Positions 1-64,000 of a stretch of 64,000 bases of DNA are shown piece by piece. The notes below the pieces were generated by a model. The model saw only the letters and a program-made list of their open reading frames with translations. It did not search any database and had not been told where the DNA came from. The stretch comes from a virus, in IMG/VR virus record IMGVR_UViG_3300042484_001245, positions 28,931 to 92,930 of that record, one strand, 5' to 3'. Position numbers and translations under genes: made by a program. How positions within the stretch are numbered: position 1 is the stretch's first letter; each line of letters starts with the position of its first letter.

Positions 1-1169
1 CACACAGCTCATCATTAAATCTTGATCAAACATTTTCGATTGGTGCTTGGGTTAGAGCAAATGCATTGGGCAACACAACAGACCCTTTTGGTGCGAACAT
101 CAACGCCATCGGAAATCGACAAATAATATACTCAACACGAGTTAATAACGCAGCAGGATGTTTTCAACTTGAGCTAACCGGAACTACTATATCTGTGACT
201 GGTGTAGGAACATTTGTTATCTCAGCCGGAACAATCGCAGCAAATACCTGGTACTATATCACTTATGTGAGAAACGGCTCTGGTTCAGGAACTATCTACA
301 TAAACGGTGTTGCACAAACTCCATCAACAACCACAGCATACACATTTATAGACAACACCGACACAAAACAAATTGGTGGTGGTGGATCGACTGGTACTGG
401 ACAACCATTCAACGGAAGAATTGGTGAACTGCACTTATACAAACGTGCTCTTTCTCAAACCGAGATTTTACAAAATTATAGTGCAACATCACAAAAATAT
501 TCAACTTTAGTTACAACCAATCTTGTAATGCATTTAGACGCTGGAAATGCTTCAAGCTACCCAGGCTCTGGAACAACCTGGACTGATTTAAGTGGCGCAA
601 ATAGAAATGCAACACTTCGTCCGGGCATGACATACTCCTCCAGTGAGGGTCAGGGCTCTATAGTATTTACACCAACAACATATGCAACAATTAGTGGAAC
701 AAGCTCATTTATTCATAATACCGCATATACAAAATCTGTGTGGGTGAAATTCACATCAACAGGAAATTTCAAAAATTTAATATCGTCAGCAAACAACAAT
801 GCACACGCATTTTGGGTTCCTGAAGGTTTTAATGGAGTGCTTCAGAAACTATGTACAGGACATAATGGACAATGGACTGCAACTGCCGGTGCAACAACCA
901 TTCAACCAAATGTGTGGTACAATTTTTCTATGACATTTAGCCCAACAAATGGAATGAGAGTGTATATTAATGGCGTATTGGATGGTTCAAATTCTGCTCA
1001 AACCGCAACATTTAGTCCATCCGACAGTCCTCTTTATATAGGTTCATACGGTCTATTGGATAATGGTTTTAATGGATTTATGACAACTGCGCTAATATAC
1101 ACCAGAGAGTTGTCGGCACAAGAGCTGTTGCAAAATTTTAATGCAACAAAAAGTAGACATGGTTTATAA
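1..1169 (+). CDS. LamG-domain virion adhesin, 5' truncated by the window edge
   Basis: The reading frame is open to the left edge (frame starting at base 3), so the first in-frame start codon inside the window, a TTG at 66, is not the true start. The visible part carries two concanavalin A/LamG-like jelly-roll domains. The first includes FSIGAWVRA and ends near GRIGELHLYKRALSQTEI. The second begins near MHLDAGNASSYPGSGTTW and ends with the matching GFMTTALIYTRELSAQELL. The repeated closing motif (Y-x-R-x-L-S-x-x-E) shows that the two domains are related. Such domains bind glycans and are common in phage tail fibres and adhesins, so a role in host attachment is inferred. The neighbours are a holin-like gene and a tail-fibre gene. 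Confidence 0.75.
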   Translation, partial: HSSSLNLDQTFSIGAWVRANALGNTTDPFGANINAIGNRQIIYSTRVNNAAGCFQLELTGTTISVTGVGTFVISAGTIAANTWYYITYVRNGSGSGTIYINGVAQTPSTTTAYTFIDNTDTKQIGGGGSTGTGQPFNGRIGELHLYKRALSQTEILQNYSATSQKYSTLVTTNLVMHLDAGNASSYPGSGTTWTDLSGANRNATLRPGMTYSSSEGQGSIVFTPTTYATISGTSSFIHNTAYTKSVWVKFTSTGNFKNLISSANNNAHAFWVPEGFNGVLQKLCTGHNGQWTATAGATTIQPNVWYNFSMTFSPTNGMRVYINGVLDGSNSAQTATFSPSDSPLYIGSYGLLDNGFNGFMTTALIYTRELSAQELLQNFNATKSRHGL

Positions 1170-1191
1170 AAATTTGCTGTAGGCACCAAAG

Positions 1192-1674
1192 ATGAAACAC
1201 CATCTGTACGACATACTTAAAGATTACACACAGTCTGTCGCAGATGGTTTTTCATTTGGTGGACTATTCAAAAGTGTTCTTTTGCTTGTAGCTGCATTTT
1301 TAGCTCCAATAGCGACTGTCATCTTTGCAGTGATGTTCTTGATCTTTGTGGATCTTATCACTGGCGTTTTAGCTTCCATAAAAGAAAAGCAAACAATTAC
1401 AAGTTCCGCTATGTCAAGAACCATAGCAAAGACATTTGTTTACTGTACAACCATAATAGTGACTTATGTGGTACATAAATACTTACTGGTAGGCTTCGAC
1501 TTTCCAGTAGAAAGTATTGTGTCTGGTTTCATAGCTCTTACAGAGATGAAATCAATTTTGGAAAACATGGACAGAATCAGCAATCATTCTGTTCTTAGAG
1601 ACTTAATACTAATATTTTCTAACGAGAGGGAGAGACGACTGCCACCGAAACCAGTCAAGAAAGACAAAAAGTAG
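1192..1674 (+). CDS. holin-like membrane protein
   Basis: This is a 160-residue protein with a hydrophobic core (about residues 28-60) split into two membrane segments by a short break. A third hydrophobic stretch lies near residues 82-100. The C-terminus is strongly basic (PPKPVKKDKK). The pattern VFLIFVDLITGVLASIKEK, a membrane helix with an internal D-x-x-T-G followed by a charged turn, is typical of the phage holin 4 type family. Holins make the membrane lesion that times lysis. The lysozyme lies 36 kb away, so the lysis genes are not clustered here. Topology is judged by eye. Confidence 0.6.
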   Translation: MKHHLYDILKDYTQSVADGFSFGGLFKSVLLLVAAFLAPIATVIFAVMFLIFVDLITGVLASIKEKQTITSSAMSRTIAKTFVYCTTIIVTYVVHKYLLVGFDFPVESIVSGFIALTEMKSILENMDRISNHSVLRDLILIFSNERERRLPPKPVKKDKK

Positions 1675-1683
1675 GCGTGGCAT

Positions 1684-3552
1684 ATGGCTCTCATCACAAG
1701 CACAATACAGAATGTTGACGTTGCAAAACTGAAACATGAAATTGAAAGTGCTGGCAACTACAAAGTACAAAGCATCACAGTAACATCTACAGGTGTAGAT
1801 GTTGTTGTTTTAACGACAACTGGCGCCGACATTCCTGAAGTCGAAGCAACTACACTCAAGACCAGTGTTATCGATGCACACCAAAGTCAACAACGAAGAA
1901 GAATAATTGTCAAAGATGCTCCAGCAAATGCTGACGAAGCTGCGAATAAGCAGTTTGTCGATTCAGCATTAACTGATGCAATTGATGAGCGCATTTCTGA
2001 ACTTGTTGATGGTGCGCCAGAAGCTCTCGATACATTAAAAGAACTAGCAGAAGCTCTTGCAAATGATGCAGATTTTGCTGGAACTATTTCCACACAACTC
2101 AGTGATCTATCAGACACAACAAGTGCAATTGACATTCGAGTGCAAGCTGTTGAATCAGATGTTGTTACAATAGCATCTAGTGTCGAGCAAGAAATAACTG
2201 ATAGAATTGCTGGTGATATAACAACACTCACATCAGCAAACACATATACTGATACACAAACGGCAGCTATTGAAGCAACTCTTGCGCCAGTAGCAACAAC
2301 TGGATCATACAACGATCTTACAGACAAGCCAACATTGTCTACGGCAGCTGCAACTGGATCGTATAACGATCTTACAGACAAGCCAACTATACCTGCGAAC
2401 TTGTCTGATTTAAGTGATGTTGCAGTATCGTCTCCAGAAACAAATCAAATCTTAAAATACAACGGCACTGAATGGGTCAACGCACAGAGCTATTTTGGCA
2501 CTGGTTCATATAACGATCTTTTAGACAAGCCGAGCCTTGCTACGGTCGCAACAACAGGATCATATGATGATCTTAGTGATAAACCAACACTTGCTACTGT
2601 TGCAACAACAGGATCATACAACGACTTAACAGACGTGCCTGTGATACCATCAGCAATACCTACGGGTATGATTGCACCGTTTGCTGGTGCAGCTGCGCCG
2701 GCTGGATGGTTATTATGTGATGGTACTCCTGTGCCAAGAGAAGACTACTGGGATTTGTTTTTAGTGATTGGTGTTTCGTATGGTTCAGGAAATGGTTCAT
2801 CAACATTTAACGTGCCTGATCTTTGCAGTCGAGTGCCTATTGGCAAAGGAAAAACAGTAAACACATCACTGGGGGATAATGACAATATAGCAGAAGAAAG
2901 TAGGTCTCTACAACATTCACACAATACAACGTTTTCTGGCCACTATCATGACATGACTGGTGCTGGATCAACGCTTACAACAAATATAGGACACACACAT
3001 ACGGGCTCTTATGCGGTTTCAGGATCTGTTACCGTGAATGCATATAATCTTGCACACAGTCATGGTGGTTCAACAGGTAATGACAGCCCAGATCACACAC
3101 ACGGTGTAATTGGTAGCACAGCAACTGATGGCTCACACAATCACTTAATGCCAACGTCCAGAGGAAGTGCAACAAACAGTGTTAGTGGTAAAGTTGATAA
3201 AAATGATGGTGATACTGTTAGTAACACTGGAACAACAGACACGGGAACAAATTCAAGCACACACTCACACGCAATAAGTTTTACATCACAAGGTGCAAAC
3301 CAAAGACATACACATACATTTTCCACCAATAGTACGACTATGGCAGTGGCAGGAAACTCACTAGATCACAGCCACACAACGTCTCACAATTTAACAGTTA
3401 GTGGTCAAACATTATCCGCAACTCCAGTTTCTGCTACAGGAAGAATTGGAAAAGTTACGGGTGGACTCGATGGAAATACAGATCAAACAGTATCAAGCAC
3501 AAATACAAACGGTGTCAACTATTTAATAGTTAATTACATCATCAAAACATAA
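1684..3552 (+). CDS. tail fibre protein with collar domain and GSYNDL repeats
   Basis: 622 residues. The N-terminal region includes a trimerising-type stretch with DELVDGAPEALDTLKELAEAL, a sequence common in phage fibres. The middle carries five copies of a short repeat of the form T-G-S-Y-[ND]-D-L-x-D-x-P (about residues 204-324). After this comes a phage tail collar domain starting at about residue 325 (PTGMIAPFAGAAAPAGWLLC, then FNVPDL and RVPIGKG), like the domain in T4 gp12. The C-terminal half is rich in H-x-H and S/T/G, as in metal-binding fibre trimers such as gp12. The inferred role is a baseplate-attached fibre that contacts the host surface. The start ATG at 1684 follows the holin stop by 9 bases. 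Confidence 0.8.
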   Translation: MALITSTIQNVDVAKLKHEIESAGNYKVQSITVTSTGVDVVVLTTTGADIPEVEATTLKTSVIDAHQSQQRRRIIVKDAPANADEAANKQFVDSALTDAIDERISELVDGAPEALDTLKELAEALANDADFAGTISTQLSDLSDTTSAIDIRVQAVESDVVTIASSVEQEITDRIAGDITTLTSANTYTDTQTAAIEATLAPVATTGSYNDLTDKPTLSTAAATGSYNDLTDKPTIPANLSDLSDVAVSSPETNQILKYNGTEWVNAQSYFGTGSYNDLLDKPSLATVATTGSYDDLSDKPTLATVATTGSYNDLTDVPVIPSAIPTGMIAPFAGAAAPAGWLLCDGTPVPREDYWDLFLVIGVSYGSGNGSSTFNVPDLCSRVPIGKGKTVNTSLGDNDNIAEESRSLQHSHNTTFSGHYHDMTGAGSTLTTNIGHTHTGSYAVSGSVTVNAYNLAHSHGGSTGNDSPDHTHGVIGSTATDGSHNHLMPTSRGSATNSVSGKVDKNDGDTVSNTGTTDTGTNSSTHSHAISFTSQGANQRHTHTFSTNSTTMAVAGNSLDHSHTTSHNLTVSGQTLSATPVSATGRIGKVTGGLDGNTDQTVSSTNTNGVNYLIVNYIIKT

Positions 3553-3562
3553 GAGTAGAGAT

Positions 3563-4795
3563 ATGCCGATTACACAATCATTCATATGCAGAGAACGTGC
3601 TGTTAGAACAAGTGCAACGTCATATACGATTGCAAACATTCCTAACGCAAACACTGAGCAAATCTTTGCGAACGGTGTACTTCAGAACTTTGGTCCAGAT
3701 AACGACTACACTTTGTCTGGAAAAACAATCACATTCAACAGAAACATTGAAGCTGATGAAGTTATACTTGTCAATTATATCTTAGATGTTTTTGTCGCTC
3801 CACCTGAAGACGCAACCATAACGGGAAAAGGTCTTGAGGGAAGAAAAAATTTGATTCATTGGTGCTTACGAAAACTTGGTGCACCAGTTATTGATATTAA
3901 CGTTGATGAAGATCAAATTGAAGATCGTATTGATGAAGCTCTGTTGTATTTCAGAGACTATCACTTTGATGGTGTTGAGCGTGTATATCTTCGTCATCAA
4001 GTTACTGCATCTTCTCTCAAACTAGAAGCACCATTTACTGGTGAAATACAGAAGGGTGCAACTATTGTTGGTCAAACATCTGGCGCTGCTGGTTACGTAT
4101 ACGACAAGTATGTTGATGGCACAACAGTTCGTTTTAAGCATTTAACAACTGCAAAGTTCATCAAAGGTGAAACTGTAGCGATTGATGGCACATCAGATAC
4201 ATTTCAAATACAAAACTCTGACGTAGCTGTTACACTTGGTGATGTTGACAATCACTACATTACACTCAATCAAAAAGTATTGAGTATCACAAACATTATT
4301 CCACAAGAGTCATCGTCTATTGGTGGCAATCTTGGTGGTATGTTTGACTTTCAATACCAGTTTGCATTGAACAATATGTTCAATCTTGCTTCAACTGATC
4401 TTGTTACATATGACATCTATAAGCGTTACATCTCTCAATGGGAATTCATGTTCAGGGGTGCTCGTGGAATCAGATTCAACAGAAAGACTGACAGAGTTGA
4501 ACTCGACATACAAGACTGGATCGTTGATCAATGGATCGTTCTTGAGTGTTGGTCAGCACTTGAGCCATCAACGTTCACAGAGATCTATACAGACGAATTC
4601 GTTCGTGAGTATGCATACAGTCTCATCAAACAACAGTGGGGTGCAAACTTAAAGAAGTTCTCTGGTATTTCGTTACCTGGTGGTGTACTTCTCAACGGTC
4701 AACAAATTTACGATGAAGCAACAGCTGAACTTGAAAAACTTAGAGAGCGTGTTCGTAAAGAGTTTGAGTTGCCGCCTGACTTTTTGATAGGATAG
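3563..4795 (+). CDS. gp13: neck protein gp13
   Basis: 410 residues. The diagnostic segment is near residues 90-140 (GRKNLIHWCLRKLGAP, INVDEDQIEDRIDEALLYF, YHFDGVE), which is the conserved core of T4-like gp13. It is preceded by a beta-rich N-terminal domain. A beta-rich insert follows at about residues 155-220 (GEIQKGATIVGQTSGAAGYV and on), so the protein is longer than T4 gp13. In T4, gp13 and gp14 form the head-completion collar that lets heads join tails. The order 13-14-15-16-17 follows directly, which strongly supports the call. Confidence 0.9.
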   Translation: MPITQSFICRERAVRTSATSYTIANIPNANTEQIFANGVLQNFGPDNDYTLSGKTITFNRNIEADEVILVNYILDVFVAPPEDATITGKGLEGRKNLIHWCLRKLGAPVIDINVDEDQIEDRIDEALLYFRDYHFDGVERVYLRHQVTASSLKLEAPFTGEIQKGATIVGQTSGAAGYVYDKYVDGTTVRFKHLTTAKFIKGETVAIDGTSDTFQIQNSDVAVTLGDVDNHYITLNQKVLSITNIIPQESSSIGGNLGGMFDFQYQFALNNMFNLASTDLVTYDIYKRYISQWEFMFRGARGIRFNRKTDRVELDIQDWIVDQWIVLECWSALEPSTFTEIYTDEFVREYAYSLIKQQWGANLKKFSGISLPGGVLLNGQQIYDEATAELEKLRERVRKEFELPPDFLIG

Positions 4796-4798
4796 TTT

Positions 4799-5656
4799 GT
4801 GGGTAGCAATAAGTATTTCAACTTATATCATCAGAAACAAGAACAGAGTCTTCTCAACGACCTTGTTGAAGAGTCTGTGCGCATTCACTCTATTCAGGGT
4901 ATTTACATACCACGAGAGTCGAGTGGTAATGTTGATCCATTGTTTCGTGAAGATGTACTGAGCAAATTCAATGACTATCACCACGTTGATTTGTACATCA
5001 AGAACGTAGAAGCATTTGAAGGAGATGGTGACATCTTCAGAAAGTTTGGTCTTGATATTAAAAACCAAATCACGTTTTCGATTTCTCGCAAAAGTTTTTC
5101 AAAGATCTTTGGTCGAGAGATGTCACGTCCACGAGAAGGAGATCTCATCTACATACCATTGAGTATTGCAGATGCACTCTATGAGATTCGTTTTGTGCGT
5201 GAAGATAGCGTCTTCTTCAGTCTCGGTGAGTTTTACCTCTACGACTTACAATGTGAGCAAGCAACGTTTGATGATGAAAACATCAAAACAGGCATTGAAG
5301 AGATTGACACAATTGGAGATGAACTATCTCAGATGTTCTTACTCAAACTTGATCCATCTTCTGGTTCAGGCACATTTGAGTATGGAGAAACTATCTACCA
5401 AGGCGAGTCTCTTGAAACAGCTACAGCTAAAGGCACGTTCATATCAGTAGAGCTAAACAACACAATCAAAATCAAAGATGTGTATCAAACTTTTAGAGCA
5501 GAAGATGGTCCAATTAAAGGCGTCAAAAGTGACACACAATTTGACCTCGATGTGAGCTTCGATACGACAGATATTGTCGAAGACTTTGGAGCAAAAAACA
5601 AAGACTTCATTGTGATTGATTTTACAGAGAACAATCCATTCTCTGAAGAGGAGTAA
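4799..5656 (+). CDS. gp14: neck protein gp14
   Basis: 285 residues from a GTG start 3 bases after the gp13 stop. The N-terminus (YFNLYHQKQEQSLLNDLVEE, then IHSIQGIYIPRES) is the hallmark of T4-like gp14. Downstream segments such as FGLDIKNQITFSISRKSF and RPREGDLIYIPLS also fit the family. Gp14 acts with gp13 in the neck to close the filled head and connect it to the tail. No ATG lies near the conserved N-terminus, so GTG is accepted as the start. Confidence 0.9.
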   Translation: MGSNKYFNLYHQKQEQSLLNDLVEESVRIHSIQGIYIPRESSGNVDPLFREDVLSKFNDYHHVDLYIKNVEAFEGDGDIFRKFGLDIKNQITFSISRKSFSKIFGREMSRPREGDLIYIPLSIADALYEIRFVREDSVFFSLGEFYLYDLQCEQATFDDENIKTGIEEIDTIGDELSQMFLLKLDPSSGSGTFEYGETIYQGESLETATAKGTFISVELNNTIKIKDVYQTFRAEDGPIKGVKSDTQFDLDVSFDTTDIVEDFGAKNKDFIVIDFTENNPFSEEE

Positions 5657-5658
5657 TC

Positions 5659-6492
5659 ATGTTTCATTCACCGTTCTATCACTTTACCATGCGCAAAGCA
5701 GTAGCGAGTTTTGGCTCACTGTTTGCAAACATTTTTGTTGTAAAGAGAGACAAAGATGGTAAAGAAGTTGAGCGAGTCAAAGTGCCACTTGCATACGGTC
5801 CAGCTGAACGGTACATTGTTCGTAATCAAGAAGATCCTGAACTTAGCAGAAACTATGCACTGAAGTTGCCACGAATGAGTTTTGAGATTAAGTCACTTGA
5901 GTACGACTCACAGAGAAAACTCAACACACTTCGCAAGAATATACAGCCACTGCCAGAAGATCCTACAACTGTTGTTCGACAGTATCAGGGCGTGCCGTAC
6001 AAGATGACGATAGAGCTTTCGATCATCAGCAAATTTATTGATGACTCAAATCAAATTATTGAACAGATTTTGCCATGGTTCACGCCAGCGTACACTGTGA
6101 CTATCAGAAGCATTCCTGGAATGAATTTTCTCGATGACGTAGCAATCACACTCAATTCACTCAACTTGCAAGACAACTACGAAGATGACTGGACAACTCG
6201 TCGTGATGTCATTTGGACGCTTTCATTTGACTTGAAAGTAATGTTCTACGGACCCACTAAACAGTCGCCAGTTATTCAACGTGCAATTCAAGACATCTAC
6301 GCCGCAAACGGCGACTTGAACGATCCAGAAGTATTAGCAAAACAGTCTCGTGCTATACGAAGTACGATCACGCCTAATCCAGACAATGTGAACTACAACG
6401 AAGAGTTTGGATATTCTGAAACGATAGAATCTTTTACTGATGGAATGCGACTAAATCCTATTACTGGAGAAGACGAACCCATCGAAGACTAA
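5659..6492 (+). CDS. gp15: tail sheath stabiliser gp15
   Basis: 277 residues. The conserved opening (FYHFTMRKAVASFGSLF, then VPLAYGPAERYIVR) and the centre (LPRMSFEIKSLEYDSQRKL) match T4-like gp15, the tail terminator that caps the sheath and joins tail to neck. The ATG lies 2 bases after the gp14 stop. The C-terminus is acidic and low in complexity (NPITGEDEPIED). Position in the 13-17 block agrees. Confidence 0.92.
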   Translation: MFHSPFYHFTMRKAVASFGSLFANIFVVKRDKDGKEVERVKVPLAYGPAERYIVRNQEDPELSRNYALKLPRMSFEIKSLEYDSQRKLNTLRKNIQPLPEDPTTVVRQYQGVPYKMTIELSIISKFIDDSNQIIEQILPWFTPAYTVTIRSIPGMNFLDDVAITLNSLNLQDNYEDDWTTRRDVIWTLSFDLKVMFYGPTKQSPVIQRAIQDIYAANGDLNDPEVLAKQSRAIRSTITPNPDNVNYNEEFGYSETIESFTDGMRLNPITGEDEPIED

Positions 6493-6511
6493 ATGAGTTT
6501 GTGTGTGAATT

Positions 6512-7048
6512 ATGAGTGATGAGAAAGATATTATAACAAAATACGATGTGCAACAAGAATCGTTCGTTGCAACTGAAGAAGATCTCAAGTCGCTAGTGCA
6601 GCATACAGCACCAGTCACTGAGACACAGAAAGTTCAGCATACGCCTGAGCCAACTCCTGCTGAGTTGCCTGTACAGTTTGAGAAGAAAGAGATCGTTCAA
6701 GCTCCATCAACAGAGAACGACATTCACACAGACTATCAATACATTCGCACAAATCTCTATACGATTACAGAGCGTTCAATTGATGCTCTTAACAATCTTG
6801 TACAGATAGCAGATCAGAGCCAACATCCACGTGCGTATGAAGTAGTATCACAGCTCGTCAACACAATAGCGAGCGCACAGAAAGACTTGATTGGCATTCA
6901 TGCAACTCGTGCAAAAATTGACGCTCTCAAGAATAAGGGCAAAAGTGGACCTGACGTAGTAAACAACAACTTGTTTGTTGGCAACACTGCACAGCTCGAT
7001 GAGATTATTAAGAACATGAACAAGAAACACGATGACAACGACGAGTGA
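6512..7048 (+). CDS. gp16: terminase small subunit gp16
   Basis: 178 residues. After a poorly conserved, P/E/T-rich first third comes the family core, about residues 74-130 (DIHTDYQYIRTNLYTITERS, then a helix-rich stretch with AYEVVSQLVNTIASAQKDL and HATRAKIDAL). The T4 protein is a ring-forming DNA-recognition subunit that stimulates gp17 during packaging. The 3' end overlaps gp17 by 17 bases in another frame, suggesting translational coupling. Confidence 0.9.
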   Translation: MSDEKDIITKYDVQQESFVATEEDLKSLVQHTAPVTETQKVQHTPEPTPAELPVQFEKKEIVQAPSTENDIHTDYQYIRTNLYTITERSIDALNNLVQIADQSQHPRAYEVVSQLVNTIASAQKDLIGIHATRAKIDALKNKGKSGPDVVNNNLFVGNTAQLDEIIKNMNKKHDDNDE

Positions 7049-8705
7049 TGACACAACACACGCAGTAGCACCTGACGGCGTTCGCAATCATAAGAACAAT
7101 CCTAACCTCAAGAGCACTGGGGTTCAGTACATCTTTACTAAAGAGCAGATTGAAGAACGCATCAAGTGTATGCAAGATCCGATTTACTTCATTGAGCGAT
7201 ACATGAAGATCGTTCACGTAGATCGTGGTCTAGTGCCGTTTGATCTGTATGACTTTCAGAAAACGCTCTTACACTCATATGTAGACAATCGTTTTACGAT
7301 AGCGAAACTTCCACGTCAGGTCGGTAAATCTACAGTAACAATCGCATACATTCTGTGGACTGTTCTCTTTGGTCCAATGCAGAACATAGCAATACTTGCG
7401 AACAAAGCAAGCACAGCTAGAGACATCTTAGCTAAACTACAGTTAGCGTATGAGCACATTCCTCTCTGGATGCAACAAGGTATCGTCTCATGGAACAAAG
7501 GTAGCATCGAACTAGAGAACGGAAGTAAAGTTATCGCAAACGCTACAGCATCAAGCGCAGCACGTGGTAGCTCATACAACGTCATCTTTCTTGACGAGTT
7601 TGCGTTCGTGCCTAAGAACATTGCAGAAGAGTTCATTACTTCTGTGTACCCTACGATCTCTTCAGGTAAGACGACGAAAGTTATCATGGTCTCGACCCCC
7701 AATGGGATGAACTTGTTCTACAAATACTGGACTGATGCTGTCAATGGGCGAAACTTATACAAACCTGTCGAAGCCCACTGGAGTGTAGTGCCTGGGCGAG
7801 ACCAAGCATGGGCTGAAGACCAGATTAAACAGTTAGGGCAAGACAAGTTCGATCAAGAGTTTGGTTGCGATTTCATTGGAAGTGCTGGAACCCTCATCTC
7901 TTCAGCGAAACTTTCAGCGATGGCATGGATACCCCCTATTGAGAGAATCGGAGACTTACACATATACGAAGCGGCAAAGCAAGATCACATCTATGTAATG
8001 TCAGTGGACACAGCGGAAGGACAGGGCTTAGACCACTCAGCGTTTATTGTTATAGACTGTACAAGTTTGCCGTACAAAGTTGTGGCACGATACTACAATA
8101 GCAAGATAACACCGATGCTGTATCCAAACGTAATTTACAACGTAGCTGCACAATACAACAATGCTCACGTACTTATCGAGACTAACTCTATCGGTGGTCA
8201 AGTTGTAGAAGTGCTACACAATGAGCTTGAGTATGAAAACGTGTTCTCGACTACAAACATGGGTCGAGGGGGTCAGAAACTTAGTGCTGGATTTAAGAAG
8301 AACTCGAAACTTGGAATCAAGACGACTTCTCAGATCAAAACAATTGGTTGTGCGAATCTCAAAGCATTATTGGAATCTGATAAGATACTCGTTCAAGACT
8401 TCGACATGATCTCAGAGCTAACATCGTTTGTAGCATCAGGAGGTACGTTCTGTGCTGAACCTGGGTGTCACGACGACTTGACGATGTGCCTTGTGTTATT
8501 CTCATGGCTCTCGGCACAACCCCTATTCAAAGAGATGACTGATACGGATGCTCGAAAGAGACTGTTTGAAGAGAAGGTCCAAAATATTGAAGAGCAGATA
8601 CTACCCTTTGGATTCATCAATGACGGCGACAACGGCACAGGGTTCTTGGATGACGACGGTACTCTATGGCACACTGTCGGAGACGATGTTTCAGACGAGT
8701 TCTAA
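7032..8705 (+). CDS. gp17: terminase large subunit gp17
   Basis: 557 residues, ATPase plus RuvC-fold nuclease. Walker A is LPRQVGKST near residues 93-101, Walker B is VIFLDEFAFV with D188/E189, and the coupling motif is STPNG near residue 223. The nuclease domain begins with SVDTAEGQGLDHSAF around D326. These are the parts of the T4 packaging motor, which pumps DNA into the prohead and makes headful cuts. The ATG at 7032 sits inside gp16. The ORF ends just before a late promoter that drives the tail genes. Confidence 0.95.
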   Translation: MTTTSDDTTHAVAPDGVRNHKNNPNLKSTGVQYIFTKEQIEERIKCMQDPIYFIERYMKIVHVDRGLVPFDLYDFQKTLLHSYVDNRFTIAKLPRQVGKSTVTIAYILWTVLFGPMQNIAILANKASTARDILAKLQLAYEHIPLWMQQGIVSWNKGSIELENGSKVIANATASSAARGSSYNVIFLDEFAFVPKNIAEEFITSVYPTISSGKTTKVIMVSTPNGMNLFYKYWTDAVNGRNLYKPVEAHWSVVPGRDQAWAEDQIKQLGQDKFDQEFGCDFIGSAGTLISSAKLSAMAWIPPIERIGDLHIYEAAKQDHIYVMSVDTAEGQGLDHSAFIVIDCTSLPYKVVARYYNSKITPMLYPNVIYNVAAQYNNAHVLIETNSIGGQVVEVLHNELEYENVFSTTNMGRGGQKLSAGFKKNSKLGIKTTSQIKTIGCANLKALLESDKILVQDFDMISELTSFVASGGTFCAEPGCHDDLTMCLVLFSWLSAQPLFKEMTDTDARKRLFEEKVQNIEEQILPFGFINDGDNGTGFLDDDGTLWHTVGDDVSDEF

Positions 8706-8734
8706 TCAAGATTGCTATATAGCGTTTCATTTTT

Positions 8735-8742
8735 ATAAATAA
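8735..8742 (+). promoter_or_regulatory. T4-type late promoter upstream of gp18
   Basis: A perfect TATAAATA octamer in an AT-rich setting, about 90 bases before the gp18 start. It is the only obvious element in the 128-base gap after gp17. In T4 this sequence is read by the gp55 sigma factor together with the gp45 clamp, both encoded in this window. Confidence 0.8.
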
Positions 8743-8833
8743 TTGATGCAATACGCTTGACTATATCAGACATACCAAAAGTGTTGGTATCATTAGTGAT
8801 ATAACATCGATTTAAGAGACAAGGAGACACAAG

Positions 8834-10732
8834 ATGGCATTTCAAGTATCACCTGGAGTATTAGTTACTGAGAAAGACCTCACAACTGTAATTCCAGCAG
8901 TATCAGTATCTATTGGTGCTTTTGCGGGATTTTTCAAGTGGGGACCCCTCAATGACATTCAACTCGTAAGCACAGAAGACCAGTTAGCAAAGCGTTTTGG
9001 CAAGCCAGATGACGACACTGCAACATCATTCTTCACAGCTGCAAACTTCTTGGCATACGGAATCAGACTTAAAGTTGTTCGTGTCGCTGATGCTGCTGCA
9101 AGAAACGCAGATTCAAACGGCGATGGTGTTCGTATCGAGAACGATGATGACTATGCAACAAAGGCTGGCTCTCTTACAGCATCTTTCGTTGCTCGTCACC
9201 CTGGAGTTCTTGGTAACTCACTTCGTGTTTCTGTTTGTACAAGTGCTGATGCGTTCAAGACAACGCTTTCTAACACATTCACAGGCACTCGTAGCACTAA
9301 GACAATCACTGTATCTGGCGATTTGACAGATCAAATCGTTGTTGGAAGCATTCTTCGTGACAGAGCTACAGGACAGCAACGTTCTGTTGTAGCAATCAGC
9401 GCAGGCTCGACCACGACAACTATCACCGTTGATCGTGCACTCGACAAGAATATCAGTGGACAACTTGAACTCAAGTGGGAGTTCGCTGATGTTTGTGGTG
9501 TTGCTCCTGCAACATCTCAGTATGCAGAGACGGTTGGTGGATCTAACGATGAATTGCACGTTGTAGTAGTAGACACTAAGGGATCTTTCAGTGGTGCTGC
9601 TGGCACAATTCTCGAAAGATTTGTTTCTGTTTCAAAAGCAAGTGATGCTAAGAAAGAAGACGCATCGACAAACTACTATGTTGACGTAATCAACAATGCA
9701 TCTGAATACATTCGTGTTGGATCTCATGTTGCTGAAGCCAGCGAGACATGGGGTACCGAAGCAGCTGATACAGATTTCACAGACATCGAAGCTGATATTC
9801 AAGCACACAACTTGCCACTTTCTGGTGGTGTAGACGGTGCAGTATCTGCTGGAAGTGATGAGCGTATTGCTGGTTACGATTTGTTCAAGAACTCTGATGC
9901 TGTTGATTTGTCGTTCGTTCTTCTTGGCGAAGCGACACCATCAACTGCTCAGTATGTAATCAACAACATCTGCGAGACTCGTAAAGATTGTGTTGCGTTC
10001 GTATCTCCTGAGTATGCTGACGTTGTTGACAATCGTGGCAACGAGACTGAATCTGTTAAGACATTCAGAGAAGCACTCAATGTGTCAAGCTCGTATGCTG
10101 TTCTCGACAGTGGATGGAAGCGTCAGTACGACAAGTACAATGACAAGATGCGTTGGATTCCACTCAATGGTGACATAGCTGGTCTCTGCGCACGTACTGA
10201 TGATATTGCAGATCCTTGGTATTCACCAGCTGGTTACAATCGTGGTGGTATTAAGAACGTTGTTAAACTTGCTTGGAGTCCAACTAAGTTTGAGCGTGAC
10301 GAGTTGTATGTAAACGGAATCAATCCAGTAATTACTGCTCCAGGGCAAGGTACTGTACTTTTCGGAGACAAGACACTTCTTGGACGTCCATCTGCGTTTG
10401 ATCGTTTGAACGTTCGTCGCTTGTTCATTGTTCTTGAGAAAGCTATTGCTTCGGCTGCTAGATTCACACTCTTCGAGTTCAACGATACGTTCACTCGTGA
10501 GCAATTCAGAAATCTTATTGAGCCATACCTCAGAACAGTTAAAGCTCGTCGTGGTATTTACGACTTCAAGGTTGTGTGCGATGAGTCGAACAATCCAGCT
10601 GAAGTTATTGACCGCAACGACTTCGTTGGGGACATCTACATCAAACCAGCTCGTTCTATTAACACAATTCAATTGAATTTTGTTGCAGTTCGTACTGGAG
10701 TAGAATTCTCAGAAATCGTTGGAAAAGCATAA
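8834..10732 (+). CDS. gp18: tail sheath protein gp18
   Basis: 632 residues. The N-terminus (MAFQVSPGVLVTEKDLT, then VSIGAFAGFFKWGP) and the C-terminal domain (LFIVLEKAIASAARFTLFEF, then RGIYDFKVVCDESNN) are diagnostic of the contractile sheath subunit. The C-terminal part forms the conserved inner domain that packs on the tube. A purine-rich GACAAGGAGA ribosome site precedes the ATG. Gp19 follows at once. Confidence 0.95.
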   Translation: MAFQVSPGVLVTEKDLTTVIPAVSVSIGAFAGFFKWGPLNDIQLVSTEDQLAKRFGKPDDDTATSFFTAANFLAYGIRLKVVRVADAAARNADSNGDGVRIENDDDYATKAGSLTASFVARHPGVLGNSLRVSVCTSADAFKTTLSNTFTGTRSTKTITVSGDLTDQIVVGSILRDRATGQQRSVVAISAGSTTTTITVDRALDKNISGQLELKWEFADVCGVAPATSQYAETVGGSNDELHVVVVDTKGSFSGAAGTILERFVSVSKASDAKKEDASTNYYVDVINNASEYIRVGSHVAEASETWGTEAADTDFTDIEADIQAHNLPLSGGVDGAVSAGSDERIAGYDLFKNSDAVDLSFVLLGEATPSTAQYVINNICETRKDCVAFVSPEYADVVDNRGNETESVKTFREALNVSSSYAVLDSGWKRQYDKYNDKMRWIPLNGDIAGLCARTDDIADPWYSPAGYNRGGIKNVVKLAWSPTKFERDELYVNGINPVITAPGQGTVLFGDKTLLGRPSAFDRLNVRRLFIVLEKAIASAARFTLFEFNDTFTREQFRNLIEPYLRTVKARRGIYDFKVVCDESNNPAEVIDRNDFVGDIYIKPARSINTIQLNFVAVRTGVEFSEIVGKA

Positions 10733-10735
10733 ATA
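10728..10735 (+). promoter_or_regulatory. late promoter upstream of gp19
   Basis: CATAAATA overlaps the gp18 stop codon (TAA at 10730-10732) and lies 31 bases before the gp19 ATG. A strong AAGGAG ribosome site follows at 10752-10757. One base differs from the T4 consensus at the first position, as in many sites in this genome. Confidence 0.65.
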
Positions 10736-10766
10736 ATTTTTAGCGTATTGTAAGGAGTTATCCACC

Positions 10767-11390
10767 ATGACATTCAACATCAACTCGTTCAAATCACAAC
10801 TTGTGGGCGGAGGTGCTAGACCTTCGCTCTTTGAAGTTACTCTTAACTTCCCATCTACCCTTGCTGCAATTGGTGCAGTACCTGGGTCCGGAGTTGGGGC
10901 TGTTACTGGTAGCGCATCACAGAAATTAACTTTCATGTGTAAAGCAAGTGCTATTCCAGCAAGCTCTGTTGCTCCAATCGAAGTTCCATACTTCGGTCGC
11001 AAGGTTAAGTTTGCAGGTAACAGAACATTTGCTGAGTGGACAATCACTGTAATCAACGATGAAGACTTCTTAGTTCGCAAGAGCTTCGAGGCTTGGCTTG
11101 CTGGAATCAATGGTCATTCTAGCAACACAAAACTCTTGGGTGATTCTCCAACTACTATTGCTGGACTTGGTACAGGTTATCAGCAAAGTGGAACAGTAAA
11201 ACAATATGGTAAAGCTGGTGGTAATCCAATCCGCACCTATGAGTTCGTGAATGTGTTCCCATCTGAGATTTCTCCGATTGAACTTAACTGGGCATCTGAG
11301 AATGAGATCGAAGAGTATACAGTAACTCTTCAATATGACTACTGGGTTGCTGATCCAGTTGTTACTAATGGAGACTTGATTGACATCTAA
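10767..11390 (+). CDS. gp19: tail tube protein gp19
   Basis: 207 residues. MTFNINSFKSQLVGGGARPS, then FMCKASAIPAS, EVPYFGRKVKFAGNRTFAEW and VINDEDFLVRKSFEAWLAGI are the standard T4-like tube landmarks. Subunits stack into the rigid inner tube through which DNA passes. The gene is flanked by a late promoter and ends just before a promoter-terminator pair that separates it from the portal gene. Confidence 0.93.
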   Translation: MTFNINSFKSQLVGGGARPSLFEVTLNFPSTLAAIGAVPGSGVGAVTGSASQKLTFMCKASAIPASSVAPIEVPYFGRKVKFAGNRTFAEWTITVINDEDFLVRKSFEAWLAGINGHSSNTKLLGDSPTTIAGLGTGYQQSGTVKQYGKAGGNPIRTYEFVNVFPSEISPIELNWASENEIEEYTVTLQYDYWVADPVVTNGDLIDI

Positions 11391-11414
11391 TCAAGTTTAG
11401 ACTTTTTTAGAATG

Positions 11415-11422
11415 ACTAAATA
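11415..11422 (+). promoter_or_regulatory. late promoter variant upstream of gp20
   Basis: ACTAAATA lies between gp19 and the hairpin at 11432. The same variant recurs before the gp67-like gene. If active, its transcript starts just before the hairpin and would have to read through it. Confidence 0.5.
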
Positions 11423-11431
11423 TTAGTAACT

Positions 11432-11455
11432 CGCCTTCTTCAGAGAAGGCGTTTT
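11432..11455 (+). terminator. Rho-independent terminator between gp19 and gp20
   Basis: An 8-bp perfect stem (CGCCTTCT with AGAAGGCG) around a 4-base loop TCAG, followed directly by TTTTACTTT. It would end the gp18-gp19 transcript and is the only such signal between gp13 and gp23. Confidence 0.75.
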
Positions 11456-11473
11456 ACTTTATGGGACTTGAAT

Positions 11474-13096
11474 ATGGCATTTGAACTGTTTGGTTGGCAA
11501 CTAAAGAAATCAAAAGAAGAACAACAGCAAAAGAAAGCTGAGTCATTTGTACTCCCAGAGAATCAAGATGGTGCAGTCAATGTTGAAGGTGTTGCTGGTG
11601 CGTACGGCGCATACATTGACTTCGATGCGACAGTAAAGAATGAGTTTGAACTCGTTACTCGATATAGAGAGCTTTCGTTACTTCCAGATGTAGACTTTGC
11701 TATTGACGACATCGTGAATGAGATGATTGTTCTTGATGGCACAAACGATGCTGTCAAAATCAATCTTGAAAAAGTAAAAGTTTCAAAATCAGTTAAGACG
11801 AAGATTGAAGAAGAGTTTAGAAACGTTCTCACACTTCTTGACTGGAACAATCAAGCATACGAGATCGTAAAGAAGTGGTACATCGATGGTCGTTTGTACT
11901 ATCATGTTGTTCTCGATGAGAAGAATCCAACTAAAGGTATTGCAGAGCTTCGTTATATTGATCCACGACAGATTAGAAAAGTTCGTGAGATTGATCGTCA
12001 AGTAGACAATGACACTGGCATTGAATTAGTAAACGTCAAAGACGAGTATTTCACATACAATGCTCGTGGTATGCAGTTCATGTCAAACACTCCGAACTCA
12101 TACAGTCCAACTGCAACGATTGCAGGAATCAAAATTCATCCAGACTGTATCTGCTACACTCACAGTGGTATTGTAGACAAGTATTCAGCATCTATTCTTT
12201 CACATCTTCACAAAGCAATTAAACCAATCAATCAGCTGAAAATGATGGAAGATGCTCTTGTCATCTATCGTATTGCTCGTGCTCCTGAGAGACGTATTTT
12301 CTACGTTGACGTTGGTAACTTACCAAAGACAAAAGCAGACGATTACCTTCGCAGTGTAATGAATCGTTATCGTAACAAGCTCCAGTACAATATTGAGACT
12401 GGTGAAATGAAAGACGATAGACGATTCTTGTCGATGCTTGAAGACTACTGGCTTCCTCGCCGTGAGGGTTCTCAGGGCACTTCGATTGAAACTCTTCCAG
12501 GTGGAGAGAATCTTGGTGAAATGCAAGACGTAGAATACTTTCAGAAAAAAGTTTACAGAGCATTGAACGTGCCGCTTTCTCGTCTTGATTCTGGTGCGGG
12601 GTTTCAACTTGGACGTGCAGCTGAAATATCTCGTGACGAAGTGAAGTTTGCAAAGTTCATTCATCGCATTCGTTTACGATTCAGTCATTTGTTTGATGAG
12701 TTGTTAAAAAAGCAACTCGTTCTCAAGAAAGTTATCAATCCAGACGAGTGGGCTTCTATTCGTGAAGGAATTAAGTTTGACTACAATACAGATAACCACT
12801 TTGCTGAATTAAAAGAAGCAGAGATCTTCAAGAGCAGACTTGAATTACTTCAACAGATTGATAGTTTTGCCGGCAAATACTTTTCTCAAGCATGGATTCG
12901 TCAAAACGTTCTTCGACAGAGTGAAGAAGATCGTCGTGAAATTGATACACAGATCCAAAATGAGCAACGACTTGTTGCTCAACAACAGCAAGCTCAAGCA
13001 GATGGTGCACTTGACGATATTTCTACATCAGATACAGGTATCGATGATGTGCTTGAGATATACGATCCTCTATCAGATTTGGAACTAGACAATTAA
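11474..13096 (+). CDS. gp20: portal protein gp20
   Basis: 540 residues from the ATG at 11474 (MAFELFGWQLKK). An in-frame TTG two codons earlier is less likely to be used. Conserved landmarks are RYRELSLLPDVDFAIDDIVN near residue 55, YHVVLDEKNPTKGIAELRYI near 140, then EDYWLPRREGSQGTSIETLP and the FQLGRAAEISRDEVKFAKFI region. Gp20 is the dodecameric portal through which DNA enters and which starts prohead assembly. The C-terminal tail is Q-rich then acidic. No clear ribosome site is visible. Confidence 0.94.
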   Translation: MAFELFGWQLKKSKEEQQQKKAESFVLPENQDGAVNVEGVAGAYGAYIDFDATVKNEFELVTRYRELSLLPDVDFAIDDIVNEMIVLDGTNDAVKINLEKVKVSKSVKTKIEEEFRNVLTLLDWNNQAYEIVKKWYIDGRLYYHVVLDEKNPTKGIAELRYIDPRQIRKVREIDRQVDNDTGIELVNVKDEYFTYNARGMQFMSNTPNSYSPTATIAGIKIHPDCICYTHSGIVDKYSASILSHLHKAIKPINQLKMMEDALVIYRIARAPERRIFYVDVGNLPKTKADDYLRSVMNRYRNKLQYNIETGEMKDDRRFLSMLEDYWLPRREGSQGTSIETLPGGENLGEMQDVEYFQKKVYRALNVPLSRLDSGAGFQLGRAAEISRDEVKFAKFIHRIRLRFSHLFDELLKKQLVLKKVINPDEWASIREGIKFDYNTDNHFAELKEAEIFKSRLELLQQIDSFAGKYFSQAWIRQNVLRQSEEDRREIDTQIQNEQRLVAQQQQAQADGALDDISTSDTGIDDVLEIYDPLSDLELDN

Positions 13097-13099
13097 AAC

Positions 13100-13107
13100 A
13101 CTAAATA
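13100..13107 (+). promoter_or_regulatory. late promoter variant upstream of the gp67-like gene
   Basis: ACTAAATA starts 4 bases after the portal stop codon and 19 bases before the next ATG, with an AGGAGA ribosome site in between. Same variant as at 11415. Confidence 0.5.
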
Positions 13108-13125
13108 TCACTACAGGAGAATACT

Positions 13126-13305
13126 ATGACAGCTAAGAATGAAAAGTCACTCATCAGAAAGGCACTTGAGTCTATTTCTAATGGAAACGCCACGGCGTTG
13201 AAAAAGAACATTAAAGAGGCACTTCTTTCCAAAGTTCGTAGAGCACTCAACGAAAAAGAGAAAGATCTTGCTAAGACAATTATCAACGACACAACAAAAA
13301 AGTAA
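13126..13305 (+). CDS. small prohead core protein, gp67/gp68-like by position
   Basis: A 59-residue ORF with a good ribosome site (AGGAGA at 13114-13119). It fills the gap between portal and protease, where T4 keeps the small core genes 67 and 68. The product is highly charged and helical (KSLIRKALESISNG, KKNIKEALLSKVRRALNEKE). It contains possible gp21 cleavage sites of the [IL]-x-E type (IKE/A and LNE/K). Identity with gp67 rests on position, size and composition, not on a recognised sequence match. Confidence 0.65.
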   Translation: MTAKNEKSLIRKALESISNGNATALKKNIKEALLSKVRRALNEKEKDLAKTIINDTTKK

Positions 13306-13309
13306 GCAC

Positions 13310-13969
13310 ATGAAACTTATTTGCGAAGTTACAGAAGAAATCAAAGTAATCAAAGAGGGTGCAGAAACAGACCCTAAAAGCTATTACATTGAAGGTGTCT
13401 TCATGCAAGCGGAGATCAAGAACCGCAACGGACGTATGTACCCTGAAGAAATGCTCAAGAGAGAAATCGAGCGTTACAATGTTGAATACGTTCAAAAGAA
13501 ACGTGCGTTTGGTGAGTTAGGACATCCAGATGGACCTACAATCAATCTTGATCGTGTATCACACATGATCACTGAGCTTCGTCATGAGGGTGCAGACTTC
13601 ATAGGCAAGGCTAAGATTCTCAGTACACCAAATGGAAATATTGTTAAAGCACTTATTGATGAAGGTGCACGCCTTGGCGTGTCTTCTCGCGGAATGGGCT
13701 CAATCAAAACTGAAGGGCGCGATGTGCAGATCGTACAAGATGATTTTTATCTTGCAACAGCAGCCGATATTGTGGCAGACCCTAGTGCGCCTGATGCGTT
13801 TGTTAATGGGATAATGGAAGGTAAAGAGTGGGTATGGCAGAACGGCATACTCTGTGAGCGTGATATTCACGATATGAAGAAGCGCATTCAAAAAGCTCCA
13901 GCTAAGAAGATCAAAGAAGTAAGTGTGCAAGCATTTGAGAGCTTCATCAGGAAACTCGAAAAAAAGTAA
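13310..13969 (+). CDS. gp21: prohead core protease gp21
   Basis: 219 residues from the ATG at 13310; the ORF extends upstream, but the conserved N-terminus (MKLICEVTEEI) starts here. Catalytic landmarks are the histidine in FGELGHPDGP (H72) and the serine in LGVSSRGMGS (S125 or S126). They are typical of the herpes-assemblin/T4 prohead protease fold. In T4, gp21 matures the prohead by cutting core and capsid proteins after [LI]-x-E. Likely substrates are encoded nearby: gp23 (ITE at residues 50-52), gp22, the small core protein, and several tagged proteins at 46-56 kb. Confidence 0.92.
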   Translation: MKLICEVTEEIKVIKEGAETDPKSYYIEGVFMQAEIKNRNGRMYPEEMLKREIERYNVEYVQKKRAFGELGHPDGPTINLDRVSHMITELRHEGADFIGKAKILSTPNGNIVKALIDEGARLGVSSRGMGSIKTEGRDVQIVQDDFYLATAADIVADPSAPDAFVNGIMEGKEWVWQNGILCERDIHDMKKRIQKAPAKKIKEVSVQAFESFIRKLEKK

Positions 13970-13998
13970 GCATACATACTTTGTGATGGTGAATTGAG

Positions 13999-14409
13999 AT
14001 GGCAAACTTCTTATACGATAGTGCACGAGAAAAGTTTTTGAGCGGCGAATTGTCGTGGTTGAATGACGACATTCGTGTTGCCATACTCGTCAATAACGTA
14101 TATTCTGGAAATGATTTTTCTCGTGAAAACCACATTACACTTTCAGATATTCCATCAACTGCAATCTACAAAACATCAACTCCATTAACACACAAAGAAG
14201 CAACAAAGGGTATTGCAAACGCAGCGCCCGTTGTGTTTCGAGCTGTGCCTTCCGGCGTGACGTTCACATCAGTTGTGATATACAAGAAAGGTAGTTCAGC
14301 TACAAGCTCTCCGTTGATTGCACATATTGATATTCAGCTACAAACTACTGGACTTGATGATGTATCAATTCAGTGGAACACAACCGACAACAAGATATTC
14401 AAGTTATAG
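13999..14409 (+). CDS. conserved phage structural-type protein of unknown function
   Basis: 136 residues. The layout LYDSAREKFLSGELSWLNDD, then LSDIPSTA, then a beta-rich C-terminal half with VVIYKKGSSATSSPLIAHID belongs to a small family I recognise from many tailed phages but cannot name. Members sit among virion genes, so a minor head or tail component is likely. Here it lies between protease and scaffold, a place where T4 has no such gene. Confidence 0.55.
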   Translation: MANFLYDSAREKFLSGELSWLNDDIRVAILVNNVYSGNDFSRENHITLSDIPSTAIYKTSTPLTHKEATKGIANAAPVVFRAVPSGVTFTSVVIYKKGSSATSSPLIAHIDIQLQTTGLDDVSIQWNTTDNKIFKL

Positions 14410-14412
14410 TAT

Positions 14413-14793
14413 ATGGCAGGCTTAGGAATTTCATACTACATAACACACATCAAGCAACCTGCTGAGAGACTTCCAATCGACATCAGTTTTGGAAAACTTC
14501 ATGTTCTTCCAAGAGGTGCAAAGGAGATCATATCTGCTGACGTTTCAGCGAAGAGATGGCCTCGAAAATCACCAGACGATGTTGAACTTGCTAATGACTT
14601 CATAGCATCTAGCAATCCACTAACAGAGGAATCAACACCTTCAGTGACTATCTTGAATCCAAACAAAACATCAGTACGTTTTGTGGTTGAAGGTGGTGAA
14701 AGTGGATACGATTATGAAGTCACCGTTCTTGTGACGTTTGACAACGGAGCAAAATTGGAAGAAGAAGTGTTCATAAGAGTGAGAGAAGAATAG
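14413..14793 (+). CDS. small beta-sandwich virion-type protein, function unknown
   Basis: 126 residues starting 3 bases after the previous stop. The C-terminal half has an Ig-like strand pattern ending in a consensus common in small phage tail-associated proteins (FVVEGGESGYDYEVTVLVTF, then EEEVFIRVREE). Together with the preceding gene it forms a two-gene insert in the T4 order 21-22. A structural or adaptor role is a guess. Confidence 0.45.
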   Translation: MAGLGISYYITHIKQPAERLPIDISFGKLHVLPRGAKEIISADVSAKRWPRKSPDDVELANDFIASSNPLTEESTPSVTILNPNKTSVRFVVEGGESGYDYEVTVLVTFDNGAKLEEEVFIRVREE

Positions 14794-14796
14794 TTT

Positions 14797-14804
14797 TATA
14801 AATA
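14797..14804 (+). promoter_or_regulatory. late promoter upstream of gp22
   Basis: A perfect TATAAATA, 3 bases after the stop codon of the previous gene and 41 bases before the gp22 ATG. A CAGGAGT ribosome site lies at 14832-14838. Confidence 0.8.
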
Positions 14805-14845
14805 AAAATGCCGTAGTGCGGAATTTACAATCAGGAGTAATTACA

Positions 14846-16021
14846 ATGGCTATTACATCAAAGTTTTTGAGAGACATCCGTGAAAGTGCTGAAGCTGATT
14901 TGCCTATTCATGCTTCTGATGCATCATCTGACGCTCAGGCTGTAAAGGTTGAAGAGACTGATACAGACCACGAGAAGAAGATTGAGGAAGAGGAAGACGA
15001 GGAAGAAAAGCACGCCGTTGCCGAAGAGTCTGACGAAGACGAAAAGGCTGTAGCTGAAGAAGCTGACGAGGACGAACTCTCTGAAGAAGAGGAAGAAGAT
15101 CACGACAAGAAGGCTGTAGCTGAAGAAGCTGACGAGGACGAACTCTCTGAAGAAGAGGAAGAAGAAAAGCTCGCAGCTGCACACGAGTCATATGGCGATG
15201 AAGAAGAAGTAAAAGAAGAAGATGCTTCTATCGCAAAGGATGATGAAGAGAAACTTTCTGAAGAAGAAGATGAAGAAGTAAAAGAAGCGGCTGACGCTCT
15301 TACCAAGGATGAAGAACTCCCAGAGTCTTTCAAGTCCAAGGTTTCTTCTATCTTTGAAGCTGCCGTTAAGCGCACTGCCAAGAAGCGTGTTGCTGCGCAC
15401 AAGAAGAAGCTCGTAGAGAGCTACAACACCAAACTTGCAACGAGCAAGAAAAAGATTTCGGAAACCCTTGTCAACAAAGTCGATGGATACCTTGACTATG
15501 TTGTAGAAGAGTGGATGAAAGAGAATAGAGTGGCTGTTGAAGGTGCACTTCGCTCTGAGATAACTGAAAAGTTCATCACTGGATTGAAGAGCCTTTTTGA
15601 GAGTCATTATATCGAAGTTCCAGCTGAGAAGGCTAATGTGCTTTCTGAGCAGGAGTCTAAGATTAAGAAACTTGAGAAGGAGCTCAACGATGAACTCGTT
15701 AAGAGTGTCGAACTCCGTAAGGAGAACATTCGTCTCAAGAAGTCATCTATTATCAAGAAGCTCACTGAAGGAATGACTGTAACTGAATCAGCAAAGTTTG
15801 TTGAACTCTGTGAAGGGGTATCATACGAAAATGCTAATACATTCGGTCAGAAGCTCAAGGCGATTAAGGAAACTTACTTTCCAAAAACCCCTAAAAGCTC
15901 CGGTGACATTGACGCTTCTTTATTGACTGAAGGCGGTTTGACGCACGAAGATGAAAAGCCAAAGACTATTACTGCGGCTGACATCTATGCCCAAACCATT
16001 TCGCGTATGGTGAAGAAATAG
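14846..16021 (+). CDS. gp22: prohead scaffolding protein gp22
   Basis: 391 residues from the ATG with a good ribosome site; an earlier in-frame start would lack one. The first 150 residues are extremely acidic (long runs of E and D). They include two copies of KAVAEEADEDELSEEEEE encoded by identical 55-base blocks at 15044-15098 and 15110-15164 (66-base period). The rest is helical and K/E-rich, and the C-terminal part (KLTEGMTVTESAKFVELCEG, then NANTFGQKLKAIKETYF) is typical of gp22. Possible gp21 sites are DIRE/S near residue 13 and LLTE/G near the C-terminus. Gp22 forms the temporary core around which the capsid assembles. Confidence 0.85.
   Translation: MAITSKFLRDIRESAEADLPIHASDASSDAQAVKVEETDTDHEKKIEEEEDEEEKHAVAEESDEDEKAVAEEADEDELSEEEEEDHDKKAVAEEADEDELSEEEEEEKLAAAHESYGDEEEVKEEDASIAKDDEEKLSEEEDEEVKEAADALTKDEELPESFKSKVSSIFEAAVKRTAKKRVAAHKKKLVESYNTKLATSKKKISETLVNKVDGYLDYVVEEWMKENRVAVEGALRSEITEKFITGLKSLFESHYIEVPAEKANVLSEQESKIKKLEKELNDELVKSVELRKENIRLKKSSIIKKLTEGMTVTESAKFVELCEGVSYENANTFGQKLKAIKETYFPKTPKSSGDIDASLLTEGGLTHEDEKPKTITAADIYAQTISRMVKK
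15044..15164 (+). repeat. direct repeat inside gp22
   Basis: Two identical 55-base copies (15044-15098 and 15110-15164) encode the acidic segment of gp22. Perfect identity at the DNA level means a recent duplication or active exchange. Confidence 0.85.
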
Positions 16022-16025
16022 GAAT

Positions 16026-16033
16026 GATAAATA
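16026..16033 (+). promoter_or_regulatory. late promoter upstream of gp23
   Basis: GATAAATA, 4 bases after the gp22 stop and 36 bases before the capsid ATG. A strong AAAGGAG ribosome site is at 16054-16060. Confidence 0.7.
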
Positions 16034-16068
16034 GTTTTTAAGGGATTATATTAAAAGGAGACATTCAA

Positions 16069-17373
16069 ATGTATCTCACTGAAGAACTTCAAAAGAAATG
16101 GGAAAAGGTGCTTAGTCACCCTGATTTGCCTGAAGTGCAAGATGCACACAAGAGAGCGGTTCTTACTGTTCTTCTTGAGAATCAGGAGCAAGAGGCTCGT
16201 AAGGAGCGTGGCATCATTACTGAGTCACTTCCTGCTAACCACGGTGGTCTTGCAACCCAGACAACTACCGCAAACGGAACAGCTAACGCTAACGTTCAAG
16301 CATATGACCCAGTGCTCATTTCGCTCGTTCGTCGTGCTCTTCCAAACCTCATGGCATTCGATGTATGCGGTGTTCAACCAATGAAAGCTCCAACTGGGCT
16401 CATCTTTGCTATGCGTAGCAAGTATGACACACAGGATGGTGCTGAGGCTCTCTACAAGGAAGCTAAGACATCTCACTCTGGAACTGGTACGCATGATGCG
16501 ACTGATCCATTTGCAGCACCTGGTCGTGGTCTCACTTCGACAGCTGGTGAAGCACTCGGAACTTCTGGCGGAGCAGCGTTCAAGGAAATGGCTTTCTCTA
16601 TCGACAAGATTTCGGTAGAAGCTAAGACTCGTGCACTCAAGGCTGAGTACACAATGGAACTTGCACAAGACCTTCGTGCAGTACATGGTCTTGATGCTGA
16701 GACTGAGCTTGCTAACATCCTCTCTGCTGAAATTCTTGCAGAGATCAACCGTGAAGTAATTCGTACTGTGTACAACGTTGCTAAGGAAGGTGCTCAACAC
16801 ACTGGACTTGCTAACGCTGGAGAGTTCGACCTTGACGTTGATGCAAACGGACGTTGGTCTGTTGAGAAGTACAAGGGCTTGATGGTTCAAATCGAGCGTG
16901 AAGCAAACACAATCGCTAAGGAAACTCGTCGTGGACGTGGAAACATCCTCATCTGTGACGCTGACACTGCAAGCGCATTGTCTGTTGCTGGACTTCTTGA
17001 TTGTAACTCTGCTCTCAAGGATTCTCTCTCAGTTGATGATACTGGAAACACATTCGTTGGAGTTCTCAACGGACGTTTCAAAGTATACATCGACCCATTT
17101 GCTCCTCTTGGCACTAACTTCTTAGTTGCTGGATTCAAGGGCGCAAATCAATACGATGCTGGATTGTTCTACTGCCCATACGTACCACTTCAGATGGTTC
17201 GTGCAGTTGACACTGGTTCGTTCCAGCCAAAGATTGGATTCAAGACCCGTTACGGGCTTGTAGCTAATCCTTTCGCTGCTGCGACTGCTGGCGATAACGC
17301 TGCTCTTAGTGGCGCTCTCACAGCTGGAACTAACTCTTACTATCGTAAGGTTAGCATCAAGAACCTTCTCTAA
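16069..17373 (+). CDS. gp23: major capsid protein gp23
   Basis: 434 residues, HK97-type fold of the T4 family. Recognised segments include VQAYDPVLISLVRRALPNLM, ALKAEYTMELAQDLRAVHGL, ANTIAKETRRGRGNILICDA and YVPLQMVRAVDTGSFQPKIG. A gp21-type processing site is visible at residues 49-53 (I-I-T-E followed by S), so maturation should remove about 52 residues; T4 gp23 is cut at a comparable place. No separate gp24 vertex gene is seen here. A strong terminator follows. Confidence 0.96.
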   Translation: MYLTEELQKKWEKVLSHPDLPEVQDAHKRAVLTVLLENQEQEARKERGIITESLPANHGGLATQTTTANGTANANVQAYDPVLISLVRRALPNLMAFDVCGVQPMKAPTGLIFAMRSKYDTQDGAEALYKEAKTSHSGTGTHDATDPFAAPGRGLTSTAGEALGTSGGAAFKEMAFSIDKISVEAKTRALKAEYTMELAQDLRAVHGLDAETELANILSAEILAEINREVIRTVYNVAKEGAQHTGLANAGEFDLDVDANGRWSVEKYKGLMVQIEREANTIAKETRRGRGNILICDADTASALSVAGLLDCNSALKDSLSVDDTGNTFVGVLNGRFKVYIDPFAPLGTNFLVAGFKGANQYDAGLFYCPYVPLQMVRAVDTGSFQPKIGFKTRYGLVANPFAAATAGDNAALSGALTAGTNSYYRKVSIKNLL

Positions 17374-17403
17374 TTTAATTAGAGTAATATAATCCACGAA
17401 GAA

Positions 17404-17434
17404 GGGGGGTTGGAAATACCAACTCCCCTTTTTT
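17404..17434 (+). terminator. strong Rho-independent terminator after gp23
   Basis: A 10-bp stem (GGGGGGTTGG with CCAACTCCCC, one G-T pair) around the loop AAATA, followed by six T. It isolates the capsid transcript from the next genes. Confidence 0.9.
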
Positions 17435-17502
17435 ATTACCCAAATTCAGTCCAATTTGGATGTGGCAAGTTTTTTCTTGATATCCTCTGTTGTACGCTCT
17501 AT

Positions 17503-17510
17503 CATAAATA
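17503..17510 (+). promoter_or_regulatory. late promoter upstream of the 17540 gene
   Basis: CATAAATA, 29 bases before the next ATG and downstream of the gp23 terminator, so this gene has its own late start. Confidence 0.65.
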
Positions 17511-17539
17511 CTAATGAATCGTTCTAACACTTTCCACAT

Positions 17540-18115
17540 ATGCCAACTTACGAAGTAGTAAACAGAAATTTTCAGTCTCCGTTGAACTTCGAGTTCCGAG
17601 TTGATCGTCTCACCGACTTCAACTACTTTGTACAGAAGATCAATCTTCCTGATCTGAGCATCACACCCGCATCTAACGGTGGTACTAACCCTCTCGTTAA
17701 GATTCCTATTCCAGGTGACAGTATCGACTTCGGTGAGTTATCAATCGATTTCAAAGTAGACGAAGGCATGAACAACTGGTATGAGATCTATGCGTGGATG
17801 CGTGGTATCTCTTTCCCTGAAGACAATCAACAGTATCGTGATTGGTTAGCAGGACGCACTACTAACTTGAATGGTGTTCCACTCTCAAGCACATTGAACA
17901 TGAATAGTGTTCACGGCACTGGAACATTTCTCATTAACACAAGTCAAAACAATCCTTGTTTGAAAATAACGTTTGTTGATATGCATCCAGTGAGCCTCGG
18001 TGAGATTGTTTTTGATACACGAGAGACTGACGTTTTGTATGTGACTGCGAGCGTTTCATTTAAGTATAGCTATTTTCTTGTTGAGAAGATAGTTCAACCA
18101 ACTACTTCAGTTTAG
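17540..18115 (+). CDS. tail tube-fold protein, gp3 / gp19-like
   Basis: 191 residues. Segments such as FEFRVDRLTDFNYFVQKINL, VKIPIPGDSIDFGELSIDFK and YEIYAWMRGISFP belong to a tail-tube-like family found in marine T4-like phages. There it sits directly after gp23 and is variously called gp3 (tail completion) or gp19-like. It does not resemble the gp19 of this phage closely. Its place between gp23 and uvsY fits gp3. A structural tail role is likely; the exact T4 equivalent is uncertain. Confidence 0.65.
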   Translation: MPTYEVVNRNFQSPLNFEFRVDRLTDFNYFVQKINLPDLSITPASNGGTNPLVKIPIPGDSIDFGELSIDFKVDEGMNNWYEIYAWMRGISFPEDNQQYRDWLAGRTTNLNGVPLSSTLNMNSVHGTGTFLINTSQNNPCLKITFVDMHPVSLGEIVFDTRETDVLYVTASVSFKYSYFLVEKIVQPTTSV

Positions 18116-18125
18116 GAGTTGTATT

Positions 18126-18494
18126 ATGGCTATTAAAACGAAGAAAAGAACAATACAGAGAAAAACACCACGCAGAGTAAAGATCGGATACTTAGACTTT
18201 AAGCTAGTACCTCGGTCAAAGAAATGGAGCATTAAACACAAGGCTCTTGGTATGTGTATTCCTGAAGATGCTCACATTGCATACTACTCTAAGCAAAAAA
18301 GATCAGAAATTGTAAACACCATCATTCATGAACTTCTTCATGGTGTTGTGTATATGTTTGACATCAATTTTAGAAACTTGCGAGAAGAAGAAAAAGTTGT
18401 GCGCAAGATGGCAAATGGTCTACATACTATATTCAAAGACAATCCTGAATTTTTAGAGTGGCTAGTTCAAAACTCAGTCAAAGATGACGAATAA
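18126..18494 (+). CDS. SprT-like zinc metallopeptidase domain protein
   Basis: 122 residues with a clear zinc motif IIHELLHGVVYMF (H68, E69, H72) after a very basic N-terminus (KTKKRTIQRKTPRRVK). The K-R-S-E-I-V-N-T-x-x-H-E layout resembles small SprT/ImmA-type phage metallopeptidases. The substrate is unknown. A good ribosome site (TTTAGGAGTTG) precedes the ATG. The 3' end overlaps the next gene by 11 bases. Confidence 0.65.
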   Translation: MAIKTKKRTIQRKTPRRVKIGYLDFKLVPRSKKWSIKHKALGMCIPEDAHIAYYSKQKRSEIVNTIIHELLHGVVYMFDINFRNLREEEKVVRKMANGLHTIFKDNPEFLEWLVQNSVKDDE

Positions 18495-18741
18495 AGTTCC
18501 AGAGTGGGTTGAACGCTTGAAACAAGGTGAGTTTCTTGTAATAGTGTTTCCATACACTGGCGATACTGTCTATGCTAAGGTAATGGAAAACAATCCAACA
18601 CCTCAAGATAGTATGTACTTTGGCACGATCACTGTAAACTATACACTCAATAATCACTCAAAACAGGAAGATCTTCTATACGACGATTATTCAAAAGAGC
18701 CAGAATACTTTGACAACTGGTATGCTTATAGAGTAACATAG
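18484..18741 (+). CDS. hypothetical protein
   Basis: 85 residues, overlapping the metallopeptidase by 11 bases, which suggests coupled translation. Predicted beta-rich N-terminal half (FLVIVFPYTGDTVYAKVMEN) and an acidic, aromatic C-terminus (EPEYFDNWYAYRVT). I recognise no family. Its place just before uvsY in the same transcript is the only clue. Confidence 0.55.
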   Translation: MTNKVPEWVERLKQGEFLVIVFPYTGDTVYAKVMENNPTPQDSMYFGTITVNYTLNNHSKQEDLLYDDYSKEPEYFDNWYAYRVT

Positions 18742-18772
18742 TCATCGCACCAATACTTGTGAAACCATTATT

Positions 18773-19204
18773 ATGAAACTTGAAGAAATTGAAGCACTGT
18801 GGGAACAAGACTCTAAGATTGATCGCACTGATTTGGACAATGAGAGTCTAAAGATACCTACACTCCACAGTAAGTATTACAAGATCTACTTGCGTGAAAA
18901 AGTACAACTCAAAGCAGAAGAGCAAGAGTATAAGATTTACTATAAGCTCAAGCATGAATACTATACTGGCAAGATGTCAAAAGAAGATCTCGATGAACAT
19001 GGTTGGGAACCATTTCAGTTTGTTCTCAAGAACGACTTGCAAGTATACATCGATGCTGACAAAGATATTGCTGACAGACTATTAAAGCTCCAAGTTCAAC
19101 GTGAAAAGGTTGACTTACTTGAAAGCATCATCAAGACACTTAATGGTCGTGGCTTTCTGATCAAAAACGCAATCGACTTCATTCGTTTTACGAGTGGAGC
19201 ATAG
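18773..19204 (+). CDS. uvsY: recombination mediator UvsY
   Basis: 143 residues. The opening (MKLEEIEALWEQDSKIDRTD, then ESLKIPTLHSKYYKIY) is the conserved signature of UvsY. The rest is helical, with a coiled-coil-like C-terminal half, and the length matches T4 (137). UvsY loads the UvsX recombinase onto gp32-covered single-stranded DNA. UvsW lies just downstream and UvsX at 43.4 kb. Confidence 0.93.
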   Translation: MKLEEIEALWEQDSKIDRTDLDNESLKIPTLHSKYYKIYLREKVQLKAEEQEYKIYYKLKHEYYTGKMSKEDLDEHGWEPFQFVLKNDLQVYIDADKDIADRLLKLQVQREKVDLLESIIKTLNGRGFLIKNAIDFIRFTSGA

Positions 19205-19205
19205 T

Positions 19206-19301
19206 ATGCTAGAGAACAAACTACTCGTTTTTTGCTCTCTTTTTGGATGTTGGACTGTTATCACAGCTATCATCGCATTTGTACAATCGATTCTTAACTA
19301 A
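19206..19301 (+). CDS. possible 31-residue single-span membrane protein
   Basis: A short ORF starting 1 base after the uvsY stop region, encoding one hydrophobic helix (LLVFCSLFGC, then WTVITAIIAFV). Tiny membrane ORFs in such gaps are common in T4-like phages. There is no clear ribosome site, so coding is uncertain. Confidence 0.4.
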   Translation: MLENKLLVFCSLFGCWTVITAIIAFVQSILN

Positions 19302-19318
19302 GAACACACCCTGCCGCT

Positions 19319-19384
19319 CTAGGATCGATTCCTACGCATAATTGCTTCTAGTACGTCTCATCGTACAGGAAGCACCGTTTTTTT
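19319..19384 (+). terminator. structured gap with hairpins, probable terminator before uvsW
   Basis: Two hairpins. The first is TAGGA/TCCTA around TCGAT (19320-19334). The second is stronger, at 19344-19373: GCTTCT-A-GTACG pairs with CGTAC-A-GGAAGC around TCTCAT, 11 of 12 pairs. It is followed after a few bases by seven T (19378-19384). This looks like a terminator for the uvsY unit. The first hairpin shares CTAGGATCGATT with 63295-63306. Confidence 0.55.
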
Positions 19385-19389
19385 ACGGT

Positions 19390-19397
19390 AATAAATA
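19390..19397 (+). promoter_or_regulatory. late-type promoter upstream of uvsW
   Basis: AATAAATA follows the hairpin and T tract and lies 31 bases before the uvsW ATG. First base differs from the TATAAATA consensus. Confidence 0.5.
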
Positions 19398-19427
19398 ATT
19401 CCAAAGGTATAGTTGTACTCTTTGGAA

Positions 19428-20903
19428 ATGGACAAAATCTCAGTCTCAAAACTTGATGAAGTTTACTTGCAAGTCTCGTGCGACTCTGGTATCGCTCGTG
19501 AGCTGGCTGAGTTCTTTAGTTTCTTTGTACCTGGGTATCAGTTCATGCCAGCGTACAAAATGCGAATGTGGAACGGGAAGATAAACTTGTTCAACCAGAT
19601 GAACTATACTCTATACATCGGGTTGTTGCCATACTTAAAGGAATTCTGCGCATCTCGTGATTACACACTTGACGTGTGTGACGAATTGACACATAAGCAG
19701 AAATGTTCTTTTGAAGATTGTCAAAAGTTCCTGGAAACTCTTGAACTGCCATTTGAAGCAAGAGACTACCAGATAGAAGCAATACGACACGGTATAAAAA
19801 ATCATAGAGCATTGCTACTTTCTCCCACTGGCTCAGGTAAGAGTCTCATCATATACGCTCTCGCACGTTACTACAACAAAAAAACTCTCGTTATTGTTCC
19901 AACCATTTCTCTCGTATCGCAGATGTTCTCTGACTTTAAGAACTATGCGAAGAATCAGCCTGAGTACAATGTAGACAAGATATGTCACCCAATATACGGA
20001 GGTCAAGAAAAAATCACAGATAAAAAAGTTGTGATCTCTACGTGGCAATCCATCTACAAACTCCCAAAGTCATGGTTCGAGCAGTTTGATGTTGTCATTG
20101 GTGATGAAGTACACTTATTCAAAGCAAAGTCATTGATGAGCATCATGTCAAAGCTCGACTCTGCAAAGTATCGCTTCGGTACAACTGGAACACTTGACGG
20201 AACACAAACACACAAACTTGTTCTTGAAGGACTGTTTGGCACTACGTTTGCAGTGACAACAACAAAATCACTGATGGACAAAAAGCAACTCGCAGACTTG
20301 AGTATCGAATGCATTGTGTTGAAGTATGACAAAGACATCATCAAAGCACGAAAGAAAGACAACTATCAAGATGAAATAAAGTTTCTTGTACAACACGAGA
20401 AGCGCAATATGTTCATTCGTAATTTGGCAGTCTCAACAAAATCAAACACACTTGTTATCTTTCAGCTAGTCGAGTTGCATGGAAAAGTTCTGTACAACTT
20501 AATCAAAGAGAAAGCACATAAGATTGATCCAAACAGAAAAGTGTTTTTTGTTTCTGGTGAAACTGATGCTGAAGTGCGAGAAGAAATTCGCCAAATCACC
20601 GAGAATGAGAAAGACGCAATCATCGTTGCATCAAGTGGTGTCTTCAGCACTGGAATCAACATTCGTAATCTTGAAAACATTATCTTTGCTTCACCAACAA
20701 AGAGTCGCATTAAAACGCTGCAATCAATTGGAAGAACACTACGCATTGGTGACAATTCAGATAAAGCAAAACTCTACGACATCGTTGATGACATGACAGA
20801 CAAATCTCATAAGAACTTTGCTGTAAAACATTTCTTAGAGCGTGTCAAGATCTACAATGAAGAGAAGTTCAAGTACAAATTACACAAGGTAAATCTGTTT
20901 TAA
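19428..20903 (+). CDS. uvsW: recombination helicase UvsW
   Basis: 491 residues from the ATG at 19428; a TTG five codons upstream is less likely. Superfamily 2 helicase motifs are visible: LSPTGSGKSL (motif I, K near residue 138), VIGDEVHLF (motif II, DEVH), GTTGTL (motif III) and a C-terminal helicase domain ending IKTLQSIGRTLRIGD (motif VI). The N-terminal domain with RMWNGKINLFN is specific to UvsW. T4 UvsW unwinds R-loops and branched DNA and shifts replication from origin to recombination mode. Confidence 0.94.
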   Translation: MDKISVSKLDEVYLQVSCDSGIARELAEFFSFFVPGYQFMPAYKMRMWNGKINLFNQMNYTLYIGLLPYLKEFCASRDYTLDVCDELTHKQKCSFEDCQKFLETLELPFEARDYQIEAIRHGIKNHRALLLSPTGSGKSLIIYALARYYNKKTLVIVPTISLVSQMFSDFKNYAKNQPEYNVDKICHPIYGGQEKITDKKVVISTWQSIYKLPKSWFEQFDVVIGDEVHLFKAKSLMSIMSKLDSAKYRFGTTGTLDGTQTHKLVLEGLFGTTFAVTTTKSLMDKKQLADLSIECIVLKYDKDIIKARKKDNYQDEIKFLVQHEKRNMFIRNLAVSTKSNTLVIFQLVELHGKVLYNLIKEKAHKIDPNRKVFFVSGETDAEVREEIRQITENEKDAIIVASSGVFSTGINIRNLENIIFASPTKSRIKTLQSIGRTLRIGDNSDKAKLYDIVDDMTDKSHKNFAVKHFLERVKIYNEEKFKYKLHKVNLF

Positions 20904-20909
20904 TAAATA
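20902..20909 (+). promoter_or_regulatory. late-type promoter overlapping the uvsW stop
   Basis: AATAAATA overlaps the uvsW TAA and lies 17 bases before the next ATG, with AAAGGAA as ribosome site. Overlap with a TAA stop makes chance occurrence more likely. Confidence 0.45.
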
Positions 20910-20926
20910 TTTGAAAGGAACACGAT

Positions 20927-21349
20927 ATGGCAGTTATCAAAGTATTAAAGCTCACAACAGGCGACGAGATCATTGGAATTGTACAAGATGGTCGTGACAT
21001 GGAAGCAGGTGAGGACGGTTTCACTGTAGAAAATCTTTTGTTTGTTACAGCTCCACTTAAAGTCATTTCACGATACGACGAAAAGCTACGGGCACATTCG
21101 CTGTATCTTTCAGATTGGGTTCCATCAATTGGTGAAGAGACGTTGCCACTTGATAAGAGGAACATTTTGACTCTTGGGAATCCCAACACTGATCTTGAGA
21201 GTCACTACTACGAATTGATTCTTGCTAAAGACATGAAAGAGCAAGCCAAGAAACAAGAAGCAACACAACAGCTCGAAGATGATGCAGAAGACAAGCTCTT
21301 AAAGGAGTTGTTGAAGGAATGTGACTTTGATGATGACGACTTGAATTAA
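20927..21349 (+). CDS. hypothetical protein with LSm-like N-terminus
   Basis: 140 residues. The opening (VIKVLKLTTGDEIIGIVQDG) followed by FTVENLLFVTAPLKV resembles the strand pattern of Sm/LSm-like phage proteins (L-x-x-G-D-E-I-x-G, then the xxxNP/V turn). A second gene of this type lies at 37739. The C-terminal third is a charged helix ending in a strongly acidic tail (CDFDDDDLN). RNA binding is a possibility, not shown. Confidence 0.5.
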   Translation: MAVIKVLKLTTGDEIIGIVQDGRDMEAGEDGFTVENLLFVTAPLKVISRYDEKLRAHSLYLSDWVPSIGEETLPLDKRNILTLGNPNTDLESHYYELILAKDMKEQAKKQEATQQLEDDAEDKLLKELLKECDFDDDDLN

Positions 21350-21499
21350 ATGCTTTCCATTGCAGTTATCAATTCAGCTAGTTAGGACATCGAAAATCAA
21401 TAGGAATAACGAATCTGATACACGACATAGCTCCGTGTTAAAATGCCGTCCTATTGCCGTTTAGTGTTGTTGAGTTTGCTTAAACCAAATGCTACTAAA

Positions 21500-21543
21500 T
21501 TTGATAGCACAATCTATCAAATTTGATAGTACAAGCTATCAAA
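21500..21543. repeat. tandem pair of perfect 8-bp inverted repeats
   Basis: The order is TTTGATAG - 6 bases - CTATCAAA, then directly TTTGATAG - 6 bases - CTATCAAA. The two dyads are identical in both arms and in spacing, and the middle arms also form a 16-bp palindrome. It lies within the gene-free stretch between 21350 and 21948. Such symmetry suggests protein binding sites (operator or replication iterons) or alternative RNA hairpins. Confidence 0.8.
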
Positions 21544-21599
21544 AAATATTTTTTCATCCATCTCTGGAAAGCGCGGTTTTTGTTCTCTTGGAATACTAC

Positions 21600-21912
21600 A
21601 TACGCTTGTAGCGCCTTCAGCATATCTTTACCTAAACCTTTTATTAAGATCTTATAAGGCCTTGGTAGGCCTTTATTAAACCCCTCCACGCACGAGCTGT
21701 TTTTTTCATTCAATCTACAAATAGGTCTCATGGATAAAAACTCGGATTTTGTGGAAAGATTCTACACGAATTTTCTTGATTCATTCTTTCAGGTTCTTTA
21801 TAAGACCTTATTAGAACCTTCCTAACCTAAAACCTTCCTAGACCTTTTAAGACCTTAAAACCTTTTAAGGTTCCTAAAAGGAACCTAAACCCAAAATCTC
21901 TAAAAGATTTTC
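21600..21912. repeat. AT-rich non-coding region with degenerate CCTT repeats and hairpins
   Basis: The region 21350-21948 holds no convincing gene. Its second half repeats variants of AAGACCTTA/AAAACCTTTT many times. It includes a 7-bp hairpin AGGTTCC-TAAAA-GGAACCT near 21878-21896 and AAAATCT-CTAAA-AGATTTT just after. A 78-codon reverse ORF across 21495-21731 has no recognisable features. Possible roles are a replication origin, a regulatory RNA, or an early control region ahead of gp55. Confidence 0.6.
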
Positions 21913-21940
21913 TTGTATTAGTTTTAACATATGTTAGTAT
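21913..21940 (+). promoter_or_regulatory. sigma70-like promoter upstream of gp55
   Basis: TTGTAT, 16 bases, TAGTAT, ending 8 bases before the gp55 ATG. The fit is moderate. An early or middle promoter is expected for the late sigma factor. Confidence 0.4.
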
Positions 21941-21948
21941 GAAACACT

Positions 21949-22551
21949 ATGAAGGAAAAATCAGAACAAAGGAAACCACAGCACTATGTAAACAATGCTG
22001 AGTTTCTTAAACACATGAAAGAGCACATCGCCGAAGTGAACAAGGCAAAAAAGGCGAAGCAACCTCTTCCGAGAGTTTCAGACTACATTGGTGAATGCAT
22101 TGTCAACATCGCAAACAAGTTAGCTAACAAGCCAAACTTCATGAACTATCCTTTCAGAGAAGAGATGATCTCAGACGGTATAGAAAATTGTTTGCAGTAT
22201 TTGAATAATTTCAATCCCAAAAAGTCTTCTAATCCATTTGCATACTTCACGCAGATTATCTACTACGCTTTTGTACGACGAATACAAAAAGAGAAGAAGC
22301 AACTGTATACGAAGTATCGCATGATTGAAGAATCACTCTTACATGATATTCATGATGTTGAGAATGTTTCAGCGAATAAGTATGGCAGCGACCAAGCTGA
22401 CTTGAATATGCATGAGTTCGTAGAAAACTTTGAGAGGAGTCGTGAAAACAAGAAGAAGAAAACAAAAGAAGCAAAATCTTCAAAGAAGAAGAAGACTGGC
22501 TCAGATTTTGACGACATCTTCGATCAGTACAAAGACCTTCCAGAACAATAG
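21949..22551 (+). CDS. gp55: late-transcription sigma factor gp55
   Basis: 200 residues. The core (FREEMISDGIENCLQYLNNF, then NPFAYFTQIIYYAFVRRIQK and KKQLYTKYRMIEE) is a reduced sigma region 2, the hallmark of gp55. The C-terminus is lysine-rich and ends FDQYKDLPEQ; T4 gp55 also has a short C-terminal clamp-binding motif. It directs RNA polymerase to TATAAATA-type late promoters, of which about a dozen candidates are visible in this window. Confidence 0.93.
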   Translation: MKEKSEQRKPQHYVNNAEFLKHMKEHIAEVNKAKKAKQPLPRVSDYIGECIVNIANKLANKPNFMNYPFREEMISDGIENCLQYLNNFNPKKSSNPFAYFTQIIYYAFVRRIQKEKKQLYTKYRMIEESLLHDIHDVENVSANKYGSDQADLNMHEFVENFERSRENKKKKTKEAKSSKKKKTGSDFDDIFDQYKDLPEQ

Positions 22552-22568
22552 TAGCAGTGGGATAGACT

Positions 22569-22841
22569 ATGAGTTTAGGGAAGAGGAAACAGGAGATCCT
22601 CGACAGCCTGTACAAACATTGTAGCTGTCGAACGAATCGATCCATTGATATTCTCCACAAGTTGTTGGATGACGTGAAGATATATCCAGGTAATACTGGA
22701 AAAGAAAATCTCCTTGCAATTATACGTGAGTATAAAGCAACCGGGAAAAATCTTGAATCCACAATCAATTCGATATATGATATTCTATATCCTGTTAAAA
22801 CATCTTTACCTGAGAGTAAAGATACAGACTATGAGTGGTAA
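22569..22841 (+). CDS. hypothetical protein
   Basis: 90 residues, helical, with paired cysteines near the start (CSC). Recurrent phrases (SIDILHKLLDDVK, LLAIIREYKATG) do not match a family I know. It sits between gp55 and gp47 in one transcript, abutting the next gene with no gap. Confidence 0.55.
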   Translation: MSLGKRKQEILDSLYKHCSCRTNRSIDILHKLLDDVKIYPGNTGKENLLAIIREYKATGKNLESTINSIYDILYPVKTSLPESKDTDYEW

Positions 22842-23027
22842 ATGACAAAGCGAAAAGCAACAGAGAAGAAAGTTTCTTCAGCTAAAACTACAAAAAAGAA
22901 ACTTTCACCTAAGAAAGCGTTGCTTTCTGATTTACTTGATGTAATCGACAAGCACGTTGCAAATGGAAACTTTGCTACACGAGATGAAGCAATCAATCAA
23001 ATTATCGTCACGTTCTTCGTTGGCTAA
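22842..23027 (+). CDS. small basic protein, possibly DNA-binding
   Basis: 61 residues starting at the base after the previous stop. The first 25 residues are almost all K, S, T and A (basic tail). The rest forms a helix-turn-helix-like pair (LSDLLDVIDKHV, then RDEAINQIIVTFF). Function unknown; the basic tail suggests nucleic acid contact. Confidence 0.5.
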   Translation: MTKRKATEKKVSSAKTTKKKLSPKKALLSDLLDVIDKHVANGNFATRDEAINQIIVTFFVG

Positions 23028-23033
23028 ACGAAC

Positions 23034-24116
23034 ATGAAAGTTGCAATTATTACTGACACGCACTGTGGTGCAGGTAACGACAATCAATCTCTCAATGAAT
23101 TCTTTCTTCGATTCTATGAAGAGGTGTTTTTTCCTTACTTGAAAGAGCACAACATCAAAAACGTTCTACATCTTGGCGATACGTTTGATAGACGTAAGTA
23201 CATCAACTTCAGTACACTTCACTCGTGGCAGAATCGTGTCTTCAAGCCATTGAATGATATGTGTGATCGTGTCGATCTTCTTATTGGTAATCACGACACA
23301 TACTACAAGAACACAAACAAAGTAAACAGTGTTGAAGAATTGTTGCGCATCTATGACAAGTTCAATGTGTATGTTGAGCCAAGCGAAGTAATACTCGGCG
23401 AACGAAAGTTCATGTATGTTCCCTGGATCTGTGAAGATAACGCACAACGTACACTTGACATGATCGAAAAATCTGATGCACACGTCTGTGCAGGACATCT
23501 TGAGCTTATCGGCTTCGAGATGTATGCTGGTCATATCAATGCAGACAAAGGACTTCGTTCTGAACTATTCGACAAGTTCTACATGACGATGAGTGGCCAC
23601 TTTCATCAAAAGTCTTCTCGTGGCAACATTCACTACCTTGGAGCTCCATATGCTATGATGTGGGGTGATTGGGGATCTCTCAAAGGTTTTCATGTACTCG
23701 ACACTGAAACACTTGAGTTGACGTTTGTTGAGAATCCTATACAGATGTTCCATAAGATCTACTACAACGACACAAACGAAACGTTTGACACGTTGATGAG
23801 TAAAGATCACTCAAGCATTGCAGGCAAGTTTGTTAAGTTGATTGTTCAGAAGAAGAACAACCCGTATTGGTTTGATCAACTTGTTGAGAGCTTGCAGAAG
23901 CACAATCCAGCAGATCTATCAGTGATAGAATCAGCATTTGAAGAAGGCATTTCTGACAGTGTTGATATTGATGAAGCGAAAGACACGCTGACTATTTTGA
24001 AAGAGTGTGTTGAGTCATTAGAAATTGACGAGCATAAAAATGCTCTAAATGATCTACTGAGAGATTTGTATCTCGAAGCATTGAACTCAAACGAACACAT
24101 TCAGAGTAATGGCTAG
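23034..24116 (+). CDS. gp47: recombination nuclease subunit gp47 (Mre11/SbcD type)
   Basis: 360 residues. Phosphoesterase motifs in order are ITDTHCG (D8, H10), LGDTFDRRK, LLIGNHDTYY and MSGHFHQKS. With gp46 it forms the T4 counterpart of Mre11-Rad50, which processes DNA ends for recombination-dependent replication and helps degrade host DNA. Gp46 follows after 5 bases, as in T4. Confidence 0.95.
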   Translation: MKVAIITDTHCGAGNDNQSLNEFFLRFYEEVFFPYLKEHNIKNVLHLGDTFDRRKYINFSTLHSWQNRVFKPLNDMCDRVDLLIGNHDTYYKNTNKVNSVEELLRIYDKFNVYVEPSEVILGERKFMYVPWICEDNAQRTLDMIEKSDAHVCAGHLELIGFEMYAGHINADKGLRSELFDKFYMTMSGHFHQKSSRGNIHYLGAPYAMMWGDWGSLKGFHVLDTETLELTFVENPIQMFHKIYYNDTNETFDTLMSKDHSSIAGKFVKLIVQKKNNPYWFDQLVESLQKHNPADLSVIESAFEEGISDSVDIDEAKDTLTILKECVESLEIDEHKNALNDLLRDLYLEALNSNEHIQSNG

Positions 24117-24121
24117 AGAGT

Positions 24122-25834
24122 ATGATAATATTCAAGAAGGTCAGATGGAAGAATCTTCTATCGACTGGAAACAACTTCACAGAGATTGATCTTAATACGA
24201 ATCACAGCACGATTTTGCTTGGTCAATCAGGTAGTGGCAAGAGTACGCTTCTTGATGCGATTGCGTTTGCTCTTTTTAATCGCCCGTTCCGTAACATTAA
24301 CAAGAATCAACTTGTCAACACACTGAACCAAAAGAACTGTCTTGTAGAGATCGAATTCAGTATTGGTACACAAGAGTACCTTATTCGCCGTGGCATTAAG
24401 CCAACAGTCTTTGAGATCTTTTGTAACAACAACCTTATTAACCAAGACTCGCATACGAAAGATTACCAACAATATCTTGAGAGAAGTATTCTCAAGTTTA
24501 ATTTCAAAGCATTCACTCAGATCATCGTTCTTGGTGCATCTAACTTCACACCATTTATGCAACTGAAACCAGTTGATAGACGAATCATCATCGAAGGTCT
24601 GTTAGACATCGAAATCTTCTCAGTGATGAATGCTATTCTAAAGCAGAGAGTGTCAACACTCAAGGGTGTTTCTCAAGAAAATGATTATGCACTCTCACTC
24701 GTCAAAGAAAAGATTGGTCTTCAATCAAAGTACATCTCTGACTTGTCGCATAGTAAGCAAGAAAAGATTCAAGAGAACCTTGCGCTCATTGAAAAGAACA
24801 AAGAGCAAGCAAAGACAATTTCTGGAGACATAGAAAGTCTAAAAAATACTATCGTCGGACTTCGAGAACAGTTAAACTTCAAGACTGAACTTGTATCACA
24901 GATCGACAAGATTCGTGACATCAAGAACAAACTTGACACTAACATTAGAAAGACTCGGAAAGAAATTACGTTTTATGAAGAAAACGATAATTGTCCTACT
25001 TGCCATCAGAACATTCCTGGCGATTTTAAGTATGTAGAGATCAACAAGAAGAACTCAAAGATCTCTGAGTGGCAGAACGGAATCACTGATGCTGAATCTG
25101 CTATGGTTCGTTTCTTAGCAAAGATGGAAGAAGCGAAAGCTATTGAAGATGAGATTGATTCGATACAGAGTCAAATTGTTAAGAATCAAAGCATGATTGA
25201 TGGTATCAATCAATTCATCAAGAAGATTGCAAAAGACACACTCGATCTGAAGAATGAGCAAGATGCTCCACAAGAGTGTAACGACCGTTTAGTTGAGTTG
25301 AATACTGAACAAGAACAACTTGAGCGCAATAAGATTGCGTTTTCAAACCAGAAGAACATACAAGATCTTGCAACAGCACTCTTGAAAGATGGTGGTGTAA
25401 AAGCACGAATCATCAAGCAGTATCTTCCATTGATTAACAAGCACACAAACATCTTCTTAAATGCGATGAACTTCTTTGTAACGTTCAACATCGATGAAGA
25501 GTTTAATGAGTGTATCAAGTCTCGTGGACGTGATGACTTTGCATACGAAAACTTCAGTGAAGGTGAAAAGCAACGAATCGATCTTGCACTTCTATTTACA
25601 TGGCGAACTATTGCCAAGATGAAGAACAGTGTAAACACAAATCTTCTCATTATGGACGAAGTGTTGGATAGCTACTTGGATCAAACGGCTACCGAAAACG
25701 TTCTCCAACTTTTGAATTCTGATATGTTCAAAGACACAAACGTGTTTGTTATCTCTCACAAAGAAACCATATCTGACAAATTCCAGAAAACAATTCGCTT
25801 TACAAAGAATAAAAATTTTAGTAATATCATATAA
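24122..25834 (+). CDS. gp46: recombination nuclease subunit gp46 (Rad50/SbcC type)
   Basis: 570 residues. Walker A is GQSGSGKST (near residues 34-42), then a coiled coil broken by the zinc hook CPTCH (C291, C294). The ABC signature FSEGEKQRIDLALLF and Walker B NLLIMDEVLD are near the C-terminus. The ATG lies 5 bases after gp47, and its stop overlaps the next start (TAATG). Confidence 0.95.
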   Translation: MIIFKKVRWKNLLSTGNNFTEIDLNTNHSTILLGQSGSGKSTLLDAIAFALFNRPFRNINKNQLVNTLNQKNCLVEIEFSIGTQEYLIRRGIKPTVFEIFCNNNLINQDSHTKDYQQYLERSILKFNFKAFTQIIVLGASNFTPFMQLKPVDRRIIIEGLLDIEIFSVMNAILKQRVSTLKGVSQENDYALSLVKEKIGLQSKYISDLSHSKQEKIQENLALIEKNKEQAKTISGDIESLKNTIVGLREQLNFKTELVSQIDKIRDIKNKLDTNIRKTRKEITFYEENDNCPTCHQNIPGDFKYVEINKKNSKISEWQNGITDAESAMVRFLAKMEEAKAIEDEIDSIQSQIVKNQSMIDGINQFIKKIAKDTLDLKNEQDAPQECNDRLVELNTEQEQLERNKIAFSNQKNIQDLATALLKDGGVKARIIKQYLPLINKHTNIFLNAMNFFVTFNIDEEFNECIKSRGRDDFAYENFSEGEKQRIDLALLFTWRTIAKMKNSVNTNLLIMDEVLDSYLDQTATENVLQLLNSDMFKDTNVFVISHKETISDKFQKTIRFTKNKNFSNII

Positions 25835-26541
25835 TGAGTAAAAATGATTTTCTCAATGAGAGGCTACTGATGAGTCATGACCCCAAGCCTAGAAACATAG
25901 TTCTCGTAAACGAATTCACAGAGTTTGGCGTAAAGCAATTTAAGTGTGATTTCGATGACATTAACAACAGTGCGCTTCCTATTATCCCTGTTGTAATTGA
26001 TAGTTTTGGTGGTGAAGTTTATTCTCTTCTCGCTATGCTTGATATTATGTCAACTGCAACAAAGCCTGTAGCTACAATTGCAATTGGTAAAGCTATGAGC
26101 TGTGGTAGCATTTTGTTGTCGTGTGGTTCTGCTGGACTTCGTTTTGTTGGACCTCACGCTACTGTTATGATTCATGACGTTGCTACAGTTTCGTTTGGCA
26201 AGATCGAAGAGCTTAAAGCTGACGTTGGTGAAGGCGAGCGTTTGAACAACAAGATCTTTGAGATGCTTGATGATCGTTGTGGTAAGCCTCGCGGCTATTT
26301 TCAAAAGATTGTTGCTGAAAAGAAACACGCCAACTGGTACCTTGATGCGAAAGAAGTAATCAAACACGGCGTTGCAGATCATGTTGGTCTTCCTGTCATT
26401 GATTCGCTTTTCAATCTCGATGTTGTTCGTGAGCAAGTAATTGAGAGTGCATCGAAGTCCAAGTCTAAGTCAAAAGCAAAGTCTAAGTCAAAGGCTAAAA
26501 ATGAAAAAGTGGTTCTACGAGAAAAACGACGAGCTGCTTAA
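25834..26541 (+). CDS. ClpP-like serine protease
   Basis: 235 residues. ClpP landmarks are the oxyanion-loop region VVIDSFGGEVYS, the nucleophile segment KAMSCGSILL (S89), MIHDV (H114) and GVADHVG (D182). The S89-H114 distance of 25 residues equals that of E. coli ClpP (S97-H122). A repetitive basic tail (SKSKSKAKSKSKAK) follows. It overlaps the gp46 stop by 1 base and the next gene by 41 bases. It may act on proheads or host proteins, or pair with a host Clp ATPase. Phage ClpP-type enzymes are known as head-maturation proteases, but here gp21 fills that role. Confidence 0.8.
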   Translation: MSKNDFLNERLLMSHDPKPRNIVLVNEFTEFGVKQFKCDFDDINNSALPIIPVVIDSFGGEVYSLLAMLDIMSTATKPVATIAIGKAMSCGSILLSCGSAGLRFVGPHATVMIHDVATVSFGKIEELKADVGEGERLNNKIFEMLDDRCGKPRGYFQKIVAEKKHANWYLDAKEVIKHGVADHVGLPVIDSLFNLDVVREQVIESASKSKSKSKAKSKSKAKNEKVVLREKRRAA

Positions 26542-28147
26542 TAGTCCCGTCAACAAGCCATTTGAAGAAGTTCTCTGGATGACAGAACCTGAGTTTTGTG
26601 CTTGGGTTGCTGAGATGCGAGCAGAGGTCGTTCGCATTTGGGATTCTCTTGGTATACCACCTCGTGTTGGTTTTACTGAGCAAGAAATCATCGGACAGTT
26701 TCGTGAGATGCGTTCGTATCCGGTGCATCATCCTGTTGATGGGTTTGAGTCTATCGATGAGGAGACTGGCACTAAAGATTGCATCAGAAACAACAGTGTA
26801 ATTGGTAACGCAGCTAATCAATGGTTCCCAACCATGATGGCAACGAAAATTAACTACACGGATGATACTTCTTCTGGTCTTTCTATCTACGATCACTTCA
26901 AAAATCCTGAACTCTTGCCTAAGATGATTACATATGGTCGTAGGCATTTCAAGCGTGATTCCTTCTATCACTACTCAAATCCTGTAAAATATTTCAACGA
27001 AGGTGATAATCTTCAAGAGTATTTGAAGAAGTATTTTCTTGAGCCAAAAGATTCTGCTGTTGAATGGATCAAAGCATACGAAGCAAAGCGTTCTGTGTAC
27101 GAGTCGCAGTTCGATTACTGGCTTGAAGCAAAAGAAGAAGACTCAGAATATACTGGCTACGATGAAGACTTGCGAAAGCTCAAGTGTCTTCGCTTGACTC
27201 GTGATGAGATGAATGAGTTGAACGACATCATTCCTGACAAGTGTAAGACGAACATCGATTACAAGAATCGTGATCTGTTTCAGATTCGTGTATTCAAGCG
27301 TGGACAGAAGTTGTTCCCTCTTGGTTTGAAAGCGTTCAGAATCTCTGTGTGTCAGTATGCTGTAAACTTCCCACCGTTGACTGCAAAGTATCTCTATGAG
27401 AAGTTTACAGAAGAGATCAAGACGCAGCCGCAGATCAACATTTGGGATCCTTCGTCTGGTTGGGGCGGTCGTATTCTTGGCGCAATGAGTGTTGAGAATG
27501 ATACACGCCGCATCAACTATATTGGTACAGACCCAAACACAGATCACAACACTGAAACTGGTCGCACAAAGTATCATGAGCTTGCAGACTTCTACAACAA
27601 GCACACTGATTCGCCGTTTGCTACAAACCCACCACACTCATACGAGTTTTATCAGTGTGGTTCAGAAGAGATGTGCAATCAGCCCGGCTTTCAAAAGTAC
27701 AAAGGTAAACTCGATCTTGTGTTTACGAGTCCACCATACTTTGCAAAAGAATTGTATTCAGATGATGATACACAGAGCGCAACGAAGTTCAACACGTTTG
27801 ATACGTGGGTAGAAGGTTTCTTACGTCCTACGTTAGAGACTGCTGTAGAATGGCTTGCGCCAAATCGTTACTTGCTGTGGAATATTGCAGATGCAAAGTT
27901 TGCAAATCAGATGCTTCCGCTCGAAAAGATTTCGTGCGACATTCTTGAATCTCTTGGCATGAAGTATGAGGGTAAACTCAAAATGGCTCTCGCACAAATG
28001 CCTGGTGGAAATCGTGTAGATCCTGAGACTGGTAAACCACTTGCTAAAAATTTCTGTCGAATCAGAGAAGCAAAGAAAGGTATCAAGTCACAAACAAAGA
28101 GTATTTGGTTCAAGTACGAACCTGTTTTTATCTTTAAGAAAGTATGA
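26501..28147 (+). CDS. DNA methyltransferase (N4/N6 type)
   Basis: 548 residues from the ATG at 26501 (MKKWFYEKNDELL), which lies inside the 3' end of the ClpP-like gene. Motif I is probably DPSSGWGGRILGAM (SAM binding) and motif IV is FTSPPYF, the catalytic T/S-P-P-Y of amino-methyltransferases. LLWNIADAKF fits a later strand. The first 280 residues form an extra domain of unknown role, perhaps target recognition. The likely purpose is to modify phage DNA against restriction; no matching nuclease is seen beside it. Confidence 0.75.
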   Translation: MKKWFYEKNDELLNSPVNKPFEEVLWMTEPEFCAWVAEMRAEVVRIWDSLGIPPRVGFTEQEIIGQFREMRSYPVHHPVDGFESIDEETGTKDCIRNNSVIGNAANQWFPTMMATKINYTDDTSSGLSIYDHFKNPELLPKMITYGRRHFKRDSFYHYSNPVKYFNEGDNLQEYLKKYFLEPKDSAVEWIKAYEAKRSVYESQFDYWLEAKEEDSEYTGYDEDLRKLKCLRLTRDEMNELNDIIPDKCKTNIDYKNRDLFQIRVFKRGQKLFPLGLKAFRISVCQYAVNFPPLTAKYLYEKFTEEIKTQPQINIWDPSSGWGGRILGAMSVENDTRRINYIGTDPNTDHNTETGRTKYHELADFYNKHTDSPFATNPPHSYEFYQCGSEEMCNQPGFQKYKGKLDLVFTSPPYFAKELYSDDDTQSATKFNTFDTWVEGFLRPTLETAVEWLAPNRYLLWNIADAKFANQMLPLEKISCDILESLGMKYEGKLKMALAQMPGGNRVDPETGKPLAKNFCRIREAKKGIKSQTKSIWFKYEPVFIFKKV

Positions 28148-28410
28148 TCGAGCTAATTGGACATTTAGGAGCTTTTCTGTTGTCGCTGTCGTCTGCGCCT
28201 CAGTTGATTACAACGTACAGAACGAAAGATGTGACTGGTCTTTCACTCAATATGTTGCTCTTGTGGGGATTCGGATGTGCATTCATGGGAGTTTACGTCC
28301 TCTTTACATCGAAACAACTTCCGCTCCTGATCAATTATGCTTTTAATACGGCACTGGTTTTCTCAAATATCGTGCTTTACCTCAAATATAAGCCTAATAA
28401 AATCAAGTAG
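28144..28410 (+). CDS. SemiSWEET / PQ-loop three-helix membrane protein
   Basis: 88 residues with three membrane segments (about residues 3-20, 35-54, 60-80). It has the PQ-loop signature SSAPQLITTYRTKDVTGLS (P19, Q20), as in bacterial SemiSWEET sugar transporters, which are also three-helix proteins of 85-95 residues that dimerise. It overlaps the methyltransferase stop by 4 bases. Transport of a sugar or another small solute across the host membrane is inferred from the family only. Confidence 0.7.
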   Translation: MIELIGHLGAFLLSLSSAPQLITTYRTKDVTGLSLNMLLLWGFGCAFMGVYVLFTSKQLPLLINYAFNTALVFSNIVLYLKYKPNKIK

Positions 28411-28431
28411 TTAAACTACTAAAAATAGTTG

Positions 28432-28461
28432 TTGACAACCAATAGATGTGTTTGTTATACT
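28432..28461 (+). promoter_or_regulatory. sigma70-like promoter upstream of the CobT-like gene
   Basis: TTGACA, 18 bases, TATACT, followed by a 34-base leader. A TATAAT also overlaps the region (28462-28467), but its spacing from TTGACA (24) is too long. This is one of the best early-type promoters in the window. Confidence 0.7.
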
Positions 28462-28495
28462 TATAATACGGAAACTGTATTGTAAGGTAACGTTC

Positions 28496-30697
28496 ATGTC
28501 AAAACGCATATCATCAAAAGAAACACTTGCTAAGTTGATGGCAACGGAAAACATTTTCGTTGAACACGCTAACGTACCAACGGCTGGTTTCGATCTTATC
28601 AATCGACGGTTGCTTCTCCCTAACTGGAAAAACATCTCCGATGATGTGTACACACTTCTGATTTCGCATGAAGTTGGTCACGCTCTTTACACTCCGACTA
28701 AAGAGTGGGAAGATGCTATTCTCAAGTCTAAAGACATGAATCTCAAACAAGTTGTAAACATCGTTGAAGATGTTCGCATTGAGAAGATGATTCAACAAAA
28801 GTTTCCTGGTACTACTCGTGCCTTTCGTTCTGGATACGATGAGTTAGAAAAGTCCAATCTCTTCGGTACAAAAGATCGTGAGATTACTTCATACGGATTG
28901 CTCGACCGTCTTAACCTTCATTTCAAGATCGGACACTTTGGTTATGCTAACGTTCCGTTCTCTGATAAAGAACGACCTTGGCTTGATCGTGTGTCAGGCT
29001 GTAAATCATTCGCCGATGTTCTCAAAGTAGCAACCGAGTTAATGGAATTCGTTGAGCAGAATCCTGAATCGCAAGGTGATCCTCAAAAGAATCAAGATGG
29101 TGAGGGTGACTCATCTGAGAATGTCCAGATGAGTGAAGACGGCAAGCCTGGTGATAATCAGATTAGTGGTCAACAGTCACGATCACGTTCAATGCGTGGC
29201 AGCCGTTCAGAAGATGGTGAACAAGAGTCACAGGCAGCATCTGGACAATTAGGTGATGACTCATCAAACGAGAAGAGTCAAGATAGTGATGCCGATGGTG
29301 CCAGCTCCGACTCTCAAGAGGGTAATATCTCTGAGACTCAAAAACATTTTGATTCTGCGATTCAGGGACTTGTCGATAAGTCAATCTCTGATACAAAGTA
29401 TGCTAACTTTCCTGAGATCCAACTTGATAAGTTGATCGTTCCTTACAAGACCGTTCATGAGCAGATCACATCGTTCTACTCTAATTACTACTCCACGATG
29501 TATAATCAAGCCTCACAACAGGTTGATCAGTTTCGTAACAGTAGCAAGAATGTTGTGAACCAGTTAGCTAATATCTTTGAGATGAAAAAGAAGGCTAAAC
29601 TTGATGTCAAAGCCCTTACATCCAAGACTGGTAAACTTGACATGAATCGTGTACACTCATACCGCTACAACGATGACGTGTTCAAAAAAGTTACTACAGT
29701 GCCACAGGGCAAGAATCACGGTCTTGTGATGTTCATCGATATGTCAAGCTCGATGAGCGAGAACCTTGCTGGTACGTTTGAGCAATTGCTTAATCTCGTA
29801 TTGTTCTGTAAGAGAGTGAACATTCCGTATGACGTATACGGATTCACTGATTCGTATAGTGCTCGTCGCAATCTTCCTGCACACCCAACTAAGAATGGTT
29901 CGTTGTACTTTGATCCACACTTCTGTCTCCGTCAATACTTCAGTAGCAGAATGACTGGACCTGAGTTTAATCAAGCCCTTCAGAATGTAATATGCCTTAT
30001 GCGTCACTACTCTGGACAGTTGATGAGTGGTCTTCCTTCAGAAGAGATTCTGAACACTACTCCACTTGTTCCAGCTATCATGACTGCAATACCTCTTGTT
30101 CAGAAGTTTCGTCGTGATTATGGTCTTGATGTTGTCAATACGATCTTCTTAACTGATGGTGAAGACACTCACGGACTCTTGTATCACTCTAACACTGGTG
30201 ACACAAAGTATTTTGCGTGTGACCGTTATGGATTTAACCGTGTTACTGAGAAGTATTTTGTTCGTGATGTAAAGACTCGTAAGCAATGGGAAGTTAAGAA
30301 CACGACAAACGATATGCTCAACATCCTTCGTGAGACGGCTGGTGTAAAGACTATCGGCTTTCACATCATTCGTAAGAGAGATGTACCATACGTTGTTGGA
30401 CGCTACACAAAGAACACAAAAGAAGAACAAGCACACGTTGAATGCTTCAAGACGAACAAGTTCGCCGAGATGACTAACATCCCTGGCTACGATGCGTACT
30501 ACTTGATTCCTTCTGGATCGAGTCTCAACGTTGGCGATGACGAGTTCGAGGGTAACGTTGACACTACTGTTGATTGGGACGATGAGAAACAAGCAAAGAA
30601 GGCGATGAAAGCCGTTCAGAAAAGTTTCAACAATTTCATGAAACAGAAAGTTACCAGCCGAATCCTTCTCAACCGCTTTATCGAGCATATTTCATAG
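28496..30697 (+). CDS. CobT-like protein: HExxH peptidase motif plus VWA domain
   Basis: 733 residues from the ATG at 28496, with AAGG upstream. The N-terminal part has LLISHEVGHALY (H58, E59, H62), a zinc-peptidase motif. A long S/Q/D/E-rich linker follows (about residues 180-285), then a helical region and a von Willebrand A domain whose MIDAS motif is MFIDMSSSMSE (near residue 415). This layout matches CobT-like VWA proteins that work with a MoxR/CobS AAA+ partner. Exactly such a partner is the next gene. Cobalt insertion into the B12 ring is the classic role; a general metal-chelatase or remodelling role is also possible. Confidence 0.8.
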   Translation: MSKRISSKETLAKLMATENIFVEHANVPTAGFDLINRRLLLPNWKNISDDVYTLLISHEVGHALYTPTKEWEDAILKSKDMNLKQVVNIVEDVRIEKMIQQKFPGTTRAFRSGYDELEKSNLFGTKDREITSYGLLDRLNLHFKIGHFGYANVPFSDKERPWLDRVSGCKSFADVLKVATELMEFVEQNPESQGDPQKNQDGEGDSSENVQMSEDGKPGDNQISGQQSRSRSMRGSRSEDGEQESQAASGQLGDDSSNEKSQDSDADGASSDSQEGNISETQKHFDSAIQGLVDKSISDTKYANFPEIQLDKLIVPYKTVHEQITSFYSNYYSTMYNQASQQVDQFRNSSKNVVNQLANIFEMKKKAKLDVKALTSKTGKLDMNRVHSYRYNDDVFKKVTTVPQGKNHGLVMFIDMSSSMSENLAGTFEQLLNLVLFCKRVNIPYDVYGFTDSYSARRNLPAHPTKNGSLYFDPHFCLRQYFSSRMTGPEFNQALQNVICLMRHYSGQLMSGLPSEEILNTTPLVPAIMTAIPLVQKFRRDYGLDVVNTIFLTDGEDTHGLLYHSNTGDTKYFACDRYGFNRVTEKYFVRDVKTRKQWEVKNTTNDMLNILRETAGVKTIGFHIIRKRDVPYVVGRYTKNTKEEQAHVECFKTNKFAEMTNIPGYDAYYLIPSGSSLNVGDDEFEGNVDTTVDWDDEKQAKKAMKAVQKSFNNFMKQKVTSRILLNRFIEHIS

Positions 30698-30736
30698 GGG
30701 GGTAAGTTATTGAAATTACTAGCGTAATAATAGCTG

Positions 30737-30765
30737 TTGACTCTGTTATCCAGCTATGATATAAT
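30737..30765 (+). promoter_or_regulatory. sigma70 promoter upstream of the CobS-like gene
   Basis: TTGACT, 17 bases, TATAAT: near-consensus spacing and boxes, 40 bases before the start codon. The pair is therefore expressed from two separate early promoters. Confidence 0.8.
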
Positions 30766-30805
30766 AGATCCATATCGTGAAATGTAGTATTGTTTAGGAA
30801 TGATT

Positions 30806-32068
30806 ATGAATACTAAAAACAACAAACAAGAATTCTTGAATGCGTTTGTAGCTGAGTTCGGTCACTCGGCTGTAAAACGTAGCGATGTGAAGGACTTTGC
30901 TAATCAACGAGGATTCTCTAATCTTCGATGGTTTCTTTCCGACGATTCATACAAGTGTGCTCGCGGAATGTATGCTGTTCCGTCGAGTATGAGCACTACC
31001 GAGTTGACTAACACACAACCAGCTCCTTCGATGCAACCAGCATCTTCTCCACTTGAGAACCTTGGTGTTGTTCACTCTTTTATCGGTGAACTACCACGAG
31101 AGAATCATATTCCAGAAGTTGATAAGCTATTCGTGAAACATGGCGAATTCGATCTCGTGTCTCGCATCATCGGCTCAAAACTTTTCTACCCTATCTTCAT
31201 CACAGGTCTGTCAGGTAACGGCAAGACCTTCGGTGTTGAACAGGCTTGTGCCGCTCATCATCGTGAAATGTTTCGAGTCAACATCACGATTGAAACTGAC
31301 GAGGACGATCTTCTCGGAGGTTTCCGTCTCGTGAACGATAGCACAAAGTGGTTCGATGGACCTGTCGTCCGTGCTATGAAGAGCGGTGGTGTGTTGCTAC
31401 TTGATGAAGTTGACCTTGGTAGCAATAAGCTCCTTTGCTTGCAACCTGTTCTTGAGGGTAAGGGTATCTTACTGAAGAAGATCAACCAATTCGTAAAGCC
31501 AGCTCCTGGATTCACCATTGTCGCTACTGCGAACACAAAGGGTCAAGGATCTGAGACTGGAAAATTCGTGGGTACGAACATTCTCAATGAAGCATTCCTT
31601 GAGCGATTCTGTGCCACGTTTGAGCAGAAGTATCCAGAAGAGCGTGTTGAGAAGAGCATCCTTAAAAAGTTGTTCTCTTCACATGGCCTCAAGTCTGATG
31701 TGATAGAAGACTTCATCACGAAACTTGTCACATGGGCGTTTGGTACTCGTAAGACATTCGAGACTGGCGGCACTTCTGATCTCATTAGTACACGCCGACT
31801 CGTTCACATAGTTAATGCGTATGTCATTCTTGGTCATCCAGCCGACGAGACAGACCGCAAGACCATCGGCGAACGCCGTAAACAAGCAATCGAGTTGTGT
31901 ATTGCACGATTCGATGAAAGCACCAAGATCTCATTCATGAACTTTTATGAGAACATCGATCCATACTTAAACATGGACGATGGCTCAAAACCAGTTGAAT
32001 CGAATGAGGGTGAACAGTTGGAATCAAAAGAGCACGATATTCTTTCGATTCTGACTAATCAATCGTAA
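30806..32068 (+). CDS. cobS: CobS-like AAA+ ATPase (MoxR type)
   Basis: 420 residues from the ATG at 30806 (an ATG at 30800 is too close to AGGA). A short N-terminal region is followed by Walker A GLSGNGKTFG near residues 134-143, GGFRLVNDSTKW (the MoxR-type pore/insert area), Walker B VLLLDEVDLG and sensor I IVATANTKG. Such ATPases drive VWA partner proteins, and CobS is well known from T4-like marine phages. The CobT-like gene lies just upstream. The class II ribonucleotide reductase at 60.6 kb needs B12, which suggests a shared purpose. Confidence 0.85.
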   Translation: MNTKNNKQEFLNAFVAEFGHSAVKRSDVKDFANQRGFSNLRWFLSDDSYKCARGMYAVPSSMSTTELTNTQPAPSMQPASSPLENLGVVHSFIGELPRENHIPEVDKLFVKHGEFDLVSRIIGSKLFYPIFITGLSGNGKTFGVEQACAAHHREMFRVNITIETDEDDLLGGFRLVNDSTKWFDGPVVRAMKSGGVLLLDEVDLGSNKLLCLQPVLEGKGILLKKINQFVKPAPGFTIVATANTKGQGSETGKFVGTNILNEAFLERFCATFEQKYPEERVEKSILKKLFSSHGLKSDVIEDFITKLVTWAFGTRKTFETGGTSDLISTRRLVHIVNAYVILGHPADETDRKTIGERRKQAIELCIARFDESTKISFMNFYENIDPYLNMDDGSKPVESNEGEQLESKEHDILSILTNQS

Positions 32069-32094
32069 TTGTTCCATACAATACTACATTCCGT

Positions 32095-32129
32095 GCCCCG
32101 TTGCTAATTCTGGCAACGGGGCTTTTTTT
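32095..32129 (+). terminator. strong Rho-independent terminator after cobS
   Basis: A perfect 10-bp stem (GCCCCGTTGC with GCAACGGGGC) around an 8-base loop, then seven T. It cleanly ends the CobT/CobS unit. Confidence 0.92.
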
Positions 32130-32141
32130 ATGTTTATTTTC

Positions 32142-32170
32142 TTGATGTGTCGTTTTTAATATGATATTGT
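32142..32170 (+). promoter_or_regulatory. sigma70-like promoter upstream of the winged-helix gene
   Basis: TTGATG, 17 bases, TATTGT. It lies between the cobS terminator and the next gene, with a 69-base leader. Spacing is ideal and the boxes are moderate. Confidence 0.6.
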
Positions 32171-32239
32171 AAATGAAAAGTGGGATAACCACTTTATTGA
32201 TAGAAGTACAATTGTACCATTTTGTTTATAAGGATAATT

Positions 32240-32500
32240 ATGTCAACTAGCACATCTCAAAACGCAAAGCTCGTTCGTCGTCTTAGCACTGGAAAGAACC
32301 TCACTGTAACCGAGGCTCGTGGTAAGTATGGTATCGCTCGTCTCGCCGCTCGCATTCATGAGCTTCGTGAGGCTGGATTCCCAATCTACACCAACAAGGT
32401 TCGTGTAAAGGGTGGATCTAATAAGGGTCGTGTTGTTACAGCATATCGCCTTGCTGTTGATGCTACTCCAAAGTCGCTCTTTTCTTCTTTCACTGCATAA
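32240..32500 (+). CDS. winged-helix DNA-binding protein (HTH_39 type)
   Basis: 86 residues from the ATG at 32240 (MSTSTSQNAKLV), preceded by ATAAGGATAATT. The central segment LTVTEARGKYGIARLAARIH followed by ELREAGFPIYTNKVRVKGG matches the small phage helix-turn-helix family, with the recognition helix around IARLAARIHELR. It has its own promoter and is closed by a terminator, so it is a one-gene unit. A regulator or replication accessory is likely; the target is unknown. Confidence 0.72.
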   Translation: MSTSTSQNAKLVRRLSTGKNLTVTEARGKYGIARLAARIHELREAGFPIYTNKVRVKGGSNKGRVVTAYRLAVDATPKSLFSSFTA

Positions 32501-32514
32501 TTAAATTGATACGA

Positions 32515-32548
32515 GGCAGCCTAGCTGTTATAGTTAGGCTGCCTTTCT
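32515..32548 (+). terminator. terminator between the winged-helix gene and gp45
   Basis: A 9-bp stem (GGCAGCCTA with TAGGCTGCC) with an 11-base loop, followed by TTTCTCTTCTCTTT. The imperfect T tract may allow read-through into gp45, for which no separate promoter is obvious. Confidence 0.75.
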
Positions 32549-32583
32549 CTTCTCTTTCTATCAATTTTTTGGAGCAATTTGTA

Positions 32584-33252
32584 ATGAAACTTTCTACTGA
32601 CACAATCAAGATTCTCAGAAACTTCTCAGACATCAACAACACAATTTACATTCGTAAGGGAAACAACATCATCACCGTTGACCCACAAAAGAGAATCGTA
32701 GCTGATGCAAGCATTAGTGAGTCGCTTCCTCGTGACTGTGCACTGTATGACCTCAATCGTTTTCTTGGGGTAACATCTCTCTTTGATAGTCCAGATCTCG
32801 ATTTTGCTAATGACAAGATCGTTGTAAAGAGTGACAATCGTTCTATCGATTTTATCTATGCTGATCCATCTGTAGTACAAGATGCTGGTCCAACTCGTAA
32901 GAAGATTCCATCTGTGTTTGATGAGAAGTCAATCGTTCAGAAGTTTACTCTCACTGAAGACGACCTCAAGAGCCTTCGACAAGCAGCATCTCTTCTTGGT
33001 CTTACACACGTATCGTTTGTTAGTGATGATGCTGGTCTTAAAGTGATTGCTCAAGATGTATCAAACGAATCTCTTGGTAAAGTAACACTTAACGTAGCTG
33101 GCGAGTGTACTGCAAACTCTACGTGCAATATGCTTTTTGAAAACTTGAAAGTGTTGCCTGACACATACAACGTAGAAGTGTCGCCGACGGTAGCACACTT
33201 TGTTGGTACTACTACGGGCGTTCAATACTGGATTGTAATGGAAGCACGATAA
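32584..33252 (+). CDS. gp45: sliding clamp gp45
   Basis: 222 residues from the ATG at 32584 (MKLSTDTIKILRNFSDINNT); the ORF continues upstream but crosses the terminator. The beginning, the FDEKSIVQKFTLTEDDLKSL region and the C-terminal VQYWIVMEAR are typical of T4-like gp45. The trimeric ring tethers gp43 to DNA and activates late transcription through gp55. It is followed by a 1-base overlap with the next gene. Confidence 0.93.
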   Translation: MKLSTDTIKILRNFSDINNTIYIRKGNNIITVDPQKRIVADASISESLPRDCALYDLNRFLGVTSLFDSPDLDFANDKIVVKSDNRSIDFIYADPSVVQDAGPTRKKIPSVFDEKSIVQKFTLTEDDLKSLRQAASLLGLTHVSFVSDDAGLKVIAQDVSNESLGKVTLNVAGECTANSTCNMLFENLKVLPDTYNVEVSPTVAHFVGTTTGVQYWIVMEAR

Positions 33253-33458
33253 TGGTAGATTTACTCCAAGATCCAGAGGGGTATGCTAGACGTGCCATCG
33301 CAGCGATAGAGACACAACTCGAAACTGCGGTGAGCACAACTAGAAAAGCTCGACTGACTAGCAAACTAAATCAGTGGAAAAAAGCACTGGTGATTTTAAG
33401 TGAAGACAATGCCAACAAAGAAGAAAGTAGCCAAACAGACTCAATCACCACAAAGTGA
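33252..33458 (+). CDS. hypothetical small charged protein
   Basis: 68 residues starting in the TAATG overlap with gp45. Mostly one long helix (RRAIAAIETQLETAVSTTRK, then LTSKLNQWKKALVIL) and a polar tail. No family recognised. It lies between gp45 and gp44, and its end overlaps the next ORF. Confidence 0.5.
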   Translation: MVDLLQDPEGYARRAIAAIETQLETAVSTTRKARLTSKLNQWKKALVILSEDNANKEESSQTDSITTK

Positions 33459-33663
33459 TTCTACACAAGAATTTCTTGTTCTTGGACATTTAATTAAGTA
33501 CAATATGTACTTGCTTACTAAAGCAGTTGTCTTCTCGGCAGTATCTGCTAAGACTAACAACGTAGAAGAAGCAGTAAACATGACTCACAGAGTGATGACT
33601 GAACTTGACCTCGATACAAAACGTAGAACGGAACAAGATCGGCCTGAAGAAACACTACAGTAG
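33409..33663 (+). CDS. hypothetical protein
   Basis: 84 residues from ATG 33409 (MPTKKKVAKQTQ), overlapping the previous gene by 50 bases in another frame. Basic N-terminus, then one hydrophobic-rich helix (FLVLGHLIKYNMYLLTKAVV) and a charged tail. The long overlap makes one of the two starts uncertain, but the unique part downstream supports a real gene. Confidence 0.5.
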   Translation: MPTKKKVAKQTQSPQSDSTQEFLVLGHLIKYNMYLLTKAVVFSAVSAKTNNVEEAVNMTHRVMTELDLDTKRRTEQDRPEETLQ

Positions 33664-33702
33664 TTTTTCTTTCTCTGTAATTTATTATTTGATTGGTGAT
33701 TC

Positions 33703-34656
33703 ATGAGCGAAGTCTCGCAAGAGCGCAAACATATCGTGTGGATGGAAAAGTATCGACCTCAAACAGTCGATGAGTGTATTCTACCACAGGGTCTTAAAGA
33801 CACATTCAACGGTATTGTCAAGACGGGTGAGTTGCCACATATGCTGTTTTGTGGCACAGCAGGAGTTGGTAAGACTACTGTAGCAAAGGCGTTGTGTAAA
33901 GCTCTCGATTACGATTACATCCTTATTAACGCATCTGATGATCGTAACATCGACACGCTCAGAACTACTGTAAAGCAGTTTGCATCTTCTGTATCATTCA
34001 ACGGTAGACGAAAGGTAATCATTCTTGACGAGGCTGATTACTTGAACCCACAGAGCTTTCAGCCAGCTCTCCGTGGTGTGATGGAAGAGTTTTCACGCAA
34101 CTGTTCATTCATTCTAACTTGCAACTTTAAGAATAAGATTATTGAGCCACTTCAGTCACGATGTTCTGTTAAAGAGTTTAGAATCTCTAAGACTGAAAAG
34201 AAGCACATCATCGAAGCGTGTTACAAGCGTATTGTAAAGATACTTGAATCTGAGAACATAGAGTTTGATGGCAAAGCACTTGCAGCTATTGTTGTGAAGT
34301 ATTTTCCAGATATGCGACGTTTGTTGAATGAGCTTCAGACATTCAGTAAAGAACACGGCAAGATCGATGAAGGTATTCTGACGTTTGCTGGTGATGTGAA
34401 CGTATCACGATTGTACAAGTCACTCAAAGAGAAAGACTATGTACAAGTTCGTGAGTGGGTTGTTGAGAATTGTGAAAACGATCCTGCAATCATCTATCGC
34501 AGAATCTACGATCATCTCAAGCAGAACATGAAGCCGTCTTCTATTCCACTTGCGATTGTTACGATTGCAAAGTACATGAATCAACAAGTTATTGATCAAG
34601 AGATTAACCTCATGGCTTGTCTCATTGAACTTGGAATGACTTGTGAGTTTGTATGA
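33703..34656 (+). CDS. gp44: clamp loader large subunit gp44
   Basis: 317 residues, AAA+ clamp loader. WMEKYRPQTVDECILP is the conserved N-terminal box, Walker A is GTAGVGKTT (K57), Walker B IILDEADYL, sensor I LTCNFKNKIIEPL and the arginine finger SRC. Four copies act with gp62 to open gp45. Gp62 overlaps its end by 4 bases. Confidence 0.96.
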   Translation: MSEVSQERKHIVWMEKYRPQTVDECILPQGLKDTFNGIVKTGELPHMLFCGTAGVGKTTVAKALCKALDYDYILINASDDRNIDTLRTTVKQFASSVSFNGRRKVIILDEADYLNPQSFQPALRGVMEEFSRNCSFILTCNFKNKIIEPLQSRCSVKEFRISKTEKKHIIEACYKRIVKILESENIEFDGKALAAIVVKYFPDMRRLLNELQTFSKEHGKIDEGILTFAGDVNVSRLYKSLKEKDYVQVREWVVENCENDPAIIYRRIYDHLKQNMKPSSIPLAIVTIAKYMNQQVIDQEINLMACLIELGMTCEFV

Positions 34657-35066
34657 GCAACGATAACAAAAACTTGTTGTTTGATTTCATCAACGACCTT
34701 TCTCAAAATAAGAAAGATGTTCTTACTGAAGAGAACGAGCGTGAGTATTCTGCATACATGATCAATCGTTTCTTGTCGATGAACATTACGACAATCATGT
34801 ATGCAAATGAAATGAACATGAATGGTCATCTGCCAAAGCGAATGCAGTATGACTACTATTTGAATTCAATCAAAAAGCAGAAGCGATATTTCAAATACAT
34901 AAAGCACAAGAGACAAGACGACATTGATGTGATCAAAGAGTATCACGGATACAGTGAAGCACGAGCAAAAGAAGTTCTGCCAATATTCACTGACGAAGAT
35001 ATTCAGTACATGAAAGATAGGCTTAACAAGGGTGGTGTCAAAAATGGCAAGCAAAAAACAAAATGA
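34653..35066 (+). CDS. gp62: clamp loader small subunit gp62
   Basis: 137 residues, starting in an ATGA overlap with gp44. FDFINDLSQNKKDVLTEENE and MNMNGHLPKRMQYDYYLNSI are typical of marine T4-like gp62, which is shorter than the T4 protein (187). Position after gp44 is decisive. Confidence 0.88.
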   Translation: MSNDNKNLLFDFINDLSQNKKDVLTEENEREYSAYMINRFLSMNITTIMYANEMNMNGHLPKRMQYDYYLNSIKKQKRYFKYIKHKRQDDIDVIKEYHGYSEARAKEVLPIFTDEDIQYMKDRLNKGGVKNGKQKTK

Positions 35067-35241
35067 ACCATCTATTGATGAACTGATCAAACTTGCTGAA
35101 CAGATCTCTTTGCTGATTGAAGACAACAATCAGAACATAAAAGATTGTACACAAGTCTTAAAGAAGATTCAGAGTAAAATTTGTCCAAAGAAACCATCTG
35201 TGTTGTCACGAGCAATTCAAAAATTGCTAAATAAAAACTGA
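35044..35241 (+). CDS. hypothetical small protein between gp62 and regA
   Basis: 65 residues from ATG 35044 (MASKKQNEPSIDE), overlapping gp62 by 23 bases. A heptad-like helix (LIKLAEQISLLIEDNNQNIK) suggests a coiled coil, followed by a basic tail. No known family. Confidence 0.5.
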   Translation: MASKKQNEPSIDELIKLAEQISLLIEDNNQNIKDCTQVLKKIQSKICPKKPSVLSRAIQKLLNKN

Positions 35242-35272
35242 ACTGAGGTACTAACATTATTAGGTACAGTTA

Positions 35273-35728
35273 ATGACGACGGTGATTGATACATTAGTAG
35301 AAGTAACCTTGAACTCTCCTGACGATTTCTTAAAGGTCAAGGAGACTCTAACACGTATTGGCGTTGCATCCAAAAAAGACAAAACACTCTACCAGTCTTG
35401 TCATATCTTGCACAAAAGAGACAAGATTACAAAGCAAAGCCGATACTACATCGTACACTTCAAAGAGTTGTTCAAGTTAGATGGAAAACCAACACAGATA
35501 ACAGAAGATGATGTTGCTCGCCGCAACACGATTGCCAATATTTTGGCAGAATGGAAGTTGGTTAATCTTGTTGACAAATCCAAGAGTGCCGAGCCTGTAG
35601 CTTCCATATCCACAATTAAGATTGTTCCATATAAAGAAAAGATAGCTTGGAAGCTAGAAGCAAAGTATAATATTGGTAGCTCTAAAAAGAAAGATCAAGT
35701 ACCAACCCCGACAATCACAAAAGTGTAG
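35273..35728 (+). CDS. regA: translational repressor RegA
   Basis: 151 residues. TLTRIGVASKKDKTLYQSCH and YIVHFKELFKLDGKPTQITE are the conserved RegA core. The C-terminal 40 residues are an extra basic tail. T4 RegA binds mRNA start regions of early genes, including 44, 45 and its own. Just upstream, an imperfect inverted repeat (GTACTAA, 5 bases, TTAGGTAC; 35249-35268) sits where a self-regulatory site could be. Confidence 0.92.
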   Translation: MTTVIDTLVEVTLNSPDDFLKVKETLTRIGVASKKDKTLYQSCHILHKRDKITKQSRYYIVHFKELFKLDGKPTQITEDDVARRNTIANILAEWKLVNLVDKSKSAEPVASISTIKIVPYKEKIAWKLEAKYNIGSSKKKDQVPTPTITKV

Positions 35729-35744
35729 TTGAAAAAAATTTATT

Positions 35745-36287
35745 ATGTTGAACATTTTTAAGTCGGGCACAGACCTTGCTGTATTCAAGTCTAATGCTGC
35801 CGCAATCATTCCTGCATACTCAACTGAAGCATCAGCGTGTTTTGATATTCATGCGTGTCTGCCTCAAGGCACACGTGTCAAAGCAAAAGTAAAAACAAAT
35901 CCACTATCTCGTGACACAGATGCAATTCTTGCATCTGGTCCTGATCTTACTGTTACGATTGCACCAGGTGCACGAGCCTTAATACCTACTGGTCTGAAGT
36001 TTCACATACCAAAAGGGCACTCACTTCGTTTGCACCCACGTTCAGGTCACGCATTCAAGAGTGGCATCATGCTCGCAAACTGTGAAGGCATCATCGATGA
36101 AGATTATGTTGATGAAGTTTTTGTTGCCGTGTACAACACATCAAACGAAGCATTTACAATTAAACATGGCGACAGAATCTGCCAAGCGGAACTCTTGAAA
36201 GACATCAAAGTAAACATTTCGGAATCAAAATCTGAACCAACCAAAAAGACTAGCCGCTCTGGTGGATTTGGCTCAACTGGAGTGTAG
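35745..36287 (+). CDS. dut: dUTPase
   Basis: 180 residues, trimeric type. Motif 1 ASACFDIHA (near residues 29-37), motif 2 HPRSGHAFKSG, motif 3 NCEGIIDEDYVDEV, motif 4 HGDRICQAEL and motif 5 RSGGFGSTG are all present. A 30-residue insert between motifs 1 and 2 is usual in phage members. It destroys dUTP and feeds dUMP to thymidylate synthesis, complementing the dCMP deaminase at 41.8 kb. Confidence 0.95.
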   Translation: MLNIFKSGTDLAVFKSNAAAIIPAYSTEASACFDIHACLPQGTRVKAKVKTNPLSRDTDAILASGPDLTVTIAPGARALIPTGLKFHIPKGHSLRLHPRSGHAFKSGIMLANCEGIIDEDYVDEVFVAVYNTSNEAFTIKHGDRICQAELLKDIKVNISESKSEPTKKTSRSGGFGSTGV

Positions 36288-36289
36288 TC

Positions 36290-36991
36290 GTGAAGATCTT
36301 GTGTATATCTGATACACATCAGCACCATGATTCTATTACTTTGGTGCCATGCGATGTTCTAATTATTGCTGGTGATATTTGTACTTCAGGTGAAATTGTA
36401 CAAGTTGAAAAGTTTGCCAATTGGCTTCAACGTCAATCACACAATTTTAACAAAGCCATAATTATCGCAGGCAATCATGACTGGGCACTCATGCGCTTTC
36501 GTATTCTTGCATTAGAAGCTCTACGCCGTGCTATAGGCGACAAACTAATCTATCTTGAAGACTCGTCGTGTATCATTGATGGGGTGAAATTCTACGGGTC
36601 TCCATGGCAGCCAGAATTTAATTCATGGGCATTTAATGTTCCACGTGGTGAAAAGATCAGAACGATCTGGGATGCAATCGACTTGGATACAGACGTTTTG
36701 ATCACACATGGTCCACCATTTGGTATCGGCGACAGAGTGTTTGGCAACAGTGTTGGTTGTTTTGAGCTTGCAAAAAAATTGCGTGAACTTAATCGGCTCT
36801 CACTTCATGTGTATGGTCACGTTCATGCTGGCAATGGAGCGTACATCAGCGAAGAGCATCCAGGTGTTCAATTTTGCAATGCGTCACTACTTGATGAAGA
36901 CTATAAGCCAGTAAACCCATCATATATGTACACGTTTCTCAACACCGCCAACTATCGTGTCAGCACTGCCACTTCCATCAAGCTGTTTTAG
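36290..36991 (+). CDS. calcineurin-like metallophosphoesterase
   Basis: 233 residues from a GTG 2 bases after the dUTPase stop. Motifs are CISDTHQHH (D-x-H), IIAGDICTSG, IIAGNHDWAL, ITHGPPFG and YGHVHAGNG. The layout with HGPP and GHVH resembles the MPPED/239FB-like branch. The substrate is unknown; nucleotide or protein phosphate are both possible. It is separate from gp47, which has the same fold. Confidence 0.85.
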   Translation: MKILCISDTHQHHDSITLVPCDVLIIAGDICTSGEIVQVEKFANWLQRQSHNFNKAIIIAGNHDWALMRFRILALEALRRAIGDKLIYLEDSSCIIDGVKFYGSPWQPEFNSWAFNVPRGEKIRTIWDAIDLDTDVLITHGPPFGIGDRVFGNSVGCFELAKKLRELNRLSLHVYGHVHAGNGAYISEEHPGVQFCNASLLDEDYKPVNPSYMYTFLNTANYRVSTATSIKLF

Positions 36992-37243
36992 ATCACATTG
37001 TTGTTAAAACAGACACCGTTGAGACTATGATTTGGTCCAACTTTGGTCCAAGTTTGGTCCAAAATTTGACGAGTTTGGAGAGTTAGACCTGTTGTTGGTC
37101 ATATTAGTGTGAAAACAGATGTTGTGAGAGCTGTCATTTGGTCCAACTTTGGTCCAAGTTTGGTCCAAAAATAAACCAAGCAATACTGTGCTTGATCATA
37201 TTAGCGTGATAACAACTATTGTTATGACTGTGATTTGGTCCAA
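36991..37243. repeat. phased TTGGTCCAA iterons in an imperfect ~100-bp tandem repeat
   Basis: Seven copies of the 9-bp near-palindrome TTGGTCCAA start at 37032, 37043, 37054, 37138, 37149, 37160 and 37235. Within each triplet the period is exactly 11 bp, one helical turn. The copies lie in a larger unit starting at 36991, 37097 and 37194 (GATCACATT / GGTCATATTAG / GATCATATTAG, then a conserved AAAACAGA-type stretch). No gene occupies 36992-37290. This is typical of cooperative protein binding: an origin, an operator or a packaging-like site. Confidence 0.9.
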
Positions 37244-37290
37244 AATGACCGAATGAATACCAAGCCAATTTTGTGCGCATATATAATAGT

Positions 37291-37737
37291 ATGGGTAACA
37301 AAACCAGCGAAGCCGGAAAAAATTTGATCAAAGAGTTTGAAGGTTTTCGAGCTACAGCATACATTTGTCCAGCAGGTGTTGTAACTGTCGGTTATGGCAC
37401 AACTCGTATCAAAGGTAATGCTGTTCAACTTGGAACAACAATCACCACAGACGAAGCCGATGTTCTTTTGGAAGAAGATCTCAAAAAGTTTGAAGATGCT
37501 GTGAACCAAAATGTGCGTGTTGAAATAACACAAAATCAGTTTGACGCTCTTGTTGCGTTCGTCTATAATGTAGGAGCAGGAAACTTTAAGAAGTCCACTT
37601 TGCTCAAGAAAATTAACGATGAGGACTTTACTGTAGCCGCCGATGAGTTTCTTAAATGGAACAAAGCTGGCGGCAAAGTTCTTAAAGGTCTTACGAGAAG
37701 ACGCACTGCGGAACGTGAATTATTTTTAAGAGACTAA
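37291..37737 (+). CDS. endolysin, GH24 lysozyme
   Basis: 148 residues from ATG 37291 (MGNKTSEAGKNLI). LIKEFEGFRATAY and TVGYGTT are the family landmarks. The triad positions are E17, C26 and T32: the usual acidic second residue is cysteine here, with the same spacing as T4 lysozyme (E11-D20-T26). NQFDALVAFVYNVGAG and RRTAERELFL complete the fold. There is no signal or anchor segment, so it should depend on a holin. A TATAAT lies only 4 bases before the ATG, so the leader is short or transcription starts upstream. Confidence 0.9.
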   Translation: MGNKTSEAGKNLIKEFEGFRATAYICPAGVVTVGYGTTRIKGNAVQLGTTITTDEADVLLEEDLKKFEDAVNQNVRVEITQNQFDALVAFVYNVGAGNFKKSTLLKKINDEDFTVAADEFLKWNKAGGKVLKGLTRRRTAERELFLRD

Positions 37738-37738
37738 T

Positions 37739-38044
37739 ATGAGCGTATTGATTACACGATTGATTACAGGTGAAGAGATTCTTGGTAGCATCACACTTTC
37801 TAATGATGATACGTGCGTGATTGAAAATCCAGTACATATTGCAGCTAGTCAGAATCCTAGCACAGGCAAGATTGACATCCACATGGCACCTTTTGTGCCA
37901 CTGTGTGCAGATAAAGCACTTACAATTAACCTCAAGAATGTGTTGTGTCAATATGAGCCAGTGCTTGAGATCAAGAATAAGTACAGCACAATGTTTGGTA
38001 GCGGAATTATCATTCCATCAAATACTGGTCTTGCTGGCGTCTAA
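37739..38044 (+). CDS. hypothetical protein, LSm-like, second copy type
   Basis: 101 residues starting 1 base after the lysozyme stop. The opening (LITRLITGEEILGSITLSND, then CVIENPVHI) has the Sm1-like pattern L-x-T-G-E-E-I-x-G and the N-P turn. It is similar in layout to the 20927 gene. The C-terminus runs SKSM-type and GIIIPSNTGLAGV-like, small and neutral. RNA binding is possible but unproven. Confidence 0.5.
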   Translation: MSVLITRLITGEEILGSITLSNDDTCVIENPVHIAASQNPSTGKIDIHMAPFVPLCADKALTINLKNVLCQYEPVLEIKNKYSTMFGSGIIIPSNTGLAGV

Positions 38045-38051
38045 TATTAAA

Positions 38052-38077
38052 TTGACACTCACACAGTAATCTGTCAA
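38052..38077. promoter_or_regulatory. TTGACA/TGTCAA dyad upstream of gp43
   Basis: TTGACA at 38052 and its inverted copy TGTCAA at 38072 flank 14 bases, just before a TATACT (38080-38085) and the gp43 ATG at 38088. The distance between TTGACA and TATACT (22) is too long for a plain sigma70 promoter. The dyad could be a control site; gp43 of T4 regulates its own mRNA. Confidence 0.4.
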
Positions 38078-38087
38078 TCTATACTAC

Positions 38088-39554
38088 ATGACAACAGAAC
38101 GTTTCTATACGAATTGCACTTGCATTGGCAACAACATTTTATATCGAGGTATCGAAGACGGCGAGCGAGTGTCGAGAAAGTTTACGTTCAAGCCAAAATT
38201 GTTTGTGCCGACAAACAAGCAAACAAAGTGGAAGACACTTGATGGCAAGTTTGTTGATAAGATCGAGTTTCAAGACATCAACGATGCAAAAGAGTTTGTT
38301 CGCAAGTACGAAGGTGTTGATAATTTCGTATACTACGGCAACACGAAGTATCAGTATGTTCATCTTGCTGATGCTTTTCCGCAGATGGTTGATTATGATT
38401 TCTCACGCATAGTTATTGCCAATATAGATATTGAGGTAGCTTCCGAGGGTGGGTTTGCTCCACCAGAGAACCCTTTTGAAGAAGTGATAGCAATAACTGT
38501 TGAGAGCAATAACACGTATGTTGTCTTTGGCTGCGGTGAATTCACATCTTCAAAGGATAATGTCAAATACATTCGTTGTGAGAATGAAGTTGATCTGCTA
38601 CGACGTTTCATGGCGCATTGGGAACATCTTGCTCCAGACATTGTAACTGGCTGGAACGTTCAGTTCTACGATATTCCGTACATTGTAAATCGAATCTCTC
38701 GTGTATTCGGTGACAAAGAAGCAAAGCGAATGTCACCGTGGAAGTATCTCTCAACACGATCAGCCGCATACAAAGGTCGTATGCATCAAGTTGTCGAGCT
38801 TGTTGGCATCTCTACACTCGATTACATCGAGATGTACAGAAAGTATCAGCCGCGCCAAGAGAGTGAGAAGTTGAACTACATCGCATACGCAGAGCTTGGT
38901 GAAAAGAAGATCTCATATGAAGAATATGGCGACTTGCACACACTGTACAAGAGCAACTATCAAAAGTTCATCGAGTATAACATCAAAGACGTTGAGCTTG
39001 TTCGTAAACTTGAAGAAAAGCTAAAGCTCATCGAGATGGTCGTTGCTCTCGCATATGATGCAAAAGTGAACTATGTTGACACGTTCGCACAAGTGCGTAT
39101 GTGGGACACAATCATCTACAACTACCTCAAGCAACAGAACATCGTGCTTCCTCGATTGCTCGAAAAAGATAAGAGTGCAGACTATGCTGGTGCATACGTC
39201 AAAGATGTTGTGCCTGGTATGTACGAGTGGGTCGTTTCATTCGACTTGAACTCTCTGTATCCTAACTTGATTGCTCAGTTTAATATCTCACCAGAGTGTT
39301 TGTTGCCAGACAAATATCGCCACGTTACGGTACAGTCGCTTTTGAATCGTCAAGTTGATACGAGTGATGTTACAAAAGCTAATATTGGATTAGCAGCTAA
39401 CGGTCACTGTTTCAGTAACGACAAGATTGGATTCTTGCCTGATGTTCTCATGCGTATGTACGAAGATCGTAAGTTGTACAAAAATAAGATGTTGGCTGCG
39501 CAGAAAGAGTTGGAACGAGTCAAAGAAGAAATGCATCGTCGTGGATTGCAATAA
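38088..39554 (+). CDS. gp43: DNA polymerase gp43, N-terminal part (split gene)
   Basis: 488 residues. Exonuclease domain with ANIDIEVASEGG (D114, E116), VTGWNVQFYDIPY and IEYNIKDVELVRKL. Then the palm begins with motif A SFDLNSLYPNLI (D386). The ORF ends in the first finger helix (MLAAQKELERVKEEMHRRGLQ). Motifs B and C are missing here and lie in the ORF at 42270. Together the two parts make 854 residues, a normal size. The pieces must assemble to give an active enzyme. Confidence 0.95.
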   Translation: MTTERFYTNCTCIGNNILYRGIEDGERVSRKFTFKPKLFVPTNKQTKWKTLDGKFVDKIEFQDINDAKEFVRKYEGVDNFVYYGNTKYQYVHLADAFPQMVDYDFSRIVIANIDIEVASEGGFAPPENPFEEVIAITVESNNTYVVFGCGEFTSSKDNVKYIRCENEVDLLRRFMAHWEHLAPDIVTGWNVQFYDIPYIVNRISRVFGDKEAKRMSPWKYLSTRSAAYKGRMHQVVELVGISTLDYIEMYRKYQPRQESEKLNYIAYAELGEKKISYEEYGDLHTLYKSNYQKFIEYNIKDVELVRKLEEKLKLIEMVVALAYDAKVNYVDTFAQVRMWDTIIYNYLKQQNIVLPRLLEKDKSADYAGAYVKDVVPGMYEWVVSFDLNSLYPNLIAQFNISPECLLPDKYRHVTVQSLLNRQVDTSDVTKANIGLAANGHCFSNDKIGFLPDVLMRMYEDRKLYKNKMLAAQKELERVKEEMHRRGLQ

Positions 39555-39579
39555 AAATAATCCAACTCCGATTATTTAA

Positions 39580-39608
39580 TTGAACCACAATTTCGTATTT
39601 GTTATATT
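39580..39608 (+). promoter_or_regulatory. sigma70 promoter for the genes inserted in gp43
   Basis: TTGAAC, 17 bases, TATATT. It lies inside the insert just after the N-terminal gp43 stop. Transcription from here would cover the insert genes and the C-terminal half of gp43. Confidence 0.7.
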
Positions 39609-39617
39609 GTTTGTATA

Positions 39618-39630
39618 GGGTAAGTTACCC
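39618..39630. promoter_or_regulatory. GGGTAAGTTACCC palindrome at the transcript start
   Basis: A 13-bp dyad centred about 16 bases downstream of the -10 box, covering the expected transcript start. It is placed well for an operator, and 4 bases before the ATG at 39634 it could also hide the ribosome site. Confidence 0.5.
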
Positions 39631-39633
39631 TTA

Positions 39634-41172
39634 ATGTTTACGTTAAACAAACAGTATATTATGAAATTGTTATCTGCCATTTTTGACTCTCTCCTAGAGA
39701 CTTCTGATTTTCCTAGTGCATCTCGAAAAACAATCACACTCGCTGATTATTACGCACTCAGAACATACATCGACACTTCGCCTGTTGAGTATCAACGACC
39801 TTACGATCCTAGCCGAGAGAACTCTGATGAGAAAGGATTAGTTCGATACGTTCTTGATGTTTTCTTTTACAGAGACATAAACGCAAATTTACTTCCTGCA
39901 CTTGTGATGCGACAACTTCACATGAAGCAAATTGAGCAGCGTGAGAAAGCAGGACGAAAGAATAACAAGATGCTTGAAATGACAGACGGGCAACACAGAA
40001 CCGTTATCATGTTTAAGTTACTCAGTGGCGAAATCAGAATACCTTCTGGCTACACTGTGATGTTCAAGGGTAGAAACATTCTCATCGGTGATAAGACAAT
40101 ACCTGAACTGATGCAAATGGGATCAGACTATCGAGAACTTATCGAGACGTGTGTATTCTCAATGGAAGTACATCTCGACTATTACTACAACATCTCAGAT
40201 AAACGTGCAGCAGAGATTTTTGCTGAACGAAACTCTGGAGCACCACAATCAAGACAGACTGTTCGTAATTGCCAAACACATAAACTGAGCATTCTTGTTC
40301 GTTCTCTTGCACGAGACATACCAGAGTTTGATACAACGTGTCATCCTCTCATGGCAGTTTCGTCTAACAAAAAGGGTGAACTCATCGGAAAGTTTTACCC
40401 AGGCAAGATGACAAGCGATCTCAACTTTGATGAAGATGTTGCACGAACGTTAGCGACAATCATTGGATACGATAAGCTGTCTAAAGAAGATTCGATGAGC
40501 ATAGATCAAAACTCACTTGATAAACTCTATGCTGATTATGGTGATCAATTGAATCAGAAATACTACAATATGCTGATTCAAGTATTAGATTTTCAGCATC
40601 AATTTTTGAAACACATACATGAGAATTTACGGCGTGATCGTATTGACAAGAGCTTCTGGAATGCTCTTCGTTACGTCTCTGTGATTCTCGTGCATAGAGC
40701 ATATGTTGACAATCGAACACTCTCGTTTGGTGTTGATAAGCGAGCAGCTACCTGGCTTATGTGGACTAAGTTCAATAAGTTCATAAAAGATATGTGTACT
40801 GTGCCAAAGAAAGATCGAGCTAATATCAAACAGACTTTGTTTGAGCGCAGTTTGAATAAGATGAACTGGTATTCAAAGACAAGTGGCACAGGTCTTGCTG
40901 TAGTATTTGCCGCCTTTGATAGATTCTTAAAGAACAATTCGCCAAAATCTTTCGGTGTCATAATGAAAGACAATCGTGAAACGTTCAGTGCAAAAACGAG
41001 ATCGATGTTATACACAGAACAAGATGGTAGAGATGCAATCACAGGTCGCATGATTGATTACAGTGATGCTGTCACTGATCATGTTGAGTGTCGAGCTATG
41101 GGTGGCGAAACAGAAAAGCATAATGCGCAAGTTGTTTCAGAATGCACAAACAGCATGAAGAGTGTGAACTAA
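39634..41172 (+). CDS. DUF262/ParB-like domain plus HNH nuclease
   Basis: 512 residues (or from ATG 39661). The N-terminal half has the DUF262-like pattern VEYQRPYDPS, then LEMTDGQHRTVIMFKLLSG (a ParB-type D-G-x-H-R motif) and AEIFAERNSGAPQSRQTVRN. The C-terminal end is an HNH-type motif: YTEQDGRDAITGRMIDYSDA, then DHVECRAMGGETEKHNAQVV and CTNSMKS. The DUF262-HNH layout is shared with GmrS/GmrD-type modification-dependent nucleases and with mobile endonucleases. Its place within a split polymerase gene favours a mobile role, but defence against rival phages is possible. Confidence 0.7.
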   Translation: MFTLNKQYIMKLLSAIFDSLLETSDFPSASRKTITLADYYALRTYIDTSPVEYQRPYDPSRENSDEKGLVRYVLDVFFYRDINANLLPALVMRQLHMKQIEQREKAGRKNNKMLEMTDGQHRTVIMFKLLSGEIRIPSGYTVMFKGRNILIGDKTIPELMQMGSDYRELIETCVFSMEVHLDYYYNISDKRAAEIFAERNSGAPQSRQTVRNCQTHKLSILVRSLARDIPEFDTTCHPLMAVSSNKKGELIGKFYPGKMTSDLNFDEDVARTLATIIGYDKLSKEDSMSIDQNSLDKLYADYGDQLNQKYYNMLIQVLDFQHQFLKHIHENLRRDRIDKSFWNALRYVSVILVHRAYVDNRTLSFGVDKRAATWLMWTKFNKFIKDMCTVPKKDRANIKQTLFERSLNKMNWYSKTSGTGLAVVFAAFDRFLKNNSPKSFGVIMKDNRETFSAKTRSMLYTEQDGRDAITGRMIDYSDAVTDHVECRAMGGETEKHNAQVVSECTNSMKSVN

Positions 41173-41762
41173 TGTGTGCTGCCATGAATAAACAAGTTAA
41201 GAAGACGATTAAAGAGATAAACAAAATACTCTCAGAGCAGTGTCCGACGTTTACACTTAATGTGGACTCTGTTAGACACTTAGATGCCATACGCTCCGAC
41301 ACAAAACTACAGTTTTATGAAAAGACTCACACATTTGGAGAACCTAAAGTTGTTACTCGAATGTGGAAGCATTTTAAGTGTAGGGGATTACCTAGTGTTA
41401 CGCCAACAAAAACGATCACACTCTATATTGTGATCATGCGCAACAAGAAAACTGGAGAACCACACTATAAGTTTGGCACAACAAAATCTCTGTATGTTGC
41501 TGAACGATTTCTAAAGAAAAGCTCTACGTGGGAGTTTATGCATGAGGCTGTAACATCTCGTGTTGGTCCAAAAGACCAGATGCTTGCTCTCGAAAAGCGC
41601 ATCAAAGAGTTTGCTATGAAGAATGGATTGATTCAAGAAGGTGTTGAAGACTTCATCTTTGGAGGTCACACTGAACTTTTAATACCAACACGTTTAATTC
41701 CTGCTGATAAGTATTGCGACCTGTTGCGAATCTTTAATGACTTTGGGTTTGACGGATTGTAG
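41172..41762 (+). CDS. GIY-YIG-like putative endonuclease
   Basis: 196 residues from the ATG in the TAATG overlap with the previous gene; the ORF also has an in-frame ATG at 41142. The segment TLYIVIMRNKKTGEPHYKFG followed by TTKSLYVAERFLKK has the GIY-YIG shape (L-Y-I-V, then Y-K-F-G-T-T and a conserved R). It resembles the T5orf172/MUG113 branch. Classical G-I-Y is degenerate. With the DUF262-HNH gene it makes two nuclease-type genes in the gp43 insert. Confidence 0.5.
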   Translation: MCAAMNKQVKKTIKEINKILSEQCPTFTLNVDSVRHLDAIRSDTKLQFYEKTHTFGEPKVVTRMWKHFKCRGLPSVTPTKTITLYIVIMRNKKTGEPHYKFGTTKSLYVAERFLKKSSTWEFMHEAVTSRVGPKDQMLALEKRIKEFAMKNGLIQEGVEDFIFGGHTELLIPTRLIPADKYCDLLRIFNDFGFDGL

Positions 41763-41768
41763 TACACT

Positions 41769-42260
41769 ATGTCACACATTAACTGGCAACAATACTTTAT
41801 GGGCATGGCATTACTGGCTGCACAACGTAGCAAAGACCCTAGCACACAAGTTGGCTCATGTATTGTCACAAACGATAATAGAATTATCGGCATTGGCTGG
41901 AATGGAATGCCAAAATCAAAGCCTGGTTATAATAACGACACATCTCTCCCTTGGGGTAAAGACGCTCAAGATCCTCTTGAGAACAAATATATGTACGTTG
42001 TTCATGCTGAGCCAAATGCCATTCTTCATGCGTCAGAAGATGTGTCTGGATGTACAATGTATCTTACTTGGTTTCCTTGTAGTGAGTGTGCCAAGACGAT
42101 AGCACAATCTGGCATTTCTAAACTCGTGTATCTCAAAGAAAATGCAACCGATAGGTATCGAGTCAGTATGGAAGCAGCCAAGAAAATTTTTACCGCATCT
42201 GGAGTTGAATGTATAGAATATGTTGCGAATAAAGATGACATTGTTCTCAAGTTCGACTAG
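41769..42260 (+). CDS. cd: dCMP deaminase
   Basis: 163 residues. Zinc ligands are H79 in VVHAEPNAI (with E81) and C104, C107 in FPCSECA; STQVGSCIV and IGIGWNGMP complete the deoxycytidylate deaminase pattern. It turns dCMP to dUMP for thymidylate synthesis. Unusual is its position inside the gp43 insert, as a metabolic gene carried with two nuclease genes. Confidence 0.93.
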   Translation: MSHINWQQYFMGMALLAAQRSKDPSTQVGSCIVTNDNRIIGIGWNGMPKSKPGYNNDTSLPWGKDAQDPLENKYMYVVHAEPNAILHASEDVSGCTMYLTWFPCSECAKTIAQSGISKLVYLKENATDRYRVSMEAAKKIFTASGVECIEYVANKDDIVLKFD

Positions 42261-42269
42261 AATACAATC

Positions 42270-43376
42270 ATGCAAGATCTTTCAAAACTATCTGATGCTG
42301 AGTTAAAAGCATACGCACGAAAACTCTCGTTTGACATCTCGAAGTATCACAACTTCCAGTTGACGAAAAAGATTCAGCTCAACTCTGCGTACGGAGCGAT
42401 GGGCAATCAATACTTTCGTTTCTACGACATTCGTTTGGCTGAAGCAGTAACACTTTCTGGTCAGTTAGTGATTCAGTGGCTTGCTCGTGACATCAACAAG
42501 TATATGAACACGATTCTTAAAACTGAGAATCACGATTATGTTATTGCAATCGATACTGACTCAATTTACTTGAATCTTAAACAACTTGTTCACACAGTAT
42601 ACAAAGACAAGCTGCCTGAAGACAAATCAAAGATCGTTGACTTTCTCGACAAAGTGGCTAACGAGAAGATTCAAACAGTCATCGACAAAAGTTGTAAAGA
42701 ACTCAGAACATATTTGAATGCACGTTCACAAAAGATGCAGATGAAGCGAGAGTCGATTGCAGACAAAGCAATCTGGACTGCAAAGAAGCGTTACATTCTG
42801 AATGTGTTTGACGTTGAGGGTGTTCGATACGAAACACCGAAGCTCAAGATTCAAGGTATTGAGGCTGTCAAGTCGTCTACGCCAGAAGTGTGTCGTCAGA
42901 AAATTAAAGACGCAATCAAAATCATTCTCACAAAATCTCAATCAGAGTTGCACGGCTATATCGATTCATTCAAGTCTGAGTTTAAGCAGTTGCCACCAGA
43001 GAGAGTTGCGTTTCCTCGTGGCTGCAACGGCATCAGCACATACTCAGATCACAAATCGATTTACAAGAAAGGTACTCCAATCCATGTTCGTGGTGCGTTA
43101 GTGTACAATCGTTTAATCAAAGATAAGAAATTGGATAAGAAATATCCTTGCATCCATGAAGGTGATAAGATAAAATTCATTTACTTGCGTGAGCCAAATC
43201 CGACGCAGGAAAATGTTATCACTATGAGTGAAGATGGTCTTCCGCAAGAACTAAATCTTCACAAGTATGTTGATTACGAATTGCAGTTTGAAAAAACGTT
43301 TGTTGACCCACTCAAGATCATTCTCGATGCAATCAACTGGTCGACAAAGAAGACAATGAGTTTTGATGATTTATAG
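42270..43376 (+). CDS. gp43: DNA polymerase gp43, C-terminal part (split gene)
   Basis: 368 residues. It begins with the second finger helix and motif B (KKIQLNSAYGAMGN, residues 34-46), then motif C AIDTDSIYL (D95, D97), KKRYILN and a thumb domain. The C-terminus WSTKKTMSFDDL is the clamp-binding tail type seen in T4 gp43. It starts ATG-CAA-GAT where the N-part ends TTG-CAA-TAA, so TGCAA is repeated at both junctions. Removal of 2724 bases (908 codons) between them restores one frame. No clear ribosome site precedes the ATG. Confidence 0.93.
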   Translation: MQDLSKLSDAELKAYARKLSFDISKYHNFQLTKKIQLNSAYGAMGNQYFRFYDIRLAEAVTLSGQLVIQWLARDINKYMNTILKTENHDYVIAIDTDSIYLNLKQLVHTVYKDKLPEDKSKIVDFLDKVANEKIQTVIDKSCKELRTYLNARSQKMQMKRESIADKAIWTAKKRYILNVFDVEGVRYETPKLKIQGIEAVKSSTPEVCRQKIKDAIKIILTKSQSELHGYIDSFKSEFKQLPPERVAFPRGCNGISTYSDHKSIYKKGTPIHVRGALVYNRLIKDKKLDKKYPCIHEGDKIKFIYLREPNPTQENVITMSEDGLPQELNLHKYVDYELQFEKTFVDPLKIILDAINWSTKKTMSFDDL

Positions 43377-43386
43377 GAGATAGACT

Positions 43387-44457
43387 ATGGCAAAAAACAA
43401 TCCCTTTACTGACGTGCTCAAGGTGCTTGAGAATGAATATGCGGCTGTCGCCGACGAAGGTACATCAGCCGATGTTGTCGGCTTCATTGACACTGGTTCA
43501 TACGCACTGAATGCACTCTACTCTGGTAGCATCTTTAGAGGTATGCCAGCAAACAAGATTTCTGCACTTGCTGGAGAAGAAGCAACTGGTAAGACATTCT
43601 TTGCACTTGGTATTGTGAAGAACTTTCTCGACACAAACGAAAAAGCTCTCAGCATCATTTTCGAGTCTGAGGGTTCTGTAACGAAAGAAATTCTACAATC
43701 TCGTGGCGTTGATACAAAGCGTGTTCTTATTGTGCCTGTTGAGACTATTCAGCAATTCAAGACACAAGCTCTTCGAGTTGTTGAGAATCACTTGAACACA
43801 CCAGAGAAAGAACGACGACCACTCATGCTGTGCCTTGACTCTCTCGGAATGCTTTCAACAACAAAAGAGATGGCAGACTCAGGCACTGGCAAAGAAGTTA
43901 AAGACATGACTCGTACAGCAGAAATTAAGGCTGCGTTTCGAGTTCTTACCCTGAAGTTGAGCAAAGCAAAGATTCCTCTTCTCGTGACAAACCACGTATA
44001 TCAGACAATGGGAATGTTCCCAACAAAAGAGATGGGTGGCGGAGGTGGACTCAAGTACGCAGCGAACAACATCATCGCTCTTTCTAAGTCTAAGAACAAA
44101 GATGCTGATGGCACTGTTACTGGTATTTTCATTCGATGTAAGAATCTCAAGTCACGTTTGACAAAAGAGAACACAGAAGCAAGCGTGATGCTCTCGTATG
44201 ATAAGGGACTCGACAGATACTATGGTCTTGTTGATCTTGCAATCGAGCATGGCATCTTCAAGAAAGTTTCTACGAAGATTGAAGTGTCAGATGGCAAGAC
44301 TGTATTCGAGAAGCAGATCATCAACAATCCAGAGAAGTATTTCACTCCAGAAGTGTTGCAGAAACTCGATGAAGCAGCGCAGAAGGAGTACAGCTACGGA
44401 ACTGGCGGTATTGATACTGAAGATGTTGTAGAGGAGTTATTAAATGACGCTCACTGA
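43387..44457 (+). CDS. uvsX: recombinase UvsX (RecA family)
   Basis: 356 residues. Walker A is GEEATGKTF (K69), LMLCLDSLGML is Walker B, and IPLLVTNHVYQTMGMFPTKE with MGGGGGLKYA matches UvsX. Strand exchange works with UvsY. A GGAGA ribosome site precedes the ATG, 10 bases after gp43. The gene overlaps the next by 14 bases. Confidence 0.96.
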   Translation: MAKNNPFTDVLKVLENEYAAVADEGTSADVVGFIDTGSYALNALYSGSIFRGMPANKISALAGEEATGKTFFALGIVKNFLDTNEKALSIIFESEGSVTKEILQSRGVDTKRVLIVPVETIQQFKTQALRVVENHLNTPEKERRPLMLCLDSLGMLSTTKEMADSGTGKEVKDMTRTAEIKAAFRVLTLKLSKAKIPLLVTNHVYQTMGMFPTKEMGGGGGLKYAANNIIALSKSKNKDADGTVTGIFIRCKNLKSRLTKENTEASVMLSYDKGLDRYYGLVDLAIEHGIFKKVSTKIEVSDGKTVFEKQIINNPEKYFTPEVLQKLDEAAQKEYSYGTGGIDTEDVVEELLNDAH

Positions 44458-44806
44458 TGTGCCAATAAAAGACAAGTACAGAATCGTTTTTGATCCACAA
44501 GATTCAAAGAAGTGGTGTGTAGAACTTCTTGCACCATGTGATCCATTTCATGGCATCATTCTGTCGTATGGAGAGTTTACTATTAAAGCAAACGGCGAGA
44601 ACGATCCTAATCCGAAGTTTTCATTCCAGACAGAAATAATTTATGTGCCAGAAAGACTAAAAGATGTTACACTACCTGATGAAGCTGAGGATCAAATGCA
44701 GACGTTGCTTGGTCAGATCTTGATTGACATCATCGAGCATAATGCAAGCAAAGCAAAATCAGAGAACGGTAAGTTGTTTCTTGAGTTGGTAAAAGATGAT
44801 AAATGA
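44444..44806 (+). CDS. hypothetical protein between uvsX and gp41
   Basis: 120 residues, overlapping uvsX by 14 bases and gp41 by 11, so tightly coupled. Beta-rich start (YRIVFDPQDSKKWCVELLAP), then a helix in LPDEAEDQMQTLLGQILIDI. No family recognised. Position suggests a replication or recombination accessory. Confidence 0.6.
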   Translation: MTLTDVPIKDKYRIVFDPQDSKKWCVELLAPCDPFHGIILSYGEFTIKANGENDPNPKFSFQTEIIYVPERLKDVTLPDEAEDQMQTLLGQILIDIIEHNASKAKSENGKLFLELVKDDK

Positions 44807-46211
44807 TCGAATTGAAAGCGTGATTCTCAGTAGTCTTATCAATGATGAGACTTTCTGTAGACGTGTGCTTCCGTTTATTAAGCCTGAATACTTTTCCGAT
44901 GAGTGTGAAAAGCTCATCTTCTTAAAAGTTTCAGACTTCATTTTGAAGTACGATTCGTTGCCTTCAAAAGAAGCACTCGTCATCGCAATTTCAAACGATA
45001 AACAACTTATCGATTCTGTAGAGAAACAGGCAAAAGATATTGTTGTATCACTTGAGCCAATCAAAGTTGAGCAGAAGTGGTTGATTGATCAGACTGAAGA
45101 GTGGTGTAAAGATCGTGCAATCTATCATGCACTCATGAACAGCATCAAGATTGCTGACGACAAGAAGGGTAAACTCAGTCGTGGCACAATACCAAAACTT
45201 TTGACTGATGCTCTTTCAGTATCTTTTGATCCAAACATTGGTCATAGCTACCTTGACGACACTGATTCTCGCTACGAGTTCTACCACAAAGTAGAAGAGA
45301 AGTTTGCGTTCGATCTTGATTGCATGAACAAGATCACAAAGAACGGTGTGCCTCGTAAGACGTTGAACGTTATTCTTGCAGGTACAGCCGTTGGTAAATC
45401 TCTCGCACTCTGTCACATGGCAGCGAGCTATTTCATGAATGGCAAAAATGTTCTGTACATTACACTTGAAATGGCAGAAGCACGTATTGCAGAACGTATT
45501 GATGCAAACTTGCTTAACATCTCACTGTCAGATCTTCAAAGCATATCAAAAGATATGTACGACAGAAAGATTGCAGCTATTAAGAGCAAAACAGTTGGGC
45601 GAATGATTATCAAAGAGTATCCAACTGCGACTGCGACTGTAACACACTTCAGAGCATTACTGAGTGAGTTGTATCTCAAAAAGAACTTTGTGCCGGATGT
45701 CATCTTTGTTGACTACTTAAACATTTCAGCCAGTGCACGATTGAATCAGTCAAATCATGTCAACAGCTACACATACGTGAAGAGCATTGCAGAAGAGTTT
45801 CGTGGTCTTGCTGTAGAGTGTAATGTTCCAATCTGGACTGCAACACAGACAAATAGACAAGGATTTGTTTCTAGTGATATTGGACTTGAGAATACATCAG
45901 AGTCATTTGGTCTTCCAGCGACTGCTGACTTTATGATTGCGCTCTCAACAACTGAAGAACTTGAACAGATGGGTCAGATTCTCGTAAAACAGCTCAAGAA
46001 TCGATACAACGACATCTCAACACTTAAACGCTTCGTGTTGGGTATTGATCGTTCAAAGATGCGTTTGTTTGATCTTGATCAATCTGCACAAGATGAGCTT
46101 GTTGATACTGACATGAAAGATAAAAATAAAGACTCATCGGTGTTTGACAAGTCTAAATTTGGATCATCAATGATGGCCGAGAAGAAAGACGTTGATGACT
46201 TTAAGTGGTAG
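44796..46211 (+). CDS. gp41: replicative helicase gp41 (DnaB family)
   Basis: 471 residues. N-terminal helical domain, then Walker A LAGTAVGKSLA (K201), LYITLEMAEARIAERIDANL (motif 1a), VIFVDYLNIS (Walker B), TATQTNRQGF and ILVKQLKNRYN. The hexamer unwinds DNA ahead of gp43 and works with the gp61 primase at 57.9 kb. Confidence 0.95.
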   Translation: MINDRIESVILSSLINDETFCRRVLPFIKPEYFSDECEKLIFLKVSDFILKYDSLPSKEALVIAISNDKQLIDSVEKQAKDIVVSLEPIKVEQKWLIDQTEEWCKDRAIYHALMNSIKIADDKKGKLSRGTIPKLLTDALSVSFDPNIGHSYLDDTDSRYEFYHKVEEKFAFDLDCMNKITKNGVPRKTLNVILAGTAVGKSLALCHMAASYFMNGKNVLYITLEMAEARIAERIDANLLNISLSDLQSISKDMYDRKIAAIKSKTVGRMIIKEYPTATATVTHFRALLSELYLKKNFVPDVIFVDYLNISASARLNQSNHVNSYTYVKSIAEEFRGLAVECNVPIWTATQTNRQGFVSSDIGLENTSESFGLPATADFMIALSTTEELEQMGQILVKQLKNRYNDISTLKRFVLGIDRSKMRLFDLDQSAQDELVDTDMKDKNKDSSVFDKSKFGSSMMAEKKDVDDFKW

Positions 46212-46217
46212 TTGTAT

Positions 46218-46310
46218 ATGTCACAACCTGAATCCAAAGAACGATTGTTTTTGGCTATTATTGCAGTTTTTCTTGCCATAGCACTTAGCATAATTGCGAA
46301 CAATAAGTAG
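46218..46310 (+). CDS. possible 30-residue single-span membrane protein
   Basis: A short ORF between gp41 and the next gene: a charged start (MSQPESKER) followed by one hydrophobic helix (LFLAIIAVFLAIALSIIA) and a polar end. Similar in size and layout to the ORF at 19206. No clear ribosome site. Confidence 0.45.
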   Translation: MSQPESKERLFLAIIAVFLAIALSIIANNK

Positions 46311-46311
46311 A

Positions 46312-46319
46312 CATAAATA
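46312..46319 (+). promoter_or_regulatory. late promoter ahead of the capsid-tagged gene block
   Basis: CATAAATA, 27 bases before the ATG at 46347. It marks a switch from early replication genes to late-expressed accessory genes, as expected if these products go into the capsid. Confidence 0.6.
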
Positions 46320-46346
46320 ATTGGTTGTGTGAGACTGATACGACCA

Positions 46347-47570
46347 ATGAGAACATTTAGACAATACATAACTGAATCTGCTGATAAGAATACTCATCTT
46401 GAGCATTTGGAAGATGAGGTATTCAATGGTGGTGTCAACGGCACTCGTAGAGCTATCAATTTTTTGAGAGGTCTGCGTGATATGCTTTCTGGAAGCAGCA
46501 CATCATCAGTCAACGTTACGGTTAAGTGGGACGGAGCGCCTGCAATCGTTTGTGGTATCAATCCAGAAAACGGTAAGTTCTTTGTTGCAACAAAGAGCGC
46601 ATTCAATAAGACACCAAAGCTCAACTATACACATGATGATATTGAAAAGAACCATTCTGGTCAGACAGCTCTTATTGAAAAATTGCGCATAGCTCTCGAC
46701 AATCTTTCCAAGCTAGGTATCAAAGGTGTTCTTCAGGGTGATCTTCTTTTCACAAAAGGTGAATTGCAAAACATCGAACACAGCGGCGAGTCACTTCTTG
46801 CATTTAGAGCAAACACAATCACGTATGCTGTTCCACAAGATTCAGATCTTGCAGATACAATTCGTGCAGCTAACATAGGCATCGTGTTTCACACAACGTA
46901 CACTGGCAACAAGATTCAAGATATGAAAGCGTCATTTGGCGCAAACGTTTCATCACTCAAGAAGACATCGAGTGTATGGGTTACTGATGCAGATTTCAGA
47001 GATGAATCTGGAACAGCAACACTCACAAAAGATGAGACGGCATACGTTACAGCACGTCTTAGTGAAATTGGCAGACAGTTCAATAGAATGGACTCAGCCA
47101 TTATCAACGAGATCGTAACTGATGACGAACTTATTGCATTCGTAAAAACTTATGTGAACGCTAAGGTAAAAGTTGGTGAGAACATCACTGGCACACAAAA
47201 GTACGCAAAGGGTCTTGTTGAATTCATCACAGACAAGTATCAGAAAGAGATTGACAAGCTCAAGACAGAGCGAGGAAAACAAGGTCGTAAAGAGCGACTA
47301 AATGCACACATATCTTTCATCAAAACAAATCGTGAGCAGTTAATTTTGATGTTCTTAATTGCAGCACTGATTGCTGATGTGAAAGGTGTTTTGTTGAGCA
47401 AGCTACGCAAAGTCAATTCTATTGGCACGTTTTTAGAGACGCCTGATGGTTTCAAAGTAACTTCGCCTGAAGGCTTCGTTGCAGTAGACCACTTGAAGGG
47501 TAACGCAGTTAAACTTGTTGATCGTCTTGAATTCAGTAGAGCAAATTTCACACTCGACAAAGGTTGGTAG
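46347..47570 (+). CDS. ligase-like nucleotidyltransferase with capsid-targeting N-terminus
   Basis: 407 residues from ATG 46347. The first ten residues MRTFRQYITE match the T4 capsid-targeting sequence and contain an I-T-E gp21 site. The body shows motifs of the DNA/RNA ligase superfamily: motif I VKWDGAPA (K70, D72, G73), a motif III-like segment GVLQGDLLF, motif IV SPEGFVAV and motif V GNAVKLVD near the C-terminus. The lysine of K-x-D-G would carry the nucleotide. The target (DNA, RNA or other) cannot be told. Sequence is far from T4 gp30 or Rnl1. Confidence 0.6.
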   Translation: MRTFRQYITESADKNTHLEHLEDEVFNGGVNGTRRAINFLRGLRDMLSGSSTSSVNVTVKWDGAPAIVCGINPENGKFFVATKSAFNKTPKLNYTHDDIEKNHSGQTALIEKLRIALDNLSKLGIKGVLQGDLLFTKGELQNIEHSGESLLAFRANTITYAVPQDSDLADTIRAANIGIVFHTTYTGNKIQDMKASFGANVSSLKKTSSVWVTDADFRDESGTATLTKDETAYVTARLSEIGRQFNRMDSAIINEIVTDDELIAFVKTYVNAKVKVGENITGTQKYAKGLVEFITDKYQKEIDKLKTERGKQGRKERLNAHISFIKTNREQLILMFLIAALIADVKGVLLSKLRKVNSIGTFLETPDGFKVTSPEGFVAVDHLKGNAVKLVDRLEFSRANFTLDKGW

Positions 47571-47572
47571 AC

Positions 47573-48289
47573 ATGAAACGTTTCAAAGTATTCATTACAG
47601 AGTCACACGACGATCTTCATGAAGATGCTGAGTATCAAGGTAAGAAAGTTACTTTGAACAAGCCATTCAGAACTCCAGATGGACCAAAGAAATTTTCTGT
47701 GTATGTAAAGAATGACAATGGTAACGTTGTCAAAGTCAACTTCGGTGATCCCAATATGGAGATTAAGCGTGATGATCCTGAGCGTAGAGCAAATTACAGA
47801 GCACGCCACAATTGTGATGATCCCGGACCTAAGTGGAAAGCAAACTACTGGTCATGCAAGATGTGGTCTTCAAAACCAGTCTCTAAGATTGCAGAGAATG
47901 TTGATGTGTCTCAAGCCGCAAAACTGTTCTCTAAGTTTTTGAGAACTACTGGTGCTCCAGACAAAGTTTCTACATTCACATCGACAAAGAAAAATGTGTT
48001 CAAAGGGCAATCAGCTAAATGGGAATACGTTGTTGATATGGACAAGAAAACTGTATCGGCACGTCAACGTTCTAGCATGAATGATGCTGTGTATGTGTGG
48101 GATGATAAGACTAACGCAATTAAAATTGTTGAGTCTAAGACCAACTTAACTGAAGCAGCACCACCTGACGCAGAAGTTGAGCAGTGGATTAAAGACAACA
48201 AAGAAAGATTTAAGAAAGAGTATGGTGCAGAAGAGGGTGAAAAGATTCTCTATGCAAAGGCTTGGAAAATGTATAATGATAAAAAGTAG
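47573..48289 (+). CDS. capsid-tagged protein with RHNCD-type phage domain
   Basis: 238 residues from ATG 47573, 2 bases after the previous stop. The N-terminus MKRFKVFITE fits the capsid-targeting pattern with an ITE/S cut. Residues 22-105 form a domain common in marine phage proteins (KKVTLNKPFRTPDGPKKFSV, VNFGDPNMEIKRDDPERR, RARHNCDDPGPKWKANYWSC), function unknown. A second part follows (FLRTTGAPDKVSTFTS, then VVDMDKKTVSARQRSS). The C-terminal tail is charged and helical. Confidence 0.6.
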   Translation: MKRFKVFITESHDDLHEDAEYQGKKVTLNKPFRTPDGPKKFSVYVKNDNGNVVKVNFGDPNMEIKRDDPERRANYRARHNCDDPGPKWKANYWSCKMWSSKPVSKIAENVDVSQAAKLFSKFLRTTGAPDKVSTFTSTKKNVFKGQSAKWEYVVDMDKKTVSARQRSSMNDAVYVWDDKTNAIKIVESKTNLTEAAPPDAEVEQWIKDNKERFKKEYGAEEGEKILYAKAWKMYNDKK

Positions 48290-48298
48290 GAGAATGTT

Positions 48299-48541
48299 AT
48301 GATCGTAAAACCTTTATCACAAGAAGTCACACTCGCATCTGCAACTGATGTTGAGCTTGCATCTGTTGTTCGTGTTGTCAATACTGGCAGTACAACTACT
48401 GTTACTGTCAAAGATGGTGACACAACAGTAGCATCGCTGACTGTAGCAGCTGGCGAAGTTTTGAATATTCAAAAGACACCTTCGCATACATTGTTGGCAA
48501 CAGCATCAGTAAAAGCAGTGAAGATTGCACACACAAACTAA
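48299..48541 (+). CDS. small beta-rich virion-type protein
   Basis: 80 residues with a good ribosome site (AGGAG at 48288-48292). The pattern of T/V-rich strands (VVRVVNTGSTTTVTVKDGDT, then VAAGEVLNIQKTPSHTL) resembles a small protein often found among phage structural genes, probably a decoration or minor head component. It overlaps the next start by 1 base (TAATG). Confidence 0.5.
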   Translation: MIVKPLSQEVTLASATDVELASVVRVVNTGSTTTVTVKDGDTTVASLTVAAGEVLNIQKTPSHTLLATASVKAVKIAHTN

Positions 48542-49599
48542 TGAAAAGTTTTGTTGAATACATCACGGAGGCTAATCCAGTTGTCGATAAACAATATCGC
48601 AGCGAAGCCCTGCACGTATTCAATCGAATTATTGCCAAGCTAGAAAATCTAGTCAAAGCAAAATCAACACAGCACATGAAGATTGAGCAATCGACTCGAT
48701 CTCCTGTTTTGTATTTTGATCTTGGTGAATTTCTTGGTGATGGTCGATACAAAGGTGTTAGACTATCATTTGATAGTGTCAATCGCAATTATGGTGGGGC
48801 GTACGGCAATGAATATGGTAAAATTGAACTTGTTCTTGCCATTATGAACATGAGAAAGGTGCGAGATCCTAAATATAAAATGACCAACACCTCATATGAT
48901 GATCATAATGGTTGGGAGTATTCTCCAGCATTTCTTAATTGGGAGGACTCAAGTAATTATGAACACCTTTTGGATACTATAAAGAGAAAGAAAGAAGAAG
49001 TGCGAGACGTTTTTGTTCATGAGTTTATTCATCACATGGACACATTTCGATACAAAAAGTCTGCATACAAATCAGAGCCATCATACAACGACAGAACTGG
49101 CTACGGTCAAGAATATTTCAATCATCCAAAAGAGCTGAACGCCCACACACAAGAAATGATCATGAATATTGATGAGTGGTATAAAACATACTACCTCAGT
49201 ATCGCTACAACACTCAAATCAAATTTTGTAAAGAAGTTTAACTCGGCAAATAATCAAGACCAATATGAAGATGCGATGTTTCTCGCTCATAAGTTTGCAT
49301 TGAACTACGATATGTTTGTTCAATACATTTCGGACAAAAATTTTGCCATAAAAGAGATTAGAGAAAAGATACCTAGAGGAAAACACATTTTCGGAAAACA
49401 CTTAACGGTTGATAACAAGAAAAAGGTTTTAGCTAGACTGTATCAATACTATGATGAAGTGTTGAAGAAGAGGTTTCAGCTTCTTAAATCTACGCTAGAT
49501 AAATTACCAAAGCAATTAAACAATCCAGAAGCCGCAGCGTATGTAAAACTTCATGCGCCTGATGCATACAAAACTCTTCGTAAACTGGGTATGAAATGA
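48541..49599 (+). CDS. capsid-tagged HExxH metallopeptidase
   Basis: 352 residues. N-terminus MKSFVEYITE (capsid-targeting pattern, ITE/A cut). Zinc motif VFVHEFIHHMDTF with H160, E161, H164; a possible third ligand lies in NHPKELNAHTQE about 40 residues later. The C-terminal half is helical and basic. An inactive or shielded protease inside the head that acts after injection is one model; it may also act in head maturation. No close family recognised. Confidence 0.6.
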   Translation: MKSFVEYITEANPVVDKQYRSEALHVFNRIIAKLENLVKAKSTQHMKIEQSTRSPVLYFDLGEFLGDGRYKGVRLSFDSVNRNYGGAYGNEYGKIELVLAIMNMRKVRDPKYKMTNTSYDDHNGWEYSPAFLNWEDSSNYEHLLDTIKRKKEEVRDVFVHEFIHHMDTFRYKKSAYKSEPSYNDRTGYGQEYFNHPKELNAHTQEMIMNIDEWYKTYYLSIATTLKSNFVKKFNSANNQDQYEDAMFLAHKFALNYDMFVQYISDKNFAIKEIREKIPRGKHIFGKHLTVDNKKKVLARLYQYYDEVLKKRFQLLKSTLDKLPKQLNNPEAAAYVKLHAPDAYKTLRKLGMK

Positions 49600-50609
49600 A
49601 AACTTTAGTAGAAGTTGTAAAGAAGAAAAAAGCAGTGTTCGCTTTTGGACGAATGAATCCTCCTACTATTGGTCACGAAAAACTCATCAACAAAGTAATT
49701 GCAGTTGCACGAAAAGAAAACGCAGAGCCGTTTATATTTGTTTCTCATACACAAGATTCAAAGAAGAATCCCTTGTCAAGTAAGCAGAAAGCAAAATACT
49801 TGAGACTTGGAGTTCCAGCAGCTGAAAAACACATCAAAGCAGAATCAACAATCAAAACTCCATTTGATGCTCTTGGTCATTTGATTGATCTTGGCTACAC
49901 TGATGTCATCATGATTGCTGGTGATGATCGTGTTGCAGATTTCAAAAAGTCTATTGGCAGTTATGTTAATCATCCAGATCCTGATAAGAGCTTTGAGTTA
50001 AACTCATTCAAAGTTGTTAGTGCAGGTGCTCGTGATCCAGATGCTGATGGTGCTGAAGGAATGAGCGCAACGAAAATGCGACAAGCTGCGACATCAAATG
50101 ATTTTGCATCTTTCAAGAAAGGTGTGCCATCGAATCTCAGTGACAAGTTTGCTCGTGAGATGTTTGATGAAATTCGCAAAGCTATGCACATTGTTGAAAT
50201 GGTCGAAGAGATTCAAAAACTCAAGAACACTCTCAATATACCACGCAAGAATATGCCACAGATCAAGCGAGAGTTCATACCAGATTTTATTAAGAGACTT
50301 GACAAACTTGGTGTTGACGTTGCAAAGCGTGATGTAAGCGTTCGCACTCTCAAGCCAACACAGTCAGAAGTGAACATGAATAAGGTGCGTGAGAAGCACG
50401 AGAAGTTTGTGAGTGGTAAGAAAGAGCCTAAGCCATTCATCGTATCATACGACAACTTTATATTGGACGGTCACCATCAGTTGTTGGCTCTTCAGACTTT
50501 GGATAAAGACATTAAAGTGCCATGCTACGTCATTGGCATACGAATGAAAGACTTATTGCAGTACGCACATGACTATCCAAAGACAACTTATAAAGACATA
50601 GACGACTAA
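49596..50609 (+). CDS. NadR/FAD-synthetase-type nucleotidyltransferase fused to a ParB-like domain
   Basis: 337 residues, starting in an ATGA overlap. The N-terminal domain has FGRMNPPTIGHEKLI (the H-x-G-H-type motif of nucleotidylyltransferases), then IMIAGDDRVADF and GMSATKMRQAA (the I-S-S-T-x-x-R-type motif). The C-terminal domain has PFIVSYDNFILDGHHQLLAL, a ParB/sulfiredoxin-like D-G-H-H motif. The product could be an NAD- or CDP-type adenylyl or cytidylyl transfer. The N-terminus (MKTLVEVVKK) recalls the neighbours' tag but lacks the E at position 10. Confidence 0.65.
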   Translation: MKTLVEVVKKKKAVFAFGRMNPPTIGHEKLINKVIAVARKENAEPFIFVSHTQDSKKNPLSSKQKAKYLRLGVPAAEKHIKAESTIKTPFDALGHLIDLGYTDVIMIAGDDRVADFKKSIGSYVNHPDPDKSFELNSFKVVSAGARDPDADGAEGMSATKMRQAATSNDFASFKKGVPSNLSDKFAREMFDEIRKAMHIVEMVEEIQKLKNTLNIPRKNMPQIKREFIPDFIKRLDKLGVDVAKRDVSVRTLKPTQSEVNMNKVREKHEKFVSGKKEPKPFIVSYDNFILDGHHQLLALQTLDKDIKVPCYVIGIRMKDLLQYAHDYPKTTYKDIDD

Positions 50610-50620
50610 ATACGAATACT

Positions 50621-50938
50621 ATGAAAGACTTCAAAACATTCATAAACGAAGCAGCAGACACGTCACCCTCGGCTGAAGACCGTGCTCGTGAGCGCATCAA
50701 TCGTGAGAAAGAAGCGGCAAAGATTCGCCAGAATCGTGAGTTGGAACGTGCTCGTGAACAAGACTTTAGAAAGAAAGTTGCTGACAGAAAAGCAGCTGAA
50801 GTAAAGAAGAACGCAGAGCGAGCCCTTGGTGAAGAAGATGTTGTTACAACAGACGACACCGAAGAAGTGACTGAGTATGTTGAAGATGGCACACCTGAAG
50901 CTGTAGCAGCATATCGAAAAGCTACGCCAGGAATCTAG
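50621..50938 (+). CDS. small capsid-tagged internal-protein-like gene
   Basis: 105 residues. N-terminus MKDFKTFINE with an INE/A cut. The rest is a single highly charged helix (RARERINREKEAAKIRQNRE and on), then an acidic patch (EEDVVTTDDTEEVTEYVEDG). Size and composition recall the T4 internal proteins IPI-IPIII. An ACTAAATA overlaps the previous stop (50605-50612), but only 8 bases before this ATG. Confidence 0.6.
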   Translation: MKDFKTFINEAADTSPSAEDRARERINREKEAAKIRQNRELERAREQDFRKKVADRKAAEVKKNAERALGEEDVVTTDDTEEVTEYVEDGTPEAVAAYRKATPGI

Positions 50939-50986
50939 TATACATAGTAGTGACGTTGACTTAATTTTTGTTTAATGGAGAATAAT

Positions 50987-51277
50987 ATGAGTAATGATAC
51001 AGCACAAACAACTGAGCAGACAACTGAAGAAACAACCGCAGAGGCAACAGCCGTTGCTGAACTTCCAGTATTGACGACTGAGCAAGAAATCGCAGCACTT
51101 CGTAGTGTTCATGAGTTTCTTTCTAAGTTTGATCGTGTACCTGGGTTTCTTGCTAATCAATGGTCGCAAGCTCTCGACACGGTAGCAGTAGTTGCAAATT
51201 CTCTCATCAGAAAAGCAACAGATGCTAACGCACAAACTACAACTGAAGCTCAAACTGAAGACACAATCACTCAATAA
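50987..51277 (+). CDS. hypothetical T/E-rich protein
   Basis: 96 residues from ATG 50987, chosen because GGAG (50977-50980) is 6 bases upstream; an ATG at 50975 would lack a site. Both ends are T/E/A/Q-rich and unstructured, around one helical core (TEQEIAALRSVHEFLSKFDR, then FLANQWSQALDTVAVVANSL). No family recognised. Confidence 0.55.
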   Translation: MSNDTAQTTEQTTEETTAEATAVAELPVLTTEQEIAALRSVHEFLSKFDRVPGFLANQWSQALDTVAVVANSLIRKATDANAQTTTEAQTEDTITQ

Positions 51278-51292
51278 TTTTGTGGTGTTGTT

Positions 51293-51478
51293 ATGCCATA
51301 CTATGAATACGAGTGTAAGAAGTGTGGAATAGTTGAAGTTCGACAGAGCATTACTGATGAGCCGTTGAAGAAGTGTCCTGTTTGTGACGCAAAAGTAAAA
51401 CGCATCATATCTGCTACTGCCGATCCTCAATTCAAAGGCTCAGGCTTTTACACAACTGATTACGTGAAGAAAAAGTAA
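51293..51478 (+). CDS. FmdB-type zinc ribbon protein
   Basis: 61 residues. MPYYEYECKKCGIVEVRQS and KKCPVCDAKVKRIIS form a zinc ribbon with C8, C11, C28, C31, the FmdB regulatory-protein family layout. Members are often small regulators or structural ribbons. It overlaps the next start by 1 base. Confidence 0.8.
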   Translation: MPYYEYECKKCGIVEVRQSITDEPLKKCPVCDAKVKRIISATADPQFKGSGFYTTDYVKKK

Positions 51479-52347
51479 TGTCAATCGTTGCTTGCAAATA
51501 CTTTGAAGATATTGGCTGGGTAATTGCCAAGAATCGAGATAGGTCGTACAAACCTCTCATTCGTGTGCGCAAGTCTTTTCGCAATAATGTTGAAAGACTT
51601 TTACTCTGGGACCAAAAGACAAAGTACACTGAAGGCGTAAACGAATACGGTGTTGCTATTGTTTCAGCTAGTATCTCAACTACTACTGATGAGATTGAGG
51701 GGGCAATAGCAACAAAGTACAATTCACGATTGACTAAGACGCCACGAGTCTATTACTCACCAGACGGTCTGCGAATTCGCAAAGCACTTTTTGAAAAGAC
51801 TGCGTTCGATGCAATTCGTAAAGTCATCGAGTTTCAAATACCAGGTAACACCATTGTTGCAGACAAAGACAGATGCTTTTTGATCGAAGCCGGCTTTCTA
51901 AACACAAATGAGTATGTGTATGAAGTTGTCGAAGTTCCAACAACACATATTGCAGTAAGAACAAATCACGGCATCTTTTTACCGTGGACTGGGTACAGTG
52001 CTGATGTGCCGCAAGAAGTATCAAAGCGACGAAGTTCTGAAGTTCGATATGAAAAAGTCAACGAGGGTCTAAAACGTGCATCAACGTTTGAACAGTTTGT
52101 CGATGTGTTGTCAAACAGTAATGATAGCAATCCACAAATGAACCCATTGCGTGTAGATCCAAGAAAAGGTGCTATGCGAACGTCTGGTCAAATCTTCATT
52201 GTTCCAAAAGACAAAACCTTGCACTATAGACCTATATGGTGTGATACCGTGTTCAATCTGGATAAGCTAAATACAGTCACAGAGAAAACTTTCTTTGAAG
52301 TTGTATCAACAAGAAAGTTGATAAGTTTTACAAATCATTCCATGTAG
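51478..52347 (+). CDS. possible Ntn-hydrolase (acyltransferase/choloylglycine hydrolase-like)
   Basis: 289 residues. MSIVACKYFEDIGWVIAKNR followed by a G-V-N-E-Y-G-V-A-I-V-S-A segment resembles the start of N-terminal-nucleophile hydrolases of the acyl-CoA:penicillin acyltransferase group, in which a Cys near the start acts after trimming. Later TNHGIFLPWTGYS resembles their T-N-H-x-x motif. If right, C6 would be the nucleophile. The fold call is by motif only. Confidence 0.45.
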   Translation: MSIVACKYFEDIGWVIAKNRDRSYKPLIRVRKSFRNNVERLLLWDQKTKYTEGVNEYGVAIVSASISTTTDEIEGAIATKYNSRLTKTPRVYYSPDGLRIRKALFEKTAFDAIRKVIEFQIPGNTIVADKDRCFLIEAGFLNTNEYVYEVVEVPTTHIAVRTNHGIFLPWTGYSADVPQEVSKRRSSEVRYEKVNEGLKRASTFEQFVDVLSNSNDSNPQMNPLRVDPRKGAMRTSGQIFIVPKDKTLHYRPIWCDTVFNLDKLNTVTEKTFFEVVSTRKLISFTNHSM

Positions 52348-52354
52348 GGGAATC

Positions 52355-53464
52355 ATGGCATCTATAAAAGACGTATCCAAATCGCTTATTAACGCAGTGA
52401 GCGAAGTTGTTACAAAAAGTTCAGAACACAGAGCTAAATTAGAGCGAGCTGTGTTTGTTGAAGCACTCAAAAAGTTTAAGGTATCGTCTGTATCAGAACT
52501 AGCTGAACAGGATAAGAAAGCATTTCATGCTTACGTTCAGAATCAGTTGACTGAATCTGATTGTTCTTGTGGTTCTATGGATGAAGACGATATGCCTGGA
52601 GATGAAGTATATCACAAAGGTGGAGATGAAGATGCTGAGAAAAAGAAAGAACTTGGTGAAGACGAAGACGAAGAAGATTCGAGCGTTGACGCCTCCGACT
52701 CAGAAGAGAAAGACGATATTGAAGAGCGTTGCTGGGACGGCTACAAACCTACGCCTGGTGTAAAGGCATATGAAAAGGGTTCTTGCATGAAAGAAGGTGC
52801 AGACCCCGATGAGCTTGCAACAAATGGAGCACTTGGTGTCACTGATGCTTCAAAGCAACTTCCTGTTCACGCTGATGTTCTCAAAGATTCTTCCCCCGTC
52901 GATGGAACAACAGAATACAGACTCTTTGCACAATTCAACACAAACACTTTGCCACAGATTGTTCCGCCAGTAACTCTTCCCGGTGCACCAACAGTTGATG
53001 CGCTTCGTGATATTGTTGAGGGACTTCCTTGGTTCTGTGATGTATGCGAAAGGGCACTTGCTGACGCAAGTGACTCTCCCCATCAAAGAGTAGCAGACGA
53101 AACAACTGAAGTAAATGAGTCGTACATAGCCACACCTTACGATAAGAAAGTGATGGCAACAATAAAAAATACTGTAAAAGCTCACGAGGTAACTGTTAGT
53201 GACACTTTAACTAAAGGCCTTCATGTTCATAAATTCACAGCTGTTGTTGATAAACCTGAACTTGCGCCTGAGATCCAAATAATTCATGTTAGTGAAGAGC
53301 CTAGCAGAAAAGCTCCCGGAAAATCTGTATGGCGAGTTCAATCGGACATAAACGGCTATGGTATTGAAAGTCTTGTTAGTGAGCCATATCTTCCTGGTGT
53401 TGAGCTTAAAGCACTTCAAGCATTGAAGGATGTTCTTGCAAAAGTATTTTTGCAAAATAAATAA
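52355..53464 (+). CDS. virion-associated-type protein with acidic linker and CWDGYKP motif
   Basis: 369 residues, with an AGGGGAA ribosome site. A helical N-terminus is followed by QNQLTESDC (a possible L-T-E cut near residue 67), an acidic stretch (EDEDEEDSSVDASDSEEKDD), then RCWDGYKPTPGVKAYEKGSC, a small cysteine motif widespread in marine phage virion proteins. The C-terminal part has PWFCDVCERAL and a conserved tail LKALQALKDVLAKVF. Function unknown; the neighbours suggest an internal or head protein. Confidence 0.5.
   Translation: MASIKDVSKSLINAVSEVVTKSSEHRAKLERAVFVEALKKFKVSSVSELAEQDKKAFHAYVQNQLTESDCSCGSMDEDDMPGDEVYHKGGDEDAEKKKELGEDEDEEDSSVDASDSEEKDDIEERCWDGYKPTPGVKAYEKGSCMKEGADPDELATNGALGVTDASKQLPVHADVLKDSSPVDGTTEYRLFAQFNTNTLPQIVPPVTLPGAPTVDALRDIVEGLPWFCDVCERALADASDSPHQRVADETTEVNESYIATPYDKKVMATIKNTVKAHEVTVSDTLTKGLHVHKFTAVVDKPELAPEIQIIHVSEEPSRKAPGKSVWRVQSDINGYGIESLVSEPYLPGVELKALQALKDVLAKVFLQNK
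53456..53463 (+). promoter_or_regulatory. late-type octamer just before the HAD gene
   Basis: AATAAATA overlaps the preceding TAA stop and ends 5 bases before the ATG at 53469. If transcription starts 6 bases after the octamer as in T4, the mRNA would begin at the start codon. Confidence 0.4.
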
Positions 53465-53468
53465 TTGT

Positions 53469-54056
53469 ATGAAATCGTTTCGCACATATTTGAAAGAAGA
53501 TGTTGAGGTAGACAGTGACGTTGCGGTAACAACTGCACTTCCTGAAATCTATCTTGATATGGACGAAACAATCGTAGACTGGATGAAAGGTGCTGACGAA
53601 GCTCTTGAGCGAGCTGGCAAGCCATCATGGAATGATTCATACTGGACAGAGAATCACACTGAAGAAGAAGCTGAAAAGATCAAGTGGCAGATTCTTAATA
53701 CTACACCAAACTTCTGGGAGAATCTTGAATTTCTACCTGACGGTAAAGCCCTCTGGAACTTTGTGAAGAAGTACAAGCCACACATTCTCAGTGCCTGTGG
53801 CACACTCGCCACTACGTGTAAGAATGGCAAGAAACGTTGGTTAGCAAAGTTCTTAGGGTATAAAAACCTTGGTAACATTCATCTTGTAAAGCGTTCACAG
53901 AAAAAAGATTTTGCTGTTGTTGATGGTAAGCCCACAATACTTATTGACGATTTCATCAAGAATTGTCAAGAGTACAAAGCTCATGGTGGGCTGGCAATTC
54001 AGCGCACAACTACTATAGAAGTGATTAGTAAATTAAAGCGTCTGGGATTCAAATAA
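53469..54056 (+). CDS. capsid-tagged HAD-family nucleotidase
   Basis: 195 residues from ATG 53469. N-terminus MKSFRTYLKE (capsid-targeting pattern with L-K-E). HAD motif I is IYLDMDETIVDWM (nucleophile D30, D32), motif II-like HILSACGT, then KRWLAKFLGYKN and motif IV PTILIDDFIKNC. The layout is that of small 5'(3')-deoxyribonucleotidases. A nucleotidase delivered with the DNA could alter host nucleotide pools at the first minutes of infection. Confidence 0.7.
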   Translation: MKSFRTYLKEDVEVDSDVAVTTALPEIYLDMDETIVDWMKGADEALERAGKPSWNDSYWTENHTEEEAEKIKWQILNTTPNFWENLEFLPDGKALWNFVKKYKPHILSACGTLATTCKNGKKRWLAKFLGYKNLGNIHLVKRSQKKDFAVVDGKPTILIDDFIKNCQEYKAHGGLAIQRTTTIEVISKLKRLGFK

Positions 54057-54059
54057 ATA
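54052..54059 (+). promoter_or_regulatory. late promoter upstream of the 54090 structural gene
   Basis: AATAAATA overlaps the HAD gene stop, 30 bases before the next ATG, with GGAG at 54077-54080 as ribosome site. Confidence 0.5.
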
Positions 54060-54089
54060 AAGTATAACTTTTAATTGGAGATAATTGAT

Positions 54090-54947
54090 ATGTCACTTTG
54101 GGGTAAAGAAGATAAGACGACAGCTCGACCAAAATCAGTTAAGCTAAAAGCTAACGGTACCCTCGCTCATGATGCATCTGGTAAGAAACTGGTATACTTG
54201 TCTAAAGAAGAAGCTATTGCAAACTCTACTAAGGGTGCATCTGGTGCTGGTTGGTACACTGTTCTTACTACTAAGAAAGGTACGGCTGAAGAGCGCACAC
54301 GTCTTGAACTTCTTATCGCAATCTCTGATGAAGATAGAGTGTCAATTAATAATGTTGAGTTTATAGAAGCAGATTTATTTAATAGTAATGTTCTTGCTAA
54401 TGGTGGTGCCGCTGCTGGAATAGAAGATCCTAATGGTCGTCCTGGATGGTATTTCAAAAACGATTCCTCTGGAAAAAAGGTTAATTGGTATTATTTTGAT
54501 GGTCAAGCATACAATATAAATTTGAGTGATTTTTCTGCGTATGCTGTAGTCACTCTTGATTCTACAACTTCACGTCCATTTTTAGCACTGTATAGCAAAC
54601 CCACAGGAGCCGGAGATATTATACCTGGGTTTGCTCGCTCAAGTAGGGTATATACTTGGCCAGCAGGCGCCGTTGCGGGAACAAAATATTTGATATATTT
54701 TGGACAAAATCCTAATGTTCATTTAGACTTACCAAGAGTTGAATTAACACCAGGAATAACTAGAGGACCTTTCCTACCCACAGAAAAAGTGGCAACTATA
54801 TCTTTGCACTCTGACTCAGGATCTTCTGTAAATAATGTTCAGTTTGTTGTAGAAAATTTGGGTATTAATTCTACCACAGTAAAAGCTGACGTAGAATTAA
54901 AACTCGATGTTAGTGACGTAACTGAAGACGATGCTGGCCTAGAATAA
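54090..54947 (+). CDS. virion structural protein (MSLWGK family)
   Basis: 285 residues from ATG 54090, with a ribosome site. The opening MSLWGKEDKTTARPKSVKLK is characteristic of a family of marine T4-like virion proteins. Then ASGAGWYTVLTTKKGTAEER. The rest is beta-rich (WYYFDGQAYNINLSDFSAYA, then AGTKYLIYFGQNPNVHLDLP), likely a head-decoration or fibre-like domain. Confidence 0.6.
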   Translation: MSLWGKEDKTTARPKSVKLKANGTLAHDASGKKLVYLSKEEAIANSTKGASGAGWYTVLTTKKGTAEERTRLELLIAISDEDRVSINNVEFIEADLFNSNVLANGGAAAGIEDPNGRPGWYFKNDSSGKKVNWYYFDGQAYNINLSDFSAYAVVTLDSTTSRPFLALYSKPTGAGDIIPGFARSSRVYTWPAGAVAGTKYLIYFGQNPNVHLDLPRVELTPGITRGPFLPTEKVATISLHSDSGSSVNNVQFVVENLGINSTTVKADVELKLDVSDVTEDDAGLE

Positions 54948-54977
54948 TCTTAATCAGAACATTGTCGTAGTTATATC

Positions 54978-55391
54978 ATGCTAGATGAATTTTTTGAAGA
55001 TATGGGCATAAGATTGACAGAAAAAAATGTTGTCATGTATGCTATGAAACATTACGACAATGTTCAGTGCATCGACATTGATGAGTTCTATGACGACTTA
55101 AAGCGCATTAACTACATCAAACGTTTGTTTGTTCGTTACAAGAATGAAAATGAACTAAAAGAACGATTGATTCTTAACCATCTCATTATTTTGTTTAATG
55201 TGTTTCCTGTAAACGTTGCAACCAATCTTTTGTTCTTCAAGATAGACGGTGAACACTGGTCGCAGCTAAAAACGTTTCTTGTATATCTGAACTATATGCC
55301 AGAAAAGCTAACGTTTTTAGAAAATTGTGAGATCATCACCAGTGACATACCACTTGACTCTCACATCATATCTGTTTTGAGGTGCTTATGA
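54978..55391 (+). CDS. conserved T4-like phage protein of unknown function
   Basis: 137 residues. RINYIKRLFVRYKNENELKE, then RLILNHLIILFNVFPVNVAT and LKTFLVYLNYMPEKL form a helical protein I recognise as common in marine T4-like phages but without a known role. It overlaps the next start (ATGA). Confidence 0.6.
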   Translation: MLDEFFEDMGIRLTEKNVVMYAMKHYDNVQCIDIDEFYDDLKRINYIKRLFVRYKNENELKERLILNHLIILFNVFPVNVATNLLFFKIDGEHWSQLKTFLVYLNYMPEKLTFLENCEIITSDIPLDSHIISVLRCL

Positions 55392-55738
55392 AAACGTATC
55401 GCCAACTCATTACTGAAGCAAAGTCATTCTCAAAAGATGATGCACATCGTATCGGCGATAAACTAGACGTAAATTGGGACAAAGTTGACATCGAGCAATT
55501 CAGAATTGGTCTTGGCGTCGAAAGTGAGCACGATGATGGATCTGAGCTTGATGTTGTTGGATCTGAAAAAGACTTAGGCAAGATCGTACTCGCACACTTA
55601 ACAGAACTTCCAGATTACTACACAAAACTCAAGCAAGTTGAAGAAGAGGGTGTTCCAGCAAATTCAATCTCTGGTGGTGGAATCGCAAACATAGATCAAC
55701 CCCTCGTTCGCAAGAAACCAAAAAACGAAAGCAAATAA
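55388..55738 (+). CDS. capsid-tagged DUF5661-like protein
   Basis: 116 residues from ATG 55388. N-terminus MKTYRQLITE is the closest of all to the T4 internal-protein start MKTYQEFIAE, with an ITE/A cut. The body (AHRIGDKLDVNWDKVDIEQF, then KIVLAHLTELPDYYTKLKQV) fits DUF5661, a short helical domain found in phages and bacteria, unknown role. The C-terminus is basic. Confidence 0.65.
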   Translation: MKTYRQLITEAKSFSKDDAHRIGDKLDVNWDKVDIEQFRIGLGVESEHDDGSELDVVGSEKDLGKIVLAHLTELPDYYTKLKQVEEEGVPANSISGGGIANIDQPLVRKKPKNESK

Positions 55739-55806
55739 TCTCATCAAAAGTTTGATAATTTCCGAACCTATGTTATTATTAAACGTAGGTAATAATTGGA
55801 TATTAT

Positions 55807-55814
55807 CATAAATA
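55807..55814 (+). promoter_or_regulatory. late-type octamer close to the 55820 start
   Basis: CATAAATA ends 5 bases before the ATG at 55820, the same short spacing as at 53456. Upstream (55740-55800) the gap also holds TCAAAAGTTTGA and a CCTATG/CGTAGG inverted repeat. Confidence 0.4.
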
Positions 55815-55819
55815 CTACT

Positions 55820-56152
55820 ATGGATGAGAAAGACGACAAGCAACCAGACAATCTCTTCGACTCTTTAGGTCTCGAAGTGAAGTTTGGTGATGTAGAAGTG
55901 GGACAAACGTACCCCATCTACGGGATGATAACTGACATAATCTCAGACACGCCGGGTGATGTCATTGTCATGGTCAACTACAATATCGAAATGCGCATGA
56001 ATGTAGAAGATGCTGAGAAACTTGCACTTCTTAAACGAAAATGTTTTGAGCCAGGAATTTTTGTTTGTGCCATAAGTCACACTGAGCCATCTGTTAAAGG
56101 AGATTGTGTGACAGTTGTCTTTGGTAAAAGTAGCACTTCGGAAATGCACTAA
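55820..56152 (+). CDS. hypothetical acidic protein
   Basis: 110 residues from ATG 55820 (MDEKDDKQPDNLF). A beta-rich core (VEVGQTYPIYGMITDIISDT, then VIVMVNYNIEMRMNVEDAEK) could be a small barrel. No family recognised. The next start follows after 1 base. Confidence 0.5.
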   Translation: MDEKDDKQPDNLFDSLGLEVKFGDVEVGQTYPIYGMITDIISDTPGDVIVMVNYNIEMRMNVEDAEKLALLKRKCFEPGIFVCAISHTEPSVKGDCVTVVFGKSSTSEMH

Positions 56153-56153
56153 T

Positions 56154-56489
56154 ATGAAAACTTTTATAGAATTGCGAGAAGAACTTTACGCTGGCATCAA
56201 ACAGCTCAAGTCATCTATTGATGACGCTATGATCAATATGTCGAAGATGTATGGTGAAGAACACTATGCAATTCAAAGATTGAAATCGTACTATCCTGCA
56301 TTAGACAAGCAGTTAGAATATGCAAACGATTTAGATGAATCAATGCGAACGGGAAATCACGAAGAGACGGCGCAAGCAATTGCACGAATACAAGCCATCT
56401 CCGACATGATTCGCACTGATGCCAAATCACTTTTGAACAGTCTACATACAGGAAAGGATATCATACCAGATACAAAATCACTACACTAA
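56154..56489 (+). CDS. helical protein with degenerate capsid-tag-like start
   Basis: 111 residues from ATG 56154. MKTFIELREE resembles the capsid-targeting pattern (M-K-T-F, E at position 10) but position 8 is R instead of I/L. The rest is helical (LYAGIKQLKSSIDDAMINMS, then HYAIQRLKSYYPALDKQLEY). It may be a divergent member of the tagged set or chance. Confidence 0.5.
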   Translation: MKTFIELREELYAGIKQLKSSIDDAMINMSKMYGEEHYAIQRLKSYYPALDKQLEYANDLDESMRTGNHEETAQAIARIQAISDMIRTDAKSLLNSLHTGKDIIPDTKSLH

Positions 56490-56492
56490 GAT

Positions 56493-56882
56493 ATGCGAGC
56501 ATTCTTCATTTTTAATAACATGAAAGTGAATACGTTTGCTCTTCAAGATCAGCCGTTTCCTGGGTTTGAGTTGTTGACGTGGGAGCACGAATCGTTTGTA
56601 GATGGTACATTATGGGACATTGGTAACGATGCTGGTTACACACCGATAGGTATAACCAAAGTTCATGGACAACTTTGGCTGGCACAAGACACACAACAAA
56701 TATCAGAGCTTGAATATTTCTTGGGTGTTCAGTCTGGATTGACTGAACCAATGAACACAAAAGCCTATATACAAACACACGATGTTGCTGAGAAAGTAGA
56801 TGTCGTGATATATAGACTGAAAAACATCGATACGAACTATCTCATAGTTCACGATGGAAAGTGGATGATTAAACGGTCGTGA
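56493..56882 (+). CDS. gamma-glutamylcyclotransferase (AIG2)-like protein
   Basis: 129 residues. The order FFIFNNMKVNTFALQ, then FVDGTLWDIGNDAGYTPIGI and VHGQLWLAQDTQQISELEYF matches the AIG2/GGCT fold (short strand, G-x-L-W-D-x-G, G-x-L-W, L-x-x-F-L-G). The usual Y-G-S start motif and catalytic glutamate are not obvious, so activity is doubtful. Confidence 0.45.
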   Translation: MRAFFIFNNMKVNTFALQDQPFPGFELLTWEHESFVDGTLWDIGNDAGYTPIGITKVHGQLWLAQDTQQISELEYFLGVQSGLTEPMNTKAYIQTHDVAEKVDVVIYRLKNIDTNYLIVHDGKWMIKRS

Positions 56883-56883
56883 T

Positions 56884-57315
56884 ATGTTGACAAGTATATT
56901 ATTGTTTTTGAATAAATTGTGGGATAACAGAATTGTCATAGTGCTAGGTGCCTTTGGTGTTCTCATCGCCGCGTTTTATTTCTATTACGTTATTGCATCA
57001 AACAGAATTGATGAATTGACTCGTGAGAAGATTGAGCTTCAAGCAATTGTTGAACAACAAAAGAAAGCCATCGAACAGATTCAGCGTGATTATAAACACG
57101 TTATCGAATCGAAAGAAGAACTGAACAAACAAATACAAGACACACAAACAGAAGTGCAAGAGCTTCGTGAAAAGTTGTTCAGAGAAAATCAAGGCAAGCG
57201 ACCCCTCGAAGAGCTTGCAACAAAGAAGACTACATTGATTGAAAAGAAGATCAACAAAGCCACACAAGATGTGTTGAGCTGTCTTGAGCTTTTGACACGT
57301 GGAGGCGATTGTTAA
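56884..57315 (+). CDS. i-spanin-like (Rz-type) inner membrane protein
   Basis: 143 residues: an N-terminal membrane helix (about 18-38) and a long periplasmic coiled coil (NRIDELTREKIELQAIVEQQ and on), with a C-terminal Cys. It is followed, with a TAATG overlap, by a small lipoprotein, as expected of a Rz/Rz1 pair that fuses inner and outer membranes at lysis of a Gram-negative host. Confidence 0.75.
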   Translation: MLTSILLFLNKLWDNRIVIVLGAFGVLIAAFYFYYVIASNRIDELTREKIELQAIVEQQKKAIEQIQRDYKHVIESKEELNKQIQDTQTEVQELREKLFRENQGKRPLEELATKKTTLIEKKINKATQDVLSCLELLTRGGDC

Positions 57316-57665
57316 TGAGAAAGTTTTCTTTACTTCTTTGTGTGTGCTTGTCTGCGTGTTTCAAAACGTACACGACTCCTGTTGAACGTCCACGATTAGA
57401 TCTTCCACCTCCACCTTCTGTCACTCTTCAATCAGTAAAGTTTCGTGTTATTCACAAACATAATGCTGACAAGTTTTTTAACGATGTTGATAAGAATGAT
57501 GGTAAAGAACCTGTTGTGGTTGCGTTGAGTGTGCAAGATTACAAAAAGATGGCACTAAACCTTGCCAAACTAAAGGCATATATAAAATCACAACAAAAGA
57601 TTATTTCGTTATACAAGAGATACTACGAGGCTAACAAAAATGGCAACAAAGAAGCGCAAAAGTAA
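57315..57665 (+). CDS. o-spanin-like (Rz1-type) lipoprotein
   Basis: 116 residues from ATG 57315. A signal peptide ends in the lipobox LSAC (C15), followed by a proline-rich stretch LDLPPPPS. It starts within the stop of the i-spanin-like gene. T4 also encodes separate spanin genes. The C-terminal helix (DYKKMALNLAKLKAYIKSQQ) may pair with the coiled coil of its partner. Confidence 0.75.
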   Translation: MRKFSLLLCVCLSACFKTYTTPVERPRLDLPPPPSVTLQSVKFRVIHKHNADKFFNDVDKNDGKEPVVVALSVQDYKKMALNLAKLKAYIKSQQKIISLYKRYYEANKNGNKEAQK

Positions 57666-57846
57666 GAAGACAGAAGAAGCAACAGTAGAAGTGGTTGAAG
57701 CTCCAGCTCAGAAGCTGGATGTTGCTACTGTCGAAGTTGCAAAGTCTCCAGTGCCACCATCTCGTCGTTTGTTTCCATCTTCATTGATCGCAGAATTGGA
57801 TGCAATCAAAGCACGTCTTGATGAAATTGAAAAAAAGCTGAAGTAA
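57640..57846 (+). CDS. hypothetical small protein
   Basis: 68 residues overlapping the o-spanin gene by 26 bases. Basic start (MATKKRKSKK), E/V/A/P-rich middle, and a short coiled coil at the end (LIAELDAIKARLDEIEKKLK). No family recognised. Confidence 0.5.
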   Translation: MATKKRKSKKTEEATVEVVEAPAQKLDVATVEVAKSPVPPSRRLFPSSLIAELDAIKARLDEIEKKLK

Positions 57847-57863
57847 GCCATTTTAATATTATG

Positions 57864-57891
57864 TTGCCTCAGCCTGGCATTTTGATATACT
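57864..57891 (+). promoter_or_regulatory. sigma70-like promoter upstream of gp61
   Basis: TTGCCT, 16 bases, TATACT, ending 7 bases before the primase ATG, so the leader is very short. TTGCCTCAGCCTGGCA also contains a TGCC/GGCA dyad. Confidence 0.5.
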
Positions 57892-57898
57892 ACCTTTC

Positions 57899-58909
57899 AT
57901 GTTATACGTTGATTTGAAATACGTTACGACTGTAGGCATACATCTTCGCAACTTCAAGAAAAAGAAAGATAACTTATTCAACTGCTCGTGTCCTATCTGT
58001 GGCGACAGTGAAAAGAAAAAATCAAAAGCTCGTGGATACTTTTATCAAAAAGGCACTTCGATGTATTTCAAGTGTCACAACTGTGGCTCTGGCATCGGTG
58101 TTGGCAATTTTCTCAAGCATCATTTTCCTGCGTATCATGAGCAATACTTGCTTGAGAAGTACAAGTCTGGTGTAGACACAAAGAAAACAAAAGCTGCGAT
58201 TGCGCCAGTGGCAAAAGCTGTACTGACGAAGTTTCATTCGAGCAAAGCTATCAAGCTGAGTGAGTTGTCTGATGAGCACTACGCAAAGCAGTATGTGATT
58301 CGCAGAAAAATTCCATTTGAGCACTACTCTCGTATATTCTTTACTGACGATTTTGCAGGTCTTGTTGATGATGTGTTTCCCGGCAAGTATGAGAATCTTC
58401 AGAAAGATGAACCTCGATTGATCATTCCATTCTTTGATGCACAAAACAACTTAACTGGCTTGCAGGGACGTTCATTCTCTCCTGAGAAATCGTTGCGATA
58501 CATCACAATTCGTGCGACGAGTAACACAGACTTAGTATTTGGTCTTGAGAGATTTGATTCAACAAAACTCGGCTACGTTGTTGAGGGTCCAATCGATAGT
58601 TTGTTTTTGCCGAATTGTCTTGCCGCAGCCAACTCAGATCTTGCGTCTGTAATTGATAAAACAAAAAACGACAACCTTGTTCTCGTATATGACAATGAGC
58701 CACGAAACCGCGAGATTGTAAAACTCATCGAGTCTGCAATTAACAGGGGCAGAAAAGTTTGCATCTGGACATCTAACATCGAACAGAAAGATATAAATGA
58801 CATGATACTGTCTGGCACATCAGTGTGTGATATACATCGCATAATACAAAAGCGCACGTTCAGTGGTCTTGAAGCACAGTTGGAGTTTTGTAAATGGAAG
58901 AAAGTGTAA
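57899..58909 (+). CDS. gp61: primase gp61 (DnaG-like)
   Basis: 336 residues. A zinc-binding N-terminus (CPICGDS with C31 and C34, then CHNCGSG with C59, C62), then the TOPRIM core with YVVEGPIDSLFLPN and LVLVYDNEPRNREI. It makes RNA primers with gp41. The C-terminus overlaps the next gene by 16 bases. Confidence 0.92.
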   Translation: MLYVDLKYVTTVGIHLRNFKKKKDNLFNCSCPICGDSEKKKSKARGYFYQKGTSMYFKCHNCGSGIGVGNFLKHHFPAYHEQYLLEKYKSGVDTKKTKAAIAPVAKAVLTKFHSSKAIKLSELSDEHYAKQYVIRRKIPFEHYSRIFFTDDFAGLVDDVFPGKYENLQKDEPRLIIPFFDAQNNLTGLQGRSFSPEKSLRYITIRATSNTDLVFGLERFDSTKLGYVVEGPIDSLFLPNCLAAANSDLASVIDKTKNDNLVLVYDNEPRNREIVKLIESAINRGRKVCIWTSNIEQKDINDMILSGTSVCDIHRIIQKRTFSGLEAQLEFCKWKKV

Positions 58910-59151
58910 GTTCAGTAGACACGTTCACTTGGTTGCCTGTAGGATATATGACAGCATCAATAGGGGCGAGCGTTCCATCAAACTTTATTGAAGTGGACGG
59001 ACAACTTCTGTCAAAACAAGAGTATGCAGAAGTATATGAAGTATTGCGTGGATCTGTCAAAGAAGATGCTGAAAACTTTTTCTTGCCATCCAAAGATGAA
59101 GTTAAAACTTTGTTTAGTTTGTCTGCCAGGATTTTCATCAAAGTCAGATAG
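58894..59151 (+). CDS. small tail-collar-like protein
   Basis: 85 residues, overlapping gp61 by 16 bases. FTWLPVGYMTASIGASVPSN then FIEVDGQLLSKQEYAEVYEV and FFLPSKDE follow the phage collar-domain pattern (G-x-x, P-x-x-F/W, D-G-x-x-x-S-x-x-x-Y, F-x-L-P). It is a lone short domain, perhaps a mini-fibre or a remnant. Confidence 0.5.
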   Translation: MEESVSSVDTFTWLPVGYMTASIGASVPSNFIEVDGQLLSKQEYAEVYEVLRGSVKEDAENFFLPSKDEVKTLFSLSARIFIKVR

Positions 59152-59193
59152 TGGCAAACATACATAGTAGAGATATACTATTGTGTGCTTACC

Positions 59194-60486
59194 ATGAAAA
59201 ATATTTTGCTTTCTATTGTCACTCTTGTTACAACACTTTTTGTTCCAGTGAGTTCAGAAGCGAACGCACAGGGTTTACCAAACGTTGGTTACGCACCATT
59301 CAATTTGACAGCCAACAAGTTTAATTGTAATGGGTTCATAAAATCAATAGAGCCACTAGAAGAAGTCCACATCGCCTTTTTGTTCAATACATTTGGCAAC
59401 AACTTTTCTTGCTTAGAGCGATTGCTTGCAGACCCACGACTCAAGACACTTGAAGTAAACTTAATCAATGAGCCTGGTCACAGAAACAATCGCCTTGGTA
59501 GCTATGAATTTTTGTATGGTGTTGGATCAGTAGCAACTTGGAACAAGAAGCTATCAGCACGAAATCCAGCACTAAAGCAGAAGTATATTAACTACGTTAA
59601 ACCCATTCAAGCTGTTTTGGCAGAACATCTTCGCCCACACACGACATTGATGATTAACCCAGGCTTAGAAAGTAATGTGTCAGCATCAGCAGGTAGAGTT
59701 CTTATTGCGTGGACTAGAGATCTTTTTCCTGATGCTCGAATTGTGTGGAATCCACACAGAGCATCTTTGAACACACGAAAATTTGTAAGTGCGGATCTTA
59801 TAGAAGGTCATGGACAATTTCCTGCACTTCGTGAGCCATGTGTTTACAACATGGATGGCACTGATGTTAAGTATAATAACAGACCTGCATTAGGTGAGGG
59901 TTCTGGTATAAAGAACTACTTTCACTCTGGTGCGCCATTGTTTCAACAGCTAGAAAAATATGCAAACCGATGTGAAGTAGCATTTGTTTGGACTCAAGAG
60001 GGTAATGGCCTAAGTTACAAGCAGGGATTCAAAGATCCGAGAGAGCGCAATAATTTTATTCCAACCGCTATGTACAGACAGATTATGCGAGACATTATTG
60101 CAGTACAGAAGCGTGGGAGAATTGCACCTAAGAGTGACACATACACAGCTAAAGACAATGCTATTGTCAACTCATGCTCTGTTGTGTCAAGCAATTTTGA
60201 AGATGGTCTAAAGTCTGGGAGATTATTAAAGCAATCTGAGTTTCCAGACCGAGGTGGTGTTTTGCTTCTTCCTACGGAGTTTCGCTCAGTAAAAAATGCA
60301 AGTCTCGTAAAGGGTACAAAAACTGTTGACTCTTTTAGAAATACTGGACCATATCACGATGGTCGACCATTGTTTCGTTCTAACACTTCCCCAACAACTT
60401 ATCCGTTTAACACATATCTGGTGTTCAACAAGGGAAACGTTCGATATTGTTTCAAATTATCTAACCCAAGAATCAGGTTGGACTAA
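59194..60486 (+). CDS. exported protein, possible glycosidase-like fold
   Basis: 430 residues from ATG 59194. A clear signal peptide (MKNILLSIVTLVTTLFVPVS, then SEANAQG with an A-x-A-type cleavage site). Segments LKTLEVNLINEPGHRNN and LMINPGLESNVSASAGRVLI recall TIM-barrel hydrolases (the N-E-P motif of glycosidases), but no family is certain. It would be sent to the periplasm or outside by the host Sec system, unusual for a lytic phage. Confidence 0.6.
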   Translation: MKNILLSIVTLVTTLFVPVSSEANAQGLPNVGYAPFNLTANKFNCNGFIKSIEPLEEVHIAFLFNTFGNNFSCLERLLADPRLKTLEVNLINEPGHRNNRLGSYEFLYGVGSVATWNKKLSARNPALKQKYINYVKPIQAVLAEHLRPHTTLMINPGLESNVSASAGRVLIAWTRDLFPDARIVWNPHRASLNTRKFVSADLIEGHGQFPALREPCVYNMDGTDVKYNNRPALGEGSGIKNYFHSGAPLFQQLEKYANRCEVAFVWTQEGNGLSYKQGFKDPRERNNFIPTAMYRQIMRDIIAVQKRGRIAPKSDTYTAKDNAIVNSCSVVSSNFEDGLKSGRLLKQSEFPDRGGVLLLPTEFRSVKNASLVKGTKTVDSFRNTGPYHDGRPLFRSNTSPTTYPFNTYLVFNKGNVRYCFKLSNPRIRLD

Positions 60487-60494
60487 ATTAAATC

Positions 60495-60523
60495 TTGTCA
60501 TTACAGTCTGAGTTTGCTATATT
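60495..60523 (+). promoter_or_regulatory. sigma70 promoter upstream of the ribonucleotide reductase
   Basis: TTGTCA, 17 bases, TATATT, 37 bases before the ATG, with GAGG as ribosome site. The reductase is thus an early gene with its own promoter. Confidence 0.65.
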
Positions 60524-60559
60524 CTCTTTCAGTTAATTGTCATTATCTGAGGTACATTC

Positions 60560-62491
60560 ATGTCTAAACTTCCTACGCTTTATCAGCAATTCATCCATCT
60601 TTCTCGCTACAGCCGATGGCTGCCAAATGAAAAAAGACGAGAAACTTGGGAAGAAACTGTTGATAGATATTTCGATTTTTTTGAAACACACTTACAAAAT
60701 CGTTGCGAATACACACTCAAGAAAACAACACGAGAAGAATTAAAAGAAGCTATTATTGCACTTGATGTTATGCCATCAATGCGTTGCTTGATGACGGCTG
60801 GCCCAGCATTAGAGCGTGACGAGATTGCAGGCTATAATTGTTCGTTTGTTGCTATTGATAGTCCACGTTCGTTTGATGAAATTCTATACATTCTTTCATG
60901 TGGTGTTGGAGTAGGATTTTCTGTCGAACGGCAATACGTCTCTCAACTGCCATCAGTATCAGACGAGTTCTATGATACAGATACAACAATTGTTGTGCAA
61001 GATTCAAAGATCGGATGGGCAAAATCACTTAAAGAGTTAATCGGACTTTTGTATCAAGGTCAAGTTCCAAAGATTGATGTGAGTAGAGTTAGACCTTCTG
61101 GTGCACCATTGAAAACATTTGGTGGTCGTGCATCAGGTCCAGCACCACTCGTAGCACTATTTGAGTTCTGTATCAAAACATTCAAAGGTGCAGCTGGCAG
61201 AAAGCTACAGTCAATTGAGTGTCACGACATCGTGTGCAAGATTGCAGAAGTAATCGTTGTCGGTGGTGTTCGTCGTTCAGCACTAATTTCTTTGAGCAAT
61301 CTTTCAGACGACAGAATGCGAGCAGCAAAATCTGGTCAGTGGTGGATAGAAAATGTACAGCGAGCACTTGCAAACAACAGTGCTTGTTATACTGAGAAGC
61401 CCGACATTGGCATCTTTATGGACGAGTGGAAGTCTTTGTACGAATCTCGCTCTGGTGAACGAGGCATCTTTAATCTTGTTGCAGCGAAGAAGAGCGCAGA
61501 AAATCTTGGCACAAATTCTCATGGCGACCCTCGAAGAGATGCATCAAAGATCGCTGGCACAAATCCATGTGCTGAGATTCTTCTCCGCAACAAAGGCTTC
61601 TGTAATCTTTCAGAAGTTGTTGTTCGTGCTGAAGATACAAAAGAAACACTACTCAAGAAAGTAGAACTTGCGACGATACTCGGCACGTTTCAATCAACTC
61701 TTACTGATTTTAGATACCTCTCGAAAGAGTGGAAAAAGAACGCAGAAGAAGAGCGATTGCTTGGTGTATCACTCACTGGTATTCTTGATAACTTGTTCAT
61801 GTCAACTCCAAGCGATGCGTTGAAAGAGTTCTTACTTGAATTGCGTGACAAAGCAATTGAGACAAATAGAAAGTGGGCAAAGCTGTTGGGTGTTCCTGAG
61901 TCTGCATCCATCACTTGTGTTAAGCCATCTGGCACAGTGTCTCAGCTCGTAGACAGTGCGAGTGGTATTCATCCTCGCCACTCTGATTACTACATCAGAA
62001 CAGTGCGAGCTGATAACAAAGATCCATTGTGCACACTGATGAAACAGATGGGATTTCCTAATGAGCCTGACGTTACAAAACCAGAACACACAACTGTGTT
62101 TTCGTTCCCTGTGAAGTCACCTGACCACGCACGTTTTAGAAATCAAGTTTCTGCTATTCAGCATCTTGAACTTTGGTTGTTCTACAAGAAGTATTGGGCA
62201 GAGCACACAGTGTCTATCACGATCTCTGTAAAAGAGAATGAATGGCTTGATGTTGCAGCGTATGTGTTTAAGCACTTTGATCACATTTCTGGAATATCAT
62301 TCTTGCCATTCAGTGATCATGTGTACAAACAAGCTCCATACCAAGACTGTACGAAAGAACAATATCAAGCTCTTTGTTCCAAGATGCCTCAGGATGCTGA
62401 CTGGTCGAAATTGCATATATACGAGAAGGAAGATACGACCACATCCACACAAGAATTGGCTTGTGTAGCAGGCTCGTGTGAACTTACATAA
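60560..62491 (+). CDS. nrdJ: adenosylcobalamin-dependent ribonucleotide reductase (class II, monomeric)
   Basis: 643 residues. Key residues: C94 in GYNCSFVAI, C337 in TNPCAEILL (radical cysteine with nearby E) and the C-terminal pair CVAGSC (C635, C640). KGFCNLSEVV and SITCVKPSGTVSQLVDSASG fit the monomeric class II (RTPR-like) family, shorter than the Lactobacillus enzyme. It makes deoxynucleotides from ribonucleotides using B12, without a NrdB partner; none is seen here. T4 itself uses a class I enzyme. The CobS/CobT pair may be tied to its cofactor need. Confidence 0.9.
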   Translation: MSKLPTLYQQFIHLSRYSRWLPNEKRRETWEETVDRYFDFFETHLQNRCEYTLKKTTREELKEAIIALDVMPSMRCLMTAGPALERDEIAGYNCSFVAIDSPRSFDEILYILSCGVGVGFSVERQYVSQLPSVSDEFYDTDTTIVVQDSKIGWAKSLKELIGLLYQGQVPKIDVSRVRPSGAPLKTFGGRASGPAPLVALFEFCIKTFKGAAGRKLQSIECHDIVCKIAEVIVVGGVRRSALISLSNLSDDRMRAAKSGQWWIENVQRALANNSACYTEKPDIGIFMDEWKSLYESRSGERGIFNLVAAKKSAENLGTNSHGDPRRDASKIAGTNPCAEILLRNKGFCNLSEVVVRAEDTKETLLKKVELATILGTFQSTLTDFRYLSKEWKKNAEEERLLGVSLTGILDNLFMSTPSDALKEFLLELRDKAIETNRKWAKLLGVPESASITCVKPSGTVSQLVDSASGIHPRHSDYYIRTVRADNKDPLCTLMKQMGFPNEPDVTKPEHTTVFSFPVKSPDHARFRNQVSAIQHLELWLFYKKYWAEHTVSITISVKENEWLDVAAYVFKHFDHISGISFLPFSDHVYKQAPYQDCTKEQYQALCSKMPQDADWSKLHIYEKEDTTTSTQELACVAGSCELT

Positions 62492-62724
62492 TGGGAAAGA
62501 AAGCAAAGAAAAGTTGTACGTGTCACGAATGTGAGATTGAGTTTGATATAGTCATCACATCAACGTCGGGTGGTCGCCATACTCCACAGATTTGTCCTTT
62601 CTGTGGAGATGGTGTCACTCTTAAAGAAGATCGTCCACTTCTTAAAGACTTCGATGAATATGACGAGTTTGATGACGACGAGTATTACACTGAAGATGAA
62701 GATGATTTTGATGATGAAGACTAA
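62491..62724 (+). CDS. zinc-ribbon protein with acidic tail
   Basis: 77 residues, sharing the TAATG overlap with the reductase. Cysteines C9, C11, C14 and C35, C38 (CTCHEC, ICPFCGD) could bind zinc. The last 30 residues are almost all D, E and Y, a DNA-mimic-like tail. Function unknown. Confidence 0.6.
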   Translation: MGKKAKKSCTCHECEIEFDIVITSTSGGRHTPQICPFCGDGVTLKEDRPLLKDFDEYDEFDDDEYYTEDEDDFDDED

Positions 62725-62732
62725 TTCACGCC

Positions 62733-63287
62733 GTGATTACTATCGGAATAGATTACTCAATGTCATCACCTGCCATCGCAGTTCACACTGGCGATGTGTG
62801 GAGTTTTGATGCGTGTAAATTCTACTTTCTCACTTCTGTCAAAAAGTTTGAAGTCAAGACACCTCGCATAGAGTCTACACTCTACAAGAATTGGCAATCA
62901 AACGAAGAGCGTTTTGATTTCATTTCATCATGGGCACTAAACATCATCAAGCAACATTCAGGTGCTCATGTGTTCTTAGAAGACTATGCGTTTGCAGCTA
63001 AAGGTGTTGTGTTCCACATCGGCGAGTGTGCAGGTACACTCAAACACAAACTGTGGCTAAACAAGTTTCAGTACAGTGCCTTCTCACCACCTTCAGTAAA
63101 AAAGTTTGCTTCAGGTAAAGGTAACGCAAACAAGATCATCATGCACGATGCATTCATCAAAGAGACTGCGTTCAATATTACAGCACAACTCGATTGCAAA
63201 ATTGGAGACAGTCCATCGAGCGATGTCATCGATGCGTATTATGTTGCTAAATGTGGCTTCACATCACTAACTACGAAAAACTCGTAG
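62733..63287 (+). CDS. RuvC-like Holliday junction resolvase
   Basis: 184 residues from a GTG at 62733. RNase-H-fold acidic residues lie in ITIGIDYSMSSPA (D7), VFLEDYAFAAKG (E83, D84) and SDVIDAYYVAK (C-terminal D). SPPSVKKFASGKGNANKIIM resembles the RuvC family segment before the last strand. It would resolve branched DNA before packaging, the role T4 gives to gp49, which is not seen here. Confidence 0.8.
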   Translation: MITIGIDYSMSSPAIAVHTGDVWSFDACKFYFLTSVKKFEVKTPRIESTLYKNWQSNEERFDFISSWALNIIKQHSGAHVFLEDYAFAAKGVVFHIGECAGTLKHKLWLNKFQYSAFSPPSVKKFASGKGNANKIIMHDAFIKETAFNITAQLDCKIGDSPSSDVIDAYYVAKCGFTSLTTKNS

Positions 63288-63293
63288 AGACTC

Positions 63294-63370
63294 GCTAGGA
63301 TCGATTTTAAGCATTAAACGGCACTTACGTGATACTTTGCTCATCTTTTCAGAAATCGCCGTTCCTAGCG
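63294..63370 (+). ncRNA. candidate structured RNA in the last gene gap
   Basis: Two nested inverted repeats. CGCTAGGA (63294-63301) pairs with TCCTAGCG (63363-63370), and AACGGC (63317-63322) pairs with GCCGTT (63358-63363). The right arms are adjacent, giving a nearly continuous 13-bp helix with a 15-base bulge on the left. The gene-free stretch runs 63288-63501; it also holds a 16-bp AAAAAATCGATTTTTT palindrome (63408-63423). Confidence 0.45.
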
Positions 63371-63501
63371 CATTTTGATTTTCTAACTAGCTGATTTTAT
63401 TGGGTGAAAAAAATCGATTTTTTCGTTGTTCTGATTGCTTTCTAGTGTTACTCTCTCAATGTTCAAAACCGTTTGTTTCCAAAAAAGTATTGAGTTATAA
63501 C

Positions 63502-64000
63502 ATGAGAACAAAATCCAGATTAACTGTTACTGAGGACGAACCACGTTTGAAGCCTGCGGAAACAGAGAGCATCGAATCTCAACTGAGTAAGATGTTCACA
63601 TGGTACAATTACAATCGCAACGGCGAAGATGCAAAGAAGTATTTCGTCGAATTCTTGCGACAGTCTGGAGAACCTTCAGACACACTGACACAGATTGAAG
63701 AATGCTCTACACTTCCATTATCGAGCACTATTGGATGGTTGTGTCGAATTAAAATCATTAACGGCGAGCGAGTACCAGCATCTTATGATAATAACATCGA
63801 AAAAGAAAAGATGCGAGTGCTTCAAGTTGCACTTGCAAAAAAGACTGTAGAAGAAAAGCCACAAGTAGAAAAAAAACCTAGCGTTCAAGATCATCTTGAG
63901 AATCAACTGCGAGAGTTGTTGAGCGATCTTGCGGTTAAAGTTGATGAGTTTGTTGAGACTCGTGGCAAAGCATCGTTTAACGCATACGATTGGCTTCAAT
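63502..64000 (+). CDS. conserved hypothetical protein, 3' end outside the window
   Basis: The frame from ATG 63502 stays open to the right edge: 166 codons with no stop. It begins MRTKSRLTVTEDEPRLKPAE, then a helical region (QLSKMFTWYNYNRNGEDAKK) and a charged linker (KKTVEEKPQVEKKPSV), then a second helical domain with FVETRGKASFNAYDW. The W-Y-N-Y-N and Y-D-W-L parts look like a small replication-associated phage protein, but I cannot name it. Confidence 0.65.
   Translation, partial: MRTKSRLTVTEDEPRLKPAETESIESQLSKMFTWYNYNRNGEDAKKYFVEFLRQSGEPSDTLTQIEECSTLPLSSTIGWLCRIKIINGERVPASYDNNIEKEKMRVLQVALAKKTVEEKPQVEKKPSVQDHLENQLRELLSDLAVKVDEFVETRGKASFNAYDWLQ

Follow-up and report, generated by a model that had tools for sequence, protein, structure and literature searches.

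Direct repeats of 11 bp are a feature of the ParR/parC system of plasmid R1. Iterons have been described as marking the origins of a phage satellite (PLE RepA) and of plasmids (PMC7145576, in excerpt). In bacteriophage T4, the lysozyme gene e is reported to be kept silent by a hairpin in early read-through RNA, its expression coming from late promoters directly upstream, and a translational switch of this type is also reported for T4 soc, 49 and I-TevI (PMC3014915, in excerpt). No description of the element treated here came up in literature searches on phage iterons, T4-like origins, ParR and leaderless late lysozyme. Among the literature matches listed for TTGGTCCAA as text, none was on phages by title.

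The element lies in a virus record of IMG/VR (IMGVR_UViG_3300042484_001245) and was analysed in a window, the whole stretch of 64,000 nucleotides from position 28,931 to 92,930 of that record; coordinates below are those of the window. It is surrounded by a T4-like replication cluster consisting of clamp, clamp-loader subunits, RegA, dUTPase, phosphoesterase, lysozyme, a small conserved protein after the lysozyme (37739-38044), and a split polymerase, some of these names being presumptive and assigned by T4 gene order. The DNA polymerase gene (488 + 368 aa, window 38088-43376) has its halves parted by ORFs of 512 aa and 206 aa with no Pfam or PHROG match and by a dCMP deaminase gene. Elsewhere in the window, an ORF-poor stretch of about 600 bp (21350-21948) is rich in dyads and is a candidate origin or control region; its dyad and repeat motifs include GATAGCACAATCTATCAAATTTGATAGTACAAGCTATC and repeated AAGACCTTA, AACCTTTTAAGG and AAGGTTCCTAAAAGGAACC. 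The features at the array and the neighbouring genes are as follows.

36290-36991, plus strand: metallophosphoesterase gene upstream of the insert (PF00149; phrog_1649)
36983-37040, plus strand: unit 1, 58 nt, through its first iteron (from the repeat family and alignment)
36992-37290, plus strand: apparent lineage-specific insert, from the phosphoesterase stop to the lysozyme start (from outgroup gene gaps)
37031-37062, plus strand: triplet 1, three copies of TTTGGTCCAA (37031, 37042, 37053) in 11-bp steps, invariant in the relatives L009 and L011
37089-37146, plus strand: unit 2, 58 nt (from the repeat family and alignment)
37137-37168, plus strand: triplet 2, three copies of TTTGGTCCAA (37137, 37148, 37159) in 11-bp steps, invariant in L009 and L011
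37186-37243, plus strand: unit 3, 58 nt, with an inner dyad (from the repeat family; inverted pair of 22 nt, 73% complementary)
37234-37243, plus strand: seventh TTTGGTCCAA, single, invariant in L009 and L011
37269-37303, plus strand: predicted RNA hairpin burying the lysozyme start codon in read-through transcripts (from folding)
37278-37285, plus strand: CATATATA, late-promoter-like, in the 5' part of the hairpin and 5 nt before the ATG
37291-37737, plus strand: lysozyme gene (PF00959, E 6e-51; endolysin phrog_7)

A first-pass annotation of the DNA had described seven 9-mers in two triplets of 11-bp period and one single, and this is borne out, the repeat being an exact 10-mer, TTTGGTCCAA, that occurs seven times in a 3+3+1 grouping. 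The three tandem units which it had proposed also stand, except that their starts move from 36991, 37097 and 37194 to slightly upstream (36983, 37089 and 37186), with unit 1 beginning in the last bases of the phosphoesterase gene. The spacing is 106 bp between units 1 and 2 and 97 bp between units 2 and 3, and the unit bodies have diverged between copies in the window (38/56 positions identical in units 1-2 and 43/56 in units 2-3). Phasing on one face of the helix holds within the triplets and between units 1 and 2; in the window it fails for the seventh site, which is about one third of a turn off phase (19.33 turns at 10.5 bp per turn). In L009 and L011 the last unit spacing is 106 bp (20.19 turns), unlike the 97 bp of the window. 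With both strands of the near-palindrome counted, the window contains 40 occurrences of TTGGTCCAA with at most one mismatch, compared with 14.4 +/- 3.9 for shuffles. Exact TTTGGTCCAA is found eight times in the whole 92,930-base record, the eighth copy (window 7368) lying in a coding frame, and the record thus holds no comparable cluster elsewhere, a similar density having been named in advance as an argument against the element. The view that no gene covers the array agrees with the reading frames, which comprise just minus-strand frames of 52-103 aa, classed as spurious by eye. At the array region there are no plus-strand terminators and no tRNA, and sigma-70-like sites are not above shuffles.

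Other identities of the units were rejected. By eye (CATATTAGTRTGA...AAACNAG), they resembled decayed copies of the lysozyme 5' end; an nhmmer profile of nine units did not pick the lysozyme start (matches outside the array had E >= 0.5), and p <= 0.03 was reached by 1 of 108 comparisons in pairwise shuffle tests of units against the lysozyme start. Short protein-coding repeats are not supported either: all units are in one reading frame, each ends in a stop, and variable sites among genotypes by codon position are 10/42, 5/39 and 10/39.

The phosphoesterase, the small protein, and further genes served as queries for collecting relatives. Both the phosphoesterase and lysozyme genes were placed in 30 locus rows, 3 from two array contigs and 27 from 14 outgroup contigs. 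With contigs deduplicated by name, and with the many phosphoesterase loci that have no nearby lysozyme left out, the gap between the two genes in the outgroups is -17 to +47 nt and is without an array in 14 of 14 distinct contigs, the genes overlapping in eight. The first-pass remark that T4-like phages do not usually have such an element here is in line with this absence from all 14 contigs of more distant relatives. The insert is 299 nt long in the window and 317 nt in L009 and L011, with a GC content of 37%. TTTGGTCCAA was found in 0 of 13 outgroup records searched and in 6-7 copies each in L009, L010 and L011; L139, a record of the array lineage that ends inside the phosphoesterase gene, is also without it. 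Because the outgroups have neither the array nor the 10-mer, insertion in one lineage is simpler than loss elsewhere, and the array is most simply a lineage-specific insertion of about 300 bp. Since the outgroup genes abut or overlap, the insert would newly part the lysozyme gene from the operon. One of the relatives, L011, is mosaic: its divergence from the window is 4% of bases in the N-part of the polymerase and 12% in the lysozyme, which suggests recombination between the polymerase and lysozyme genes.

The same 3+3+1 layout is present at the same place in two diverged relatives, L009 and L011, so that the lack of conservation in close relatives that would have counted against the element was not seen. 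Among the window, L009 and L011, none of 70 iteron columns is variable, whereas 57 of the 229 remaining insert columns are (Fisher p 5e-8, sites taken as independent, as for the p-values below). The relative L010 was excluded from this count because its contig stops within unit 3 and because it is near-identical to the window, with 1 difference over 226 nt of the array end. As a neutral yardstick, 4-fold sites of five nearby genes differ between the window and L009 at 154 of 405 positions (38%). Zero changes in 70 iteron columns have a p of 3e-15 at this rate and of 3e-8 at the insert's own 22%. The non-iteron part of the insert also evolves more slowly than the 4-fold sites (50/229 versus 154/405, p 3e-5). 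The distance from unit start to first iteron is 40 bp and constant in nine units, and the 11-bp steps are exact. As judged from these alignments, the array region is real and under strong sequence-specific selection. The iterons have remained unchanged while their surroundings changed and are therefore probably a docking site for a protein.

The lysozyme gene follows the array, as had been noted at first pass, and alignment with relatives makes ATG 37291 the more likely start over GTG 37273. Folding predicts a hairpin of about 35 nt, with the AUG in its upper stem, that is common to the window, L009 and L011 (z -2.3, -4.6 and -4.7). A hairpin including the lysozyme AUG, as in T4 gene e, is accordingly present as a prediction in 3 of 3 array genotypes. 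In the window, the lower stem of this hairpin pairs again in a shifted register, which falls short of clean column-by-column covariation. Five outgroup lysozyme leaders have folding z-scores of 0.1, -1.8, -1.4, 0.5 and -0.5. In the lysozyme leader of one outgroup without an array (L229, 2500-2565), an AUG-pairing hairpin (z -1.8) has AATAAATA in its loop or next to it. The late-promoter-like motif within the hairpin, CATATATA in the window and CATACATA in L009 and L011, is a weak match (6/8) to the T4 late motif TATAAATA. At the same spot, the outgroups have TATAAATA (L144, L145), AATAAATA (L229) or CATATATA (L261), and some, such as L226 and L096, have no such motif at the lysozyme start. The plus strand of the window has 12 copies of ATAAATA and the minus strand none, a total not above shuffles (9.0 +/- 2.7). 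The record encodes a late sigma homologue (phrog_234). On sequence grounds CATATATA is a putative late promoter, and as it is just 5 nt from the AUG, the late mRNA would be nearly leaderless. A Shine-Dalgarno sequence is absent at the lysozyme gene, which is uninformative because a simple one is found in just 14 of 63 plus-strand ORFs (starts uncurated).

The reading preferred here, with a probability of about 40%, is that the array is a putative DNA operator, that is, seven identical sites for a sequence-specific protein, by which lysozyme is kept off early. Exact conservation with hardly any compensatory change points to protein recognition, more likely as DNA. The sites lie between the early operon and the lysozyme gene, upstream of the late-promoter-like motif, and appear placed to block or gate read-through. 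In the proposed mechanism, the array would have been inserted between a replication-operon gene (the phosphoesterase) and the lysozyme gene in one phage lineage, and a protein would bind along the DNA at the helically phased triplets. RNA polymerase coming from the replication operon would be blocked or gated by the bound protein, which would prevent early lysozyme synthesis. In transcripts still reading through, the hairpin at the end of the insert would hide the lysozyme AUG, and the late promoter overlapping the hairpin would give late transcripts without its 5' arm. Protein binding, action on DNA and not on RNA, and lysozyme delay as the effect are what we infer; the comparison of array carriers covers two diverged relatives, and the record is incomplete. 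As a docking site, the array probably helps to time lysis. Against the operator reading stand the off-phase seventh site of the window and the hairpin, which alone could be enough to delay lysozyme. It is doubtful that a double early lock was gained in one insertion, with a seven-site DNA roadblock to operon read-through, bound by a protein of phage or host, and a start-codon hairpin that a nearly leaderless late transcript would open.

Of the identities proposed at first pass, a protein-bound array of the repressor or operator type fits best, the sites being identical, under selection, and beside a potentially regulated gene; a binder did not emerge from among the families listed for the record. 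The winged-helix protein that had been suggested as the binder is an HTH_39 protein (gene at 32246-32500). Homologues are encoded by array-less relatives, with identities of 80% in L141, 57% in L142 and L143, 61% in L144 and L145, and 51% in L148, and co-occurrence therefore gives no reason to name this protein as the binder. It is the sole repressor-type candidate to surface among the matches listed, and relatives outside the array lineage have it too; other DNA-binding repressor families in the record are not among the matches listed (best 25 families, 48 small proteins).

Recognition as RNA is an unlikely alternative. The tandem iterons would fold as hairpins and bind a protein or an RNase that might, for instance, silence read-through mRNA or trim it. 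Two neighbouring iterons can pair in an 8-bp stem containing one U-U mismatch, and the GACCGAA that closely follows the single iteron of unit 3 is able to pair with it; palindromic DNA sites, however, yield such hairpins automatically. The region folds better than shuffles (z -2.9; units -3.1, -1.1 and -2.9), but RNAalifold found compensatory change in 0 of 9 unit pairs and 1 of 95 whole-region pairs, and there was no Rfam family match.

A replication origin, in which the iterons would be sites for an initiator or accessory protein and the phosphoesterase-lysozyme region would serve as a phage origin within the replication cluster, is unlikely. The surrounding replication genes (clamp, clamp-loader subunits, RegA, split polymerase), the iterated near-palindromic sites in an insert of 37% GC, and the iterons at phage-satellite and plasmid origins (PMC7145576, in excerpt) are consistent with it. 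However, sister lineages are entirely without the element, the second non-coding region with many dyads at 21350-21948 is an equally good candidate, and no initiator or Rep-type family is among the matches listed (best 25 families, 48 small proteins, incomplete record). Nothing specific favours the origin proposed at first pass, and GC skew, a weak proxy, has no turn at 37 kb. T4-like origins need not show such a turn.

It is quite improbable that the array is an imported site, such as an integrase arm, a plasmid-type centromere, or a satellite origin, that came from a satellite or temperate phage and is now a decoy, docking site, or relic. The insertion at the gene boundary is clean, and some TTGGTCCAA pairs and TTTGGTC arrays elsewhere adjoin integrases or tRNA genes. 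Yet an integrase (PF00589), as expected beside arm sites, is absent from the 92.9 kb of the partial record, and among viral contigs the phased 10-mer pair is limited to the array lineage (3 contigs). Matches in the phage and plasmid collections were weak at best, and the copy of a host or rival control site envisaged at first pass found no source in these collections or in 84,980 host genomes. Phased TTTGGTC triplets in hosts are no commoner than the reversed control (4 versus 5 of 392 genomes and 1 versus 0 of 395).

A widespread class of phased TTTGGTC arrays is likewise not supported, and such arrays are not treated as relatives of the element, because the pattern in host genomes is as frequent as the reversed control. 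The three-copy TTTGGTC pattern was found in 71 viral contigs, including three of the array lineage. Some of these arrays are intergenic with variable spacers, and many with a 12-bp period are inside long reading frames. PF00589 is present in 13 of 39 TTTGGTC-array records, hand-chosen from >100 loci, and does not adjoin the array in all of them. A regex screen for integrase motifs gave 4/40, 5/67 and 2/34 loci, against 0/79 and 0/73 in controls. A match in a Microcystis phage was rejected as chance; it is just upstream of an annotated integrase start, is probably coding (by eye), and has a best E-value of 6. In L328, L345, L349, L357 and L359, TTTGGTCCAA repeats of 33-bp period read, by eye, as 11-residue F-G-P coding repeats. 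A different phage (L350, 1011-1355), judged by eye to have terminase- and portal-like ORFs, carries seven TTTGGTC within 345 bp, part of them spaced by 11-12 bp, as against 1.7 expected over the whole 11.6-kb locus. The MAG contigs L107, L108 and L123 have TTGGTCCAATTTTGGTCCAA between an apparent tRNA end and integrase-like ORFs (by eye). Lastly, a neutral tandem duplication, an unstable repeat with no function, is very improbable: tandem repeats of 11-12 bp period are widespread, but 0 of 70 iteron columns vary at 38% neutral divergence while the unit bodies have diverged between copies, and homogenisation acting inside one genome would not maintain identity between lineages.

Lysozyme timing helps to decide the moment of host burst. 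A lineage that keeps its lysozyme gene in the replication operon seems to have gained a T4-analogous hairpin together with a perfectly conserved seven-site array. Were the double lock true, lysis timing in a T4-like phage would be under the control of an operator array, which might perhaps also serve as a hook for a host or satellite protein to sense the phage or be titrated by it. The array offers a defined DNA bait for a DNA-binding protein of phage or host, and a natural test case for the question whether roadblocks on DNA contribute to the timing of lysis in T4-like phages.

Overall, the region shares features with several known systems. Like ParR/parC of R1, the array has clusters of direct repeats of about 11 bp in helical phase; unlike that system, it occurs in a lytic phage without evident partition need, and the ParM/ParR family is not among the matches listed. 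It resembles the iteron origins of plasmids and satellites in its near-palindromic direct repeats in a non-coding region and differs from them in that no initiator gene is among the matches listed and sister lineages do without the element. The I-TevI operator, which overlaps a late promoter, is alike in that a DNA-bound regulator (inferred for the present array) acts on a gene in an early unit of a T4-like phage (PMC2988022, in excerpt). That operator is single, degenerate, and homing-site-like, whereas seven identical phased sites are found here. A further parallel is T4 gene e, in which the lysozyme gene is also downstream of early transcription, the AUG lies in a hairpin of the read-through RNA (predicted here), and the late promoter (putative here) is placed so that late transcripts are without the 5' arm (PMC3014915, in excerpt). 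The sequence and gene neighbourhood differ from those of T4, the motif here is just 5 nt from the AUG with a late mRNA that would be nearly leaderless, and a seven-site array lies upstream. The hairpin part fits a known kind of control, and the seven-site array represents a new variation.

Follow-up and report, generated by a model that had tools for sequence, protein, structure and literature searches.

According to our analysis, the polymerase gene gp43 in the 64,000-nt stretch of DNA examined here (the window; from a T4-like phage, a virus of bacteria; coordinates are positions in it, and all features discussed are on the plus strand) is a real split of the two-subunit form, whose halves presumably assemble into one enzyme. 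The split, at the tip of the fingers, whose helices are lengthened, probably goes back to an ancestor and was not caused by the insert now found there; the junction that separates the two genes probably serves as a tolerated landing site, and ORF1, a putative homing-type nuclease gene, was gained there later, next to ORF2 and a dCMP deaminase gene (dCD). Loci of relatives are given as L-numbers and, for the relatives of the window, are metagenome contigs.

The N-half (gp43A, 38088..39554, 488 aa) carries the exonuclease domain, the palm with motif A and the first finger helix (DNA_pol_B_exo1, 3e-22; DNA_pol_B, 1e-15) and ends in RRGLQ followed by a stop codon. The C-half (gp43B, 42270..43376, 368 aa) carries the second finger helix, motif B (NSAYGAMG), motif C (DTDS) and the thumb. 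Both halves matched the DNA polymerase family phrog_262 of PHROG (N-half 1e-164, C-half 2e-144), a collection that already contains separate families for N-halves (phrog_2062) and for C-halves (phrog_1918). In the alignment, the break falls between motifs A and B, where the two finger helices meet at the tip, and the two ORFs jointly make up a full PolB with all motifs. Thus, the ORFs, the PHROG matches and the alignment bear out the preliminary description of a gp43 in two parts, broken at the finger loop and with extra genes between the subunits. The low amino-acid divergence of the halves, compared with their high synonymous divergence, suggests that they are functional. Elsewhere, split 43A/43B proteins co-purify and are active, which provides a precedent for subunit assembly (PMC2988022).

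This kind of split is already known. Petrov, Ratnayaka and Karam (2010; as described in PMC2988022) reported a split gp43 (43A/43B) in the Aeromonas phages 44RR2.8t and 25, and the parallel drawn earlier with these phages, with a different gene content, holds. According to the alignment, 44RR is broken at the same finger tip as the window (...ASRGVKLDH-stop / MELEL...), and in phage 25 a homing endonuclease gene lies between the halves; this junction, too, tolerates extra DNA. The window belongs to a distant lineage, has different inserts (a DGQHR-HNH protein, ORF2 and dCMP deaminase) and no intron was found in it; unlike in the Aeromonas phages, the order of events and the transfer of the split are visible among its relatives. 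In all listed isolates of Synechococcus phage ACG-2014f (Atlauavirus), gp43 likewise consists of two CDS separated by other genes at this position, but these are only two small ORFs of no known function, and identity to the window is 44% for the N-half and 55% for the C-half. What is new here is ORF1, the metabolic cargo and the horizontal movement of the split.

It had been proposed that a single insertion split an intact gp43 at this place with duplication of a 5-bp TGCAA target, the stop and start codons being acquired later. The repeat is present as claimed: one copy (39547..39551) overlaps the final codons of the N-half, the other (42271..42275) lies in the ATG-CAA start of the C-half, and their spacing of 2724 nt is a multiple of three. 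However, shuffling produced a frame-compatible shared 5-mer in 6% of cases with 16-nt windows at both ends and in 60% with 50-nt windows. In L316, despite a homologous ORF1 insert, the N-half ends in GGATTGTAA, without TGCAA, and relative to it the end of the N-half in the window contains a small local insertion, to which the first copy belongs. The C-start ATGCAAGAT, with the second copy, is conserved in L318–L320, all of which lack ORF1. Because of these sequences of the relatives, separate origins are assigned to the two copies, and the presence of ATGCAAGAT in relatives without ORF1 indicates that the split is older than most of the insert. Comparison with unsplit gp43 also argues against the duplication: the finger tip of intact relatives is different and about 25–30 residues shorter than that of the split form, so removal of the insert would not regain the intact form. 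In addition, splits with zero insert exist. We regard the repeat as a product of chance and not as a duplication footprint, and a single insertion with TGCAA duplication, refuted by L316 and L318–L320, as extremely improbable.

The insert might instead be a group I or group II intron with ORFs, the polymerase being restored via RNA splicing. Phage polymerase genes with introns are known, and 43B of phage 25 contains a group I intron; yet no intron match at E ≤ 1, and hence no catalytic RNA core, was found for the insert in Rfam. Moreover, the ends of the insert hold an in-frame stop and start, giving each half its own start and stop, the split is kept in relatives with zero insert, and unrelated metabolic genes occur among the cargo. 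Splicing of the gp43 halves is not supported by these data, and the intron, rejected on the Rfam search, has almost no likelihood in our estimation.

An inherited split is in accordance with the gene orders of the close relatives. The junction reads N-ORF2-dCD-C in L318, L319 and L320, N-ORF2-dCD-HNH-phosphoesterase-C in L317, N-ORF1-ORF2'-dCD-C in L316 and N-IMPDH/GMPR-C in L085, while L081 holds ORF1-ORF2 and a dCD remnant only. ORF1 lies directly behind the N-half in the window and two others (L316, L081), and L317–L320 show its empty site at the N/ORF2 boundary. Judging by these gene orders, ORF2 and the dCMP deaminase gene were at the junction first in the lineage of the window, and ORF1 was gained later, directly behind the N-half. 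Between the window and L081, synonymous divergence falls from 38% to about 5% around ORF1; differences at 4-fold sites amount to 50/133 upstream vs. 15/278 in 38688–39287 together with ORF1 (Fisher, 7e-16), and in the control pair window/L086 they are high across all of the covered N-half. In this one phage pair, we interpret the low-divergence stretch as a tract of recent exchange with co-conversion of the flank. Such a tract is also compatible with ordinary recombination under selection.

ORF1 (39634..41172, 512 aa; start possibly at 39661) combines N-terminal DGQHR/GmrS-like motifs (Q54R55, D118GQHR122, F196xxxN200) with a C-terminal HNH motif (D482H483-x13-N497-x8-N506). The pattern D-H-x13-N-x8-N is unchanged in 3/3 sequences and has the spacing of H54-N68-N77 in 4H9D. 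The L316 homologue (58% identity) retains all motif residues and gave a match to GmrSD_N at 4.7e-5, with 24 bits, below the Pfam cut-off of 33.2; the window ORF1 did not match PF03235, and neither copy reached the curated cut-off. No match for the window ORF1 was obtained in Pfam, PHROG, PADLOC or PDB sequences, NCBIfam gave only weak unrelated matches, and nothing meaningful was revealed in phage records (tblastn) or in a scan of one bacterial/archaeal genome collection; the AlphaFold model was useless (pLDDT 32). Based on the motifs, the exact HNH spacing and the sub-threshold match of the homologue, ORF1 is probably an HNH nuclease with a DGQHR/GmrS-like domain. It resembles the GmrSD type IV restriction enzymes (PMC4619093) in that a single polypeptide carries the succession QR...DGQ(H)R...FxxxN and, after it, a D-H-N-N nuclease motif, but it has the classic HNH spacing, not that of DUF1524, is phage-encoded at the gp43 junction and matches below the Pfam cut-off.

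The spacer after the stop codon of the N-half (39555..39602) holds CCGATTATTTAATTG (about 39569–39583), identical in L316 with the same insert. It is followed by a strong predicted RNA structure that spans the region where ORF1 starts (39603..39658; −17.6 kcal/mol, z −3.7), comparable to that of L316 (−21.6, z −3.75), the inner hairpin having GGGTAAGTTACCC in the window vs. GGGCAAGTTGCCT in L316. Homing endonuclease genes of T4 have a late promoter along with an RNA hairpin at the start; a late-promoter motif was not found upstream of ORF1, in which the window differs from L004 and L235. The RNA structure over the start and the presumed homing with flank co-conversion liken ORF1 to the T4-type free-standing Seg/Mob nucleases, and the mobE-split nrdA of phage Aeh1 (PMC2988022) likewise has a nuclease gene between parts of an essential gene; ORF1 differs in its DGQHR/GmrS-like domain, matched no known Seg/Mob family and has a putative activity.

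ORF2 (41142..41762, 206 aa) belongs to a fast-evolving family found at the same junction in close relatives, with K110xG112, R122 and E151 invariant; its best member matched phrog_681 (“endonuclease,” 2e-6). No Pfam match was found for ORF2; its low-confidence structure model (49), with b-b-a-b-a over 91–160, gave no Foldseek fold match, and hhalign of the family with a GIY-YIG-like protein yielded nothing (3%). We tentatively suggest that ORF2 may be a GIY-YIG-like nuclease. The dCMP deaminase gene (41769..42260; PF00383, 1e-26; phrog_174) survives in L081 as a 3' remnant, which, with the following C-start, matches the corresponding region of L320 at 57/63 nt.

As to its spread, ORF1 is most likely a free-standing element of the homing type, probably in company with ORF2. 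In a mixed infection it would cleave the allele of a relative that lacks ORF1, and during repair ORF1 would be copied in along with the polymerase sequence at its flank. A less likely explanation is that the genes at the junction are normal cargo of the replication region, for dNTP supply and DNA repair, and were selected for co-expression with the polymerase, ORF1 and ORF2 serving the phage, e.g., by excluding competitors, and not being selfish. The dCMP deaminase in the window and L316–L320, IMPDH/GMPR in L085, DNMK in L088, PurM-like in L030 and the fact that GmrSD-like proteins are restriction enzymes (PMC4619093) are in line with such a role, but it accounts poorly for several distinct nuclease families at one junction, the patchy presence of ORF1, the exchange tract around it and, in L235, an HNH gene exactly at the stop/start overlap.

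Among other T4-like phages, the contents of this junction range from zero insert (15 loci with stop/start overlap) to HNH, GIY-YIG or DUF559-type nucleases and genes of metabolism, including nucleotide metabolism; L190 (GIY-YIG-like), with the polymerase broken at another site, and L231, with broken frames, were left out. The HNH gene of L235 sits at TA^ATG, and this site is empty in L239, with flanks 95% identical. In L004, compared with the intact L164, nucleotide identity is 80–97% (mostly 90% or more) in the N-half up to about position 6000, 48–63% to about 7080 and then 82–98%; inside this block, L004 and L166 share 70–93%. The fingers, split and HNH of L004 form a foreign block of about 1.1 kb, the rest being 95–100% identical to an intact polymerase, and such a block has probably replaced the matching part of intact polymerases. 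Some single-contig chimeras may occur among metagenome contigs, but L042, L045, L166 and L181 show the mosaic pattern as well. The split/intact state requires 12 changes on the backbone tree, no better than shuffled, and 5 on the finger tree (0/500 shuffles); a single clade of the HNH-split trio was rejected on the backbone (dlnL 706, pAU 3e-7).

A review of mobile elements in T4 from 2010 did not decide if gene 43 is split by the nuclease or had been split before the nuclease came in (PMC2988022). For two lineages, L235 and that of the window with ORF1, the comparison gives the answer that a gene already in two parts was invaded, and L004 shows a third route, by which the split moved into an intact gene. 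One and the same junction thus occurs in an empty, a filled and a transferred state. With this, the origin of polymerases with two subunits becomes open to testing, and the junction may be a natural spot where an essential enzyme takes a break and new genes. We give even odds to the wider proposal that the finger-tip break is a mobile landing site for unrelated nucleases, that a cassette of fingers, split and nuclease gives intact polymerases of other phages the two-subunit form, the split itself thereby being inherited horizontally, and that ORF1 represents a new type of homing nuclease (DGQHR domain with HNH) using this site. For the window itself, a foreign origin of the fingers is not supported, and the finger identity between the window and L085 fits vertical descent.

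The virus record containing the window comprises 92,930 bases and represents a T4-like phage, whose major capsid protein shares no more than 58% identity with those of cultured phages; the nearest of these by this protein are Methylophilales, Pelagibacter and Stenotrophomonas phages. As the preliminary description had proposed, the DNA polymerase gp43 is encoded by two ORFs, the N-half (38088-39554) and the C-half (42270-43376). Between them lie ORF1 (39634-41172), ORF2 (41142-41762), which overlaps ORF1, and a dCMP deaminase gene (dCD, 41769-42260; PF00383, 1e-26). The region is flanked by a 101-aa ORF (37739-38044) on the N-half side and by uvsX on the C-half side.

The split is neither new nor unique. 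The five nearest cultured phages all have an intact gp43 of 830-854 aa. In the alignment, the gp43 break of Aeromonas phage 44RR coincides with that in the window, and in Aeromonas phage 25 a homing endonuclease gene separates the gp43 halves, with an intron in 43B; these two phages support the parallel drawn earlier with Aeromonas phages. Every listed isolate of Synechococcus phage ACG-2014f carries two gp43 genes. Among 292 loci with both gp43 halves, gp43 was intact in 253 and split in 39; since the queries were selected, these counts do not estimate a frequency. With duplicate contigs and L190 (another site) left out, the window-type break is common to 34 loci, and L316-L320 are five more. 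In L190, a GIY-YIG-like gene (3619-4501) preceded by TATAAATA interrupts gp43 upstream of the fingers, at about residue 406. The intact gp43 of L241, L244 and L245 has a finger helix lengthened as in split forms, and may be a pre-split or re-fused form.

The gp43 junction is a recurrent landing site. It holds an HNH gene of phrog_655 in L004, L045, L166 and L181 (broken in L231), an HNH gene of the phrog_374 type in L179 and L235, a weakly matched SegE-like GIY-YIG gene in L187, the remnant of a DUF559 nuclease in L042, PurM-like (L030), IMPDH/GMPR (L085), DNMK (L088) and 2OG-Fe(II) oxygenase (L094) genes, and small unknown ORFs in other split loci. Fifteen loci have no insert, the N-half stop overlapping the C-half start (TAATG or TGATG). 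In such splits (L018, L036, L065, L127, L248 and others), the C-half begins with a conserved extension of about 20 residues (MGYLIGG...), which is missing from the window C-half and from intact gp43.

An already split gene can be invaded: the HNH gene of L235 is located exactly at the bare TAATG overlap of L237-L239, of which L239 represents the empty site, and the polymerases are 95% identical. The L235 C-half appears to start at ATT, after a Shine-Dalgarno sequence brought by the insert, and the starts in L179 and ACG-2014f look similar. In L083 (4947-5001; KJ019151, ACG-2014f), L179 and L235, the C-half apparently begins from AUU about five bases downstream of the Shine-Dalgarno sequence, with I/M-GYLIGG conserved; the ACG-2014f annotation places the start later, at an internal codon. 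A TATAAATA motif lies in the loop of a hairpin concealing the L235 HNH start, as is known from homing endonucleases of T4 (PMC2988022).

The split itself can apparently spread. Over residues 1-400 and beyond about 545, the protein of split L004 is mostly 95-100% identical to those of intact L164 and L041; the stretch between them falls to about 40-50%. In the DNA, the foreign block of about 1.1 kb (N-half end, HNH gene and C-half start) is similar to L166, whose resemblance to L004 is much lower elsewhere, and L042, L045, L166 and L181 show the same mosaic pattern when compared with further intact polymerases. Split and intact forms were scattered on the backbone tree (12 changes; 98/500 shuffles as low), whereas they clustered on the finger tree (5 changes; 0/500), where L004, L166 and L181 formed a starred group with L042; holding the first three together was rejected on the backbone tree (pAU 3e-7). 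Finer conclusions from these trees are limited by the fast tree method and by the long branches of the window and L088.

In the window's lineage, the order of insertion can be read from the relatives. The gene order is N-ORF2-dCD-C in L318-L320, with the N-half stop overlapping the ORF2 start in L319 and L320; L316 has ORF1 (58%) behind the N-half, followed by diverged ORF2 and dCD; and the window has N-ORF1-ORF2-dCD-C. L317 gained an HNH and a phosphoesterase gene between dCD and the C-half. Close relatives share 85-91% identity in the C-half and only 23-36% in ORF2, which therefore turns over rapidly. L081 contains ORF1-ORF2 and only a dCD remnant, which matches the 3' end of the window dCD (23/39 nt in register; 0/20,000 shuffles) and the dCD end plus C-half start of L320 (57/63 nt alike), so dCD was lost in L081. 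In L320, the C-half and uvsX are separated by a putative N6 DNA methyltransferase gene (4695-5339).

The preliminary description had also read TGCAA as a 5-bp target duplication. We rejected this footprint, since the ends of relatives differ and chance suffices. The N-half ends with GGATTGTAA in L316 and with RRGL/RRGI-stop in L317-L320, and a small insertion there yields GGATTGCAATAA in the window and L081; the C-half starts with ATGCAAGA(T/C) in L316 and L318-L320, irrespective of ORF1; a comparable repeat arose in 6-60% of shuffles. The window is nevertheless a real and informative case of a known kind. Beyond the failed footprint argument, comparison with relatives shows a broader pattern: the junction has served repeatedly as a landing site, and the split can spread. 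Just past the N-half stop (about 39569-39583), CCGATTATTTAATTG is identical in the window and L316 spacers within diverged DNA, and is possibly a promoter or recognition site.

An exchange tract surrounds ORF1 in the window and L081, a sign of recent movement. At 4-fold degenerate sites, these loci differ by 37-38% in both genes upstream and over the initial 300 nt of gp43, by about 5% across the mid N-half (apart from one divergent patch, 39288-39487) and ORF1, by 13% in ORF2 and by 20% in the C-half. The same N-half sites differ by 55-70% throughout from the control L086, so slow evolution of the region is not the explanation. Three ORF1 sequences share QR, DGQHR, FxxxN and D-H-x13-N-x8-N, which are motifs that PMC4619093 describes in DGQHR/GmrS domains and in HNH nucleases. 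ORF1 thus appears GmrSD-like with a classic HNH; it is not filed as GmrSD because the L316 copy matched GmrSD_N at 4.7e-5, under the curated cut-off. In the window and L316, the ORF1 start lies within or behind strong RNA structure. We propose that ORF1 would cut alleles lacking it and be copied together with its flanks by recombination, while gp43A and gp43B would bind via their lengthened finger helices. As a related precedent, nuclease genes are reported to lie at exchange boundaries between phages (PMC10448857).

Elsewhere in the window, 49596-50609 encodes a protein that combines a cytidylyltransferase-like domain with a weak ParB-like nuclease domain, and 60560-62491 a ribonucleotide reductase of 643 aa with a B12-dependent insertion domain.

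Follow-up and report, generated by a model that had tools for sequence, protein, structure and literature searches.

The window, a stretch of 64,000 nucleotides forming part of the 92,930-base virus record of a T4-like phage, encodes a DUF6267 protein (P0001) which, judging from structural models, is likely to be a member of the ligase superfamily with a form that is packaged in the phage head. On balance, the favoured reading of P0001 is that of a packaged nucleotidyltransferase of the ligase fold that depends on Lys60. The features on which this reading draws are listed in Table 1.

Table 1. Features of the window relevant to P0001 and its neighbourhood (a slash in a tag marks the predicted gp21 cut; CTS, capsid-targeting sequence).
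Feature	Position	Strand	Details
gp21-type prohead protease (Peptidase_S77)	13373-13816	+	PF03420, 3.5e-38; expected remover of the tag
Late promoter motif CATAAATA, T4/cyanophage type	46312-46319	+	35 nt upstream of the P0001 ATG
DUF6267 protein P0001	46347-47570	+	predicted nucleotidyltransferase core ~14-215 and 358-407; helical insertion ~228-355
CTS MRTFRQYITE	46347-46376	+	predicted gp21 cut after Glu10 (MRTFRQYITE/S)
Motif I, K60-W-D-G (K60-W-D-G-A-P-A)	46524-46535	+	K60, D62 and G63 invariant in 80 homologues; K60 closes strand 56-60
Motif III-like, Q-G-D132	46734-46742	+	D132 invariant; within strand 128-136
Motif IV, E375-G-F-V-A	47469-47483	+	E375 and G376 in 79/79; E375 precedes strand 376-381
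Motif V, V-K389-L-V-D-R393	47508-47525	+	K389 in 79/79, R393 in 78/78; strand 386-390
Tagged MKRFKVFITE/S, DUF5754/phrog_7595-like	47573-48289	+	
Tagged MKSFVEYITE/A with zincin-like HEFIHH (HEFIHHMD) motif	48541-49599	+	motif read from the sequence
HIGH-family cytidylyl/adenylyltransferase with ParB-like C-terminus	49596-50609	+	PF01467 2.4e-6, phrog_3041 1.4e-61, phrog_455
Tagged small protein MKDFKTFINE/A	50621-50938	+	
Tagged HAD phosphatase MKSFRTYLKE/D, 5'-3' deoxyribonucleotidase-like	53469-54056	+	phrog_2643 1.4e-22, NT5C 1.2e-4
Tagged DUF5661 protein MKTYRQLITE/A	55388-55738	+	

The gene codes for 407 amino acids, from an ATG at 46347 to a stop codon ending at 47570. A GTG in frame at 46329 would give an alternative product of 413 amino acids, but the ATG is preferred in view of the tag, the spacing of the late promoter and the homologues. 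In a Pfam scan, residues 15-405 match PF19782 (DUF6267, E=2.9e-118, 395.9 bits with a curated cut-off of 27), and the protein also falls into phrog_455, both families being without an assigned function. On one side of the gene lies that of a gp41-like helicase, while on the other a few small genes are followed by a cytidylyltransferase gene. In annotated cyanophages the DUF6267 gene is termed 'T4-GC 71' and sits immediately upstream of the cytidylyltransferase gene T4-GC190; these cyanophage proteins (DUF6267/T4-GC 71/phrog_455) are P0001's own family, in which many members are untagged and most of the helical insertion is missing from a short form. In one S-PM2 record (AJ630128; L192:3998-5777), the annotation of DUF6267 and the cytidylyltransferase runs across a frame disruption, with DUF6267 split into two pieces; the later S-PM2 record (LN828717) gives a single unbroken match.

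The number of phage records with DUF6267 is 471, among them almost every cyanophage record possessing UvsX (371 Synechococcus-named records with DUF6267 against 375 with UvsX, and 61 against 61 for 'Cyanophage' records), as well as in hundreds of marine viral contigs. Apart from one locus in an assembly named Nonlabens (L182), the matches from assemblies of bacteria and archaea are probably phage contigs that ended up in MAGs by binning rather than cellular genes. No homologues of the short form were found in a search of plasmids.

An earlier preliminary description, made from the letters of the window, had noted K-W-D-G (motif I), E-G (motif IV) and a K-containing motif V in proper order, as in ligases and capping enzymes. 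This order is borne out by K60, E375 and K389, the motif I lysine having been given as K70 through a slip in numbering. That lysine, a lack of conservation of which was to have counted against the reading, is invariant in 80 homologues, together with D62, G63, P65, F79, K83, D132, N156, Y160, H182, T183 and Y185; for E375, G376 and K389 the counts are of the 79 homologues that reach these positions. A IIIa-like motif (G-I-V-F-H182-T) is present between motifs I and IV. Motif V has the form KxV and not the usual KxK, with position 391 being Val in 76 of 79 homologues and Ile in three. The residues expected of a lysine nucleotidyltransferase (K60-W-D-G, K83, D132, H182, E375-G, K389) are the best conserved of the family among the 80 homologues, and every one of them is retained in the short form of phage S-SM1. 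Even the strongly diverged DUF6267 protein of S-CREM2, in which the W of motif I is replaced by I, keeps K-x-D-G. K60 is predicted to be the AMP-accepting lysine, and P0001 is likely to be active in nucleotidyl transfer through it.

The AlphaFold2 model of P0001 (pLDDT 86.2, pTM 0.80) places the helical insertion between motifs IIIa and IV. The chain stops 18 residues past K389, so that there is room neither for an OB-fold with motif VI nor for any other domain after motif V. When VIA-align was run on the candidate structures supplied by Foldseek, the best match was the Naegleria RNA ligase 5cou (Z 8.2, 185 residues, 4.0 A), followed by KREL1 (1xdn, Z 8.0), T4 Rnl2 (1s68, 7.2) and Trl1 (7.2), with T4 Rnl1 (Z 6.9) and human DNA ligase 1 (Z 6.6) further down; a Z of about 8 is only moderate and lies inside the range about which the tool itself warns. 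As a separate test, the S-SM1 short form, which is about 34% identical to P0001 and lacks most of the helical insertion, was folded from a mostly different alignment. Its best match was again 5cou (Z 8.2, 173 residues, 3.8 A), all 50 of the VIA-align matches listed belong to the ligase superfamily, and its top Foldseek matches are tRNA, RNA and DNA ligases, with weak E-values. In BFVD, the first match outside the family bearing the name of a known enzyme class is a phage RNA ligase (A0A2L0UZB7, E 5.8e-3, prob 0.90). The full P0001 model gave no significant match in a Foldseek search of the PDB; the carbonic anhydrase rows returned there (TM about 0.07) are an artefact, and DnaK/Hsp70 rows in VIA-align cover only some 73 residues of helical parts.

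At the sequence level the family stands apart. Comparison of the P0001 family with a T4 Rnl2 alignment by hhalign gave a Prob of 0.2% with the wrong region aligned, phmmer and a profile search of PDB sequences linked no known ligase to DUF6267, and Pfam and NCBIfam scans of P0001 identified no known ligase family. RNA_ligase (PF09414) had no match in the whole record or in the Pfam scan of P0001, and DNA_ligase_A_M had no profile match in P0001 or the record. Taking the two separate structure predictions together with the comparison to ligases, P0001 very probably has the nucleotidyltransferase fold of the ligase/mRNA-capping superfamily, which agrees with what had been read from its motifs. 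Since no sequence method ties it to T4 Rnl2, DUF6267 is concluded, as far as the models allow, to be a separate and divergent branch of the superfamily whose nearest relatives in fold are RNA ligases, and on the features tested it is concluded to lie within neither the Rnl2 nor the gp30 family. The earlier remark that the protein is unlike gp30, Rnl1 or Rnl2 accordingly stands for sequence, where Rnl2 was the family tested, but not for fold, where the closest structures are RNA ligases.

Like P0001, the Naegleria gruberi enzyme (NgrRnl, Rnl5-type) has a KxDG nucleophile motif, motifs III, IV and V in the same order and a C-terminal nucleotidyltransferase domain with little following motif V. 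The two are only about 11-12% identical, and P0001 differs in its CTS, its helical insertion and its KxV, whereas NgrRnl possesses a further domain at its N-terminus and has KxK as its motif V. T4 Rnl2 (gp24.1) and KREL1 share the core fold and the ordered nucleophile-lysine, E-G and K motifs; however, Rnl2 shows no profile-level similarity to P0001 and lacks a CTS, while P0001 lacks the C-terminal domain. With T4 gp30 DNA ligase, which has an OB domain, P0001 has the superfamily core in common but not that domain.

In T4, the CTS consists of ten residues, of which 4 and 7 serve targeting and 8 and 10 processing, with gp21 cutting after L/I-x-E (PMC9026906). The P0001 tag, the presence of which had already been remarked upon, has F4, Y7, I8 and E10 and so agrees with the T4 sequence at each key position; residues 1-13 have low pLDDT in the model. 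Using a pattern written after the tag had been seen (M[KR]x[FLY]xx[FYIVLM][ILVFM]xE), six window ORFs were found to open with such a tag, each at a gene start on the plus strand, where about 0.01 would be expected, and a search of the window in six frames gave no further match. Across 190 related loci (1.66 Mb), the pattern occurs 140 times on the plus strand, 128 of these near an ORF start, and not at all on the minus strand, although start-codon position is the better control here, as the genes themselves lie on the plus strand. A tag-like N-terminus is present in 66 of the 68 homologues having at least seven residues before the domain (set A2).

DUF6267 proteins without a tag are found in the cyanophages S-SM1, Syn1, S-PM2, S-SZBM1 and S-CREM2, and the short-form clade (nine rows, support 100/100) has no tagged member. 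Mapping tag gain and loss on the tree gave 18 changes, an overestimate since automatic start choice misses GTG and TTG starts as well as tags shorter by one residue. The existence of untagged copies means that the enzyme must also be of use when made intracellularly. In three of these cyanophages the neighbouring cytidylyltransferase carries a tag and was detected in the virion by mass spectrometry, namely in S-SM1 (MKKFSAFLNE/A; PMC3037559), S-SZBM1 (S-SZBM1_140, MRFRQFIIE/A; PMC9146016) and S-CREM2 (gp154, MKNFSSFLTE/A; PMC10665884). The untagged DUF6267 proteins S-SZBM1_141 and S-CREM2 gp87 do not appear in the published virion lists, absence from such a list being weak evidence (PMC9146016, PMC10665884). 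This fits with the tag being what directs proteins into the head: as it tracks virion presence in cyanophages, tagged P0001 is implied to be cargo, while the missing untagged proteins imply that some phages do not use DUF6267 as cargo. The P0001 copy is very likely packaged. The preliminary prediction of capsid cargo is well supported for this copy, in view of its tag, late motif, the gp21 gene and the presence of a tagged neighbour gene's product in virions, but it cannot be generalised to the untagged cyanophage copies.

T4 loads its internal proteins IPI-III and Alt into the prohead and later injects them, IPI-III entering by means of a ten-residue CTS removed by gp21 after L/I-x-E. As P0001 carries a T4-like head-loading tag, it too probably enters the host along with the phage DNA; its mature domain differs from those of the T4 proteins, the cargo here being an enzyme of predicted ligase fold. 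We know of no mass-spectrometric detection of a tagged DUF6267 protein in virions.

The late motif NATAAATA occurs 12 times on the plus strand of the window (including 16026, 46312 and 54052) and never on the minus strand. Eight of the 12 sites lie 20-60 nt ahead of an ORF start, including that of the major head gene, where the spacing (43 nt) is similar to that at P0001. These sites mark the likely late transcription units of the phage. Among relatives, a late motif is present upstream of DUF6267 in 22 of 131 loci, with 3.7% expected (P 3e-9).

The conserved partner of DUF6267 in terms of synteny is the HIGH-family nucleotidyltransferase (T4-GC190). The window copy begins MKTLVEVVKK, which does not fit the strict tag, and its ParB-like C-terminal domain has PFIVSYDNFILDGHHQLLA; members of this family are cyanophage virion proteins. 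In the related loci, a deduplicated list contains 58 distinct tagged entries other than DUF6267 within about 6 kb of it. HIGH cytidylyltransferases are the commonest, and others include HAD phosphatases (a few of the PHROG 'polynucleotide kinase' type), adenylate-kinase and zeta-toxin-like P-loop kinases, an HD hydrolase, an ATP-grasp protein and a Pol-beta nucleotidyltransferase. This suggests the locus to be a modular set of head cargo rich in enzymes of nucleotide and nucleic-acid metabolism.

Enzymes of this superfamily form a lysyl-NMP intermediate and then transfer the nucleotide onto a 5' end. From the promoter motif, P0001 would be expressed late, guided into the prohead by its ten-residue CTS, released from the tag when gp21 cuts after Glu10 and, as in T4, injected alongside the genome. 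Once inside the cell, the enzyme would bind ATP and load a nucleotide, presumably AMP, on Lys60, from which 5'-phosphate ends, most probably of RNA, could be activated and joined. Candidate targets are tRNAs cut by host defence nucleases, which would give the enzyme a role in defence evasion, and the tagged HAD phosphatases and P-loop kinases beside DUF6267 in some phages may carry out end repair. RNA-end joining is the leading guess since the closest folds are RNA ligases and tagged end-processing enzymes adjoin DUF6267 in some phages; it is tentative, falling somewhat short of an even chance. T4 is known to repair RNA cut by host nucleases, and such repair has been described for jumbo phages (PMC7824862). 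Against such a link, the supporting neighbours vary from phage to phage, the constant partner is a cytidylyltransferase rather than a kinase-phosphatase, and the window yielded no tRNA gene. Given the KxV motif and the lack of a substrate-binding domain after motif V, full ligation might also depend on the helical insertion or on a second protein, or the reaction might end with nucleotidyl transfer. A wider proposal, which is possible but doubtful, is that in T4-like marine phages the head-loaded ligase-fold enzyme and the tagged phosphatases, kinases and nucleotidyltransferases form a nucleic-acid repair kit acting before phage gene expression, for example by resealing tRNAs cut by anticodon nucleases, the cargo being modular and switched between packaged and intracellular forms by gain or loss of the ten-residue tag.

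Cyanomyoviruses have no recognisable g30, and a review has left open the existence of an unrecognised distant homologue (PMC2984593). DUF6267, being nearly universal in these phages and adjoining uvsX and gp41, could be considered for this missing DNA ligase, which would close nicks in the phage genome at entry or while it is being replicated, and PF01068 had no match in S-PM2, Syn1, S-SM1, Melnitz, HTVC008M or the window record, the last being incomplete. However, an ordinary DNA ligase co-occurs with DUF6267 in DLP6 and three large relatives, that is, in four of nine relatives checked, so that DUF6267 is not a simple replacement for gp30 and the strict form of this explanation was rejected. 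RNA ligases also rank ahead of DNA ligases as fold neighbours, P0001 has no OB fold, and a replication enzyme would have no need of a capsid tag; overall a role as the missing ligase is unlikely. Slightly less improbable is a core that does not ligate but AMPylates a host protein or small molecule, or takes part in NAD or nucleotide chemistry with the adjacent cytidylyl/adenylyltransferase. The bare core and KxV motif V are in keeping with this, as are the HIGH nucleotidyltransferases (phrog_455), virion proteins that are constantly adjacent and in some cases fused to DUF6267 and have been called NMNAT-like (PMC9602691). The head-packaged Alt, a modifier of host proteins, offers a precedent, yet in this superfamily the KxDG/EG/K set mostly goes with the activation of polynucleotide ends, there is no known host target, and nothing in the present analysis points to protein binding.

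That P0001 is a degenerate or purely structural protein of the head core, its fold kept and its catalysis lost, is very unlikely. Its motif V is divergent, no activity is known, and T4 internal proteins are often non-enzymatic (PMC9026906), but no residues are better conserved than the catalytic ones, whether the protein is tagged or not and even in the diverged KIDG copy, and untagged forms cannot become head-core proteins by way of a tag. Marginally less probable still is a mistaken fold call, with the likeness to ligases reflecting a mere common arrangement of beta-strands; the modest Z scores and the non-significant Foldseek E-values would permit it, whereas two separate models arrive at the same best family, nearly all matches listed belong to one superfamily and the motifs lie in order on the right strands.

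Its placement in the ligase superfamily provides DUF6267, a family without assigned function, with a reaction open to testing and a target residue for mutation; the family is present in almost every cyanomyovirus sequenced and is also common among other T4-like phages of the sea. The question of the absent cyanomyovirus ligase is reopened, with the co-occurrence of DNA ligase speaking against simple replacement. If the tagged copies are packaged, they would to our knowledge be the first example, among tailed phages, of an enzyme of ligase fold carried in the head. More generally, the tag predicts virion cargo from sequence alone, and dozens of tagged proteins adjoin DUF6267 in related phages.

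A number of individual genes in these loci merit mention. The zincin-like product at 48541-49599 in the window is a possible head-packaged metallopeptidase, its Pfam match to PhiKZ_gp85 being weak and below cut-off. CTS-tagged adenylate kinases lie immediately downstream of DUF6267 in three related loci (L149:4801-5385, L166:1239-1823, L163:7224-7799). Another tagged product (L097:7236-7733) contains LYHQTSDKNLTNIRKQG, reminiscent of ADP-ribosyltransferases, with no match in Pfam or PHROG, and a tagged HD_4 hydrolase (L159:12168-12722) has an opening sequence resembling that of (p)ppGpp hydrolases. Finally, a large protein starting MRFKDFIKES (L163:8765-11623) combines a Pol-beta-type nucleotidyltransferase with a cytidylyltransferase domain and DUF5824.
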